Shown: piece after piece, positions 1-64,000 of the stretch
How positions within the stretch are numbered: position 1 is the stretch's first letter
How the letters are laid out: each line of letters starts with the position of its first letter
From: Diphasiastrum complanatum
Lineage: Eukaryota; Streptophyta; Lycopodiopsida; Lycopodiales; Lycopodiaceae
DNA length: 64,000 nucleotides
Reading direction: 5' to 3'
NCBI GenBank assembly: GCA_029204225.1
Contig: CM055113.1
Span: 20,047,798-20,111,797 of the forward strand
Notes under the pieces: generated by a model
Databases searched by the model: none
Told to the model about the DNA's origin: nothing
Seen by the model: the letters and a program-made list of their open reading frames with translations, nothing else
Program-made: the position numbers and the translations under genes

Positions 1-1136
1 GGTTCAAGATGCAAGATTCAAAACCAGTCTTGTTGATGTGAAGTCTTGTTGATGTTCAAGCAACACCCCCAGCACCTTGTCCTCCTACATTTAGATCCAC
101 CTCACGTTCCACCATGCCTTAGAGCACTATTCGTCAGTCCTTTCGATGGGGAACAATCATGCAATTGATAGGGCGATGGCTGACATGTTCTATACTCTGA
201 TCTGCCATTTGCTATAGCAGACACCCACCTATTCAAAGATGCCATTATTGTTGTGATTGCATGCACCCCTGCCTATAGGCCCCCGACCACTGAGGCCGGT
301 GGGATAAGTTCCATCGACCCATTCATGCAATGGCTCATCTACTACACCCTCTATGGCAGTCACCTAGCCTCAAGGTTCAGTACAGCAAGTACAAAAGCCA
401 ATTGGGAGCATTCTCGAGGGAATTGATGACGGAGAGAGATAGCAGAGTTCGGGTAGTTACATGGGGGGGGGGGGGGGGCGGGTTTGGGGACCTCACACTT
501 GTTTTGATGAGGCTTGTGCTTCACGTCCTCTCACAGGTATTTACCATAAGATTTTTTTTCTTTTATGTTCATTGTTGTCTTTTTTTTCTCTATGGTAGTG
601 TTTTCGAGAAAGGTTTAACTTAATTATATTGTGCATATTGTTTTTAGGACTGCTCGGCATCGGCATGTGAGAAACTGGAGCACCTGGGTGCTTGTTCACA
701 AAAAGTGCAAAAGGCTATCGGTGGAGTAGTGTGAGAGGTTGGTGTTTTGCAACACCAACAGCAGGTTAGTTCGCCGCGTTGGGGGCTTTCCATCTTGGAA
801 TTGAACCCATATGACTGTGTGATTATTTTTGAGGATGGGACAGAGCCAACTGCATATGAGGAGGATATCATGGCAGAGATTTACGAGGATATCCAGCATG
901 AGGCCCTCTGTCAAAGACGATTGATACACAGGCCACCAAGGCCCCCACCAACAAAGCTGCATCCGACCATGATGTTCCCGATGGTACATCCCTTTTAGAG
1001 TCTACTATGCCTACTCAAGTAATGAAATTCCTTGTTTTAAGTTACGAAATTACAAATTAAACAATTGAATTGCTTATGGGCTTTCTGAATGAGTTGGCTT
1101 TGTGATACTAACCTTGTGTCCTCGATGTGTAGGAGG
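1..1136. other. Unrecognised flanking sequence left of an LTR element
   Basis: No gene is recognised here. A run of 16 G lies at 463-478, followed closely by further G runs, so a G-quadruplex is possible. A short plus-strand open stretch at 747-998 is rich in Asp/Glu and then in Pro/Arg, but matches no family I know. An intron-like tract ends in TGTAG near 1131, just before the LTR element. The stretch could be the broken 5' part of an older gene or transposon interrupted by the 1142-7122 insertion, whose right flank (7123-7620) is equally odd and Gly/Arg-rich. Confidence 0.4.
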
Positions 1137-1141
1137 ATCAA

Positions 1142-1514
1142 AGTTACAAGCTAAGATTCACTAGCTATGCTAGAAAGCAGGACTTAAGCTAGAAAGCAGG
1201 AAGAGAATGCTTAAGGAGGCTAAAGAGGAGCAATCATCATAAACTGAATAAAGGAATACAATGATGCCCTACTTATACCCTCTCCCTGAATCAAATGGAG
1301 GATTCAAAAAAGGGAGGGAAAAGGATTTGGAGGGAAAATAGTGCGCCCTCCCAATAGGAGGACCCCCGCTCCAAATCAATGTGACCAAGTCCTAAAAATA
1401 TAACCAAATAGGGCCCAAGGCTAGTATATGAATAAAAAGGGCCCTTAGGCCTGCTTATGCATAATAACAATAAAAGAATGGACGCGGCGAATGTAATGAG
1501 CCAAGTCCATAACT
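1142..1514 (-). repeat. 3' LTR of the RT-less gypsy-like element
   Basis: Direct repeat of 6751-7122, with few differences by eye. It starts AGTTAC and ends CATAACT on the plus strand, giving inverted AGTTA/TAACT ends. A purine tract lies immediately to its right (minus-strand reading). Confidence 0.8.
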
Positions 1515-1731
1515 CTCCCCTGTAGAAAAACAAAGCCCTCCACCGGCTAGCAAGCATAATGACTATCTAAAATAATAATGTAAGCATGCTAAATACTGAA
1601 AAATCACGAACTAATGGAAACACTGATGGAGAGGACATAAGTCGTCACAACAGATACCCCAAAAGTATCATAACTGTGTAAAGCAAGTACTAAGCAAATA
1701 GTACAATAAAGAATAGTCATAACTAGCCGAA

Positions 1732-2403
1732 TCATGAAGTAGAGGGATCATCTACAATGATATCTGTAGTAGAGGAAAGAACTAAAGCCATGAGGGCTCG
1801 AGCCTGATTTGCCAATAATGGTGTATGATAAAACACATCAATAGGCTCCCATGTGGCCTCCTCAACAGGACGACCATCCCACTGGATCAAAAATTGAATC
1901 TGTCGGCAGCGTCGACTATGGTGAAGGCGAACCTGGTGAATGGCAGCTGGTAAGAAAGGGAACAGCTCAGGATCAACATCATGGCGACGAAGGGAACATT
2001 TTGGCCGCGTCATCAGAAACCAAGCAATATGGAACAGCCAAGAATACCAAGGAACCAGAAGAAGATCAAGCAGCAACCAGGAATGCCAAGGTATCTGTAA
2101 TGCCCAAGCTAGTAGAGGATCAGCCCAAAAGATAGGGACATCATACCAAGGTATCCAAAAAACCCGAGAAGGTAGAACTGCATCAGCAACGGGAAGCCAA
2201 TAAGGAAACTGGAAAAGAGATGGACACTCATCGCGAATAGCCGCATCATACACGTAACCATCAACCATATGTGCAAGGTGAAAAGGTAGCAGCATCGGAA
2301 GACCAGCACCAAAGAGTAGGAACATAAGTAGGAGGACAAGCACGCTGTAACAGCATGGAAAAGCAAGCGATATGCCAGGAAACATGGAGCATAAAGAGAT
2401 CAT
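1732..2403 (-). CDS. Chromodomain-bearing C-terminal ORF of gypsy-like element
   Basis: The last third of this 223-residue frame contains a recognisable chromodomain core (FLIQWDGRPVEEATWEP, roughly residues 165-181), preceded by a basic strand (VRLHHSRRCRQ). In chromoviral gypsy elements this module ends the integrase and guides insertion by binding chromatin. The residues before it are Trp/Leu/Phe-rich and repetitive (WHSWLL, HIAWF), not an integrase fold, and look like antisense or low-complexity sequence read in frame. The true N-terminal boundary is unknown. I am fairly sure of the chromodomain and unsure that the rest is translated. Confidence 0.6.
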   Translation of the reverse strand: MISLCSMFPGISLAFPCCYSVLVLLLMFLLFGAGLPMLLPFHLAHMVDGYVYDAAIRDECPSLFQFPYWLPVADAVLPSRVFWIPWYDVPIFWADPLLAWALQIPWHSWLLLDLLLVPWYSWLFHIAWFLMTRPKCSLRRHDVDPELFPFLPAAIHQVRLHHSRRCRQIQFLIQWDGRPVEEATWEPIDVFYHTPLLANQARALMALVLSSTTDIIVDDPSTS

Positions 2404-3856
2404 CCTGACAAAGGATAGCTAAAATGGAGAAATATGCACCAGCATGGTCAAAAGCCCAAGGTATCCATAAGGCCCATGAATGAAAAGTAGCAATGGCACA
2501 CGGTACCCTCAAGGCCCATATTACGAGAAGAGCAACATGCCAAAAGCTCCAGAAGGTCCAAGAAATCAATGCAATCATCTCAAAAGACATGATGCATGAA
2601 AACAGTAGCAACAAATCTAGAAATAGTAGAGGCCCCAACTAAAAAACTGTAGCCAAAAAACTCATCCAGAAAGACCTCATACGGACATACCAATCCATCA
2701 TAGGATACACCAAAAACGGATGGAGAATCGGATGACCCATCGGAACTGGCCGCAAGTGTAATCCCAAAGTACACACCAGGCGCACAAGTGAGGAATAGAA
2801 GAAATGCACTGGAACGAGGAACAAGATCCGCAACATTAGTAGCAGCATCGGAGCAATATCCACGTGTAGCTAGGAATGAGTATCAAAGCACATATGAGCA
2901 ACACTGAAGTATATGGCGACAACATCCCCAAAAACTATCCAAGAGAGGAGAAGGAACTCTCTCAAGGTACCCTGATGGTCTCGGAACACCAGAACAAAGT
3001 GGCAACTCAGCATCGGAGACCAAGCGATATGGAGCAACCCGAAATGATGGGGAACCTGAAGATCACCCGGACAAACAGTAGCTGGAACGGAGGCAATAAC
3101 CCAAGCCATCAAGATATGCCAAGCCTGACAATGAGCAACAATCCAAGGCACAAATAGAGAGCCACATGCATAATCATAGAGATATCGGCACCATAGGCGA
3201 TCAGTAATATGGAAAAACCAGCACCAATCAACAGGTCCAAATGAAAACCAAGCTATATGTAATAACCAGGAATGCCATATAGCCATAGCATCGGCATGGA
3301 CTGCAGGAAACCTATATGTAGAAACACAAGGAGACTGAAGGATCCCTGTATACTCATCTAGAAAAATCCCTGCATATAAATACCCTAGATAAGTGATAGT
3401 GACCATCTGGCAAATATCCTCGGATGGAAAATGTGTAACGGTAAGGGCGAAAGGCTCATGAATCATGTCAGGAATCGTAGAAATATCATGAGGCAGATTA
3501 CAAACCTCAAGCAGAGATCCATGGAATAAAGCAAAAGAAGATACAACCTGATCACCAATAGCGAGGGCACCAGCAAACGTGGACCTGTGAAGAACCCCAT
3601 AGAAATCAGCAGGAACATCGGCCATAACGGACTCAAGAGATGGAGATATAGAGACCAATGGAGAAGATATTGTACCAACCACCGAACCAGGAGGGCTATC
3701 TGAAGTATGCGCAAAAGCAATAGTAGAAATACCACCAAGGTATACGGCCTCAATATCAATGAAACCAGGAATGACCACCGAATACGATATCTGTGAATCA
3801 AGGCATATAGACGCAAGGCACGTAGCAACAACCTGTAAATCCGGAGCAGCATCAAC
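2404..3856 (-). repeat. Degenerate repetitive filler where RT-RNase H-integrase would lie
   Basis: About 1.45 kb separates the protease frame from the chromodomain frame; a complete RT-RNase H-integrase block would need about 2.5 kb. No RT motif such as YxDD and no integrase H2C2 or DDE motif is seen in any minus-strand frame. On the plus strand, related short phrases keep returning (for example variants of CAAGCGATATGGAGCAAC and ACCAGGAATGCCA), as in a decayed minisatellite. An open frame of 302 residues (2870-3778) crosses it without recognisable domains. Confidence 0.5.
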
Positions 3857-5074
3857 CTAAGTAAGAGGACCCACGGACGGTGAAAGTGAAGCAGCAACTA
3901 ATGTACTCTGAATGGAAAGAAGAGCTGCATCATGAGCCTTTGGCAGGCTACGCATAAACTGCTTCCCAGTAACCAACTGATAGTCACCCTGGGAATCAAT
4001 ACCAGAAAGTAAGTGATGTCGATCAACATGTGTAAAAGACAGTGTCTGATGAGAAAGATCCACAGCAACAGTACCAAGTGACAAAAACCAATCTGCACCA
4101 AAAATAATGTCATAGCGCTCCAGAGGAATAATATAGAAATCTGCCTGTCCAGAGAAGTCACCAATGCTATAGTCCAAGCCCAGAAACATCTGAGAACTGG
4201 AAAAAGAATGGGAACGAGCAACCTCGACACTGAGAGATTGTGTAGCAGAAATAGGTGTAGCATGAATCCTGGTGGAAATGTAACTGCTAATAAATGAATG
4301 TGTACTGCCCGTATCCACCAAAGCACTATACTCTCGCCCCAAAATGCGAACACGTAACCGAATAGAACGAGGACCAGGATGCCCACTAGCCCAAGTAGCA
4401 TAAGCAAGCTGTGCATGGCAAGCGGCGGAAGTAGGATCATCAGGAAGCGGGTCAACCAGCTCATCAACAGAATGTGGGTCAGGAGTATCAAGAATCTGGA
4501 TATAAACATCAAAATCATCAGGAGTAAGAGCCTCATGGTAAAAAACAGCGGTGGGAGGACCAAGAGGAACGGTAGTAGAAGAAGCCAAAGTAGGAGAAGC
4601 AGTGGAATGAGAGCAAGAAAAACGAGAAGAAGTGGATAACTCAGGATACTTATGCTGCAAGGTAGTAGCCAAGGAGATAGCATCTGAGAGAGTAAGAGAC
4701 TGAAAAGATGAGACATCATACCATAAGGAGTCTCTAAGACCGACAATAAAACGTGAAATAAGCTCTGTAGGATGAAGATCAGTAAAAAGGTAGGAAAGCT
4801 CAATAGACTGATCAATATAAGCAGCCAAATCACTAGTATGGTGAAGGCTACGAAACAGATCACGTTGGCGAACCAACCACTGTGGGTCAATCATAGCCAT
4901 ACGAAGATAATGACGAAAAGTAGGCCATATATGTAACCCCTCACGAGTAGGCTCAGAGCAATAAACATGCCACCAAGTCTGAGCTCTACCATCTAAATGT
5001 AATGCGGCCAACTGCACTTTCTGGGTTTCAGTCTTGGGATATATAAGAAAATAGGTCTCTAATTTAAAGAACAA
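3857..5074 (-). CDS. Gag C-terminal part plus retropepsin-like protease
   Basis: The 405-residue frame opens with a typical gypsy gag core (KVQLAALHLDGRAQTWW, about residues 19-35, then an LxRFIxGL stretch near 106-113). It ends in an aspartic protease: active-site loop LVDTGSTHSFIS near residue 252 and the paired DIIFGADWFLSLG near 322. Gag is the capsid-like structural protein and the protease matures it. No CCHC zinc knuckle is seen between gag and protease. The upstream half of gag (5059-5451) is in another frame, so one indel separates them. Confidence 0.8.
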   Translation of the reverse strand: MFFKLETYFLIYPKTETQKVQLAALHLDGRAQTWWHVYCSEPTREGLHIWPTFRHYLRMAMIDPQWLVRQRDLFRSLHHTSDLAAYIDQSIELSYLFTDLHPTELISRFIVGLRDSLWYDVSSFQSLTLSDAISLATTLQHKYPELSTSSRFSCSHSTASPTLASSTTVPLGPPTAVFYHEALTPDDFDVYIQILDTPDPHSVDELVDPLPDDPTSAACHAQLAYATWASGHPGPRSIRLRVRILGREYSALVDTGSTHSFISSYISTRIHATPISATQSLSVEVARSHSFSSSQMFLGLDYSIGDFSGQADFYIIPLERYDIIFGADWFLSLGTVAVDLSHQTLSFTHVDRHHLLSGIDSQGDYQLVTGKQFMRSLPKAHDAALLSIQSTLVAASLSPSVGPLT

Positions 5075-5451
5075 TTTTCCAAGATATTCCCGTCAGACGA
5101 ACCAGAATAAATAGTAAGCTGGATGCGATCACGAAAATCATGAGCAAAATGGGGCTCAGGATTACCTGAAAAAGTAGGAGAAGGAAATCCTGGTGGTGCG
5201 TAGGGAAATCCAAGTGGTGGTACAGAAGACCCGAAAGGAGACCCATAAGGACTAGCAGTATATGAAGAGAGACCAAACGTACTACCAAAAGCACCTCCTG
5301 AAGATGAAGCAGGAGCAGGCGTACTCAAAATAGGAAATAAAGGTGCTTTACCAGGACAATGAAGAATGTTTGGGGGGATGGTATCCCCTCGTGGTAGGAT
5401 AGTCTCAAGGCTAGAAAGAACACGATCAATACGACTCTCAAGATGATCCAT
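5059..5451 (-). CDS. Gag N-terminal part, frameshifted from the main gag frame
   Basis: This 130-residue frame starts MDHLESRIDRVLSSLETI, a short coiled-coil start as in many plant gypsy gags. It continues through a Pro/Gly/Ser-rich linker and ends with a gag lead-in (YSGSSDGNILE). The expected continuation (LFFKLETYFLIYPK) lies in a different frame from 5074 down, so a single-base change broke gag at this point. It could be a sequencing error, but other decay in the element makes mutation likely. Confidence 0.65.
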   Translation of the reverse strand: MDHLESRIDRVLSSLETILPRGDTIPPNILHCPGKAPLFPILSTPAPASSSGGAFGSTFGLSSYTASPYGSPFGSSVPPLGFPYAPPGFPSPTFSGNPEPHFAHDFRDRIQLTIYSGSSDGNILENCSLN

Positions 5452-6189
5452 GCGGGCATCAATATGTGTAAAACGATCATCTAAAGAGCTCTACGGTGGG
5501 TATTCTGATGAAGAAGTTGCCATAGGGACTAAGGAAGAGACAAAACCTGAGGGAGAGGACGTTTGTCGTCACCCCAACTTAGTCTAACTTCCAAAATCAC
5601 CAAAAATGGCACAGAAACAGCCAATCAAGATGGATAATAATCAAAAAGTAGGGGGCTGAGAAAGTAGAATAATAGACAGCAAATGTGCAAGGCCAATAAG
5701 TAGAAGGGTTCTAACAAAATGGAAAAAGGAAAGAGGAGGGTGTGAGGCAGCAAAATAACAAATATGAGAGGGAAATAGGGGGCTGGAAAAAGAGCAGTAT
5801 GTGAACAAAAAGAGAGCAAGTAGGTGCAAAAAGGAAGTACAAATGGGCGCAAGCAACACCTGGGTGGGTGCTGATCCGTTGTCCAATCAGTAGTGCCAAC
5901 AAAGAGAGGTAAAAGCTGAAGGTATGACAGAATAGATGCGCCAACCAGCCACCAATCCGAATCCTCAACTCGCGCCAAATAAGCTGAAAAAAGTGCTGAA
6001 AGAGGGCGTTAGACAGCCGACAAATAATCAGCAAAATGAGCAGCAAGTCGATGGAGAAATCCGTCGAGAATGGTGAGATAATAGGGCGCTGGGCAGCAAC
6101 TACCAAGATCCACAATATGCTGAAAAGTAGGCTGGAAAGGGTGCTAAAGTAAGGCGACGATCAGCCTCCAATCAATAGCCGAAACGGAC

Positions 6190-6725
6190 AGCAAGTCAAA
6201 AGAACCGCTGAAAATGAGACGGTAGTAGGGCGCTGGACAGCCTCCAATCAATATCAAAAATGGACAGCAAATCGGTGACGAAAAGTGTCAAAAATGATGA
6301 GGTGGTAGGACGCTGGTCAATAGCTACCAAATCTGCAAAAACAATGAAAATCTGCCATTAAAATGGACGAAAGTGATGGGTTACCGCTGAAAATGAGACG
6401 GTAGTAGGGCGCTGGACAGCATCCAATCAATATCAAAAATGGACAGCAAATCGGTGACGAAAAGTGTCGAAAATGATGAGGTAGTAGGGCACTGGGCAAT
6501 AGCTACCAAATCTGCAAAAACAATGAAAATCTGCCCAAAAAAATCGACGAAAGTGATGGGTTAGCAGGGCGCTGGACAGCCTCCACCAAAACTGCAAAAA
6601 ATGATGAAGAAATCGTCGAAAGTCATGGGCAGTAGGGTGCTGGACAGCCACCACCAATCTGCAAAAATGACGGAGAAAAATCGATGAAAGTGATGGGTGG
6701 TAGGGCGCTGGACAGCCTCCACCAA
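6190..6725 (-). repeat. Tandem repeats in the retroelement leader
   Basis: A phrase containing GGGCGCTGGACAGC recurs about four to five times. One unit of about 180 bp (from about 6205) is repeated nearly exactly from about 6385, followed by shorter copies near 6565, 6635 and 6700. The array sits between the primer-binding site and gag, a position where plant LTR elements often carry untranslated repeats. Confidence 0.75.
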
Positions 6726-6737
6726 TCTGCAGGAAAG

Positions 6738-6750
6738 TGCTCTGATATCA
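6738..6750 (-). other. Primer-binding site of the gypsy-like element
   Basis: The minus strand reads TGATATCAGAGCA directly after the LTR. This resembles TGGTATCAGAGC, the usual match to the 3' end of initiator tRNA-Met, with one change. Confidence 0.6.
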
Positions 6751-7122
6751 ATTTACAAGCTAAGATTCACTAGCTATGCTAGAAAGCAAGACTTCAGCTA
6801 GAAAGCAGGAAGAGAATGCTTAAGGAGGCTAAAGAGGAGCAATCATCATAAACTGAATAAAGGAATACAATGATGCCCTACTTATACCCTCTCCCTGAAT
6901 CAAATGGAGGATTCAAAAAAGGGAGGGAAAAGGATTTGGAGGGAAAATAGTGCGCCCTCCCAATAGGAGGACCCCCACTCTAAATCAATGTGACCAAGTC
7001 CTAAAAATATAACCAAATAGGGCCCAAGGCTAGTATATGAATAATAAGGGCCCTTAGGCCTGCTTATGCATAATAACAATAAAGAATGAACGCGGCGAAT
7101 GTAATGAGCCAAGTCCATAACT
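6751..7122 (-). repeat. 5' LTR of the RT-less gypsy-like element
   Basis: Partner of 1142-1514. It ends CCATAACT; its other end reads ATTTAC, where the left copy has AGTTAC. The transcription start should lie here for minus-strand expression. Confidence 0.8.
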
Positions 7123-8590
7123 ATCAGCATGCATGCCCATCAGAGGATGTGGACCATGGGCAAGAGGAGGTAGCAGCAGCTTTGGCTTCACACACATTTC
7201 CCCTACGGCTAGTGGGCCAGAGTACGTCGATCCAGATGTAGAGATGCAGAGCCGAATGATGAGATGTTGGATTGCTTACTAGAGACCATGTTGAGCACAG
7301 AGGGAGATTTTTATGGTAGGTCCACTCGCAATGTATGAGCTAGGGCTATTGGTAGATCCAGCAGTAGGCCCAACCTAGCTAACTTGTGTGTGCGGGAAGA
7401 CTAGGAGCATGTGCCCCCCCGTACATCTACCGCCCACCCAGTACCTAGGGGCAGGGGTAGATCAGGAGCCAGGAGCACGTGCCCCCAGTACATCTTCTGC
7501 CCACCCATACCTAGAGGTAGGGGTAGGGGCAAAGGGTTAGGAATCGGATTTAGCCATGGTAGGAGTCAGTCTACTAGAGGCAGAGGCAGAGGGAGAGGCA
7601 AACGTAGAGCTGGGTAGCTCGTCGCCAGCTCACCAGATGTTAGAGAGAGTCCCCTCTTAGCCTCAGGAAATATCTCACCCTAGGATTTTCTTTCACAATA
7701 TTATTTTAATAGACATACATTGTTTCTTTATGTATCTGGCGTACAACGAACGCCAGATACATAGACCTTGTTCTTTATGGATTTTATGTTTATGGCTCGT
7801 CCCTAAACCTCGTTCTCGTTATATGGTGATTATGCTCTGGTTTCGTTACGTTTCATTTGAAATGTTTCATGGTTTTTATAATTTTACGATTTTGTTGATA
7901 ATATTATGGTACTAGGTTGGACCGTAGTTTAAATGAAAAATAGATCGTTCCATAACTTAAGTAATTTAGCCGAGCATCGTACATTTTTGAAATCGAGAGA
8001 TGACTTGTGAAATTCTCTATACAAGAGATAAATTTGCATTTGACTCCTAGGTGCAAACAAATTGTTGTTCGTTTGTGATTGTTTTCATTGACAGGAATTA
8101 AATTCTTGGAAGGTACAATATTGAATTTAAAAAGAGCTCTCTTCAAAATTGAAATCTTGTACTCTTAAGTTAGACATGAGTAGTTAAATATATTTCTAGT
8201 TAATTTTATCTTATTTTCAATTAATGCTGATTTTTTTATGCATTATTTAGAATTTTTCTTTGTAAATTAAATACGAATTTTTTTTAGAATCTAAGGTGCC
8301 ATGTTCTAAAACGGTGTATGTGTTTTTTCAGGAAAACCTAACCCTAACCCTAAAACGTGTATTGCAATTTCGGAGCAAAGCTAGAGAAAAGAAGAACCAG
8401 CATCATATGGACCAAGTTTTTAAAGAGTTGTTCAGTATTTTATACACTATTGATACTTTTTACTTTATGTTAAAATTGTGCCTAATGTAAATGCATGGCA
8501 GGCCAATCCTAATCAAGCTCACATTGGAACATTACAAACCCAGTTTTCAAGAAATGTAAAAATTCCGCATGCCAACAGAAGTATAACTAC
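7123..8590. other. Gly/Arg-rich open stretch and AT-rich spacer
   Basis: A plus-strand frame at 7411-7617 is dominated by RGRGRG motifs, as at the tails of some nucleic-acid-binding or transposon proteins. Stops in the preceding frame suggest a pseudogene. From 7620 to 8590 the DNA is AT-rich with no gene seen. This is the position where the missing 3' exons of the EFR3-like gene would begin, but none of their conserved blocks is visible. Confidence 0.35.
7729..7763. repeat. Perfect 14-bp hairpin with 7-nt loop
   Basis: Arm TATGTATCTGGCGT (7729-7742), loop ACAACGA, then the exact reverse complement (7750-7763). It could be the palindromic end of a small mobile element or a structural signal. 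Confidence 0.75.
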
Positions 8591-8740
8591 CTTTGCTCGT
8601 GAGAACATCAGAGTAAGGCCATAAGTATGGGCCATGGCTTCAAAATTCCCAGGCACATTATCTGGTATACTTGCTTGAACCCAAAGCCTAGAGAAGAGAA
8701 GTGCAACCTGATGGCCACTGAGCCTGACAGCTGTCATTTC
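8591..8740 (-). CDS. SRL2: EFR3-like exon 12, last exon found in the window
   Basis: 50 codons, phase 0. Acceptor GTGACAG|GAAATG, donor AAAG|GTAGTT. It encodes RLSGHQVALLFSRLWVQASI and then NFEAMAHTYGLTLMFSRAK, the family's RLSGHQ...FEAMAHTY.LTLLFSRAK block. The normal donor implies transcription continues left, but the next conserved block (LVRCFQLAFSLR in the family) is not found before the window ends. Confidence 0.92.
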
Positions 8741-9042
8741 CTGTCACAAAGTAGACAAAAAAAACAATTCAACATATAAGGATACGAACACTTGAAGGTC
8801 CGCGTGGATAGGGCAGGTTTTGTGTGGTCAACTAATTACTAAAATTTGGGCTTTCAACCAAAGCAACAAAAGATAAGCAGATACATGCAGTGTCAAATAA
8901 AATAGTCTATACCTCATGCAGGCATGATAGTGTTCTCAGTTTCTACACGCCATGTCCTTCTAAAATCTTGAAATTCACAAACTTAGTGATCATTGGCCAA
9001 TAGTAAATATACACATACTTAAACATAGCAAAAATCACCTAC

Positions 9043-9513
9043 GATTTCCTTGCTGCTGCTTGATGTTCTCCTTCCTTGAGACAGTGTTCTACCAATACTT
9101 GTATTTAGCACCTGGAGCCAACTCGGACTTGCACTACCACTGTTCTGCTTTACTTCTTCCAAATCTGTTCCACATTCTACTTTTTCAGTATAGGTATTTC
9201 TCTCCAGGACCGGATCTTCATTGTCCCTATTTCTGCCTTCCGGCACAGACTCAAGTTCTACCTCCCTAAAATATCCAGATTTTGTGTTCCAGAGCTTTTC
9301 AAATAACACAGCAGTAGAGGCCAGAGCCAAAGATATTCTACTGCTATGGCCTGACTGACTGTACTCTGATTGCACCAAAAAAAAATCTGACTTTGAGAAT
9401 ATGGATGGAGGTATAATAAGTGTAGCAAATATGCTGTGTGCACCGATACGTGTATCAATATCAGGATGAACCATAGCCCGCACTAGTTGATGAAACAAGG
9501 CCTCCGGAAATCC
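9043..9513 (-). CDS. SRL2: EFR3-like exon 11
   Basis: 157 codons. Acceptor CACAG|GGATTT, donor ATC|GTAGGT. It starts GFPEALFHQLVRAMVHPDID and then TRIGAHSIF, the family's FPEALFHQLL.AM.HPDHETRVGAH block, followed by a long, poorly conserved Ser- and charge-rich linker typical of these proteins. Confidence 0.9.
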
Positions 9514-9702
9514 CTGTGTTGTTCAAAGTAAAAAGGGTGAACAGTATACCAAGCCGTGTCATTTTTGGAAATTTAGTCAGCAAGTGTAGTACTTCTAAAC
9601 ATTAATACAGAGAAGCTTTCCGGATTAATCAGATAATTAACATGGTGATCATCATGCACAGAGAACTATTGTGCTTTTTCAGATAGAGAGCTCTACCCAG
9701 AC

Positions 9703-9849
9703 CTGATATGATGATACTTCAGGAAGAGAGAAGAGAATGAACGCAAGGACAGACATAGACTCTATTGTGCTTCTAGCAATCAATACATTTGTTGAAAGCT
9801 TCTCCAAAACAACTGCCATCATCTCAAGAATAGGACTAGCATCACCAAT
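9703..9849 (-). CDS. SRL2: EFR3-like exon 10
   Basis: 49 codons, phase 0 at both ends. Acceptor TTGCAG|ATTGGT, donor CAG|GTCTGG. It encodes IGDASPILEMMAVVLEKL, then ARSTI and FSLPEVSSYQ, matching the family's ARTTI...SLPNLSYQ. The frame is open throughout. Confidence 0.9.
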
Positions 9850-9963
9850 CTGCAAACCACAAAGATTTATCCATCACTTGCTCACATAAACTTACTGGTC
9901 TGGTCCTATGACCATGCAACAACTATAGAACACCCAACAAAATACTAGCTCTGGCAAAAATAC

Positions 9964-10256
9964 CCTCTTTGCAAATTCCGTAAGGCATTCTTCAATAGCA
10001 GTTTGAAGTGAGCTGTTCCAATTTGGTGTCTCCATTTCAGGGGGGCTAGCTGTTTCTGAGAATGACTGGAAGCTCTTTTGCAAATGCCTGATCAAATCAC
10101 TCACAGCTCCGACTTCTAAAACATTTGCTTTGGGATTTGACTGTCTGGCCAAATTTGCAGTTATTGTAACAATGCTTGTTTTTAGTTGAGGTTGATTGAC
10201 AATATTCTTATGGTCCAGATGCCTTACAAGGACAGCCAAGAGTAGGTGATCATTTC
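9964..10256 (-). CDS. SRL2: EFR3-like exon 9
   Basis: Two bases plus 97 codons. Acceptor TTACAG|GAAATG, donor AGG|GTATTT. It encodes LAVLVRHLDHKNIVNQPQLK, the family's VKHLDHKN block, then GAVSDLIRHLQKS and SLQTAIEECLTE. Confidence 0.93.
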
Positions 10257-10414
10257 CTGTAAGTCAAAACAAATTTGATTCAGTGACTGTGTAATGTGTA
10301 AGGACATCCACATTTTACAAGTACAGTGATCTTTCTGGAGCTTTCCCATTATAACCTTTAAAGCTTTTGACATTTTATCAAGAAATTCCATGCCAGATTT
10401 TTCATTAAACCAAT

Positions 10415-10440
10415 ACACACACACACACACACACACACAC
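10415..10440. repeat. (CA)n microsatellite
   Basis: About 13 CA units in the exon 9/exon 8 intron. Confidence 0.95.
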
Positions 10441-10743
10441 TTGAACGTGCTTTTAGAGTCTCATTGACAATGCTCTAATGTTCATGCTTTCTGATTAACA
10501 ACAAAGCTTCATGTGCAACATCTAGTATATACAAGCACAGTAATGACATCTTTTCCTGAAGCTTTCCCATCATTAACTTTATAGCTTTTGACATTTTATC
10601 ATTCCATGCCAGATTTTTCCTAAAACCAATAATTAGCAGGCAAATTGCAGTCTAAATGAACACCGTCGTCATATGGACTGCATTAATATTTACAACCTGT
10701 GAGAGAGAAAATTTGAAATATATCCAAATCCACGAACTTGAAG

Positions 10744-11176
10744 CATAGAACCCACGGTTCCCAGAACCGTGGGCACCTGGGAACCGTGGAAGGAACCCTA
10801 CCACGGTTCCTTGAACCGTGGTACGGTTCATGTAAAAAAATAATTAATTAATTAATTTTCCTAAATTTCCCCCCAAAACCCCTCAAAGCTAGTTTTTGTC
10901 CCTCCCTACTCTCTTATCAATTTGGGAGATTAAATCATTTGAAGTAAATAATCTAAGTAGGGAGAATCTGCTTTTTCTAAAAAAAAAAATTGGCCTTTTT
11001 TTAGCATTTTTTTGGGCTATTTTTGGAGGCTGGGACAAAAAACAAATTAATTAATTAATTAATTAATTATTCGGTGCGGTTCACCACGGTTCTGGGCAAA
11101 AATTTTAAAATACCGTACGGTTCACTGTACGGTTCTCAGAAACGTGGTGAACCGTTAACGGTTCATTGATTCTATG
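10744..11176. mobile_element. hAT-like MITE with 8-bp target duplication
   Basis: A 433-bp element lies in the exon 9/exon 8 intron between two copies of ACTTGAAG (10736-10743 and 11177-11184). Its ends are inverted (CATAGAACC at left; CATAGAATC as reverse complement at right). An 8-bp target duplication and CA-type ends fit the hAT superfamily. It has no coding capacity. The inside is built of hairpin-forming variants of ACCGTGGTTC and carries two (TTAA)n tracts. Confidence 0.8.
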
Positions 11177-11512
11177 ACTTGAAGTTACAAGATTACTACT
11201 GCTTATAACAAAATATCTATGAAAGGGTGGCATTCCATACTAAACCATCAATATAAAAAATTGTAACTCTTCGACAGCAAGCATCAGAATTCAGCTATGG
11301 TCTCATTAGCACCCAAGCATAAGTTGCTCTGTGAGTTTTGAGAAAATGGAAATTCTCTTGCATAGACCCAGTGCTGACAAAGAGGTACATGAAAACTAGC
11401 AAAATCAAAAAATAAGAATAAAAACAAAAAAAAGAAGAAACTTGAACCATCACCATGGACCATCATCACATTGATACAATGTAAAACATGTGACAAATCG
11501 CAAAATACTGAC

Positions 11513-11709
11513 CAGTTTTTTCCATCCGAAACTGCATATCACGAAGGACAGCAAGTGCTAGACCATTCTCAGTGAGCCACTTCTTTTCCATGTCAAACTT
11601 TAAAAACATAGGCTCTAACACTCGTCGAGCAGTTGTTGCTTCCTTGGCCAGTCGTGCTATATGTTGAATGCAGATGTGAGCCCAAACCTCTGGAGTTTCA
11701 GCATCAACC
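11513..11709 (-). CDS. SRL2: EFR3-like exon 8
   Basis: One base, 65 codons, one base. Acceptor TTATTAG|GGTTGA, donor ACTG|GTCAGT. It encodes ETPEVWAHICIQHIARLAKE, then ATTARRVLEPMF and NGLALAVLRDMQ, among the most conserved stretches of the plant EFR3 family. Confidence 0.93.
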
Positions 11710-11938
11710 CTAATAAAGAGTTTGACAAAATGAGAATGCTTCATAGAGACATACGAAAGCAGACTGCCCAAAGGCCTAGTTTTCTCCAAGTTTACATTCA
11801 TGTTTGCATTGATATGCAAACCACTTCTGTAGAAAAAGTTAAACAAAGTACAACAGCACCATCTGATGAATTTTTCACCCTCAACATAACCTTGAGTGGC
11901 CGATTGAGAATTGAATATGAGATTAGCAGCTATCTTAC

Positions 11939-12135
11939 TTGCTCAAGTTTGCCGAATCCTTCAAATGAGAGCTCTCTTTATGAAATGAAAGCTTAACAAT
12001 GGCATCTTTCATGGCAGACATTGCAGCAAATCCATCGCCTTTGAAGACCTCTTTCATCCAGTTATGTTGTCCCCATCCTTCATGGCCATTGGCTTCAGAA
12101 GGTACGACATAGTTGTCCAGCGTGACTGCTACTAT
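11939..12135 (-). CDS. SRL2: EFR3-like exon 7
   Basis: 65 codons plus 2 bases. Acceptor CACAG|ATAGTA, donor GCAA|GTAAGA. It starts IVAVTLDNY, matching the family's (I/V)V.V.LENY, and continues into a variable linker (NWMKEVFKGDG). Confidence 0.88.
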
Positions 12136-12614
12136 CTGTGTGACAAGAACCACAAGTCAGATTCTGGTCTTAAAGAGTACAATTTATAAAAAACTCCAAT
12201 AAGCATTGACCAATGTACATTTGATAATTTCACGAGAACAGACATAAGCATCGACCGATGTACATTTGATAATTTCACGAGAACAGACATAGTATTTGAA
12301 GTAAGAAAACATGTTTTTTCCATGTAAAACTTAAGCTAATATACCTACTATTCTAAGTAAGCAGTCCAAATAAAGCCAAAGATATTTTAAACTTGGAAGA
12401 TAACCACCTACCCAACAACATTGTAGTATTTAAACAATGATAATTGTAGGATGGTACCCAAGTTCCAACATACATACAATCTGAGAGTTATCAAGCGTTT
12501 TGGGTCTAAACTGTCAGGATCTATGCATAACAAGTCACTGATACAAGCTAGAAATGATGAGAAAAACCTTCAAAATCGTATTTTGAACATTTTGTAGCAA
12601 ACTAAAGAAAATAC

Positions 12615-12662
12615 CTCGTCAAATTCAGGCACAAGTTGGGAATGTTCTCCCAAAAACCAGGC
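12615..12662 (-). CDS. SRL2: EFR3-like exon 6 (16-codon microexon)
   Basis: 48 bp, acceptor TTGCAG|GCCTGG, donor GAG|GTATTT. It encodes AWFLGEHSQLVPEFDE, the family's WFMGEHS...FD block. It is easy to miss because of its size. Confidence 0.9.
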
Positions 12663-12789
12663 CTGCAAGCAGCCAAACACACAATAGCTCTTGGCATGAA
12701 AAACATCAAATGAACTCTAATCATTCAGATATATGATTTACATAAGGAAGAAAACTGCCATGAAGAGTAGATGTCTGAAAGTAGCCTAG

Positions 12790-12793
<4 letters not shown>

Positions 12794-12864
<71 letters not shown>
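12794..12864. repeat. (CT)n microsatellite, first of three linked tracts
   Basis: About 35 perfect CT units. It directly precedes the first of two related segments that themselves end in (CT)n. Confidence 0.97.
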
Positions 12865-12866
<2 letters not shown>

Positions 12867-13415
12867 AGCACTGATGGGATATGAGGATTCTCGCTGTGTT
12901 GCACTTATGCTACGAGAGATGGTCTTGTTGCGCCAGGATATGTACCAGTCAGCTCACCAGCCACATCCTAGCTCTCAGGCTCAGATTACGTCTCTTACAC
13001 GGCCTGACGACAATCACGACGACATACCACCTCACCGATGTCAAAGACTGTATCACTCATAGTCATGCAACAGTTCACACTTCTCGCCTTGTTACGAGAG
13101 CACGCAGTTTTCAACCTCCTAGACGACGTTAGCGACGGTCCTTACCTCCTGATACAGCTCGTATTACGTCTTTTTTCAGCAGCAGCACTATCTGATACTA
13201 CTGTACTCCTGGCAGCTATTCTTGCTCCCACCTATGGACAGTTGGCAGTTTGTAGTTTACAGTTATATTACTCATTTCTCTTTTATGCATAGTTTTTCTT
13301 GGAGACGTTCATATATGCTCCCATGATTTTCACATACTTGACATGTACTCCTTTTGGTCTTATATGCCTTTTGGCATGGAAAAGACATTAATAAAGCTTT
13401 CTTTCTTTCTTTCTT

Positions 13416-13420
<5 letters not shown>
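12865..13420 (+). mobile_element. 5'-truncated non-LTR-like segment, copy 1, with 3' hairpin
   Basis: The segment begins right after (CT)n and ends with a hairpin-like motif (13365-13387), TTAATAAAG, a short (CTTT)n tract and another (CT)n. Its coding-like part (DSRCVALMLREMVLLRQDM) matches copy 2 (DSWCVALMVGEMFILWQDL) with clear divergence. A variable 5' end with a shared 3' end is the pattern of target-primed retrotransposition. The protein family is not recognised. Confidence 0.6.
13365..13387 (+). other. 3'-terminal hairpin of segment copy 1
   Basis: TGCCTTTT-GGCATGG-AAAAGACA: an 8-bp stem with one mismatch, just before TTAATAAAG. The same structure is perfect in copy 2 (14055-14077). 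Confidence 0.6.

Positions 13421-13492
<72 letters not shown>
13398..13492. repeat. (CTTT)n then (CT)n microsatellite
   Basis: About 23 bp of CTTT units followed by 36 CT units at the 3' end of copy 1 and immediately before copy 2. Confidence 0.97.
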
Positions 13493-13496
<4 letters not shown>

Positions 13497-14083
13497 AGAT
13501 CAGAGGGAGATATCGGTTGTTTATTTCGAGACATGCCCACTACTCTACGATCTCTCATAGCCTATGAGGACTCTTGGTGTGTCGCTCTTATGGTAGGAGA
13601 GATGTTCATATTGTGGCAAGATCTATGCGAGACATCTCAGCATTTTACCCCTCAGCCACTAATTACCTCTTTCTTCTCTAGGTGGAGATCACGAGACACA
13701 GAGCCTAATGATGACGATGACGATGATGGTGGCAGCTTATGTTCATAGAGATCAGAGACAGTGTACTAGTCATCACCACTTTGCTGCCAGGGTCATCAAA
13801 CCTCCTATGCGGAGACACACTTCTCATACTCGTAGACGACGTCAGCGGACTCCAGAGCTTCCTCGTGTTGCAACTCGCATTACATCTTTCTATAGAGTTA
13901 GCACAGACATGACTTCATATTGATACATCTATTATGCACATACACTCTCATTTTCGCATTTATCTTAGTTTGCATTAGATGTTTTCTTTCTTACAGCTTC
14001 GGAGACATTTTATACGCTCCCATTGTTATCACATACTTGATCATTAGTCCTATATGTCTTTTGGCATGGAAAAGACATTAATA

Positions 14084-14085
<2 letters not shown>
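13493..14085 (+). mobile_element. 5'-truncated non-LTR-like segment, copy 2, with 3' hairpin
   Basis: Related to 12865-13420 but starting further upstream. It shares the 3' tail (TTTTGGCATGGAAAAGACAT, then TAATAAAGC) and again runs into (CT)n. The terminal hairpin at 14055-14077 has a perfect 8-bp stem TGTCTTTT/AAAAGACA with a 7-nt loop. The protein is unrecognised; an Asp run (DDDDDDD) lies near 13710. Confidence 0.6.

Positions 14086-14127
<42 letters not shown>
14086..14127. repeat. (CT)n microsatellite at a LINE 5' end
   Basis: About 21 CT units joining copy 2 to the next element, whose ORF1 starts about 110 bp downstream. Confidence 0.95.
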
Positions 14128-14130
<3 letters not shown>

Positions 14131-14237
14131 CTCTCGATGGAGGGCGCTGGCTGGCGCGGCGCGCTGATCTGCTGGCCCGTTATCCTGAGCTCGCTGCCTG
14201 ACTGCGATTGGGGTAGGGCAGTAGGGCGAGGCAAGTC

Positions 14238-15072
14238 ATGGCTAAGAAAGGGAAGGGGAGCCCACGCTCCCCCCCCCCCCCCCCCCCACGTACTTCTGCT
14301 GCCCCAGCGCTGGCCTCACCATCACTACCTGCCACCTCAACGGTGTCACTAGTGCGTTCTTCCTCCTCTACACCTGCCTCTCCCACGCCAGTGCATCCAA
14401 TAGCTCGCGCCACATTGACGCAATACAAGAAGAACTACGAAGACGCCTTTCGTATATCCGGACTTCAAACTACAATGGCCCAGTTACAAGGTTGACGGGA
14501 AAATAGGGATGTTGGAAGTGGAAAATGAACTTCTAAAAGAACAACTGGCAGAAGATGAGCAAGTAGAAGAAGGACATTCGAAAGAGGATTCACTTTCTGC
14601 CCTTGCTGGAAAAGTGAAAATCCTTGAAGAAAAGCTTCAAATCTCGACAAAGTCATGGGCCGAAGTGGTTAAAAATCCCAAACAAGTCATCTCCAAGACA
14701 ATGGAAGAGCAAGAAAAGCGGATGGCGAAGACACTCAACATCAGGGTATGAGGAGTCAAATTTGAAGGAAAAGACCTGCTTGCTGAATCAAATGCATAAA
14801 TTTCCTCCACTTTTTCAGTATCTGAGGAAGCCATTGTTGCGGCTTGGGAGGGTAAGCTCCAACCTTCCGTGGTTTTTACGCGGTTTAAATATGCAAACCT
14901 TCGGCAAACAGTTTTACGCAGACGAGGATGTCTAAAAGGATCTGACCATTATGTGGATGAAGACTTGACTCCACTGCAATGGGCTGAACGGAAGAAACTA
15001 ATAACAGAAGGAAGAAGCAAAGGACAACAAGTTCTTTTCAAAGATGGTTGGCCTGTTTTTGTTAAGCTATGA
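14238..15072 (+). pseudogene. LINE ORF1-like protein, broken
   Basis: The reading starts at ATG 14238 with a basic and Pro/Ser-rich N-terminus. It passes through a Glu/Lys-rich coiled coil (LEVENELLKEQLAEDEQVEE, near 14512-14571) and a Trp-Ala-Glu-Val linker, then an RRM-like C-terminal part ending in HYVDEDLTPLQWAERKKLI. This coiled-coil plus nucleic-acid-binding plan, with the closing DLTP...ER motif, is that of plant LINE ORF1 proteins, which bind element RNA. Three changes of frame or stop (near 14494, 14749 and 14800) show it is dead. No endonuclease or RT follows directly, because a second LINE piece starts near 15200. Confidence 0.65.
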
Positions 15073-15253
15073 GTCTGAAAGTATAGAGATTGTAGAGTAG
15101 AGAAATTCAAAGGAACTCTCCTGCATGAGAGTATTTTTCTGCCTTGAGACTTAATAGTAGTTCATCTTGTTATATAAGCCACAGTGCTCTTGGGTAAAAA
15201 TTCAAAGCACTAACAATCCAAGTTTAGCAAGGTATCCACACCCTTTTCTTGCC

Positions 15254-16000
15254 ATGCCTCCAAAAAAGCGTACCAGCCCTCCTCCAATACGCCCTAGCAC
15301 CACCATGCTGGCTGCCAACGCGGCAGCCGTACTTGCCACAGACAGCGGAGCAGCCTGACATGGCAGTGCTGCCTGCCATGCAGGCAGGCAGGCCGCTGCC
15401 ACCTCATCCTCTGCCGCTTCTGCCATCAACTCTTCCTCAGTGCGTCTTCCTCTGCCCACCTTTGCCCACTCAGATCCTACTGTTGGCCTCCTTCGTATCC
15501 CCAGATCATCTGGTTCTTGCTCTTCTTCCACCCAAGAATCAGTACCTATTCCTTACACTCCATCTAAATCCACAGAATTATTCTCTTCTTAGCAAGATCA
15601 GTTCAAAGCTGATTTTCAGACCATGAAATTAGAAATTTCACAGCTGAAAGAAATGGTATCAACCCTACCACCATTCAGGAAGAGAAATCTAGAAAACAAA
15701 AGGCTCACAACATTAGGGTCAGAGGGATCTCGGATACACAGGATGCCATGGCTGAAGCCAAGCGCTTCTTTGATACCACCCTAAGACACAGGACGGATGG
15801 GTTGGATACGGCATGGAGGACTACTAGAGTTGCAGCCACATTGATTATCCGTTTTACTTCCTTGGAGAGACGACGACAGGCTTTGTGGTACAAAGCTAAG
15901 CCATGTGGTTCCACTATTTTTAAGGATGACGACCTCACATATATCCAGGTGGAGGAAAGACGTAAGGCCTTCCAACAAGCCCAAGTGTCAAGCAGATGAG
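15254..16000 (+). pseudogene. Second LINE ORF1-like pseudogene
   Basis: This starts MPPKKRTSPPP and is Pro/Ser/Ala-rich. After several frame changes it carries a coiled-coil start (FQTMKLEISQLKEMVSTL), then an RRM-like region ending FKDDDLTYIQVEERRKAFQQ, the counterpart of the DLTP...ER motif in the preceding copy. The two ORF1 copies are only distantly alike, so they come from different subfamilies inserted next to each other. Confidence 0.6.
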
Positions 16001-16009
16001 CTATATATC

Positions 16010-17375
16010 GGGACGAACGAGTGCACTTTTTTGATAGGATATCATCAGATTCACAGAGAGAGGCCATATTTTCCTCACTGGGATTTTAATGCCCGGACAT
16101 CCTCACGACAGACAGAGTTTTTATGACACCACTGACCAGCTCCATGTTCGTGCCCTTGACAGTGATGAGATGGGAGTTACCAAGACGTCCGAAGACAATT
16201 TGGGACCTATTACCCCATATGGTGAGTATTTATTAAAGTTTGGAGAGGCCCATGAGTTAGCCATTTATAATGGCCTACCTTGTTGGCCAAATTCAGGCAG
16301 ATATACCTGTCATCCTGATTCCTCACAATGGTGGACATAGTGTCATTGACTACCTCATGGGGTCACCATCCTCCCATCATCTCTGATTTTCATATCTCCA
16401 CCACCACCGTTTCTTATCACTCGTTTTTTTCTTTCGCAATTGGTCGCCTCTCACCTTCCCAGACACCTTCACAGCCCACACTCCCCCGTGCACCCAGATA
16501 CACATTTAGCCCCCTATACATGCCAGTATACCAAGAGTCTTTGACTTCGTTGCTCCATTCCTTTTCTCATGATAATACAATTGACGCACAAGCTACTTTC
16601 CTCACCACCTCTCTTCACACCGCCGCTTCTCTAGCCTTTCCTTCTAAGCCCCACACAGGCAGATCCATCATTCTTTATCACATCATCCTTTACACCCTCC
16701 AAGGTATGATGTCGAGTGTCGTTCTCTTCATCATCTTGTCACCCATCCGCGTGCACATGCTCCTCACCTTCTCCGTTCCTCCCGACGTTCATACCATCGT
16801 ACTCTCCATCGTAAAAAGCGTGCTTATGATGACTCTAAAGGAAAACGTCTTGTTGAACTTCTCTTTAGCTCTTCCTCTAGAGCTTTTTGGTGGGAATTTA
16901 TCCCCCGTGCTCCACCACATCTCCTAGATGACCTCCGCATATGGACCGACTAAGCCACTAGCCTTTACACCATACCCACTAATTCACCTATCTCTATCTC
17001 TCCCAGACCTTCTGAGTTCAACTTCTTCACTTCTAACATGGCACTTGCGGCCATCAAGAGAATAAAGTCCCATAAGGCGAGAGATATCAAAGATCTTGAA
17101 TCTGAACTCCTTATCCATGCAGCCGACCTACTTGCTCCCAGACTAGCTACCCTCCTCAATTCTGTAGTTGTCTCTGGCTTCCCATCATCCTGGTGCACCA
17201 AATCATCCACCCTATCCACAAAAATGGTGACCCCATGGTTCCTAGTAACCATCGTACTATCATGATTGGGCATGTTCTCGCGAAGCCGTATGGTACTGTA
17301 CTTCAGTCTATTGTGTGTTCAGAGGCGGAAGCCAGGAGATTACACGCTTTGGGCCAGGGATCTGTTATTTGACCT
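16010..17375 (+). pseudogene. LINE endonuclease and RT N-terminus, decayed
   Basis: Endonuclease/exonuclease/phosphatase-type motifs appear in scattered frames: DFNART near 16085, a LAIYNGLPCWPNSGRYT block near 16255-16307, and a SVIDYL motif near 16340. These are the GDFNAR, NG...TF and S.IDY signatures of LINE apurinic endonucleases. Further on, AIKRIKSHKARDIKDLESE (from 17050) and GHVLAKPYGTVLQSI (from 17268) match the RT N-terminal block (IKRLKS.KA.G.DGL; GH.LAKLY). The element is cut off near 17375 before the RT catalytic YADD. The N-terminal part of the endonuclease is missing, so an internal deletion preceded decay. Confidence 0.7.
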
Positions 17376-18004
17376 TGTATATATATAGATCATAACACTG
17401 ACTAGTATATCATTTAGCACGATATCCTTTACAGTATCTACTCTCTTCCCTGAAGGATCATGAACTAATCTAAGTCTACCCTTTTCATCCCTCTATCCTA
17501 TTACCTCTTTTGCCATCAGCCATGCAGTCTGTCTTTTGAAACACCTACCAACTGTCCTTTGTCATCTGAGGCTACATCTTTTTAATCTATCTGATGAAAT
17601 AAGTCATTCAAAAACATATTGACTAACTGCTTATAACGATATATTCACATACGGTCATTATCTGCATCGCTTTTCAAAATGAGAAAGGCAAGCACACCAA
17701 TGCAAATCAAACAACCCTTCTGGTTATGTTAAGCTTATGCTGAAAGACTGTTCTTGCAAATTTCAATCAGATAATTACAGAATTTAAAAGCCATAAGTGA
17801 CCAGCTTCAAGTTTCCACAAAGAGATATTTAGTGTTCGTATGTCACGATGCCACAACAAACATCAACAGAATTGCACACTAAATAGAAAGTAGAAAAGAA
17901 CAGTTCCCAGTACTGCACAGACAAGAAATAACTACCTTTACATGCACTTGTAATCAAAATGCAACCCACTACTATGTCAATTAGAATCCTAATATATCTT
18001 GTAC
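17376..18004. other. Intron sequence without recognised features
   Basis: AT-rich intron between the LINE remnant and exon 5. I see no gene or repeat in it. Confidence 0.6.
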
Positions 18005-18133
18005 CATGGCTGAGAGAGCTTGTAAGCCTGCAGCTCGCAATGAACAACGCCTTCTTTGCTCTCCCGTCTCTCGAGCAAGTTCACAGAGTTTTGGCAAAAG
18101 GCAAATCAGATTTCGCATGTATGTGGCATCTGT
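18005..18133 (-). CDS. SRL2: EFR3-like exon 5
   Basis: 43 codons, phase 0 at both ends. Acceptor ACCAG|ACAGAT, donor ATG|GTACAA. It encodes LLPKLCELARETGEQRRR and SLRAAGLQALSAM, a family block. It stands alone between two introns of 9.6 and 5.3 kb that are full of mobile elements. Confidence 0.9.
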
Positions 18134-19549
18134 CTGGTTACATACATAAAAAAGACCATGAACATTTGAAAAGAGCTAGCATGTATTCTATATACTACAG
18201 GTATCCATCTAAGATGATATTCACATAGCACCTACTAGTCCCGAGGCATGACGTTGTAGCTCTCGTTGGCAAAGAGATTTGATTGGCAGCAGCAACAAAG
18301 ATGTTTCATAATGTACTAGTTATGAACCAGATCAACCATATAAAGTATCACAAACAAAAAATGAACAGCAAATTAATGATCATATTATAAGCTCCAACTA
18401 AGATTGTGACACGGTTAACAATATATTGTGTTCGCCCCTTGTAAAAGGAACTCAATGGTATCAAATTAACCAACTAAATAAGGAGCGGAGATTACTCTAT
18501 TATAGGGAACTTCCAAGAAGCTACAAGATGGGTGCTATTGGTTCTAATAAAAAATGGGACCATGGGAGTCAATAAATGACCATGAGAATAATAATGACCT
18601 AGGGGCCAGATAAAAGCACTAGACACAGTTACGAGCAATTTATGCACATTACTTCGGCCCTAGGTCACTGGCCTATTATTTGACATTACATTTTGTGCTT
18701 TGGGCACTTGGGCCCCTATTTGACATGACTTCATACTTAGTCGCTATTTGTAGTCATTTGGTCATGTTGGGTCCCTCGTGGTTGGGTGCTTTAGTCATGG
18801 ACACTCTAGGAACTATAGATAGGCTTCAGACCTGATTTGACAAATTGATTGCTTAAGCATAGCTTTAGCTTAGCATTAGCATTAGATCAGCTTAAGGTTT
18901 CTCTATCAACTTCTTATGTGATGATTCTCATGGATATTATGATCATTGTTCTACTGATTTGCAGTATTTATATCTACTTTCTGCTTTATTTGTTGTTTTG
19001 CCTAAAACTAATAGTTTGTATTGGTCCAACTCATACGTCCATAAAGTTCCCCTGCTACTACATCATTGCCCCCCCCCCCACCCCCAACCCCCCACTTTCA
19101 GATCATAGTTGCCCATTCTGGAACTTGAGAAAAAAAAAACGCATTTTTTTAACAACAAAAAAAAAAAAAGATACTACTTCATTACGCTGGAGTCATCTAA
19201 ACTGGATAAACGTAGATGGTTGAGAGATAGACATGTGTGATTGAGACAACCATCAAGTAGATCAGATTTTGACAACTTCTATGGTCAGAACAGCAATTAT
19301 GGGTAGCACTATTATCCCACAGATGTTGTGATGGTTCGTATGCAGGGGCTGGAGCAGGCTTCTCTAGGAGGCAGGTTTTTGTTCACCGATGTTGTTGGGT
19401 CTACATTTAGCAGAGTGACATTATTAGAGGTCCTATTGTTTTACACAAGCGCATCTTCATGTCTCTCGGATCATATGCATCATGTCCAATCATTGAACCC
19501 TAAACAGTAAACCCCACACCCTAACAAATGGCACAGTTAACCCTACACC
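18134..19549. other. Intron sequence without recognised genes
   Basis: Part of the 9.6 kb intron. It has a C-rich/A-rich low-complexity stretch near 19068-19165 and degenerate CCCTAAAC-type phrases at 19496-19565. No gene is recognised. Confidence 0.6.
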
Positions 19550-19925
19550 CTAAACAACAATCCCTAACAAATCGCAGTTGTGTAGCATCCACTTGAACTC
19601 GTGTATAATGCCAGGAATATAGTCCGCAGGTTCGTGGTCCCGATACGAACCCAAGGGATCGTGCCTGGCGCGATTTGGGTATCGCTCAGTCAAAATGGCC
19701 CGTCGCAGGGTGCAAAACGCGATTAGGTCTAGCGAAATGGGCATAGTAGTGTGTAGTTCTCGGGGCCTCCCTGTAGTGAATGACACAGTTTTGCATAAGT
19801 AGTTAGTAAGCTGTTGAAGTTCATCCGGGGGAAAACCAATCTCATCATATAAGACATAGTAATGTGTAGGTCTTGTGGTTCCCTGTCTTGAGAGCTTGTT
19901 TGCCTTCTGGTGAGCATTCATTTCT
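19550..19925 (-). pseudogene. Argonaute PIWI-domain fragment
   Basis: A minus-strand frame encodes GTTRPTHYYVLYDEIGF (19832-19882) followed by DELQQLTNYLC. This is the conserved C-terminal PIWI block of plant Argonautes, GTSRP.HYHVLYDE.GF...ELQ.LTN.LC. The His of RPTHY is at the position of the third DDH catalytic residue, while the following conserved His is Tyr. A few bases later the next family block, HYYAHFAR (19728-19751), is found in another frame, so a frameshift separates them. Only about 100 residues are covered and there is no start codon or intron context. It is a pseudogene fragment lying on the intron's antisense side relative to no known host exon. Confidence 0.7.
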
Positions 19926-20147
19926 CCCAGAAACTTGTGGTCCTGAGAGCTTGTCAGTCTCCTCCCTCATACCGGATGGGATGCTCTAACACTGAGCTAT
20001 CCGCCCTGTTTGATAGTTCTCTCTAGAGTGTGGATTGATATTCCAACACCCCCCCTCAAGCCACACTGGTTGGGGTCCTAGTTGTCACCTGCCCCACAAC
20101 TTGGGCCACCTAACCATGGCTTTGACACCATGAACTGTTAGGTCTAA

Positions 20148-20163
20148 CTTGGCTCTGATACCA
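20148..20163 (-). other. Primer-binding site of the TRIM
   Basis: The minus strand reads TGGTATCAGAGCCAAG directly after the LTR end. Its first 12 bases are the standard complement to the 3' end of plant initiator tRNA-Met. Confidence 0.85.
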
Positions 20164-20192
20164 TGTTAGAAATCCATAAATCATAATATGGA

Positions 20193-20265
20193 TGGACAGA
20201 CTAGGATTCGAACCCAGGACCTCCCTCATACCGGATGGGATGCTCTACCATTGAGCTATCCGCCC
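20193..20265 (-). other. tRNA-like Pol III unit inside the TRIM LTR
   Basis: Reading from 20265 on the minus strand: a 7-bp acceptor stem GGGCGGA/TCTGTCC (G-U pairs allowed), D stem GCTC/GAGC, box A TAGCTCAATGG, T stem CTGGG/CCTAG and a perfect box B GGTTCGAATCC. The anticodon arm is irregular (TCCC/GGGA around an 11-nt loop), so it is not an ordinary functional tRNA. The boxes could drive Pol III transcription. The truncated partner LTR (19961-20048) retains the box A half, with one change (GTG for ATG). Confidence 0.8.
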
Positions 20266-20301
20266 TGTTTGATAGTTCTCTCTAGAGTGTGGATTGATAT
20301 T

Positions 20302-20741
20302 TGTAGGAAAGCAAGAGACAAGTCACCAAGATCTAGTTATCAATCAATCTCCACAAGAAACAAGAGAGAAGAGGCTGGGCGCCCAACTCTAAGAGAGAGA
20401 GAGAGAAAACAGCAACAAGAGCAATGGAGAGCCAAACTGTATAAAATGGAATACACAATGAGCATCTAAGTACTCTACCTGGATGTGACCAAATGCCACC
20501 AAACCCTAAGGTTAACCACTTACTAAATGTAGGGCACCCCCAAAAGTCAAGATAGGACCCCTAAACAAAATTAGACCCCTAAGGACCCACGAGTCAGTAC
20601 ATGACCAAAATTGGGTCCAACTGAACTTAAGACAAACTTAAGATGGCCTAAATAACTAAATACTCATGGTTACACAAATCTCGACCTTTTGGGTCAAAGT
20701 AACCTATGGATTAACTTCAGCATAGTCATTTATTTCTAACA
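20302..20741 (-). repeat. 3' LTR of the copia element
   Basis: Starts TGTAGGAAAG and ends TTCTAACA on the plus strand; partner of 25797-26244. It contains a short (GA)n near 20391-20407. Confidence 0.92.
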
Positions 20742-20777
20742 CCCTCCTTAAATGACAATGCAAAACTGAAATCTTCA

Positions 20778-23700
20778 CTATGTAACAAAACCAACACGTG
20801 GTATCAAATTTAAAGCTTTGCATAAAGCTTCAAATCTGACTCTAGGCAACGCCTTAGTGAAGAGGTCCGCAATATTATCCTCCGTAGGACAATATTCAAG
20901 TAAAATGTCGCCATCATGAAGTCTCTCCCGAACAAAGTGATAATGGATCTCGATGTGCTTCGTCCTCGCATGAAAAACAGGATTCCGTGCAATGGCAATA
21001 GCACTCTGACTATCACTCAACATAAGAGTGGCTGAGGGCTCGCCAAACTTCATGTCAACAAGTAGTCTTCTCAGCCATAAACACTCTGTCGTGGCTGAAA
21101 ATATCGCTCTATATTTTGCCTCACTAGAAGAAGTAGCAACAGTGGGCTGCTTTTTACTTGACCACGAAATTGCAGAATTACCATAAAAAAAGCAATGTCC
21201 ACTTGTAGAGCGTCTAGTGTCTTGATCTCCACCCCAATCCGAGTCACTAAAACCAACCAAACATGCATCATCACAAGCAAGAAAAACCAGTCCATGACTT
21301 CTTGTTCCTTGAAGATATCGAAAGATCCTCTTCAACGCTTTCCAATGTGATGTCATCGGGGCATGCATGAATTGACTCATGAGTGAGACACTATAAGAAA
21401 TGTCCGGTCTTGAATTACATAGGTAAATGAGACAGCCAATAGCTTGACAATATAAAGTAGTGTCAAATGATTCACCATCACCTTGACTACTTAATTTCAG
21501 ACCTGTCTCCATAGGTGTAGCAACCGGCTTGCAATCTTCCATCTTGAACCGCTTCAAAATCTGCCCAATGTAGCGTTCTTGAGAGATGAAAATTCCAGCA
21601 CCTTTTTGTACAAATTCAAGACCAAGATAAAAGTGCAATAGGCCTAAATCTGAGGTTTCAAAAACCATACCAAGATCAAGTATTACGGCATCAATCTGCT
21701 GCTCATTACTTCCCGTAATAATAATATCATCAACATAAAGCAAAATAATGATGATATAATCTGAAGTATGCTTGACATAAAGAGTAGATTCGCTAGGACT
21801 ATTAGTGAACCCTCGATCACAAAAGTAGGCATGTATCTTTTGATACCAAATCCTCGGAGCTTGCTTCAGTCCATAGAGTGCCTTCTTGAGAAGACAAACT
21901 TTATCTTCTTGGCCTTCAACCAAAAAACCAGCAAGTTGTTGAAGGTACACTTCCTCATTGAGATCACCATTGAGGAATGTTGTCTTTATGTCAAGTTGCC
22001 GCAAACGCCAACCAAAGTGGGCAGCCAAAGAGGTTACTACCCTCACGGTAGTCATCCGAGCAGTAGGAGAAAAAGTCTCCTCATAATCAATCCCTTTTTG
22101 CTGAGCATAGCCTTTGGCAACGAGCCTTGCCTTGTACCTTTCAATGGTACCATCTGCCTTACACTTGATTTTGTATACCCATTTAGAACCAATTGCCTTC
22201 TTCCCATGAGGAAGATCAACAAGAACCCAAATCTGGTTCTTCATAAGTGAGTCATACTCATCTTGCATCGCATCCTCCCAACATTTTACTCCCTTGGCCT
22301 GCTCATAGAAAACAGGTTCTTCTGCAACATCTACATGAGATGTAAGAGCAAAATCTGAAAAATCAGCATAGTCCACTGATTTTGTAAAGGCACGTGTATT
22401 TCCATCATAAAATGAACTTACTTTGCTGTCCCACAAAGTCGACAACAGCCACCGTGGGACTGTTTTGGGCTGTCCAACAGCCATGTCTCTTCTTACAATT
22501 TGTTGTCCAAGATCTTCCGACACCGCACTTGGCTGTCCAAGATTTTCCAAAACTGGTCCTTGCTGTCCAACAGTTCCTGCAGGCTGATTTTGAGCAACAA
22601 CGAGCGGTTCTTGATGAACATTAGGCTCTAAACTTGATGAGGTGTTGGGCAGGTCGAAACTGGTTGATTGCTGCCCCTTATCTCCAACAATAGAAGATGG
22701 TACCAAATCTAGAAAAACTTCAACATTCACACTATGTGGGCTGTCCCCCTTCAAGATATGAGTTGGGGCCACATCCAATGAATTCTTTTCATCAAAATGC
22801 ACGTCACGCCTAACAATAATCTTATTAGTGCTCAAATTGAACAGCCTATAGCCTTTGCTTTCACTACTATAGCCAACAAAAAAGCATTTAACTCCTTTAT
22901 CCTCAAGCTTTGTACGAAGTTTATTTGGAACAAAAGCATAAGCCGTACAACCAAAAATGCGAAAGTGAGAGATTGTAGGCTTCTTTCCATACCAAACTTC
23001 ATAAGGAGTTAATACTTTCAATGCTTTAGTAGGACAACGATTGCTTATATATGCTGCTGTTATAACCGCTTCAGCCCAAAACTCGTGAGGCAGCCCCTTT
23101 GCTTTGAGCATGCAACGGGCCATCTCCATGAGTGTGCGATTCTTTCGCTCGGCAACACCATTTTGTTGAGGCTTATAGGGAGTTGTCATTTGATGTAGAA
23201 TTTCCTTTTCTCGAAGAAATGCACCGAACGTATTCTTAATGTATTCCCCTCCTCGATCGGTGCGTAGGGTCTTCAAAGAATGCCCAAACTGATTTTCCAC
23301 CATTGCTAGAAAATCTTTGAAACGTTGAAAAACTTCCGATTTAGCCTTCATAGGATAGATCCATGTAAAACGGGAAAAGTCATCAATAAAAGTCACAAAA
23401 TAGATGCACTTTAAAATGGATTCGGTCCTCATTGGACCACAAACATCACTATGAACCAAATCAAATTTATCAAGAACCCTTATAGTTCCATCAATTGGAA
23501 AAGGTTTCCTTTGAAACTTTCCAAGTATGCACCCCTCGCATACATGCCCTTCCGGCAGCTCAATAGTAGGAATGTCTTCTACCATATTAAATGTCTTCAG
23601 CTTCTTCAAACTTGCAAAGTTGAGATACCCAAACCTTGCATGCCACAATTCAGCCAACTCCAATGATTGTGATGTAGAAGCAACAAGACATGTAAAGGGA

Positions 23701-24116
23701 ATTCGTCGCTCATAGGTATCCATAATGAATAAGCCAGCATGCATCGTTCCCGAAACAATAATCAAGAGTGATCTTTTAGGATCCTTGACAAGAAACTTAT
23801 CTTCTTTGAACTCAACAACTAGTCCTTGCTTCAACATAGTTGAAACCGAAAGAAGATTCTTCTTGATTCCCGGAACATAAAGCACATTCTTAATGTACTT
23901 TTCTTCACCATTAGGCAAAATGATGGCTACAATTCCAATTCCATGAATAGAATAAGATGCATCATCCGCACATTGTACCTTACTTCCATTTTGCACTTTT
24001 ACTAATTTAGTAAATGCTTCTTTGCGAGAAGTCATATGACGAGTAGCACCACTATCAATCACCCATTCAATGGGCTGAAAATCAGCAACTTGCAAAATAG
24101 AATCTGAATTCCTCAT
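20778..24116 (-). CDS. Copia Pol polyprotein (PR-IN-RT-RH)
   Basis: 1112 codons, uninterrupted. Protease active site DSGA at residues 21-24; integrase zinc region WHARFGYLN...CEGCILGK, then a DDE core with HSDVCGPM, LRTDRGGEY and the QQNGVAERKNRTLME block; RT with KARLVAKGYAQQKGIDYEET and catalytic YVDD at residues 794-797; RNase H with SDSDWGGD, SSSEAKY and TKHIEIHYHFVRE. It replicates the element through reverse transcription and integration. A typical RT motif reads LDIKTTFLNG where most copies have LDVKTAFLNG. The frame is not joined to gag: gag ends in a different frame just upstream. Confidence 0.93.
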   Translation of the reverse strand: MRNSDSILQVADFQPIEWVIDSGATRHMTSRKEAFTKLVKVQNGSKVQCADDASYSIHGIGIVAIILPNGEEKYIKNVLYVPGIKKNLLSVSTMLKQGLVVEFKEDKFLVKDPKRSLLIIVSGTMHAGLFIMDTYERRIPFTCLVASTSQSLELAELWHARFGYLNFASLKKLKTFNMVEDIPTIELPEGHVCEGCILGKFQRKPFPIDGTIRVLDKFDLVHSDVCGPMRTESILKCIYFVTFIDDFSRFTWIYPMKAKSEVFQRFKDFLAMVENQFGHSLKTLRTDRGGEYIKNTFGAFLREKEILHQMTTPYKPQQNGVAERKNRTLMEMARCMLKAKGLPHEFWAEAVITAAYISNRCPTKALKVLTPYEVWYGKKPTISHFRIFGCTAYAFVPNKLRTKLEDKGVKCFFVGYSSESKGYRLFNLSTNKIIVRRDVHFDEKNSLDVAPTHILKGDSPHSVNVEVFLDLVPSSIVGDKGQQSTSFDLPNTSSSLEPNVHQEPLVVAQNQPAGTVGQQGPVLENLGQPSAVSEDLGQQIVRRDMAVGQPKTVPRWLLSTLWDSKVSSFYDGNTRAFTKSVDYADFSDFALTSHVDVAEEPVFYEQAKGVKCWEDAMQDEYDSLMKNQIWVLVDLPHGKKAIGSKWVYKIKCKADGTIERYKARLVAKGYAQQKGIDYEETFSPTARMTTVRVVTSLAAHFGWRLRQLDIKTTFLNGDLNEEVYLQQLAGFLVEGQEDKVCLLKKALYGLKQAPRIWYQKIHAYFCDRGFTNSPSESTLYVKHTSDYIIIILLYVDDIIITGSNEQQIDAVILDLGMVFETSDLGLLHFYLGLEFVQKGAGIFISQERYIGQILKRFKMEDCKPVATPMETGLKLSSQGDGESFDTTLYCQAIGCLIYLCNSRPDISYSVSLMSQFMHAPMTSHWKALKRIFRYLQGTRSHGLVFLACDDACLVGFSDSDWGGDQDTRRSTSGHCFFYGNSAISWSSKKQPTVATSSSEAKYRAIFSATTECLWLRRLLVDMKFGEPSATLMLSDSQSAIAIARNPVFHARTKHIEIHYHFVRERLHDGDILLEYCPTEDNIADLFTKALPRVRFEALCKALNLIPRVGFVT

Positions 24117-24355
24117 AGATGTACAGTACTAGTAGAAGCAATATTAGACACAAAAGCATAGTCTTGGTTGAAGAGATCACCACTAGCTTCAAGCTCTTGC
24201 TCCAAAGTAGCAAGTGAAGCACTAGTATCAATTCCTTTACTCTCCTCTTTCGCAAGCTTCTTCTTACAATCCTTGATGAAGTGCCCATACCTTTTGCAAT
24301 AATGGCACTTCCCTTTCTTCTTTTGAGTGTTGACATCTTGACTTCCAACGGGCTT
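24117..24355 (-). pseudogene. Gag nucleocapsid part after a stop codon
   Basis: Directly after the gag stop, the same frame continues with a CCHC zinc knuckle (CHYCKRYGHFIKDC, with CX2CX4HX4C spacing) and an acidic tail that stops at TGA overlapping the start of pol. Pol lies in another frame. The zinc knuckle binds element RNA in intact gag. It is untranslated here unless the stop is read through. Confidence 0.75.
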
Positions 24356-25084
24356 TTACTCATCCTTGGAAGGAGGCTTCCCCTTTCCTTTTGACTTGCC
24401 TTTGCCATTGCCTTTCGTGAAGAAAGCTTGATCTTGTTGAGTGTCACCTGCAAAGTTTTGCCTCGTTTGCTCCTCTTGAAGAAGCAGCCCAACAAGTTCA
24501 TCAAAGGAGAGTTGTTGTCCCCTAAGAGAGATACTCAAAGATGAAACAAATGGAAGATAAGATGAAGGTAATGAGTTGAGAGTAATGGAAACAAATTGAG
24601 CATCCTCAATTATCTCATCAATATTGAGAAGCTCCTCACGAAGATCCTTGATCTTCGTCAAGTGATTGGTCACTTGATCCCCTTCTTGCATCTTCAACAA
24701 AGAAAGCTGATTTCTGAGATACACCACTCTTGCTGGATTTTTGACTCTATACATAATATAAAGTGTATCCCACGCACTTTTAGATGTCTTACAAGACCTA
24801 ATATGAGGTAAGATAGATCTTTTCACAGCAAGAGCAACCATAGAATGTGCTTGTGCATCCCTTCTATCCCACTTCTTTTGTTCTTCCGAAGATGTAGAAG
24901 ATGATGATCCACGAGGTGTAGGAGGTGCCAAAGACGGAGGCCTTTCCTCATCACCATTGACCAAATCCCACAGCCCTTTCGCTATGAGAAGATTCTTCAT
25001 CATGTAACTCCACAAGGAGTAGTTTGTGCCATCCAACCGATCTTCACTAAACAAAGAACCGATAGCTTCCGATTTTTTAGCCAT
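24356..25084 (-). CDS. Copia Gag, ending at an early stop
   Basis: 242 residues from ATG 25084, the start that matches copia gags (MAKKSEAIGSLFSEDRLDG, then NYSLWSYMMKNLL). The UBN2/retrotran_gag type core follows: SAWDTLYIMYRVKNPARVVY, LRNQLSLLKM and SYLPFVSSLS. The end is Lys/Gly-rich (KGNGKGKSKGKGK). The TAA at 24356-24358 removes the zinc knuckle, which continues in frame. It forms the virus-like particle shell in active relatives. Confidence 0.85.
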   Translation of the reverse strand: MAKKSEAIGSLFSEDRLDGTNYSLWSYMMKNLLIAKGLWDLVNGDEERPPSLAPPTPRGSSSSTSSEEQKKWDRRDAQAHSMVALAVKRSILPHIRSCKTSKSAWDTLYIMYRVKNPARVVYLRNQLSLLKMQEGDQVTNHLTKIKDLREELLNIDEIIEDAQFVSITLNSLPSSYLPFVSSLSISLRGQQLSFDELVGLLLQEEQTRQNFAGDTQQDQAFFTKGNGKGKSKGKGKPPSKDE

Positions 25085-25796
25085 TACCTCCAACAAAATT
25101 TCAGCTTGTAGTAAATAGGAAAGAGAGCCTTTCCACAACCAAATCTACTCAAAAATTTGCAGCAAACAAAGAGCTGAAAGTAGGAGCACAAGATATCTTT
25201 CAATCTGCAACCAAAGTGCCCAGAAGATAATGGATAGATGGCTGTCTTTCTACACAAAAAAACCAGCTTCTTGAAAATTAGGTTAGCTTCGATTGAAGCC
25301 TACACCAAAACCCAATTAGGAAGCCAAATAGTGTGATCAACACACACTCCAATAGGGTTGTTGAAAGCACCCTACTACTTGCTGAGAATCTGCAAATTTC
25401 CAGCCACAAGTTGACCTAACCCTGAATAGGGTTTGCTGAATTTTGGGCGCCCTCCTACACAAATGCAAACCTGAAAACAAAAACAGCAAGATAAGGAGAC
25501 ACGACAACCAAAAAACAGTTGCAGATTTTTGGGCGCCCTCCTCCAAACAAAACTTGCTGAAAACTGGTTGCATAAAATCAAATTTGAGATTCTGATTTTT
25601 GGGTGCCAAAAATTGCTCCTCCAAGGTCTTTGATGGCTGCCCTCCTTCAACCTGAAAAGAGACAAAAAAGCTGATCCAAACTCCACTTGAAAAGATCAGC
25701 AAGATGCTGAAATTTCACAACAAAAAGCAGAGAAGCTCCTCTTCTGGTAGGGCGCCAACAAACAAGCTTGTTGCAGATCGGGCAGCTCTCATACCA
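25085..25796 (-). other. Copia 5' leader and primer-binding site
   Basis: The minus strand begins with the primer-binding-like site TGGTATGAGAGCTGCC at 25781-25796. The roughly 700-bp leader then repeats short phrases such as TGGGCGCCC and TTTTTGGGTGCC several times. No gene is seen in it. Confidence 0.75.
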
Positions 25797-26244
25797 TGTA
25801 GGAAAGCAAGAGACAAGTCACCAAGATCTAGTTATCAATCAATCTCCACAAGAAACAAGAGAGAAGAGGCTGGGCGCCCAACTCTAAGAGAGAGAGAGAG
25901 AGAGAGAGAAAACAGCAACAAGAGCAATGGAGAGCCAAACTGTACAAAATGGAATACACAATGAGCATCTAAGTACTCTACCTGGAGGTGACCAAATGCC
26001 ACCAAACCCTAAGGTTAACCACTTACTAAATGTAGGGCACCCCCAAAAGTCAAGATAGGGCCCCTAAACAAAATTAGACCCCTAAGGACCCACGACTCAG
26101 TACATGACCAAAATTGGGTCCAACTGAACTTAAGACAAACTTAAGATGGCCTAAATAACTAAATACCCATGGTTACACAAATCTCGACCTTTTGGATCAA
26201 AGTAACCTATGGATTAACTTCAGCATAGTCATTTATTTCTAACA
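25797..26244 (-). repeat. 5' LTR of the copia element
   Basis: Partner of 20302-20741. It holds a slightly longer (GA)n tract near 25888-25908. This copy should provide the element's promoter. Confidence 0.92.
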
Positions 26245-27704
26245 TAAGCGTTCACCTCTCCCAAATCCTCTGGTGAGCATTCACTTCTTCGAGACAGTCA
26301 TGGGCAGTAGTTGGGTTTGTTGCAAATTTTTTTGCAAATTTAATTAGGTACCTGTTTGTTTTTTTTTAACAGGAGGGGGCAGGTGGGTGCCAGACACCCT
26401 CTGATAATTAATCCCGGGGAGGGGGGGGTGGTTAGGGGGAGGAAAATTGTTTTTATTTCGTTTTGGGGATGTGGGACAGTGAGGGGAGGGGCCCGTATTT
26501 TTTTTTTTTAAAAGAAAAAAAATAAAAAATGTCGGACGCGTCCGGACCCGGACGCACCCCTAAGGCATCCGCGTCCGGACGCGCTTCCTTAGGTCCAATC
26601 AAATAGTAGATATCTTCATATTTCTTAAAAGTGAGTCTTAAGAACTAACTTACGAACATAGCGGCATTATTCAAGTATTAAAATTTCTGATGGCAATGTC
26701 TTGCAAAGAAAGCTTCATGAAGTGTTTTTTCCACTGTTTTTCTAACAAGTAAGATTTCGGTTTACATAATTGTTCCTTCCAATGTCCATCAATTTAATTG
26801 TAGAAAAGTAAAGTATCTCAAACTAAATGCTGGATTACTTGCCCATCAGTTGTAAGCAGAATGCCTGTTTTCAAGTACATGCAGGGGTCAGTAATTGATC
26901 CACCTATGTACCCAAAAATTCCCCTCGTTTTGCTTTGATACCTGATTTTCTTTTAATTAAAAAAAAAAAAGTTCCGACCCAATACGTTCCGGCCCAAAAA
27001 GGTCGGAACAGGTTTCTAAGATCTACATGTGTGTGTGTGTGTGTGCGCGCGCGCGCGAGTGCGCGTGCGCGTGCGTGCGTGCGTAATTATAATATCGATA
27101 CAAGGAAATAAAATTAAACACGATGAAAAAATGATTTCATGGTCAAAATAGAGAAGTATGTTAAGTCAGTCCTTAATAACACTGGCTACAATGGATATGA
27201 GAGCTTACACAGTCTTTCACATCCTGAGGTCTTGAAAATCTGGATTGTTCCAATATATGAGGGACCTCCCAAAGGGATACTTTCATAATCTGACTCTATA
27301 TATAAAAAAGGAGGAGATTCTTGAGAAACGAACTAGATCTACAGCAATAATAACTCCTACTACCACACAACTAAATCTTAAAAGTTGAAAAGCAAAGTTC
27401 TCCTTGACAGAACACTATGGAAAGTTTATTTGCATATGCATATTATGAAAATTAAAGGGATTTGTTTTCTGATACATGAAAATTTTCCGTATACAAAATT
27501 TGTGCAATTGGATAAAAATTCATCCTAAATCAAAAATGAAGGGCTAGAGAAACTATATGACCTCAAAAATATAGCTATTTTAGAAACGCTAAGCATTGTC
27601 AATTGAACAAAAAGATATGTGAAACACACACAAATTGCACCAGACAGCTTTGTTATAATGCTTATAGATGAAGCTTCTATACAACAACGAAATCAGCATT
27701 CAAC
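26245..27704. other. Intron with GC-rich palindromic patch; no gene
   Basis: Rest of the 9.6 kb intron. It contains G-rich stretches near 26371-26435, a GC-rich patch with repeated CGTCCGGAC-type motifs at 26530-26590 and a small GTTCCGACC/GGTCGGAAC inverted pair at 26972-27009. No coding sequence is recognised. Confidence 0.6.
27024..27085. repeat. Alternating purine-pyrimidine (TG/CG) tract
   Basis: Two nearly continuous alternating blocks (27024-27057 and 27059-27085) of TG and CG steps inside the long intron, the pattern that favours left-handed DNA. Confidence 0.9.
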
Positions 27705-27819
27705 CTGGTTGTAGATAAATTCAACCAATGTAGTACAAGCCAGTTTCCGCATCTCATCTTGACGCATTTGCTCCAGAAGAGTAGTTATCAAATCCAATGT
27801 GCTGATTGCAAATAGTGGC
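27705..27819 (-). CDS. SRL2: EFR3-like exon 4
   Basis: One base plus 38 codons. Acceptor TTTAG|GCCACT, donor CAG|GTTGAA. It encodes PLFAISTLDLITTLLEQM and then RQDEMRKLACTTLVEF, matching the family repeat in which DEM and CxTL are conserved. Confidence 0.9.
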
Positions 27820-28096
27820 CTAAACAGCAATGACATAGAAGTAGTCAATACGTTGATTAATGGCACAAAAAGCTCCTTAAAACATAGCATTCCAATTCAA
27901 AAGCTCCTTAAAACATAGCATTCCAATTCAACTCTCCATGAAATTTCTGTCAATTCATAGAAAGTATCACGAGTACAAACAAATTGCAAAGGGAGTAACA
28001 GTGGGTTGATTTCAACCGATTGTTGCTGATCACTAAACAATGACAAGAGGTTCTGAATGACTTGCAGCAAGGTAGCATACGAGTTCAGGTACTTGC
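27820..28096. other. GC-AG intron of the EFR3-like gene
   Basis: 277 bp between exons 3 and 4. On the minus strand it starts GCAAGT and ends TTTAG. A short direct repeat (AAAAGCTCCTTAAAACATAG) occurs twice near 27868-27919. Confidence 0.7.
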
Positions 28097-28212
28097 ATTT
28101 GTTCTCTGCAAGAAGAGATTAATTTGCAATATGCTCGCATGACGACTCTAACAGAACCAAAATGCTCATTGCGCAGTTCCTTGTAGCCACGTTGTTCAAG
28201 AGATTGTGCAAT
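28097..28212 (-). CDS. SRL2: EFR3-like exon 3, probable GC donor
   Basis: 38 codons plus 2 bases; acceptor CCTTAG|ATTGCA. It encodes the conserved LEQRGYKELRNEHFGSV block and ends in SSCREQ(M). The GT donor four bases downstream would break the frame with exon 4. Using GCAAGT as donor restores the family sequence EQMPLFA across the junction, so a GC-AG intron is inferred. Confidence 0.85.
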
Positions 28213-28939
28213 CTAAGGTTCAACAAAGAATGGTATTAGACCACATACTATTAGAATAGTTTGCAAGACAGCATATCGTAGCCTGTAATGGCAAGATCAA
28301 CTATGTAAAACTTGACAGAAGCTTGTTTTGCTACCACATCCACGTGGATGACAGTGAATTCTACATCCGTATCTTACAAGTTAATAATGGAATAAAGCAG
28401 ACAAATTTTAGCACTATCAATGTTGATAAATTCCAGCACATTATCGTCAATTTTCAAGTTTTGGAATAGACACACTGAGACTACTATAGTTTGGATCGAA
28501 CTTCACAGTCACAAAAAGTTTTTGAGCTTCATATCAAAGAGCTGGAGAACTATAAATTTTAACTATGGCAAATTACAAGCAAACACCTTAAAACAAGGAC
28601 CTCATAGAGAGGTGACTTTCTCTTTCTCTGTTTGACAGAACTATATACATTTATACAAACTTTCTATTTTTTGAATTGGTAACAGGAAACTAACTACTCC
28701 ACTGTCCAGTATATTGACCACCACTTTAAAACGATTCAAATAAATGTACTTACAGCATCTGAAAAATAGAATGCAAACAAACCAGAGCCCCACCTCACTA
28801 TGAAGAAGAAATAGATCAAATATGTATAGTTTCTAGAACATATCATGTATTTTCCATCCGACGGTCCCACACAAAAAACAAGAACGTCAAGAACTGCAAC
28901 TTTGAAATGTAAATTTCAAATTTGTGAAGAGGCCAGCAC

Positions 28940-29014
28940 CTTTGGGATACGCATTGGATTTTTTGATGCATATTCACATAGCTTGGAAATTTTACGGTCG
29001 TTAGGGGCTTCATC
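28940..29014 (-). CDS. SRL2: EFR3-like exon 2
   Basis: 25 codons, acceptor CTGCAG|GATGAA and donor AAAG|GTGCTG. It encodes APNDRKISKLCEYASKNP, a hallmark N-terminal block of plant EFR3 proteins that forms the first helical repeats. Confidence 0.92.
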
Positions 29015-30119
29015 CTGCAGAACAGTGCACGAAAGCACTAGCATGACTTCTTGTTTTATTTGTTGAATTGAACTCTTTTGCAAAGCTACTACATGGACGT
29101 CAAACTTCAAGAAAGAAATTGATTTGAAAAGTTACTAGCAAGACACTATCATGCACACACTTGATGATGAAAGAAATTTTTCTTGCCTAGACTCCATCGC
29201 AAACAAAGAAACGTTCTTCAAAAGATCTCTACACATGCAAAGATGGCAATTGTCCTCAAAGCCTATTAATTTTCCTCACCTCCAAACGAAGATTATAAGA
29301 TACATCTACCACATCAAGAGATGTAAATACACCAAAAGTAAAATCAACTTATTTCAGTTAGCCTCCCCGCACATTTGGAAGGAAATGAATTTGAGCTGTA
29401 CTTACAGAAAGCAGTGTAAGTTAAGCAAATATCAAAACCTTCCAAAACAAGCACAGCTCGAAGCTTCAATAAAAAGTTAGTGCATGAAACTTTTAAGCAA
29501 AATTTTATTATCTCAACTTGTGTAACACTGGTCAAAAAAAGCTGCACTCTCTACCAAAGAATATTAAAGCTGCCATCTTTTGCTGAGAACCATTCAAACA
29601 TAGAACGGTAATGCTCACATTTACAAAACTCAAGGATACATCTACACCATGAATTTATGGGCATCATTACATTGGAAAACGTTTTCTACCTACAAATATG
29701 GAACATAAGAAATGAGAACTTTTTTTTTTCCTACTGTCACTTTGCAATTAATGCATTATTCTAACTGATGGTCATTTGGAGCATATTCGATGGCATTATC
29801 AGTTGCATGCATTTATATGTATTGACAAATGTTTTAACAAATAACTTGGATTTGAATGTAAGAACTTTAAATTCAATTGGCTAGCATGGGTGTTAAATAA
29901 ACGAAGGAAGAATATACTCAATAACTACAATAGTCCAAGAGACTAACAATTCATTAGTTAATAGAGACATGGTTAGCTTATGGACCATCATATGTACTTA
30001 AGACAGTTGATTAAGAAAAATGGTAATTGAAAATAGTACTGTTTTAGTCCTTGAAGGTCAAACGTCGAAATATGGCTTGAGTAAACAGATGAGAAAATAC
30101 CTGGATCATGGATGCAAGG
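29015..30119. other. Intron 1 sequence without recognised features
   Basis: AT-rich part of the 5.3 kb first intron. No gene, LTR or inverted repeat is recognised. Confidence 0.6.
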
Positions 30120-31480
30120 TGGACTAGACCATATTGCACATTATGCATGACAAGAACCATGCACAACTAGTAAGTATTAGTAGTAATAGATATTTTTTAA
30201 GCATTGACACCTTAGCAAGACTTAAGTATGATTTCTTATGATTTGGGCCTTTGTTTCTGAGGATATTGATCATGGGGCACCGATAAGAAATCGATTGTTG
30301 TAGTGGATTGTTGTTTCTGCATGTCTTCATCAACCAAATCACATCACATGTTGCCTTCATGGTTGATCTATATTTCACCTCCTAGGACAAAAGTACAACA
30401 GTCATAATCCACAATGTATGAAAAAGTACATCAATTGTGATCTTCTATCCTCTTTGTCTCTAGCCCAGTCTCAATCTCAATGTCCTTGCATTTCAACTCA
30501 TTTTGGTCATTATTCGTCAAACCAACATTTGAGTTTTATTTATTTCCCTCAACATCCTCTTTGCAGCCTTCGAATGAACTTCTTTTGGTTTGCTCATAAA
30601 TTGATTCGATACTCCCACGGCATGTGCAATTCCAGGTCTAGTAGCAGTCAAGTACGTCAAGCAGCCCACCAATTGTCTCTATAAAGTTGCATTTTTCTCT
30701 GTTCAATCTTCTTCTTAGACGATTTCTAGCTAGACTCTACTTTGCTTGAGAGAGAACATTTTATTTTGCTCCTTTCATACTTTCTATCCCCAAGTGACTG
30801 TAGAAATCTTATATCAATTATTTCAAATTGCTTGAATAAATTCCCTTTTTAGTGATTAGACTCTTATTTGTCTTAGTAATCACCAGATCATTGACCTAAA
30901 CAATCACTACTAGAAGGATATAATTCTCCTCCGTTGTGTAGAGATTTGCTTTAGATTCACTTCTCAGAGTACAATTTTCTTCATAATATTCATCCGCACA
31001 ACTATACCAAACCTGAAGTGCTTTTTCAATCATAAAGGCTTGATAAAACCTGCATACCATGTACACTATAACCGTATACTCGAACCCTTACAGGTACTAT
31101 GAACACCGTATAAATAGAGACTTCAGGCATCCACTTGCAACGAATCCTAACCCAGATATGATGTCAAGGCTACAACAATTATGATAGTAGGCATCTTAGC
31201 TAACATACAAGAGTTTCATCATAATTAATTTCCTCCTGTTGAGCGTACTCCTCTGCCACAAGTTGTGCTTTGCCCGTATTTGTTAACCCATCTACATTGA
31301 ACTTTGTAATCTACACTATATAAAGCTAATAGGAATCTTATCTTCTAGCAGCTCAACTAACTCCCAAGTCTAATTGTTCATTCTTGGATTGAATCAATCT
31401 TGAATCGCTTTTTGTCATTTCTTTTCTCTATCCACTTCTTCACGAACAATCAGCTTAGAAGTTTGTCGAATAGTTAACAT
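30120..31480 (-). pseudogene. Old copia pol remnant
   Basis: Scattered minus-strand matches in copia order: an RT block KFNVDGLTNTGKAQLVAEEY followed by AQQEEINYDET (31210-31310), and an RNase H lead-in QLVGCLTYLTATRPGIAHAV, continuing into SNQFMSKPKEVHSKAAKRML (30550-30690). Stops and frame changes are frequent, so it is old and inactive. It lies in intron 1 in the gene's orientation. Confidence 0.7.
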
Positions 31481-31852
31481 GACGGGCAAACTTGTTTCAA
31501 GCCTTTCATCCTGCTACCATTGCTGCAACTGTCATTGTTAGCGTCTTTGCCTTCATGACCTTCTCACTCCTTTGCTTGACTCAGTGTAAGGATCTACAAA
31601 CGGACAAACTGCAAAGGACAAGACCCGGAAGCCTGCCAAGCATTTACCACCATTCACAGGATGCACTAACAAAGCACAATTACCCCCCGTGCTGTATTGA
31701 AGCTCAACCGAAGGAACTGACAAGGGCAGCCACAGGCTCTCATAAAGAACACAATACTCTAAGCAAGAGCATCACCAACTAGCAGCATGAATGGAAGACG
31801 TCTCCTCCAAATGGGCACCCTTTCCTCCTTACATAGAGAATATGAAGCTTAG

Positions 31853-32460
31853 CTACACACAAGCAGGCTCATCTGGTTCTATCACTAAGGCCTGTCCAAA
31901 CATACCTCCACGTCTATCTTCAGCCGGTAGACTCCCAGGAGTCATCATCCTTCTCATTCCTTTCCAGCGCACAAAGCATTCAGTAACAAGACAATTTCTC
32001 AATCTCTTGTCTCTATTGTCCAACACTTTGTTGGGCACCAAAGGAATATGTGAAGAAGATTCATCTCCAAACTTTGAGTCCTCACTGATCTGACTGTATT
32101 TCCCTTGTGTAATCTCAACCTGAATTGACTCACAAGGTATATGGACTTTCATTCCTTCCGGAAGATCCAACTGATAAGCTCAAGATCCAAATCTCTTAAT
32201 TATCCAAAAAGGTCCACAAAACCTAGACGATAGTTCATAATGCTTTACCAATACAATCAATTTTTAGGTGTACACAAATACCCAATCACCAACTTGAAAT
32301 TCTGGAGGAGCTCAGTGCAGACTAATGGCATGCACGGTCCCGTGCACTCCACACCTTATCCTCCCCTAATTAAAGCATCTCTTGCATGTCATACAAGATA
32401 TCTGCAACCCTCCAGAACTCAACACTCCAGGTTTCAGCAACACTAGGTGATCTCGACTAG
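31853..32460 (-). pseudogene. Old gypsy integrase C-terminus remnant
   Basis: The minus strand reads ELSSRFCGPFWIIKRFGS, a TGA stop, then AYQLDLPEGMKVHIP. This is the family block LS.R..GPF.I....G..AY.LDLPEGMKVHPVFHVS near the end of gypsy integrases. It continues to VLDNRDKRLRNCLVTECFVR plus WKGM, a decayed chromodomain start. Only the C-terminal end of pol remains. Confidence 0.75.
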
Positions 32461-34278
32461 AATCCATGCATAAGCATGAACAAGCTATACATAGCAGTAG
32501 AATGCTTATGACTACTATGAGCAAAATCCATGAAAGGGATGTTCCATTCTTACAAAGACTGCCCGTGAGAGACTATGCACAAAACATATCCTTCATACTC
32601 TGATTTGTTAAGCAAAGTTCTCAACTTCACAAATAGTGCTAATCAAAAGTGTCTCGTGCATGTTCAATTACAATGTCATCAACAATATCTATCTAGATTT
32701 ATCTCGAGACGTCAAAGTTTCACTACCTCCTCCCAAAGGAGTCATCCCAACACCTAACAACATTCTTGGTTTTACTCAATAGGTACGTACCTCACAAAAA
32801 GTTTCTTGAGATATTAGCGACACCTTTTCTATAGGAATAGATTCTATAGTCAAGAGTAGTATATGTTACAAGGAATAGACGTGATCAAACAAAACAAGTA
32901 TCCAAAGTAAATAACCAAATTTACTATACTTGTTATACGTGTCTCATACACACTACCACCCATGCGAATAATACCAACATATAGTGTATATGTACAATCA
33001 AAGATAATCTAAAAAACAAACAATACCAATGAATAACATTCACAATGTAAGTTTATGTAACTAATCAAATGATGCTAAACTGACCTAGTTAGCACGACCA
33101 TACAGAATAACCAAAATGTCTAGGTGAAAGCCTTCTACATACACCACATTTTGCACCATATTCTAGGTCAAAAGTGAAAGAACTATCAACAAACCTGACA
33201 TACTTCTCCTGAGCAATTGTCAACTAGACAATTCTCTCTATATGCCTATGCTCATTGTGCTAGTTTAAGCATGCCAACCTCTCTCCTCAAAGCACTCGTC
33301 TTTCTCTCCTTACACGTTTCTCCCTCTCCTCAACGTTCTCCCCTTGAAAGAGGCACAAAAAGACATATAAACCAAATCGCAATTGAATTGGGGTTCGGGC
33401 TGTAGCAAAAAAATTTCCAGTCCAGATTCTTTCTGATTCAAATCAGGACCTGCCGATTCTTTGACGAATCGTGATTCGTCAACCAACGAATCGCGATTCG
33501 TGGAAACACTGGATCACGTCAAGCATTGAGTAACATGTTAAATTCTTCTACATCTACATTGTATGGTTATGGGACTAGTATCTACTATCCATGCACCTAG
33601 AGATGTTCTAACAGATCTTTAAGTCATGCTAGAAACTCTTCTACCGATTCGTATCTTGTTGCATGCACATCATGCATGGTACTGTGTTCTTTAACACATA
33701 CAAAATGAGCAATTATTGGTAACTGAAGCAAGCTTAATCCAAATTCCAAACTTCAAGACAAAGCTTGATCGTCACATGCTCACAACTTTTAAACCTCCCA
33801 ACCCCTAAATCGACATATGGCTTTGTCAAAACCCTAAAAAAGGTCAACAACGTTGCAAACATTTGAAACTTTGCTTGAAACATTTCAAAAGCATTTAAAA
33901 CGTTTGAAAGTAACTATGCTTGTGACATCAAAATGTGAAATCTCTTCTTGAGGTCATGAAACCCGATTATAGATTGAAGGGCTAAAGGGCATGATATTGA
34001 TATAAGCACGATCATTCACGATTCTAGAGGTAAATCTATTGGGGAGGACTCACAAGGGACGTGAATAAACAAAAAAGTCCAAACAACAAGAAACTAATGG
34101 TATCTGACCACTAGACTCAGATGGAATTCCAAAAACCTCAAATGTAGCAAAGAGTGTTCCACCTTGAGGAAAGAGTTGGTGTACAATTATCCAAAAGAAA
34201 AAAGTAGACTTGCAAAAATGAATGTAAAAGAGTTAGAAGTGATATAGCTACTAAAACCTCATTTCGCCATAACTTCAC
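32461..34278. other. Intron 1 distal part, with two perfect palindromes
   Basis: No gene is recognised. GACGAATCGTGATTCGTC (33463-33480) and ACGAATCGCGATTCGT (33486-33501) are two adjacent palindromes sharing the same arm. Confidence 0.65.
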
Positions 34279-34413
34279 CTGTGACTTGGGAAAGATATTT
34301 GCTAGGAGTTGCTTGTAACGCTTTACGGGTTGTCGCGACCTAGATCTTAAACCTGGGCAACATATACACAGATTTCCACACACTGGCAGCACTCGTCGTG
34401 AAATGACCCCCAT
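34279..34413 (-). CDS. SRL2: EFR3-like exon 1 (start codon, Cys-rich N-terminus)
   Basis: 45 codons from ATG at 34413. The start has A at -3 and G at +4. The protein opens MGVISRRVLPVCGNLCICC, nearly the family's canonical start, followed by the conserved RSRQPVKRYKQLLANIFPKSQ block (residues 25-45). The four Cys are candidate S-acylation sites. The donor is CAG|GTGAAG. An upstream non-coding exon is likely because AAG sits just before the ATG as a possible acceptor, but I cannot place it. Confidence 0.9.
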
Positions 34414-36865
34414 TCTTGATTTCCAGAAAATTTAGATCATTCAACTCCCAAGTAAGATGTTTGATGTCCACGTCTTTCGAGTACGGTAAACTGATTTCAA
34501 GCACTGCAAGGGAGATAAAGCTAGATAAGTCGACATGAAGCCATGAATGCTTCTATATTAATAAAACAATCAGAACATGTATATCTGCTGTGATGAAATG
34601 TTGATATTTGATTATGAAATGGAACAGCTTAAAAAATACATAGAAGGAAGCCATTGAGCAATAACCAAAGGACTATACAACAAACAAACATGCGATAAGG
34701 ATCGCCATAAATAAACATATTGAAGCTGCTAGAATAAACTCTGATGTGCACGGAACTTGTATTTCCTATTCTTATGAACACCTTCAGAATGTGAAATCTT
34801 CTGCTCTGCTTGTTCTAGCACGGCTATCATTTCTTTTAGGATGTATGATCTAAACTCTGGTATGTCTACTTTGGCATGGATTAGAGCCCGAATAGTGGTC
34901 AGACCTGCTTGTCCTCAATTCAATTCTCTGTCTGGCTCATGAAACCTATTCCATTGAAGAATAAGATCTCTTTCCATTTTTTTGGGTGGGTATCATCCGT
35001 GCAGTTATTTCTTGAAACTGTAAGGTGGTTGCTTCATGTTTGGCCTTTAGTACCTCTAAACAGAGAGTGGCAACACCTTTTCTTCTTTTGTGGCAAGTTC
35101 CCTCAAAGGTGTCCAAAGGCCTGATCCATGACAAAATTCTGTAGGACCCTCAATTAATGCATATCTTGATAGCTTGATGGGTTTCCAAGTTAATTTTCCA
35201 CCTTTACTAGACGTCGTATGGTTAGGTGGTTTTACAGGATACATAAGTAAATCAAAAAAGCCGACAATCGTCGACAGGAACAATATTAGGCAGCTGAAGT
35301 AGCTCCGCACTGCCACACTCAACTAATGAGACATCGTTTTCCAAAACCACTAAATGCACTCATGTGATAGCCACATAACATAGAATTCGGGGGCACAAAA
35401 ACAGGATCAAAGGGTAGGGCAGCTCCTATCCTGTAAAACGTAGATCAATCTGGAAGCATCTTGGTTTTTGTCACGAGAATTTTGGTTGGATGCAAGGCAG
35501 CTTCATGTGGATGCAAAATTGGATGAAGACCATCCAAGACAACACTGAGGAGACCATCTTTTTGTTCTTTAAATCCCCAGATTGGAGTAATTTATTGTTT
35601 ATTTTATTGAGTTGCAAAAAAGCAACAAAATTTTAACTACAAATTGACAGCTAACATACAAGATGAGCTCACAATGACAGGAGCTGCATGAATATTGCTG
35701 CCAGCCATCAAACAAGCTTCAACTATATTTGAGTATCACCAATGCTACAAGAATCCACAAATAAGGAAAATGTTTGTGGAATCGATTTTGATGCCAAACT
35801 TTCGAAGTGTTAAGCAATGGATAGGGACTAAGACTACATTCAGGCGTATTAGAGTATAAATGTTATGGGCATCGGCAAAGAACCTTAGCTTAGCCAAAGG
35901 GTGAACTTTTTCACCGTAAGGATGCAATCTCTGGGAAAAAAACAGCGTTGTATGCAAAGAAGTGTTCACAACCCTTGTAAGAGGCGTGGTCTACTGTTGC
36001 ATGCAAAGAGGTGTTCACATGCCTTGTAAGAGGCGTGGTCTACTATTCTTCGTTAATGTCAAAACCAATCTGCCGAACAATGACTCTAATTTTGAGCTTG
36101 AACCTCAGCCCGGTGTAATAACCCTAATGACTGGCCATTACTTTAGTGTGTTTAGTCAATTCTGAAACTAGTTCAAAAATCCCTTTCTATTTATTACACA
36201 TCCACCATTGTCGCCACAGTATTCCTCGCCTTTATCCAAAAATAACCTAGATTTGGCAGTTATATCGAACTTGAACTCATAACATGTGAAAAGGTTGTGA
36301 AATCTAGTCTCATATAATGCAACTATTTATCAGGTAACGAACCACTAATTCAAGTCTCAACATTTGTTTGTCGTATGGGTGTGGCAGTAAGTTCTAAAAG
36401 TTCAATGGGGTAAACGGCCTGTTATTCATGTTAGTGCTTTATCATTCTGATTTTACAATCGTTGATTTGTAGTCTCCTTATGCTCTAACAAAGCCCAAAT
36501 TAAATAAACCAATACTCACAGAAACCCTCGCATCTACCCAACGACCTCAGAACTGACATCTAACATCTAAATTGCAGTAACTTAGAAATTGGCACAGAAC
36601 CTGGATAGGGGAGAGTAATTCGTCGATTTGCAACTCGGCTCCTCCAATTTACACAAAAAACTGAAATGCCGATCTGAATTCAAAACCTTCTGGTCATATT
36701 AACAAATTTGGCGTCCGCTTTATTCAAAATTCGCAAAACCGAAGAGGCTCCTATTCTGCTTTAAGCGCATGTAGTTTTATTCGTCCGAAGCCCCGAAGAA
36801 GCTATTTATCACAGCATTTCATTCCTGTAATACAATGTCACGTGTAGATGTAATCCAAAAGTAAA
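34414..36865. other. Upstream region of the EFR3-like gene; no gene recognised
   Basis: The sequence 5' of the start codon should contain the 5' untranslated exon(s) and perhaps the promoter. Open frames at 34946-35322 (minus) match no family I know. A short direct repeat (GTTCACA, then CCTTGTAAGAGGCGTGGTCT) occurs at about 35964 and 36012. Confidence 0.5.
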
Positions 36866-37090
36866 TTTACCTCCAAAATCGAGCTCCTAGTTTGCACAGC
36901 AGATATATAAGAAAAGAACACCAAAAATTTACCTCCAAAACCGAGCTCCTTGTAAATAGAGAAAATACCTACGAAAAGAACACCAAAAATGTACCGCAAC
37001 AACGAGCTTTTGGAATACAGAACAAAAATCTACCAAAATAACACCAAAAATTTACCGCCAAAACCGAGCTCCTTGTTTACAGGGCAGAAA
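36866..37090 (-). repeat. 61-bp tandem repeat, about four copies
   Basis: Phrases like AACACCAAAAATTTACC and CCAAAACCGAGCTCCTTGT recur at about 36866, 36919, 36980 and 37041. On the minus strand each unit contains a donor-like GGTAAATTTTTGG after CTCGGTTTTG, so a 5' untranslated exon boundary may have been multiplied. Confidence 0.75.
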
Positions 37091-38265
37091 TCTACGATGC
37101 GAACCCCGTGGAAGTTTGTGCATTGATCTAATCAGGCAAAATACAACAAACTTACAAGTGCGGCAGCATCATTTGCGATAATTTCTCAGCTCCATCCAGG
37201 AAAACGACGATGACTGAGAATCCATAATTGCTTGACAGCTCGAGTGGCATACGATTCCGAATCCATAAATGCACATGCAGTGATATTATAAGGATTCGTA
37301 AAGAGGAACGAGCTGGTGAAAAAGAGCAGAGACGTGACTCGTCCTGGCCTGGGCCTACTTCATGTGCTCTCCAAACGGCGATGCCGCCATCGCGATCCAC
37401 CATCTTAGCCACGCATCCTGCTATCGTGCCACTCCAAGAAGCTGCAGTTGAGCTGGTTGCCACATGAAGGTTACGCAGAACAAGGTGGCGGTAGGAACAA
37501 GGTGGCGGTAGGAACACGGAGGCACGTTGGGGAAGTGATTACTAGTTTCGGTCACGAGTTCGAATCCAATCAGCCTCACAAATTAATAGAAAGGGGCTTA
37601 ATACCCACCTAATGCATACGTTGTGTATATTTGAATTAAACCACTTTTTAAATTAAAAACCCGAATAGGCATCTGCTTTTCTTTTTTTAAATTGCTGCGT
37701 ATTTCAACCTGCGCGTCAGGCGTCAGGGCACAAGCTGCCATGTGGCGGCGTCAGTGGCTAAAATAGTCAAATTTTTCATTATGCTTTAAATGTGAAAATT
37801 TTCAAAGTATTCGTTACACAATGGAATGCGTCGGGCACAGGCCATTCTACCTGGTTCGACTTTTCAAAAAAATTTAGGCTCGGCCCCTCCAAGCCTCGCC
37901 TAAAAAATTTATGGAAATCCTTACTGGGTAGAATGGCCTATGCCAAGCCCATTCCATAGTACATTAAAACACATAATGTATTATTTCAAGAAGGCAGAAG
38001 CCATTCTTGTACTGGCTATCGAACGCGGTTGGCTGAGTTGGTTAGCTTGACATTCAAAGTTTTTTTGGCCCCAAGTTCGAGCTTTCCCTTGGAATCCAAG
38101 AAATATCTTGTGTTGGTTGGGTAGCATTTGAAGTTTCTTTGGTAGATGCATTCTTGTCGGAAAATACCAAGAAGCATCACACATGTTGACTTGGTGGTAT
38201 ACATGCTTGAGTTGGGGATTGCTCACCCACGAGGTTAGATTCTCTGTAATCCCAGTTGGTTGATA
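37091..38265. other. Unrecognised region, possible distal promoter
   Basis: An open minus-strand frame at 37152-37517 (121 residues) has no recognisable motif. AGGAACAAGGTGGCGGT-type phrases are repeated near 37477-37516. I see no other feature. Confidence 0.4.
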
Positions 38266-40450
38266 ATACCAAAAGGCAATCTTGTTGGAGATTCTCTATG
38301 ATCCTACAAGATTAATAGTACCAAATCTCTTTTTGGTTGAAGAGGTGACTCAAAGCTACCTACGCTTGAATTTGGACATGGAGCACTTGCATATATTGGA
38401 CATGCCCATGGTACTGCCGCCTACTTTGGACATGCCCATGGTACTACCACCTACTTTGGACAAGAGGGTTTCACATGTGAGCCACTAGGAGAGTTTTGTC
38501 TTCTTGAAATGAACATATGTTTCAAGATGAAAATATCGGTGCAACAAGGTCTATGTCCTTATTCTACTTGTCATACATTATTCCCCGTGGCACAATAACA
38601 TTGTTCAAACAATTTGGCTCTAACCACTTAACGAGCTAATGTCACAACCTCATGCGTCTATTCAATCACTACAACTCACATCATACTAGTGTAGGATAAT
38701 ACCAAAAAGTATTCTTGTTGGAGACCGAAGTCCAAATCCTTAAATCTGAATTTGGAGGGTTTTGACATTCTACAAGTAAATTTGTTGCGAGTTTTGCGAG
38801 TTTCTTTTACCCATGATCCAACAAAATGGTAGCACGTGGTGTGCTACTCTTTTTATGCCACTACATATGTTTTAAAAGCAAGAATTGTGTTTTGATGCAT
38901 ACTTAAAAATTTGACTATTCATCAAAATTTAAATAGGTCCATCACAAAATAATTTATTATTCTATAAATATAGGTTTACTTTCATTAAAATAAAAACTAT
39001 TCATGAAGTTGTAAAGCTAGAATGCCGCGGCGTGCTAGCTTGCAGATTTTTTTTTTTTAGATAAAAAAATTTAAAAAACTTTTTGAAAAAATAAATTTTT
39101 TTATGGAGTTGATTCGGCTAGCATGCCAATGTGCTAACTAAGTAGATTATAAAATACAAAAACTATTTTGACACATTTGAGAACCAAATTTTGAGTAAAA
39201 ATATTAATTCAGAATATTTTCTTTAATTTCCAAACATAATAAGTAGACATGCTAAGTAAAACAACTATAAAAAAAATTGCAACCTTTAAAGATAGCACGC
39301 TGGTGTGCTATATAAAATGAGAAAAGATTTTGCAGCCTCCAAATATAGAGATCGCCCGAAAAAAAAATTGGGCGGTCTCGCCTAGCACGCCAGCGTGCTA
39401 TGTTTGGAGGCTGCAAAAAAATTTTAATTTGAATTTTTTTTTTACTTTGTAAGATTTTTAACTATGTACCAAACCACATTCTTAATAATAAACATTGAAG
39501 TAGTGGCATAAAAAGGGTAGCACACCATGTGCTATATATTTGTTGAATCATGACAAGAAAGAAACTCGTAAAAAATTTACTCGCAAAATGCCAAGGTCCT
39601 GAATTTGGATATGCAGCACTTGCATTTGTTGGACATGTCCATGGTGTCGCCTCCTACTTTGGAAAAGAAGATTTTCATATGTGAAGGAGAATTCTGTCTT
39701 TTTGAAGAAAACATATTTTTCAAGATGAAAATATGGGCACAACAAGGTCTATGTCCGTACTTTTACCTATTAGACATAGGCCCTCTTGGCACAATAATAT
39801 TGTTCACACAATTTGACTCTACTCACTCAATGAGCTATCGTGAAAACTTCATGTGCCTATTCAATCACTACATCTCACATCATACTAATGTAAGATAATG
39901 CCAAAAAGCATTCTTGTTGAAGAGGTAACTCCAAGTGACTTAAATTTGAATATGTCGCACTTACATCTACTGGAGATGATTTTGGTGTCATTGTCTGCTT
40001 GCATAGAAGGCTTTTCACATGTGAACACAAGAAGAGTTTTGTCTGCTTGAAATAAAAGTATTTTTCAAGATGAAAATATGGGCGCAACAAAGTCTATGTG
40101 CGGCAATAGTATTGTTCATACAATTTTGTTCCTATCACTCCATGAGCTAATGCTACAATCTCATGTGCATGTTCAATCACTACAACACACACATCATACT
40201 AACGTAGGATAATGCCAAAAAAGGTTGTTGTTGGATAGGTTACTCCAAATGGCTTAGATTTGAATTTGGATATGTAGCACTTGCACCAATTGGACTGCCG
40301 CCTACTTTGGATAGGAGGCTTTTCACATTGAGCCACAAGGAGAGTTTTGTTTGCTTGAATAGACATGTTTTTGAAGATGAAAATATGGGCATTCGCACAA
40401 TTTGACTCTATTCACTCAATGAGCCAACGCCGCAACTTCATGTGCCTATC
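38266..40450 (+). repeat. Diverged repeat family, units about 310-430 bp
   Basis: A phrase like ATGCCAAAAAGCATTCTTGT recurs at about 38270, 38700, 39898 and 40210. Each copy is followed by a TGAATTTGGATATG-type block, a CACTTGCA phrase, CACATGTGA and a CAAGATGAAAATATGGGC block. Copies differ by many substitutions and indels. The third unit is split by the 842-bp foldback element at 38757-39598. Function unknown. Confidence 0.7.
38757..39598. mobile_element. Foldback/MULE-like non-autonomous DNA transposon
   Basis: 842 bp with long imperfect inverted ends of more than 100 bp; both ends carry CGAGTTTCTTT and GTGTGCTAC...TTTTTATGCCACTAC in the same order. It is flanked by direct CTGAATTTGGA (38746-38756, 39599-39609). 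A 9-11 bp target duplication with long inverted repeats fits Mutator-like elements. The interior is AT-rich, non-coding, with further small palindromes around TAGCACGC. Confidence 0.75.
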
Positions 40451-41699
40451 ATTACATGTCACATTATACTAATGCAGGGCTATTACCCTACTTGACTCTG
40501 GCCTACCTACCAACCTTGGTTTGGCCAAGTACAAGTCGGCACCTTGTGCACTCTATTGACAATAGTCAACGCCAAACATGTATGCACATATTGCTCTCTC
40601 ATGGTATTGGCTGACGAACCTAGCCTATTATAACAATAGGTTAGAATTCTCACCTTGCTTTTAATGGAACCAGTCAAGTCTACATAAATACTCAAGTTCT
40701 GAAAGTGTCTAAAAAAATACACGAGTCTTGTTGAAATACAAGGGATTCGGCAAAGTCTACATAAATACACAACATTTGGCATAGTTTGTAGAAACACGCT
40801 AAGTTTTGGACAAACCAACAAATGTCGATTGACAGTGAAAATCTCGAGTTTCCAAAACGAGATTTTAAGTGACCGAAAAATGTCGAAAGGCATAAGTGGG
40901 CAAAATGCCAAAAGACCTAAGTCAACAAAAAAGCCTTGGGATTTTTTGTGCCGACAAGTTCCGACTCAAGTGCCAAAAGCCCATTTGGAGAAAAGATGAA
41001 ATGTCGCTTTTGACCATCAACAAAAATGTCAATTGACATTTTCATGGTGCCACTCAAAATGGAGCTCTTCCTCTCACAAGTCTTTTTTCTATACTTAACT
41101 CAAAACTTTCGACAAGAAACGAACGAAGACAAACTACCAAAATACACACAATCTCGAAACTAGAGAAGTGACACATTGAAAATATAAGAGCTATGTCAAA
41201 TACCTATTGCTACTTGTCTAAGGTATAATAATAACATTTGGTATATCAATCAATTGTTTTTAGTGTCAAGTAATTAATGTGGCAACTATCATGAATATCC
41301 AAGCACTCTTGTACTTTCTATTAATTATACATGTATTGAATCAGAGCAAGAGCTAATGATAAGATAGAACGTAGTGCATGATTGTGCATGATAATCTGAA
41401 CATGAAAATAAAGATACATACAATTAAATCCATCAAGCGATAGCGAATTAAGCATCTAGTGCAAGCACAATAGTTTTGGTCATCTTTGATGGAAGAAGGA
41501 AAGATGATACGATAGTAATGAAATTGAAGGCGAAAGATGAACTATCAATCTCGGCAGAATATTCTTCTAATGCATGACTACGCCTATAAAAAATGAACAA
41601 AGCTATCGCGACAATTGTCACATTTGTTCTTTTAGTAACTAACTTTAAAATCATTAGTACTAAAGTGATTTTGTAGACAAACAATTACAAAGAATTGTT
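40451..41699. other. No recognised feature
   Basis: AT-rich sequence with the phrase TGTCGA/GTCAATTGACA repeated in small inverted forms near 40820-41040. No gene is recognised. Confidence 0.5.
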
Positions 41700-41982
41700 C
41701 ATGACAATTTCGCAACATCTGAGATTTGAACAAGAAACAAAATATTTTGGGACAAGATTCTATTCGCAAATCTTTCGAGCTTCAACAAGAAAGCCACGAG
41801 CTTCTACAAGAAACTATTTTGTGAATCTTTCGAGTTGACTGCAAGACAAATTTCGCGAATCCTTCGAGGTTGATCACGAATAAAAATGTTTCGAGTTCAC
41901 GTTCATTTCTTTCTCATCCTTTGTCAAATAAACTGTGTGCTTTGTTAGTAGAATCAAAATCTGTCTGATCAGTTGTTCTACG

Positions 41983-42483
41983 GCTCCCTCTCAAAGTGGC
42001 CAGTTGGATTAACCCCAATCTTCTCCGTTGCTTCTCGAACAAAGCTTTACTAAGTGGCTTCGTAAAGATATCAGATGTCATTTACTCTATGAGTATGAAG
42101 ACTGTCTTCAGTATCTTCTTCTCGACTAACTCCTGAATCACATGATACTTGATAGCTATGTGCTTCATTTTCAAGTGAAATACAAGATCTTTTGTAAGAT
42201 AGATTGCTGAAGTGCTATCCATTAACAAGACATAAGATTCAGAAATAAAATCATCAAATTCTTCCAACATCTGTTTCATCCAGATCAGCTCAATTGCCAT
42301 CTTAGTTGCTGCTACATATTCTGCTTCACAGGAAAATTGAGCTACTGTTGTTTGCTTTTTGCTTATCCAGAGTATGGCTGCGCCAGATGCCAAAGTACAA
42401 CCTCCTGAAATACTTGTGCTATCATCCTTCATGGATGCCCAACTTGCATCACTATAAGATTCGATGTCCTTGTACTCAAACAA
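41983..42483 (-). pseudogene. Copia RNase H fragment
   Basis: The minus strand reads YSDASWASMKDDSTSISGGC near the start, then KQTTVAQFSCEAEYVAATKM, and LVFHLKMKHIAIKYHVIQEL. These are the copia RNase H signatures (D.DWA.D...S.SG; S..EAEY; TKHI.I.YH). In another frame the C-terminal FTKPLSKALFEKQRRRLGLI follows up to the purine tract. A frameshift separates the two parts. Confidence 0.82.
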
Positions 42484-42719
42484 AATTTGTTTTGAGGAGA
42501 ATTATTCTTCCACAGAGAATACCATGAAAGTTTGAATAAATCAAACTAATATAAGTGTCTTCAAACGGGACTGTATCTGATCTATGTATTAATAGAACAG
42601 TATTAGCTCTGATTGAATATGCATGCGAAAATTATTTGCGGAATTAAGAGACAGCTTAAGACAATTTTAAACAAACATACGGTTGATATTCAAATAGACG
42701 CTCTGTTTTCAGGGCCAAA

Positions 42720-43130
42720 TAAATTATGTTCACGAATTATTCGCGATAGTTCATCTCTTCATCTCAGCTTCGTGTTTTGCAAATTGTTCGTGACACTTGT
42801 CTCTTTGCAATATTTTTGTCTTTCGCAAATTGTTCATGATAGATGACAACTTTGAGCATGAAGAAGAAATTCAGAATATTTCGCGAACTGTTCGCGATAG
42901 TTTCGTAACAGGTGAGCTTGAAGAACAGTCTAGAAGATTTTGCGAATTGTTCGCGACAATTTCGTGACATCTGAGGTTTGAACAAGAAACAAAATATTTC
43001 ACGACAAGATTTTGTTCACGAATCTTTCGAGCTTCAACAAGAAAGCCACAATGCGAATCTTTTGCGAATCTTTTGAGTTGACTGCAAGACAAATTTTGCG
43101 AATCCTTCGAGGTTGATCACGAATAAAAAT
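42720..43130. repeat. Short palindromic motif repeated within the LTR
   Basis: Variants of GCGAATTGTTCGCGA occur at least five times (near 42734, 42780, 42818, 42882 and 42940), each an imperfect inverted repeat around TGTT or TATT. Related TTCGAG/CTCGAA forms follow. The motif could be a repeated protein-binding site in the LTR. Confidence 0.6.
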
Positions 43131-43521
43131 TTTTCGAGTTTGCGTTCATTTCTTTCTCATCCTTTGTCAAGTAAACTACACGCTTTGTTAGTAGAATCAA
43201 GATCTGTCTGATCAGTTGTTCTACATTCATAACAGACAAAAATAAAAATTGTCAGCCTTCGACACCTTCGATAGTTCGTTGTCGTTGTCGAATCCACCTA
43301 TTACGTGATTCTCATATATTTTTGCAGACTATGTAGAAAACTGTAGAACTAGATAAATGAATGGTAGGATTATGGGAGAATAATCCAGCACTCCCGCTTA
43401 ATCTGAATCCATGAATGCCTTGACTTATAAACTTAGTTCTGCACAAAACTTGTTACATCCAAGCTTAGTGCCTTAGTAAAAATATCAATTGTCATGTCTT
43501 GCGTTCGACAATACTACAAGT

Positions 43522-43863
43522 TTACCTCTTTATTGAGAACTTTGCTTCTGACATAATTCTACTTAATTTCAATTTGCTTACTCCTAAAATGAAACATGGG
43601 ATTGGTTGGTCAAGCAATAGCAGTTTGATTATCAAAAAATAAAATTTTTGAAGCATATTGTTCAGACAAACATCTGAGAGTAAACTTCTCAACCATATTG
43701 TTTTTTTCATAGCTTGAGAGGCTATGATATACTCTGATTGAGTAGATGATAGAGAAATTTGTTTGCGACTGTTCCATGAAATTGAATCTTTGTCGAGGAA
43801 GAATGTCAATATGGATGTGTATTTATGAGTGTCTACATCTCCTACTGTTATGGCCATATTCAA
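43522..43863 (-). pseudogene. Second copia RNase H fragment
   Basis: The minus strand reads ITVGDVDTHKYTSILTFFLD, then SISWNSRKQISLSSTQSEYI, then IWLRSLLSD, equivalent to the RNase H stretch D.DT..STSGY.F.L....SW.SKKQ..VALSSTEAEY. It is a distinct lineage from the fragment at 41983-42483 and has frame changes downstream. Confidence 0.75.
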
Positions 43864-44264
43864 TTAAGGATTTGGAATAGTTCTAATATGGTACATAGGA
43901 CCTTCGATATCCAATATTGTTCGTTATGTCTTGATTTAATTCTATGTCAATGCTAGTTTGTAACTAATAACCTTGAGAGGACCCATACACTCCTATTGAG
44001 ACATGTGGAGCAGTGCATGGCTTGTGACAGTTGTATGCATGTGGATAGCATGGGATATGTGACCTATGGTTTAGATGGACAACATGGGAAATTGCATGGG
44101 TGCATGCACAAGTTTATTACCCCTGTGTATACGGGTAGGGACATGCCCTCCTCCATTTTAATTTTGGCTTGGTTGCTAGTTTCTCTTCTCTCCTTAGGTA
44201 TTCACTTGCCATGGCTCAGGGGTGAGGTGTTCGAATATCTTACGATTGCCAAGTGAAGATCTCC
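43864..44264. other. No recognised feature
   Basis: A short plus-strand open stretch (43996-44256) is His/Met/Cys-rich with many CATG phrases, and matches no family I know. Confidence 0.4.
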
Positions 44265-45870
44265 TTAAATCCTGTTACATAAATCCAAAAGGACACCTAT
44301 TGAGCAAAACCACCCAAACAACAAGATATGAAACACTAGGTGAGCAGTCGACTTATCTTGAAGATCAAGTTCGTAAGCTAAAGAACCAATTTTATTTATA
44401 ATCCGAAATGGTCCACAATATCTAGTAGACAACTTATAATGCTTACCGATATGCATAATCTTACAATCTTTTGAAATTCTAAGATATACCCAGTCATCAA
44501 CTTTAAAATCTTCGGGAGACCTCTTAAGATCGGCATGGTGCTTAGCTCTATCATGAGCACTACGAATACTATCACGTGTCACTTGCAACATTTCTTGCAT
44601 GTCACGTGTCATAATGGATACTATCATGAGCACTACAAATACTATCACGTGTCACTTGCAACATTTCTTGCATATCATGCAAGAAATCTGCAACTTTCTA
44701 GATCTTAACATATTTTGTCTTTGCATTTATCGGAGATCTAGATTGAAAATCGTATATAAGCATAGACAAATTATAACCTGAAGCAGAATGTTTTCTACTA
44801 TTGTAAGCAAACTCAATTAAATGTGACTGTCTATGAGACACATAAGTCCTCAACATATCCTCCATAGTCTGATTAGTTATTTCCGTCTGGCCATCTGATT
44901 TAGGATAATCAATAGAACTAAAACTAAGTGATGTTTCTAGATTATGAAATACAGCTAACCAAAAGTGACCTTGTAAACTTAAAATCAAAATTTTTTCTAT
45001 TTTGTCATTGAGAGATTGAAATTAATCGTTCTAATCCATATAGCATGGTTGAGGGCCTCCACTGAATAATATCAATTTCAATACTATCAATGGAATCTTA
45101 CTCAAAACTTGTTAGCTAGAAGATTTAAAATCGTTAGTGACTTGCTCAAAGTAGCAAAACTAGAGTTTCAGAGGTTCAGAGGGCACATTTCTTCTGGGGC
45201 AGTAAACATCATGTCTCTCTCCAATAATATCACTTGCCAATCCATAAAGGCTGAATAATTTTTTCACAAAGATCTGGGCTAAATCAAAAGCCTTTGCAGT
45301 TGATTTTACTGGTATGAACATAACTAGCTTAGTTAACCTATTCACTACAACCCAAATATAATCATTCTAACGTTGGGTCTTTGGAAGTCCAACTTCAAAA
45401 TCCATAGATATGTTTTTCCATTGTTTCTAAGGAATATCTAAAGGATGTAACAACCTTCTAACCTTTAAGCATTCTGCTTTGGCTAGCTGGCAAGGTTTAC
45501 ATTTAACTAAATAAAATCAACAAATGGCTTGAGTTTTGGCCAATAAAACTCTCTTCTGACCAAGTCCAAAGTCCTGTGTATACCTGGATGACCTGAACAG
45601 GGTACGTCATGACAATAAATAATTCTCTTCTCTCTCTCATCATCCACTGGTACACAAACTTTCTCATTTCGAAATAGCAAACCGCCTCGGATGGAAAACT
45701 GTTCTATTGTCTTCTTATCTTTCTTAAAAACCTGAGATCCCTGTGAATTAATCTCTATTCCATTCTCATTTTTCCCAGTCTCAACCATTTTCCAAATGCG
45801 ACCAAAATGAGAATCTATTTTACACATATGCATTGGTCCATGAGTGATTTCCATCTCCACATACAAAGGG
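44265..45870 (-). pseudogene. Ty3/gypsy integrase remnant (copy A)
   Basis: The minus strand holds an H2C2 zinc region (HDVPCSGHPGIHRTLDLVRR, then EFYWPKLKP and CKPCQLAKAE), the core start ISMDFEVGLPKT and NRLTKLVMFIPVKSTAKAF, and the third catalytic region SIDYPKSDGQTEITNQTMED. It ends with the LS.R.CGPF.I block and a GSLAYELDLQD turn. The second catalytic Asp region (SDRD..F in the family) is replaced by SDIIGERH. Several stops and an internal tandem duplication of about 80 bp are present. The part 44440-44990 is repeated, inverted, at 62300-62880. Confidence 0.85.
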
Positions 45871-47216
<1,346 letters not shown>

Positions 47217-47905
47217 TAGTCTTATCTACACCAAATATAGTCATTGTCAATCTGACGAATGTTAATATTATCAGATTTGTTACAAATAATAAAAAAATGA
47301 TTTTTATCCAAAATAGTAGTGAAGAACCTTTGCCGAGTCAACCTTCGCCAGTCCTATTTTTGAGTTTTGATCTACTTGATCTAGCCACTACCAGATTTCT
47401 GGAACATTCTATTACAATTTGATATTGATTCTAAAAAATCATTAGTTTAAAAGTGTCGATCGTTTGATCAAGATCCTTTTTCCAAAAATCAGAAATCTGA
47501 TTATCGTCAAGTGATAGAGTTTTTATAGATATGATCAGAGACAGGAATTGATTGAAAAATCTAGATCCAATCTCATTGTCTTTAGTGATTTGCAAAGATG
47601 TCTGAAAGAGATTATGATGAGCCATCAATTATTGTTAGAAGGTCACCTCGTCTAGAGGTACCAAAGTATAATGGGCTATCTGATCCAGTCAAATTTCTCA
47701 AAATCTATTTGGAATCATGTGAGGTTTATGGTGAAGTTTTTCCACAAGATAAACTTAAGCTATTCCCTATGGCCTTAAGATTGGATTTATAACCAAGATG
47801 AAAACAAAACATATGGATTGAAAAGTGGTTAACAATGGTCTAATCACAAGTTTCAAACCCCGAAAGTTTATGGAATATCCTTTTCTACTTTTAAGTAAAA
47901 TTAAA
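47217..47905 (+). repeat. Gypsy leader/gag segment, copy B
   Basis: About 690 bp shared at roughly 95% identity by eye, in inverted orientation, with 60352-61034. It covers the 5' leader and the gag start at 47598. Confidence 0.85.
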
Positions 47906-48415
47906 ATGGGAAAGAGGGAAGGAGTGAGAGATTATATTGAATAGGTTAAACACCTTAGATCTGAGTGTGATCCCAATTTAATCAATATGATATCATGATT
48001 ATGTAGTTTTTGTTAGGTCTATCTAAAACGATTAGATGCAAGCTGAAACGATGAAATGAGTATGTTTCCTTACAACATGCCATGGATGATGCAATACGAG
48101 AGGAGGATGAAGATTTAGATGACGAACCAAATTTTGGAATGCTGCCATATATCACGGGGAAAACCACTACAACATCCACCACTATTGCATCCACGAATAT
48201 CAATGCAACAACAAAGTTGATGATTAATGAATATGAGAAACTTAGTCAAAAGAGGCAGATGCAGTCTCGGTTTGATGAGAAGATGAAATCATTGGAAGAG
48301 AAGTACGCTAAGAGTGACAAAGTAGCTGAAAAGTTTGCAAAGACTTTTCCTAGTCGAGAAAATGTTTGGTGTGCAATTTGTGAAGGGAATCACACCATCA
48401 ACGAGTGTCCAACAA
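47598..48415 (+). pseudogene. Ty3/gypsy Gag with CCHC zinc knuckle
   Basis: It starts MSERDYDEPSIIVRRSPRLE, then VPKYNGLSDPVKFLKIYLES, a typical gag lead-in (F.G..DP..F...LE). The middle is frame-shifted. From 48082 an acidic and Lys-rich part leads to a zinc knuckle CAICEGNHTINEC (CX2CX4HX4C) at about 48373-48411. The frame then runs directly into the duplicated GDSL segment at 48416, so gag is cut at that junction. Confidence 0.75.
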
Positions 48416-49328
48416 TGAAAATACGTATGACAGATACTATTGCTTGCAATCGGACATCGCAACGCTTGCTTCCCAGCTACCTGGAGTACACTTAGTCTAT
48501 GGAAATGTCTACGATACAATCCTGGCAGCAATTCAAAAGCCCACCAGATCAGGTAAGCGACGACAAAATTTTAAACAATGTCTAAGCGACGATTTCTTGT
48601 GTATTCTCAGCTGTCTACGGACTCATGCTACAAGTGACATGCCACGTCAAATGAGAAAACGTACCAATCCTTGCAACGTCTATCCATATCTTAGAATAAG
48701 TCAGATCTCTGGGTGGGGCACAGAAAAATTGTGCCAACTGGAATCTTAAGTGTGTCGATTTGCAGGTTTCAAGTATGGACACAAGGCATGCTGTGGAGAC
48801 GGCAAATATGGAGGTGCTTCTGGCCGCAACCCTACAGTATATGTGTGTGCAAATGCAAGCCAATATGTTTTTTGGGATTTGATCCATCCCACTCAACACA
48901 TGTACATAATCCTAGCTAACGGCCTCATATCGGGTCCTCAATCCATTGCATCTCCTGTTAATATTTCAAATCTTGTAAATATGTGAGCACAGCAGCTTAG
49001 TTCTATACCTCAATGAAGTCTGCAATAAATTACTCCACAAGGGAGGAACCAAAGGCAGTGAAAGGCACATATCAATGATATCATAAACTCGTGGAGAGGA
49101 GACTAGTCTAGTACTATTGCACATTCTCATTTATTACTACTACGTTGTCTTCTGCCATCATTCACTTTACTATTAACTAAGCACTCCTACCACTATTTCA
49201 GTGTAATACTAGTTTGTTTTCATGGCACATTCGAGACCATATCTTCGAGACAATATGTTATGTGACTATCTTATGCCCTATTAATGTGATCAATTACAAT
49301 ATCCAATGCTAGGAGTTCTCCATTACAT
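48416..49328 (+). repeat. 913-bp tandem duplication, copy 1
   Basis: Identical by eye to 49329-50241. The junctions share TGA. The unit contains two exons of a GDSL lipase gene and about 340 bp of 3' flank. Confidence 0.95.
48426..48986 (+). pseudogene. GDSL esterase/lipase, last two exons (copy 1)
   Basis: Exon part ending at 48552 encodes LASQLPGVHLVYGNVYDTIL and then AAIQKPTRSG. The donor is TCAG|GTAAGC and the acceptor TTTGCAG|GTTTC. The last exon (48766-48986) encodes GFKYGHKACCGDGKYGG and YVFWDLIHPTQHMY, the block V of GDSL hydrolases with its catalytic Asp and His, and stops at TGA 48984-48986. The N-terminal blocks with the nucleophile Ser (GDS) are absent, so no active enzyme can be made. 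Intact relatives are secreted lipid and ester hydrolases. The splice signals remain, showing the copy came by DNA, not through mRNA. Confidence 0.85.
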
Positions 49329-50241
49329 TGAAAATACGTATGACAGATACTATTGCTTGCAATCGGACATCGCAACGCTTGCTTCCCAGCTACCTGGAGT
49401 ACACTTAGTCTATGGAAATGTCTACGATACAATCCTGGCAGCAATTCAAAAGCCCACCAGATCAGGTAAGCGACGACAAAATTTTAAACAATGTCTAAGC
49501 GACGATTTCTTGTGTATTCTCAGCTGTCTACGGACTCATGCTACAAGTGACATGCCACGTCAAATGAGAAAACGTACCAATCCTTGCAACGTCTATCCAT
49601 ATCTTAGAATAAGTCAGATCTCTGGGTGGGGCACAGAAAAATTGTGCCAACTGGAATCTTAAGTGTGTCGATTTGCAGGTTTCAAGTATGGACACAAGGC
49701 ATGCTGTGGAGACGGCAAATATGGAGGTGCTTCTGGCCGCAACCCTACAGTATATGTGTGTGCAAATGCAAGCCAATATGTTTTTTGGGATTTGATCCAT
49801 CCCACTCAACACATGTACATAATCCTAGCTAACGGCCTCATATCGGGTCCTCAATCCATTGCATCTCCTGTTAATATTTCAAATCTTGTAAATATGTGAG
49901 CACAGCAGCTTAGTTCTATACCTCAATGAAGTCTGCAATAAATTACTCCACAAGGGAGGAACCAAAGGCAGTGAAAGGCACATATCAATGATATCATAAA
50001 CTCGTGGAGAGGAGACTAGTCTAGTACTATTGCACATTCTCATTTATTACTACTACGTTGTCTTCTGCCATCATTCACTTTACTATTAACTAAGCACTCC
50101 TACCACTATTTCAGTGTAATACTAGTTTGTTTTCATGGCACATTCGAGACCATATCTTCGAGACAATATGTTATGTGACTATCTTATGCCCTATTAATGT
50201 GATCAATTACAATATCCAATGCTAGGAGTTCTCCATTACAT
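49329..50241 (+). repeat. 913-bp tandem duplication, copy 2
   Basis: Second unit, head-to-tail and indistinguishable from copy 1 by eye. The sequence diverges after TTACATTGA at 50244. Confidence 0.95.
49339..49899 (+). pseudogene. GDSL esterase/lipase, last two exons (copy 2)
   Basis: Same as copy 1 shifted by 913 bp: first exon part to 49465, intron, last exon 49679-49899 with the FWDLIHPT motif. No difference was seen by eye. No upstream GDSL exon lies before either copy. Confidence 0.85.
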
Positions 50242-50964
50242 TGATAACCCTAGTTCCATTATAAGGTGGAAAATAGCTCAAGAAGATAAAACCTTGTTGC
50301 CCTACATAAAAGATTCATCAAGTATAGATAGATTACTAAAATTAGTCAAGAGGAAGTTGACGTGTCGACTAGTGCTGACCCAACTAAGGAGAAGGCTACA
50401 AACACGATTTCAAAAGCTGTATGTTGCCATAGAAGAGCCAAACCAATTTGATACTAAGAATATATTTCTTAAACTACAAACTCTAAGTGTTCCAAGCAAG
50501 ATTTATAGTCAGCACCTAGAAGATTTGTCACACAAGCCAAGCACGAGAAGTTCTAGCTCTCCAGAGAGGACATGTTCCTTGCCACACATATGAACCATAG
50601 AGTTGCTAGCCTACACATATGTCACACAATAACAACATCAGTTGGATAGGAAGGAGTATCTCCTATTAGAATGTAATTCATTCGAGTGAACCACAAAGTC
50701 CATTCATACACTCAAAAACACCACCACAATAACTTTTTCTTACAATGCCTGGGAAACTAACATGTGTTGTCACTGGTTTTGTCCAACAATGACCATCATA
50801 ACATTGCTCCATCCCAGCCATGGGAGATTTGCCAGTTGCATGAAGCGCATGCAATTCAAATGCGATATTTCCATAATATTTTGCCGGAAGCTCTATTACT
50901 TTCTATATCGTATTGCATTACTTTAGTATTTCCAAGGAAACAACTGTGAGCTTAATTTCCAACA
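50242..50964 (-). other. Unrecognised stretch plus start of a copia 3' LTR
   Basis: A plus-strand open frame to 50593 is basic and unrecognised. The right end reads, on the minus strand, GTTAAGGGGGAC|TGTTGGAAATTA (junction at 50964/50965), a polypurine tract followed by an LTR start, consistent with the copia pol just to the right. The LTR's other end is not defined. Confidence 0.55.
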
Positions 50965-50999
50965 GTCCCCCTTAACGGTCACGGTTGGCGCGTTGGTAT

Positions 51000-53320
51000 C
51001 TTCGTCAGGTTCAGCATGATGCTTGATCCTGGGAAGCGCTTTTGCTTGATCCTGGGAAGCGATTTGTTGTGGAGCAGTATTGAAGGATCACTTGCCCTGA
51101 GAAAACTTTCTCCCGAATGAAATGATACTGGATTTCTATGTGCTTGGATTTGCCATAAAATTTGGGATTCAGTGACAGTGAAATACAGCTCAAGTTGTCA
51201 CATAGAATGGTGGTAGCATTGAACTGAGTGTGATGTAAGTCGTGAAGTCACAACCTGATCCATACAACTTCTTTTGAAGTCTGACATGCTGCGATTTACT
51301 CTGCCTCGGTCAAAGAAAGCGCAACTGATTTCTGCTTCCTTGAGTTCCACGAAATCGGTCCCCCTGCGAGATAAAAACAGAACTCGAAGGTTGATTTTCT
51401 GGTAGAGATTGTTCCTCCCCAATCTGAGTCGGATAGCCTCGCAACATGAGTGGGTCGATTGCATTTCCATCATAACACAAAATGTGATCTAAACTTCTCT
51501 AAATATATCTCATCACTTTCTTTAATGCTTTCCAATGAGAGATCCTAGGATTAGACATGAATTGACTTAACGTGCTAACAATGTATGCTAAATCTGGTAT
51601 GGTACACAACATTGCATACATCAAAGATCATATTAGTGAATGATAAGGGTACTTCGCTATTTTGAGTACTTCACTATCAGAATCAGCACAAGTAGGTTTA
51701 GTCAATACTATACTTGGATCCATCGGAGTATCAATTGGTTTGCAATCAGACATATAAAGTTTTTCCAAATTGCCTTTTAGATATGCATGTTGGCTAAGAT
51801 AGATCTTCTTCTGAAGCCTATTTCTAGTAATATGAATTCCTAGCAAAGAATAGACAGCTCCTAAATCAGTCATGTAAAATTCCTTTGACAGATCACTCTT
51901 AGTTGTGTGCAAAAGAGAAGTGTCGTTAGACAAAATAAATGCATCATCTACGTAAAGAGCTATGTGAACTGAATTGGTGCCTATATGCTTCGAATAAACA
52001 TTACAGTCAGTTGAATTGTTTGCAAATCCCAATTGAATGAGATGAGAGTTGATTCTAACGAACCATGCTCTTGCGGCCTGTTTTAGACCATAGATTGCTT
52101 TGTGCAGCTTGCACACTTTGTGCTCTTGGCCTTTGACGTTGAATCATTTTGATTGGAAGGTATATAGCTCCTCTTCGACGTCGCCATTGAGAAATGATGT
52201 CTTGACATCCATTTGGTGCATTGCAATGTCTTCTGCGGCTACTAGCCCAATCAGAGTCCTGATTGACTGCATCTTGATGACAGGACTAAAAAATTCTTGA
52301 TAATCCACTCCTTGGACTTGAGTGAATCCTTTAGCCACTAGCTGTGCTTTCCATTTAACAATGGAACCATTAGAGTTGACCTTCTTCTTGAAGATCCACT
52401 TGTTGTCGATAACTCTCTTGTGAGTGGGGATTCGGCTAGTGTCCAGGTATGATTCGTCAAAAGTGAGTTGTACTCGCTTTCCATAGCTTCTTGCCACTTC
52501 ACAGCATCCTTGGAGTTAATTGTTTTGGCTAGGCTCTCTGGTTCATCTTATGAAGTCTAGAATGATTGAGGTGTATACCTCTCAGGAACTGTACGAGTCC
52601 ATGGGGATCTGCGGACGTTTAATTGACCAGGATGCAATGATGCTTCTTCTTGAATTTCTCCAGATCTACTCGAGCTAGCTTGGTCTGGTCTGATGACAGG
52701 TACTGTCGACTGCTCGGCTTCTATAGCTCTAGCTGTAGGTTTTGTTGAAGGAACATCAATGTTGGAAGAATCCATGCTACGTAAAATAGGATGAAATGAC
52801 ATAGCATCATTTATCGATGGTTGTCTGAGATCATAGTATGTATGTTCTTGAAATATTACATCCCTAGAGACAAATACTACATTGGTGGATCATCCCATAA
52901 ACTTTATAAGCTTTATGTTCATCGGGATAGTTATTTGTCCTATGATCCAGCTTCTTCCTAAGCTATTTAGAAATGTGAACAAAACATATACAACCAAAGA
53001 TTTTTAAATGCCTGACACTAGGCTTGTGCCCATGCCACGAGGAGTTTTTTTGTTGACGGCCTTGGTGCTGGATCTGTTTTGCACGTAACAAGTTTTGGCA
53101 GTAGCTTTTGCCCAGAACTTTGTAGGTAGGTATGCTTGATGTAGCATGGATCTGGTTGAGTTGAGAAGAGTTCGATTCTTCCTTTCTGCAATCCCATTTT
53201 GTTGAGGTGAATAGGAAGTGGTGAACTGTCTTCTAATACCATGTTCAGCCATGTAGTCAGACATCTCGTTAGAGAGGCATTCATCGCCACCATCAATTCG
53301 GAGTGCCTTCACTTTTGTAG
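51000..53320 (-). pseudogene. Copia pol remnant (IN-RT-RH)
   Basis: In minus-strand order: integrase (LRIDGGDECLSNEMSDYM, then SPQQNGIAERKNRTLLNSTR; 53004-53312), a variable linker, RT (AQLVAKGFTQVQGVDYQEFF at 52144-52497; LHKAIYGLKQAARAWF and IALYVDDAFI at 51628-52116), and RNase H (HIEIQYHFIREKV with a poorly preserved end at 51011-51193). Stops and frame changes occur in each domain. The family motif DVKTSFLNGD is present in RT. Protease and gag are missing; the right end is joined at about 53390 to a plus-strand copia fragment. Confidence 0.88.
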
Positions 53321-53389
53321 GCGTTTGTGTCTCAGCAATGGCCTAGAATCTCAAGAAGCTCGATGAGGTCGAACAAGGATACCTCGTCA

Positions 53390-53912
53390 GGTATTACAAC
53401 CATTCGTCATATACTACAGAATCTACATGCCAGAGTCGAATCAAGTGAAGATCTTTCGAAGCAGAATACGTCGTAGCCATGAAGATGGCCAACAAAATCA
53501 CATGGCTCAAATAGTTCCTCGATGGACTAGGCGAAACCACCAGAGAGCCTCTTTTCTTGCAGATGGACAATACTTCTGCCATACACTTGATAAAGAATCT
53601 CATGTTTCATTCAAGAACAAAACATATTGCAATCAAATATCATTTGAAAAGGGACCTATTCGCAAGAAACGAATTGAAGTCCATCTTCATCGGAATGAAG
53701 CAGATGATAACAGACATCTTTACCAAACCCTTAGACAAAGGATTGTTCGAGAGGCAGAGGAAGAGTTTGGGAATCGTAAAGTTACCACGCTTTGAGAGGG
53801 AGCTGAAGAAACAAAATGTTTCAAGCCATAGAGTGTTGCTAGCTTTCGAATTTGAGCCTGCGGATATACAAGGGAGCTGCCCACAGGCGAAGGCCAGATG
53901 TTTGAACTGAAG
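53390..53912 (+). pseudogene. Copia RNase H tail, plus strand
   Basis: Frames encode FEAEYVVAMKMANKITWLK, then MDNTSAIHLIKNLMFHSRTK, HIAIKYHLKRDLF and IFTKPLDKGLFERQRKSLGI, the closing part of copia RNase H. It is followed by a repetitive Lys/Glu-rich tail and an LTR at about 54054. Opposite in orientation to the copia at 51000-53320. Confidence 0.82.
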
Positions 53913-54053
53913 GACACTCAAAGGCGAAGGCCAGATGTTCGACGACTGAAAGACACTCGAAGGTCAAATGTTCGAAGACCAAAGGAGCTCAAAAGTGAAG
54001 CCGAATGTCGAACGAGGCACGAAGGCGAAGAAGACTTGAAGACTGAAAGGTGG

Positions 54054-54654
54054 TGGATCTTCACGCTCCAAGTACAAAGAAAATCAAGAAAATACTAGGA
54101 GGACGTCCTCCTCTACGGATTATGTTGAAGGCAATCTAAATACCATTGGACCCTGCTTAATGAGCCATTCTTGTAATCTCAGATTAGATTAAACTCTTTC
54201 ACTCTCTCCATCTATATAATCAAATTGAAGATGAGAGAATTGATTGAACATCAAGTTGGATTGTCAGTTGGTTGAGTCTCAACCTGAGCTAGGCATAGTG
54301 TTGCTGAGCCGACGTCCAAGAAGTCTACTAGTAAGTGAGACGATCTAATATTATTTGTGAGAGGCATAGTATCTATCGCATCGACGTGTTGTGTGGGTTT
54401 GTCACAACAACACTCTTAAGAAAGAGGACCATTGATAATATAGTAGCTATAATGCACATGTTGAATAATCTTGAATGCTTTGATGTATGATTGTTGGTTG
54501 TTCATAATCAATTGCTCATTCTTCATTCCGCATACCGGTTCATCTTGTTGAATGCTTAAACAATTAAACGTAGGTCAACAATGTCTGTCTACACTCTATT
54601 TGTTCTAGCAGGCAGTAGCCGGTAGACAGAATCAAATTCCATCTGGGTCTCTCA
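54054..54654 (+). repeat. Copia LTR between two internal regions
   Basis: About 600 bp, beginning TGGATCTTCACG after a purine-rich GACTGAAAGG and ending GGGTCTCTCA just before a primer-binding site. The left neighbour is the 3' end of pol and the right neighbour is a 5' leader, so this LTR is shared by two element parts. Confidence 0.65.
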
Positions 54655-54658
54655 ATAG

Positions 54659-54673
54659 TGGTATCAGAGCGAC
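54659..54673 (+). other. Primer-binding site after the shared LTR
   Basis: TGGTATCAGAGCGAC, matching initiator tRNA-Met complement over its first 12 bases, four bases after the LTR end. Confidence 0.8.
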
Positions 54674-55361
54674 TGAAATTCGTGTCGCATCGAGCCGTTC
54701 TATTCTCAAAAAGAATTTCAACAGTCAATATCTAATTCATAGGCGGTTGTGAATATTTGACCTGATTGACCTCAAAAATGGACTCTCGTCTCAAAATATA
54801 AAATTTGTAGTTTCCCATATAAATCGTTGAAGCATCAATTTCAAATAGTGAAAATATGTTCCAAAGTTGAACCAAGGATTTGATATTTAGATTGTTCCAA
54901 ATAACCATTGATGAACAATCATTGTTGACATTACTCAATAAAAGATTCTCCGATTTAGTATCCACTCAGCAATGCAAACTTCTCCAAAGAAACTAATACA
55001 AATTGCTGGCATATTTTAAAGTCAGTTTCCGATAGAGTTTTGGTTGACTGAGAGAACATTCCCAATCATTATTCATGTCCATATATTCAGGATAAGTGTG
55101 TGAACTAGATATTGGCAATTGAGTTCTAGAGAATCCATAGGAATAGGGATCTATGAGGCATTGAACAATAATCCAAAGTATTGATACAAGTTGTATTTAA
55201 ATGTGATAATGAAATCTCTTCATTGCGGACAATATCCTTGTTGAATACCTCACACTCCATTAGTGAGACTCAAAAGGATGTTCAATAAGAAGTTGGATCT
55301 TGTTTGGAACGTTAGGTTGCTCCAATTGCCAATGACGAACAATTGATTCTTGTATTTCCTC
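54674..55361. other. Retroelement leader; no gene recognised
   Basis: The phrase AATTGATGACGAACAAT-type (variants near 54905 and 55327) recurs with TTGGATCTTGTTTGGAAC-like text. No coding match is seen. Confidence 0.45.
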
Positions 55362-56922
55362 TTAATCAAGAGTTAAATCGTCCAATTGGCAATTGACTAT
55401 ATCTGAAATTTGCACTTCCAACTTATCAACATGTGCTTTGGCAACATCATTCTCTTGATCAAATTCTGCATCCAGAAATAAATCTTGATCCTTATTGTCT
55501 TGGTTAAGACTTGCAATATCCGTGAATGCTCTTTGATCTGAGTCCAAATTTTCTCTATCTGTCCTTGCATCTTGATCTGAATCTAGACTTTGGCCTACAT
55601 CTTGATTTTCACCATCTATCATCACATCTTGAACCGACTCTTGAATTGGAATTTTGTTGTATGCAACTGTATCTAGATCTAGGACTTGACTTTCATCATC
55701 GCTTTGCTCATCTGACTCATTGACATTGTTTTGCTCATCCACATATCACTTTACTCATCAGACTAATTGCTAGGATTATCTTCATCTTCAGAAGTGTCTT
55801 CACTTTCATGTACTTGTTTTGGTTGTCGATCCATTGATGCTTTATTGTGAAGGTTCAATTTCTGTATCTACATCTTCACTTCTTCCAATCATTTAGATTG
55901 TTCTTCCTTCCTTTGAGCTTCCAGTTGAAGCCTGTGTTCTTGTTGCTCGTAGTCTAATGCATATTTCATTATTTCCCTTAATCGAAACCCAAGATGTAGA
56001 GAAGTAGTTTGTAGATAGTTTTCTACAATGCTCTGATATTGAGGTTGTAAGCAATACATATAACATTGTACAAGATATACTTCTACAGAGTTGAATATTG
56101 AACCATATGTTGGAATACTCGATTGTACTCAGCAACTGGTTCAAAGAACACCATTGGATGAAGTTGGATCGATTGAAGACCTATCTACAAACATTTTTGA
56201 AACTTTACCAATTCTCACAAAGAAAGTCATGAACGATGTTCCACCGTGACTGAACATGTCCTTGGAAACTCGATGAAGCAAAGAAAAGCATATCACTGTC
56301 ACCAATACATCCACTATAGTAGAAGTTGTAGTCCAAATCTTCTAGCCAATTGTCTACATTAATGGAGTGAATGCTTCCATCAAAGGTAGGACTAACGTAT
56401 TCAGACAGTCGTTAGTTGTTACAATAAGATTTCCGTTGAGCGGTGACTTTCTACCATTCATTGATATGGTTGGTAGATAAGTGCTCTAGAGCAAGTGCAC
56501 AATCCATCATATCCCGTAACTCCATAAAACTAGAGGCATAAATGGATTTGGAAAGAGTTGGTTGAAGCACATTTTTGATAGGCATTTGAAGGAAATACAC
56601 ATAGTAGTTCAAACATTTTCTATAATCAAATTTTGTCTTCCAAACCAATGCCAAGAATTGTTTTACAGAGCCAGTTTGTTTGAGAGATTCAAATGATTTC
56701 ACATAGAATCTTGTAAAAAATCAATGCAAGCAATTTTGAATTTACTCCAAAGCTTTTTGGTAGGATGTGTTTGAGTATCCCACCATGCTCAAACTTGTCC
56801 TTGAAAGCACAATTATCATCTTCATAATAATAGCGAGGATGAAAGTGGACCTCCAATTTAGTTAACCAGTTTTCAATGTTGACTGAATCTCGTTGTCCAT
56901 CAAAAGCATGGTCATATATCAA
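55362..56922 (-). pseudogene. Two partial gypsy Gag copies with acidic tail
   Basis: On the minus strand, one gag start FDGQRDSVNIENWLTKLEVH (56689-56922) runs on through a core with FLALVWKTKFDYRKC and LRDMMDCALALEHL (56451-56702). A second start FDGSIHSINVDNWLEDLDYN (about 56310-56390) is followed by a coiled coil (LDYEQQEHRLQLEAQRKEEQ). An Asp/Gln-rich tail follows (55362-55742) with repeated SDQDARTDRENLDSDQ-like units. Gypsy gags of this kind have the F.G..D..NV..WL.... start. Both copies are broken. Confidence 0.6.
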
Positions 56923-57059
56923 TAGGACAAGTAAGATCCTTGCACTCGGTAAGAGGCATGGAAACCTATATAGGTTGGCACATTGTTATTCTGACACTAG
57001 TCAAGCCTTGAAAACCTTTTTTCTTGTCAAATATAAAGAATTACTATGACACCATCGAT

Positions 57060-58860
57060 TAGGACACTTGAATCATACATTTGTTTCATACATGTCTAAA
57101 CGATCCCTAGCACTTGATCTCAACTATCCATCCAACAAAGTAAACCTCCCTGTCTGTCATAGCTACATCCTTGGAAAGCGAACTAGGATTCTCTTTAAAT
57201 TGAGTCATAGGCATGCATCAAAAGATTTGTTAGACGTTGTTCCTTCAAATATATGTGGTCCAATGCAAACTCCATCGTTGCTAGATGCAAAGTATTTTAT
57301 TACCTTTATTGACGAATTTTCAAGAAGAACAGTTGTTTATTTTATTAAGTAGAAATCGGAGGCTTTCAACAAGTTTCGACAATTCAAAGAGCATGCAGAA
57401 AATCAAACTGGTAAAAGAATTAAAGCACTGAGGTCTGACAACAGGGGAGAATATATATCTATCGAATTCAAGGAGTATTGCCTTAACAATGTCACTGAAC
57501 AAAAATACATTACCTCCTATTCGCCTTAGTCAAATGGTCTTGCTGAGAGAAAGAACAGAACCTTAGTCGAATCGACAAAGTGCATGTTATCACATGCGAT
57601 ACTTCCGAAGTCCTTCTTATATTCAAAACATATGTCCTACTACAGATCTCTCAAACAAAACACCATACGAAGTTTGGATAGGTTCCAAACCTTATTTATC
57701 AAACTTACGAGTTTTTAGATGTATCGTTTATGCGCAAATTCCACATGATCTCAGGAAGAAGCTCGACTTCTAGAGTATCAAGTCTATTTTCATCAACGAC
57801 ACTACTTCAGATAAAGCTTATAAGATGTTTGATCCTGTCGGGTCGAAGATATTCACTAGCTAGGATGTCATCTTCATCGAAGATCAGTTTATTGACCTCA
57901 AAGGTAAAGGCAAAGCTCATATAATCGAACTTCCGGACTGTTCTGGAACATTGAACTCTCAAATTCCAAATCTAACTATTCCTATTGAAGGCCCAAGCTT
58001 GTCTACTCCCAATGAACAACTTATCAGTGATGAAGCTGAAGATGATGATGTTGTGGGGCAACTACAACATTACGAAGATCAACATCTAGAAGATCGACAA
58101 GAGTCAGCAACCCACCTAATAGGTATATCGACAAGTTTGAAACTTACCTTGTTCAAGAGCCGACGACTGTCGAAGAGGCACTCAGTCAGCCCAATTCTGA
58201 TCTCTAGGACAATCGTCGAATTACCTGTCAACAGAAATGTAGTTGATTGCAGATGGTTATTCAAAATCAAGTACAAGGTAGATGGAAGTATTGATTGAAG
58301 AAAGGCTCGACTTGTAGCCAGAGGATTCTCTCAAGTACAGAATGTTGACTACATTGAGACCTTCAGTCCAGTGGTTAAACATTCTTCTATCATACTTCTA
58401 TTGTCATTTGTTGCTGCAGGATTTGGAAATACATCAAACGGATGTGTAGACAACATATCTTAATGGAGTTATTGAAGAGGACATTTACATGGTGCAACCT
58501 GAAGGTTACAATATTGAAGGTAAACACAATCATGTGTGTAAACTCCATACAACACTTTATGTCTTGAAGCAATCTACTCGGACATGGTTTCAGAGGATCA
58601 ATACTTTCCTTATTAATCACGGCTACACACCAAGCTATTCAGATTCAGATGTGTACTTTAAGTCAGTGCAACATTCTTTATCATTATCACTTTGTATGTA
58701 GATGACACATTACTTTTCAACAATAGTATCGATCTGATAAAGGAAGCTAAGACAATGCTATCTTCCGAATTCGACATGACTGATCTGGGCGAAGCTCATT
58801 ATTGTCTAGGTATTCAAATCCAAAGAGACAGAAAATAGAAGTTGATCTATATTTCTCGGG
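57060..58860 (+). pseudogene. Copia pol remnant (IN-RT), plus strand
   Basis: Integrase: DVVPSNICGPMQTPSLLDAK and YFITFIDEFSRRTVVYF, then KALRSDNRGEYISIEFKEYC, SNGLAERKNRTLVESTKCML. RT: VDCRWLFKIKYKVDGSID, RLVARGFSQVQNVDYIETFS, HKHNHVCKLHTTLYVLKQST-like stretch, then FVVDDTL replaced by LYVDDTL in another frame near 58690. Many stops and shifts are present. The remnant ends near 58840 at HYCLGIQIQRD, before RNase H. Confidence 0.85.
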
Positions 58861-59858
58861 AATATTTTTGAGAATATTCTCCAGCATATTCCTTTCCCCT
58901 CCTATCCTACATGCCCAAGAAAAAAAATTTGTTCTAAATTTTTTTACAGTTTGCTATATTCTTCTGCGAGCACTCCAATGTTTCATGGATTCCATAAATT
59001 TATAGAATTCAATTTTGAAATTTTTTAAACCCCCTCCTAAGTTGCAATTAATCCCTTTTTTCTAAATTGTCGTTAAACTTCCATAACGTTTTAGTTTGAG
59101 CTCCGATTTTAGCGGAGTAAAAATAAAAAGAAGTGGGTGAAGAAGAGCATTTTATAGCCCGTAAAATACCATTATGAATAAATGTCATTCGGTGAATTCA
59201 TTGCATGAATGAATGAAATAATAGACGAATGCTCAGTTATTTATACTAAGCAAAAACGGACATCCAGTAGGACACCTGATTAGGTCGTAGATCATAATGG
59301 CCAGCAGCTCAGCCTACTGAACCACGTGTACCATTGATGGTTGTTACTAGAGCTCAGAAGCAGAAAGAAGTTCCAGTTGATTTAGCACCTGTTGAATCAG
59401 TGCCATCTATAGGTATACCTACTGCATTAGGGGTGTATCCGAATATCAACTCGAAAAAGAAGAAATACCAAAATATGAGGCAGTGGATTAAATAGTTGCA
59501 AGAAGACGAGGAATTGAAAGCCGCTAGAGCTACAGTCATTCACCTGTGCCACCATCAGATTTACGTAATCCACAAAAAGATGCTAATAAGCAGTTATATC
59601 ATCACAAAGAGCCTTTTGTAGGGTGTGTATATTCGATGGTAAGTAGTCCTCCGCCTCTCAAAAGGGCTAGAACACTTGGATAGGTTCCTAACTATGCTTA
59701 GTTGCTAGTTTAGATGCTTTTCTAACTCTACACTAGCACTACCCCACTTTAACTCTACTTTTCCTAACACTAAGCACAAGCATACATCTTGATAGTAGGT
59801 GTAAGAAGGAGAGAAAAGAGAAGAGATGGAGGTTAGCTCATGTGCTCAATATGCGCTT
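58861..59858. other. Spacer with gypsy-like linker, no clear gene
   Basis: AT-rich to 59230. Near 59338-59570 a broken plus-strand frame reads MVVTRAQKQKEVPVDLAPVE, the kind of text found between gag and protease in gypsy elements, but I cannot confirm it. Confidence 0.35.
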
Positions 59859-59910
59859 TGGCGAAGGTAAACTATATATCATAACATAGTGAGAGGTGCT
59901 AGTGATAGTA

Positions 59911-60008
<98 letters not shown>

Positions 60009-60353
60009 GTTTCCCCCTTCTCTACTCAGCCTTCTCTCTCCATTACTCAGCCTACTCTTCCCCCTCCACCACTTGGGCTAGTCAATTCTCCAATTAGCCT
60101 ATTCTCTCCTCCCTCCATTACTCAACCTAATCCAATTAACTCTTATCGTACAATTGCATGTTTACCAAGAGTTCTTTAACCTTGAAATTTTGGTAAATTC
60201 TTGAAGAAAACATAGAGTTTTCTTTATCTTTGAAGGACAAATTATCATTTATTTGCATGAATTGTGGATTGCAAGACTTTTGGGAAAGGAAAATTTTGAA
60301 ACTCGTTGTTGAAAATATGTACTCATGACCAACTTTTTTTGGTGGTCTTTCCA
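59859..60353. repeat. LTR-like repeat with internal (CT)n, left copy
   Basis: 495 bp from TGGCGAAGG to TCTTTCCA; about 95% identical to 61387-61907 outside the (CT)n at 59912-60002. TG/CA ends are present on both readings. No target duplication is visible. Confidence 0.75.
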
Positions 60354-61034
60354 AAAATTTTACTTAAAAGTAAGAAAGGTTATTCCATAAACTTTCTTGT
60401 GATTAGACCATTGTTAACCACTTTCCAATCCATATGTCTTGTTTTCATCTTGGTTATAAATCCAATCTTAAGGCCATAGGGAATAGCTTAAGTCTATCTT
60501 GTGGAAAAACTTCATCATAAACCTCACATGATTCCAAATAGATTTTGAGAAATTTGACTGGATCAGATAGCCCATCATACTTTGGTACCTCTAGACGAGG
60601 TGACCTTCTAACAATAACTGATGGCTCATCATAATCTCTTTCAGACATCTTTGCAAATCACTAAAGACAATGAGATTGGATCTAGATTTTTCAATCAATT
60701 CCTATCTTTGATCATATCTATAAAAACTCTATCACTTGACGATAATCAGATTTCTAATTTTTGGAAAAAGAATCTTAATCAAACGATCGACACTTTTAAA
60801 CCAATGAGTTTTTAGAATCAATATCAAATTGTAACAAAATGTTCCAAAAATTTGGTAGTGGCTAGATCAAGTAGATTAGAACTCAAAAATAGGACTGGCA
60901 AAGGTTGACTTAGGGAAGGTTCTTCACTACTATTTAGGATAAAGATCATTTTTTTATTATTTCTAACAAATCTGATAATATTAACATTCGTCAGATTGAC
61001 AATGACTATATTTGGTGCAGATAAGACTAGGGTG
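60354..61034 (-). pseudogene. Gypsy leader/gag fragment, copy B'
   Basis: Inverted copy of 47217-47905 (about 95%). The minus strand begins gag at 60648 with MSERDYDEPSVIVRRSPRLE and stops at 60454. It is cut exactly where the left LTR-like repeat begins (60353/60354). Confidence 0.82.
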
Positions 61035-61386
61035 AGGTCCAACCTCATGATGACACTTGGCACGCTTCTACATTACTAGCGTTTGTCTAGTTTCACAATG
61101 CTTAGAAAAACAAGCTATTCTAAAGCATGAATTGGCTAATGCAAATACACATGGGAACATGCTCCACACCTGTGTGATTTACATATGACATCAAAATGTA
61201 AAATTATCAAGCTAATTTTTTCATAATTTTCACAAGTGTCAGCTCCCATCTTACGCGCTCTGATGTGGACCATAAGGTTTCATGTCCATACAGATGCTTC
61301 CAAGTATGCCTTAGGGAGTGTCCTATTGTAGCCAAGGGAGTATAAAAATGATTAGCTGATCTACTCTGTCAATAGGCAACTAATTT
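61035..61386. other. Short spacer, possible gypsy RNase H trace
   Basis: The plus strand carries FHVHTDASKYALGSVL near 61278-61324, reminiscent of the gypsy RNase H start (DAS..A.G.VL.Q). Nothing else is recognised. Confidence 0.5.
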
Positions 61387-61907
<521 letters not shown>

Positions 61908-62299
61908 TAATAAAAATTATATCCAAAAAGTCGGACGAGAAATGTGTGTGTGTGTGTGTGTTTATATCTTGACTCCTCTACGCTCTTGTATTTGTGGATG
62001 ATTTCATAAGATGTGGTTAAATAGCTGATTTGTTATAAGGGTTTTACATACATATAGATTTTTATAAGCTATAGATTTCTTGTTCGGTGGTGGTACTGAC
62101 CCAAAGTTATACCTAATCAGTGTCTCATGCTTTGTGACACTTGGAGTTGAATGACACTATAGGTAACCATATAGATTAAATGACAAGCAACACCAAAAAC
62201 ATAAATGGCATCTAAATGTTGTTGGATATTCTTCTCTTTCCATGTAATCTCTCTCTAGAGTCAAACTTGTTAGAGGGCCCATTTTGAGCCCATATTTTT
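61908..62299. other. Spacer without recognised gene
   Basis: Short (TG)n at 61943-61961; otherwise AT-rich. Confidence 0.55.
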
Positions 62300-62880
62300 C
62301 CTAATGTCAGTGAAATTTTTTTGATTTTAAGTCTACAGGGTCACTTTTGGTCAGCTGTATTTCATAAGCTAGAAACATCACTTAGTTTTAGTTCTATTGA
62401 TTATCCTAAATCAGATGGCCAGACGGAAATAACTAATCAGACTATGGAGGATATGTTGAGGACTTATGTGTCTCATAGACAGTCACAATGGGAGAATTAC
62501 ATTCATTTAATTGAGTTTGCTTACAATAGTAGAAAACATTCTGCTTCAGGTTATAATTTGTTTATGCTTATATACAATTTTCAACCTAGATCTTTGGTAA
62601 ATGTAAAAACAAAATATGTTAAGATCCAGAAAGTTGTGGATTTCTTGCATGATATGCAAGAAATGTTGCAAGTGACACATGATAGTATTTGTAGTGCTCA
62701 TGATAGTATCCATAATGACACATGACATGCAAGAAATGTTGCAAGTGACATGTAATAGTATTCGTAGTGCTCATGATAGAGCTAAGCACTAACCCGATCT
62801 TAAAAGGTCTCTCCGGAGATTTTAAAGTTGATGACTGGGTATATCTTAGAATTTCAAAAGATTGTAAGATTATGCATAGC
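62300..62880 (+). pseudogene. Ty3/gypsy integrase remnant, copy A'
   Basis: Plus-strand match to 44440-44990 on the minus strand, including SIDYPKSDGQTEITNQTMED and WENYIHLIEFAYNSRKHSAS. It retains 18 bp (AATGGGAGAATTACATTC region, 62488-62505) that copy A lacks, and shares with it the internal duplication around GCAAGAAATGTTGCAAGTGA. It stops abruptly at 62880, where a minus-strand copia begins. Confidence 0.85.
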
Positions 62881-64000
62881 AAACACACCTTAGATTTATC
62901 CTTGATGAATCCTTGAGGTTGTTCCATGTATATCTCCTCCTCAAGATAGCCATTCAAAAAAGCGTTGGAGACATCAAGTTGATACAACTTCCACTTAAAA
63001 AATAAGGCAAGAGAGATTATGATTCTTATTGTCACCATCTTTGCTATAGGAGCAAAGGTTTCTTCATAGTCAAGGCCATATATTTGTGCAAAGCCTTTAG
63101 CACAAAATCTTGCCTTGTACTTGTTGATGGAGCCATCATGATTGTACTTGATCTTGAACACCCGCTTGCATCCAATGATTGGCATGTTAGGTGGTGGATC
63201 CGCTAGCTCCCATGTGTGATTGGTGATCAAGGCATCATATTCAATCTTCATGGCCTCATACCACTCCTTGGTATTGAGGGCTTCTTGGACATCATTGGGC
63301 TCGTCATGAGAAACAAAATAAGCATAAGTGGAGCCAAGATCCACTTGTTTTCCTTTGTCATCATAAGTGAGCCTCTTAGGCTCGGATCTCTCCCTCATGG
63401 ATCTTCTAGGAGTGAAAATCCAAGGACTTCCATCTTCAAATCTCGACCCCTCCATATGTTGATTGTCTTCAATAACAAAAGGTGATAGATTTTGAGGTTG
63501 CTTGATCTCGGCCCCTCCAAGATTGGACTTTTCTTCTTCATGAAAAACTACATTTCTACTTTCAATCACTTTAGAAGTAGAGAGCATGTAGATTCGATAG
63601 GCTTTCTTGTTGGATGAATATCCAACCATTACTCCTTTGCTTGCAAAAGGATCATCCTTCTTTCTCATTTCCAAGGGAATATGGACAAAGCATATGCATC
63701 CAAATACTCGAAGGTGATCAACCTTAGGTTTCTTTAAATAAAGTGCTTCATATGGTGACTTTCCTCCAAGTGCAACATGAGGGAGTCGATTGCAAAGATA
63801 GTTTGAACAATTGATGGTCTCACCCCAAAAGTCTTTTGGCAAGGATGCCTCAATTCTAATGGATTTGGCACATTCACACAAGGTTCTATTCTTTCTTTCA
63901 GCCACCCCATTTTGAGATGGTGTATATGCAAAAGAAAACTCCCTTTTAATGCCTTCAAGCTCACAATAATCATGAAATTTATTGGAAGTGTACTCACCAC
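62881..64000 (-). pseudogene. Copia integrase-RT remnant at the window's right end
   Basis: The minus strand reads FAYTPSQNGV then AERKNRTLCECAKSIR, the integrase C-terminal block VFGCICFVHIPLEM and VMVGYSSNKKAYRIY, then RT RVFKIKYNHDGSINKYKARF, CAKGFAQIYGLDYEETFAPI and QLDVSNAFLNGYLEEEIYME. RT ends at FIKDKSKVC, where the DNA changes to gypsy copy A'. The frame stays open into the gypsy antisense, giving a chimeric ORF to 62619. Only one frame change is seen (near 63905), so this copy is younger than its neighbours. It runs off the window. Confidence 0.88.

Follow-up and report, generated by a model that had tools for sequence, protein, structure and literature searches.

A Helenus-type TRIM family with tRNA-like LTRs and its chimeras with a Ty1/copia family in Diphasiastrum complanatum

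At 19961-20301 on the minus strand, the 64,000-nt stretch of Diphasiastrum complanatum DNA analysed here (the window) holds a single damaged copy of an abundant, gene-less and tiny miniature LTR retrotransposon (TRIM) with a tRNA-like unit in its LTRs. By the features described in the available text of Kojima 2024 (PMC10886601), this is a new Helenus-type family, referred to as family 1. We are fairly confident that it is a Helenus-type TRIM with Pol III boxes in the LTR, mobilised by Copia via a common PBS, and that the window copy is a decayed member. The preliminary description knew of no TRIM with a tRNA-like LTR, a view contradicted by the same paper, where such TRIMs are named Helenus and reported from fungi, animals and one plant. 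The kind itself has been known since 2024; new is a Helenus-type family with unusually direct evidence of its helper.

On the minus strand, the order is Copia LTR end (20302), TRIM LTR positions 7-144, PBS and internal part, and TRIM LTR positions 1-88 (Table 1), the last located at 20048-19961 and broken inside the tRNA-like part, as originally described. Two direct repeats, 19961-20042 and 20220-20301, share 98% identity across 82 nt. One correction to the first reading concerns the initial six bases (TGTTGG), which are absent from the 5' LTR of the window; here the Copia LTR directly abuts the TRIM 5' LTR at 20302. Box A was placed by tRNA numbering, and the PBS is presumably of the initiator tRNA-Met type. 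The adjoining element belongs to a Copia family (window-type Copia) with Pfam gag, rve (integrase) and RVT_2 domains. Its junction with TRIM position 7 could stem from insertion of Copia into the TRIM, with AATAT as one half of a duplication, but the two Copia flanks differ, the far one being GCTTA. A join resembling this junction was seen in L002 and L003, and the stretches 19906-19940 and 26269-26303, which flank the TRIM and Copia on either side, share 80% identity over 35 nt.

Table 1. Features of the TRIM copy and the adjoining Copia element, in window coordinates.
Feature	Position	Strand	Basis
5' LTR, LTR positions 7-144	20164..20301	-	sequence and comparison with family copies
tRNA-like unit, LTR positions 43-115	20193..20265	-	Rfam RF00005 (49.8 bits) and ARAGORN
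Box A region, tRNA positions 8-19	20247..20258	-	sequence; placed by tRNA numbering
Box B GGTTCGAATCC	20204..20214	-	sequence
CAA triplet, LTR positions 37-39, 4-6 nt before tRNA-like unit, candidate Pol III start region	20269..20271	-	sequence
Internal region, too short for coding	20049..20163	-	sequence
Primer-binding site (PBS) TGGTATCAGAGC	20152..20163	-	sequence
Polypurine tract (PPT), G-rich, GAGGGGGGG, end of internal part	20049..20057	-	sequence
3' LTR, positions 1-88 only, broken within tRNA-like part	19961..20048	-	repeat comparison
Ty1/copia element, 3' LTR abutting TRIM copy	20302..26246	-	Pfam domains and sequence comparison
Copia 5' LTR	25797..26246	-	
Copia internal part	20744..25796	-	
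Copia 3' LTR	20302..20743	-	

The genome (1.74 Gb) was searched with exact patterns for the PPT/LTR and LTR/PBS junctions, which gave 654 and 486 occurrences, respectively, and 0 for either reversed control; both patterns miss diverged copies. The concern that the LTR boundaries might not recur is answered by the 654 PPT/LTR junctions. On contigs C1 and C2, 35 of the 55 PBS junctions listed have a listed PPT junction no more than 200 bp away, and this pairing suggests a family size of roughly 1000 units in the genome. An exact 22-base LTR pattern had 0 matches in viral contigs and prokaryotic genome contigs. From a set of 119 loci, with six overlapping loci dropped, 85 clusters had both outer LTR ends and 66 of these proved to be simple copies with two LTRs, whose 5-bp duplications match exactly in 49 and show one mismatch in 8. 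Stricter ends left 59 copies, and removal of repeats of one locus 54. Exact target duplications flank 41 of the 54 and are absent in 13; 49 match with at most one mismatch. Mismatched left/right flanks used as controls gave 3 exact matches in 2862 pairs and 71 with at most one mismatch. The element measures 404 bp in 34 of the 54 copies and 392-407 bp in the others. Relatives of ~404 bp consist of 144-bp LTRs and a 116-bp internal part with PBS TGGTATCAGAGC and a G-rich PPT, which bears out the description of a miniature LTR retrotransposon without coding capacity, with a short LTR of ~144 bp and ~115 bp between LTRs. Divergence between the two LTRs of an element has a median of 3.5% (minimum 0.7%, maximum 9.0%; 54 copies), and the median K80 of 0.036 corresponds to ~1.4 My at 1.3e-8 and 4.5 My at 4e-9 substitutions per site per year. 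An apparent sharing of the ends 19961 and 20301 among genome copies was an artefact of the query.

The tRNA-like unit of the window copy scored 49.8 bits with the Rfam tRNA model (cutoff 29, E 1.1e-7), and ARAGORN placed a minus-strand tRNA at 20193-20265. The fully pairable 7-bp acceptor stem and the perfect box B noted earlier were both confirmed, with G-U at two of the seven pairs. The stability of the fold is unexceptional (z -0.62; 50 of 200 shuffles as stable), so the case for tRNA descent is built on the boxes and the covariance score, and stability, not being above that of shuffles, was dropped as evidence for tRNA origin. The proposed genome check yielded two-LTR copies with recurring 5-bp duplications and the tRNA-like part in 39 of 40 LTRs, the Rfam cutoff being passed by both LTRs at 19 of 20 loci selected among the two-LTR copies (single miss in L068). 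ARAGORN called a tRNA in 167 of 185 complete LTR copies, every one in the sense orientation stated for the window unit; of the 185, 141 have the exact D-arm/box A string and 131 an exact box B, the latter count rising to 177 when one mismatch is allowed. The isotype was Thr(ggt) in 132 of the 167 called copies, with nine other labels among copies. Position 33 of a tRNA is normally U, and in the window copy it is C (anticodon at 34). The unit may not represent a functional tRNA, a possible further likeness to Helenus. A donor search that took in 20 of the 63 listed genome tRNA matches reached a best identity of 0.66, spread over several isotypes including one tRNA-Cys, and no donor tRNA is therefore named. 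At the Rfam cutoffs only tRNA matches, and none to 5S rRNA, were obtained in the window and the 20 loci. Variability within family 1 is 0.037 in the tRNA-like part and 0.022 and 0.021 in the LTR before and after it. Among the decaying copies there is no sign of constraint on the tRNA-like part, which is if anything more variable, and within-family conservation of the boxes was dropped as support.

A second tRNA-bearing TRIM family (family 2) is present in the same genome, where four copies were inspected (L081, L161-L163), all with 5-bp duplications; its genome search listed 86 matches, and 40 of 673 first-look candidates were scored. Its LTR of 153 bp and internal part of 73 bp were measured in L162, with equal LTR spacing in L161 and L163. 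The duplications of L161-L163 are ACTAT, TTAGG and GTTAG, and all six LTRs are above the Rfam tRNA cutoff. In L081, a family-2 TRIM with tRNA-like units of 50.3 and 32.2 bits, flanked by ATTCT on both sides, is interrupted by a family-1 array that has the duplication GTGGT. Positions 1530-2310 of this locus form a nest of tRNA-bearing TRIMs with older relatives alongside, which have weaker tRNA matches (1893-1955, minus strand, 34.0 bits; 2237-2309, plus strand, 31.6 bits). When one copy of each family was compared, the tRNA-like unit was the best conserved part, with 58 of 74 columns identical and 0 of 500 shuffles as good; the part upstream of it showed weak similarity (9/500), followed by the internal part (20/500) and U5 (34/500).

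The tRNA-derived sequence in each LTR provides boxes A and B. In the likely mechanism, Pol III would start just upstream of the tRNA-like unit of the 5' LTR and read through into the 3' LTR, and the resulting RNA would retain the promoter. This RNA would enter particles of Ty1/copia elements having the same PBS, where the Copia enzyme would reverse transcribe it, with integration producing 5-bp duplications. Judged from sequence, Pol III transcription of the TRIM is plausible. The string CAAA[C/T]A occurs in 175 of 185 LTR copies within their initial 50 nt. Arabidopsis start sites are, in the available text of PMC11700998, CAA triplets located up to 10 nt upstream; since such a CAA precedes ~36-45% of tRNA genes there, the triplet, together with boxes A and B, lends weak support to a Pol III start. 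Missing Pol III terminators were dropped as evidence: TTTT is absent from 48 of 54 family-1 elements and, about as often, from 515 of 1000 shuffles of one element. We give a smaller, though real, share of belief to the alternative that the tRNA-like part, as a relic, has no role as a promoter and that Pol II transcribes the TRIM from its LTR as in ordinary TRIMs. It is favoured by the lack of constraint within family 1 and by family 2, where TTTT near the LTR end, before the PBS, in five of the six LTRs of L161-L163 could halt Pol III early. Against it, the tRNA-like unit, followed by its upstream stretch, is the best conserved LTR part between the single copies compared of the two families, and exact boxes A and B occur in 141 and 131, respectively, of the 185 LTR copies; common ancestry alone could explain part of this.

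Chimeric insertions give direct evidence of a mobilising partner, the Copia family adjoining the window TRIM copy. Exact junctions of TRIM LTR with Copia PBS were found at 9 genome places and those of Copia LTR with TRIM internal part at 25, some possibly duplicates in either set, and the reversed controls gave 0. Among 210 TRIM LTR 3' ends (overlapping loci dropped, other duplicates kept), 114 continue into the TRIM internal part and 88 into flanking or other sequence, and the remaining 8 are joined to a PBS-like start with other sequence behind it. Two of these eight (L113, L115) begin with the TRIM's own internal start, matched for a short way only, and were dropped as longer elements. In L092 and L119, two others of the eight, the TRIM LTR runs into a Copia internal part that is 95% identical to the 20302-26246 element over the first 400 bases. 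Two arrangements were observed: Copia LTR - TRIM internal - TRIM LTR - Copia internal (L119, L142, L143, L148), and TRIM LTR - Copia internal (L144, L145, L146, L147, L149). At 5.4 kb downstream of L144, contig C6 has a Copia LTR, a shortened form of the TRIM internal part and TRIM LTRs. On C14, L146 is followed 9.4 kb downstream by a junction of Copia LTR with TRIM internal part, and the end is a TRIM LTR.

Ten composites were examined, and the four for which both ends were found all have matching 5-bp duplications: L092 at positions 143-2788 (GTGCT), consisting of one TRIM unit, a 1059-bp Copia piece and four further TRIM units; the composite from L119 to L141 (AAGCA); C6 from 19783360 to ~19789644 (L144, L155; TAAGT); and C14 from 20039229 to 20049000 (L146, L160; ATTGC), the interiors of the last three being partly read. 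Each of the four was therefore probably integrated as one chimeric cDNA, a direct trace of reverse transcription shared with Ty1/copia. No Copia was present at the first predicted end on C14 (L152), so this composite likely carries an extra insert of ~4 kb. For L003, L143, L145, L147, L148 and L149, no Copia or TRIM end was found at the predicted far-end place, and these six consequently say nothing on duplications. An origin of the composites by recombination between neighbouring genomic insertions instead of reverse transcription appears improbable to us: the available text of Sabot and Schulman 2007 (PMC1950507) attributes the vast majority of then-known complex elements to genomic recombination, and six far ends are missing, but all four two-ended composites have matching duplications and many joins coincide exactly with the PBS edge and involve only a short stretch of common sequence. 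Away from their ends, PBS and PPT, the TRIM and the Copia resemble each other no more than by chance (best E 0.93).

Composites that resemble single integrations point directly to a helper family, and LTR likeness between TRIM and Copia seems unneeded for helper use. Chimeras with other PBS-bearing elements (L010; L062/L065, which look like one duplicated locus; L087) mean that window-type Copia need not be the sole helper. In two further loci, the TRIM internal part is preceded at the PBS by a Copia integrase-like coding stretch, as read from sequence (L025), or by another LTR-like end (L031). In LTR elements, plus-strand transfer relies on pairing at the PBS copy. If two RNAs that have a PBS in common were packaged together, a strand of one could pair with the other, such cross-pairing would fuse, at the PBS, one element's LTR to its partner's internal part, and repeated joining would string (internal-LTR) units into TRIM-only or mixed arrays. 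L079 is a TRIM-only tandem array with three internal units. As a tentative extension, in which we place rather little confidence, TRIMs with Pol III-type LTRs and PBS-sharing Copia may constitute one exchange pool, with PBS strand transfer stringing (internal-LTR) units of either in one particle and TRIM LTRs becoming the outer LTRs of long Copia bodies (C6, C14). If true, this would be a route by which a Pol III promoter meets an autonomous body, and one to new LTR families.

Family 1 resembles Helenus, as presented in the available text of PMC10886601, in being a non-coding TRIM of less than 1000 bp that has a PBS, a PPT and two LTRs, each holding tRNA-derived sequence that includes boxes A and B; its 5-bp duplications are those of plant and fungal Helenus, and its tandem arrays recall those of LTR-11_DR. 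A Copia link was also proposed there for the Helenus of fungi, on the grounds of similar PBSs, the length of the duplications and one common internal region; composites with a Copia partner, as found here, are not reported in that text, which states that nothing indicates the helper of Cassandra. It groups Helenus with Cassandra and Ajax as TRIMp3 and names Selaginella (Helenus-1_SMo) as the only plant. In the literature searched, mostly without subscription papers, no seed-plant Helenus was reported, and the part seen of a 2026 meeting report (PMC12859917) restates the class only. Cassandra, in the available texts of PMC10886601 and Gao 2016 (PMC4717578), shares the captured Pol III gene sequence in a non-coding element's LTR and the tandem arrays, but here the captured gene is tRNA-like and not 5S. 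Tandem TRIMs are common according to PMC4717578, whose main text, as far as available, does not mention tRNA; the LTR-(internal-LTR)n arrays are alike. The template-switch complexes with duplications of PMC1950507 are likewise complex insertions within one 5-bp duplication. Unlike in either source, as available, units of TRIM and Copia, which are otherwise dissimilar, are joined here at a common PBS.

The tRNA-scoring LTRs of the two families, which from the junction counts probably number thousands in the genome, would inflate its tRNA counts and call for care in tRNA annotation. A SINE that entered a single LTR of one copy, a case raised in the preliminary description, has almost no chance of being the correct explanation of the tRNA-like part: tRNA-like heads are typical of SINEs, but 39 of 40 LTRs pass the tRNA cutoff, both at 19 of 20 loci, and instead of the tRNA head and LINE-type tail of a tRNA-derived SINE, which has no LTRs, there is a recurring LTR frame with PBS, PPT and 5-bp duplications.

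Several minor observations concern rearranged copies and the surroundings. L015, L036 and L038 have an identical break inside the tRNA-like part and identical downstream sequence, so the truncated TRIM seems to ride within another repeat. In L111, TRIM LTR and internal part are joined at the PPT to a different LTR start (TGTTAGGGACCC...), with another PBS further on; this start also occurs in L164. The family-1 internal part contains, at window positions 20118-20130 (minus strand), another PBS-like stretch in decayed form, TGGTGTCAAAGCC; over the surrounding 21 nt, identity to the family-2 PBS start in L161 is 95%, and the stretch is perhaps a relic of an old PBS-joined chimera. Elsewhere in the window, gag and aspartyl protease domains of another LTR retrotransposon at 3857-5092 (minus strand) and, at 1732-2418 (minus strand), a sub-threshold match to a chromodomain suggest that the pieces at 1732-5092 belong to a Gypsy-type element.
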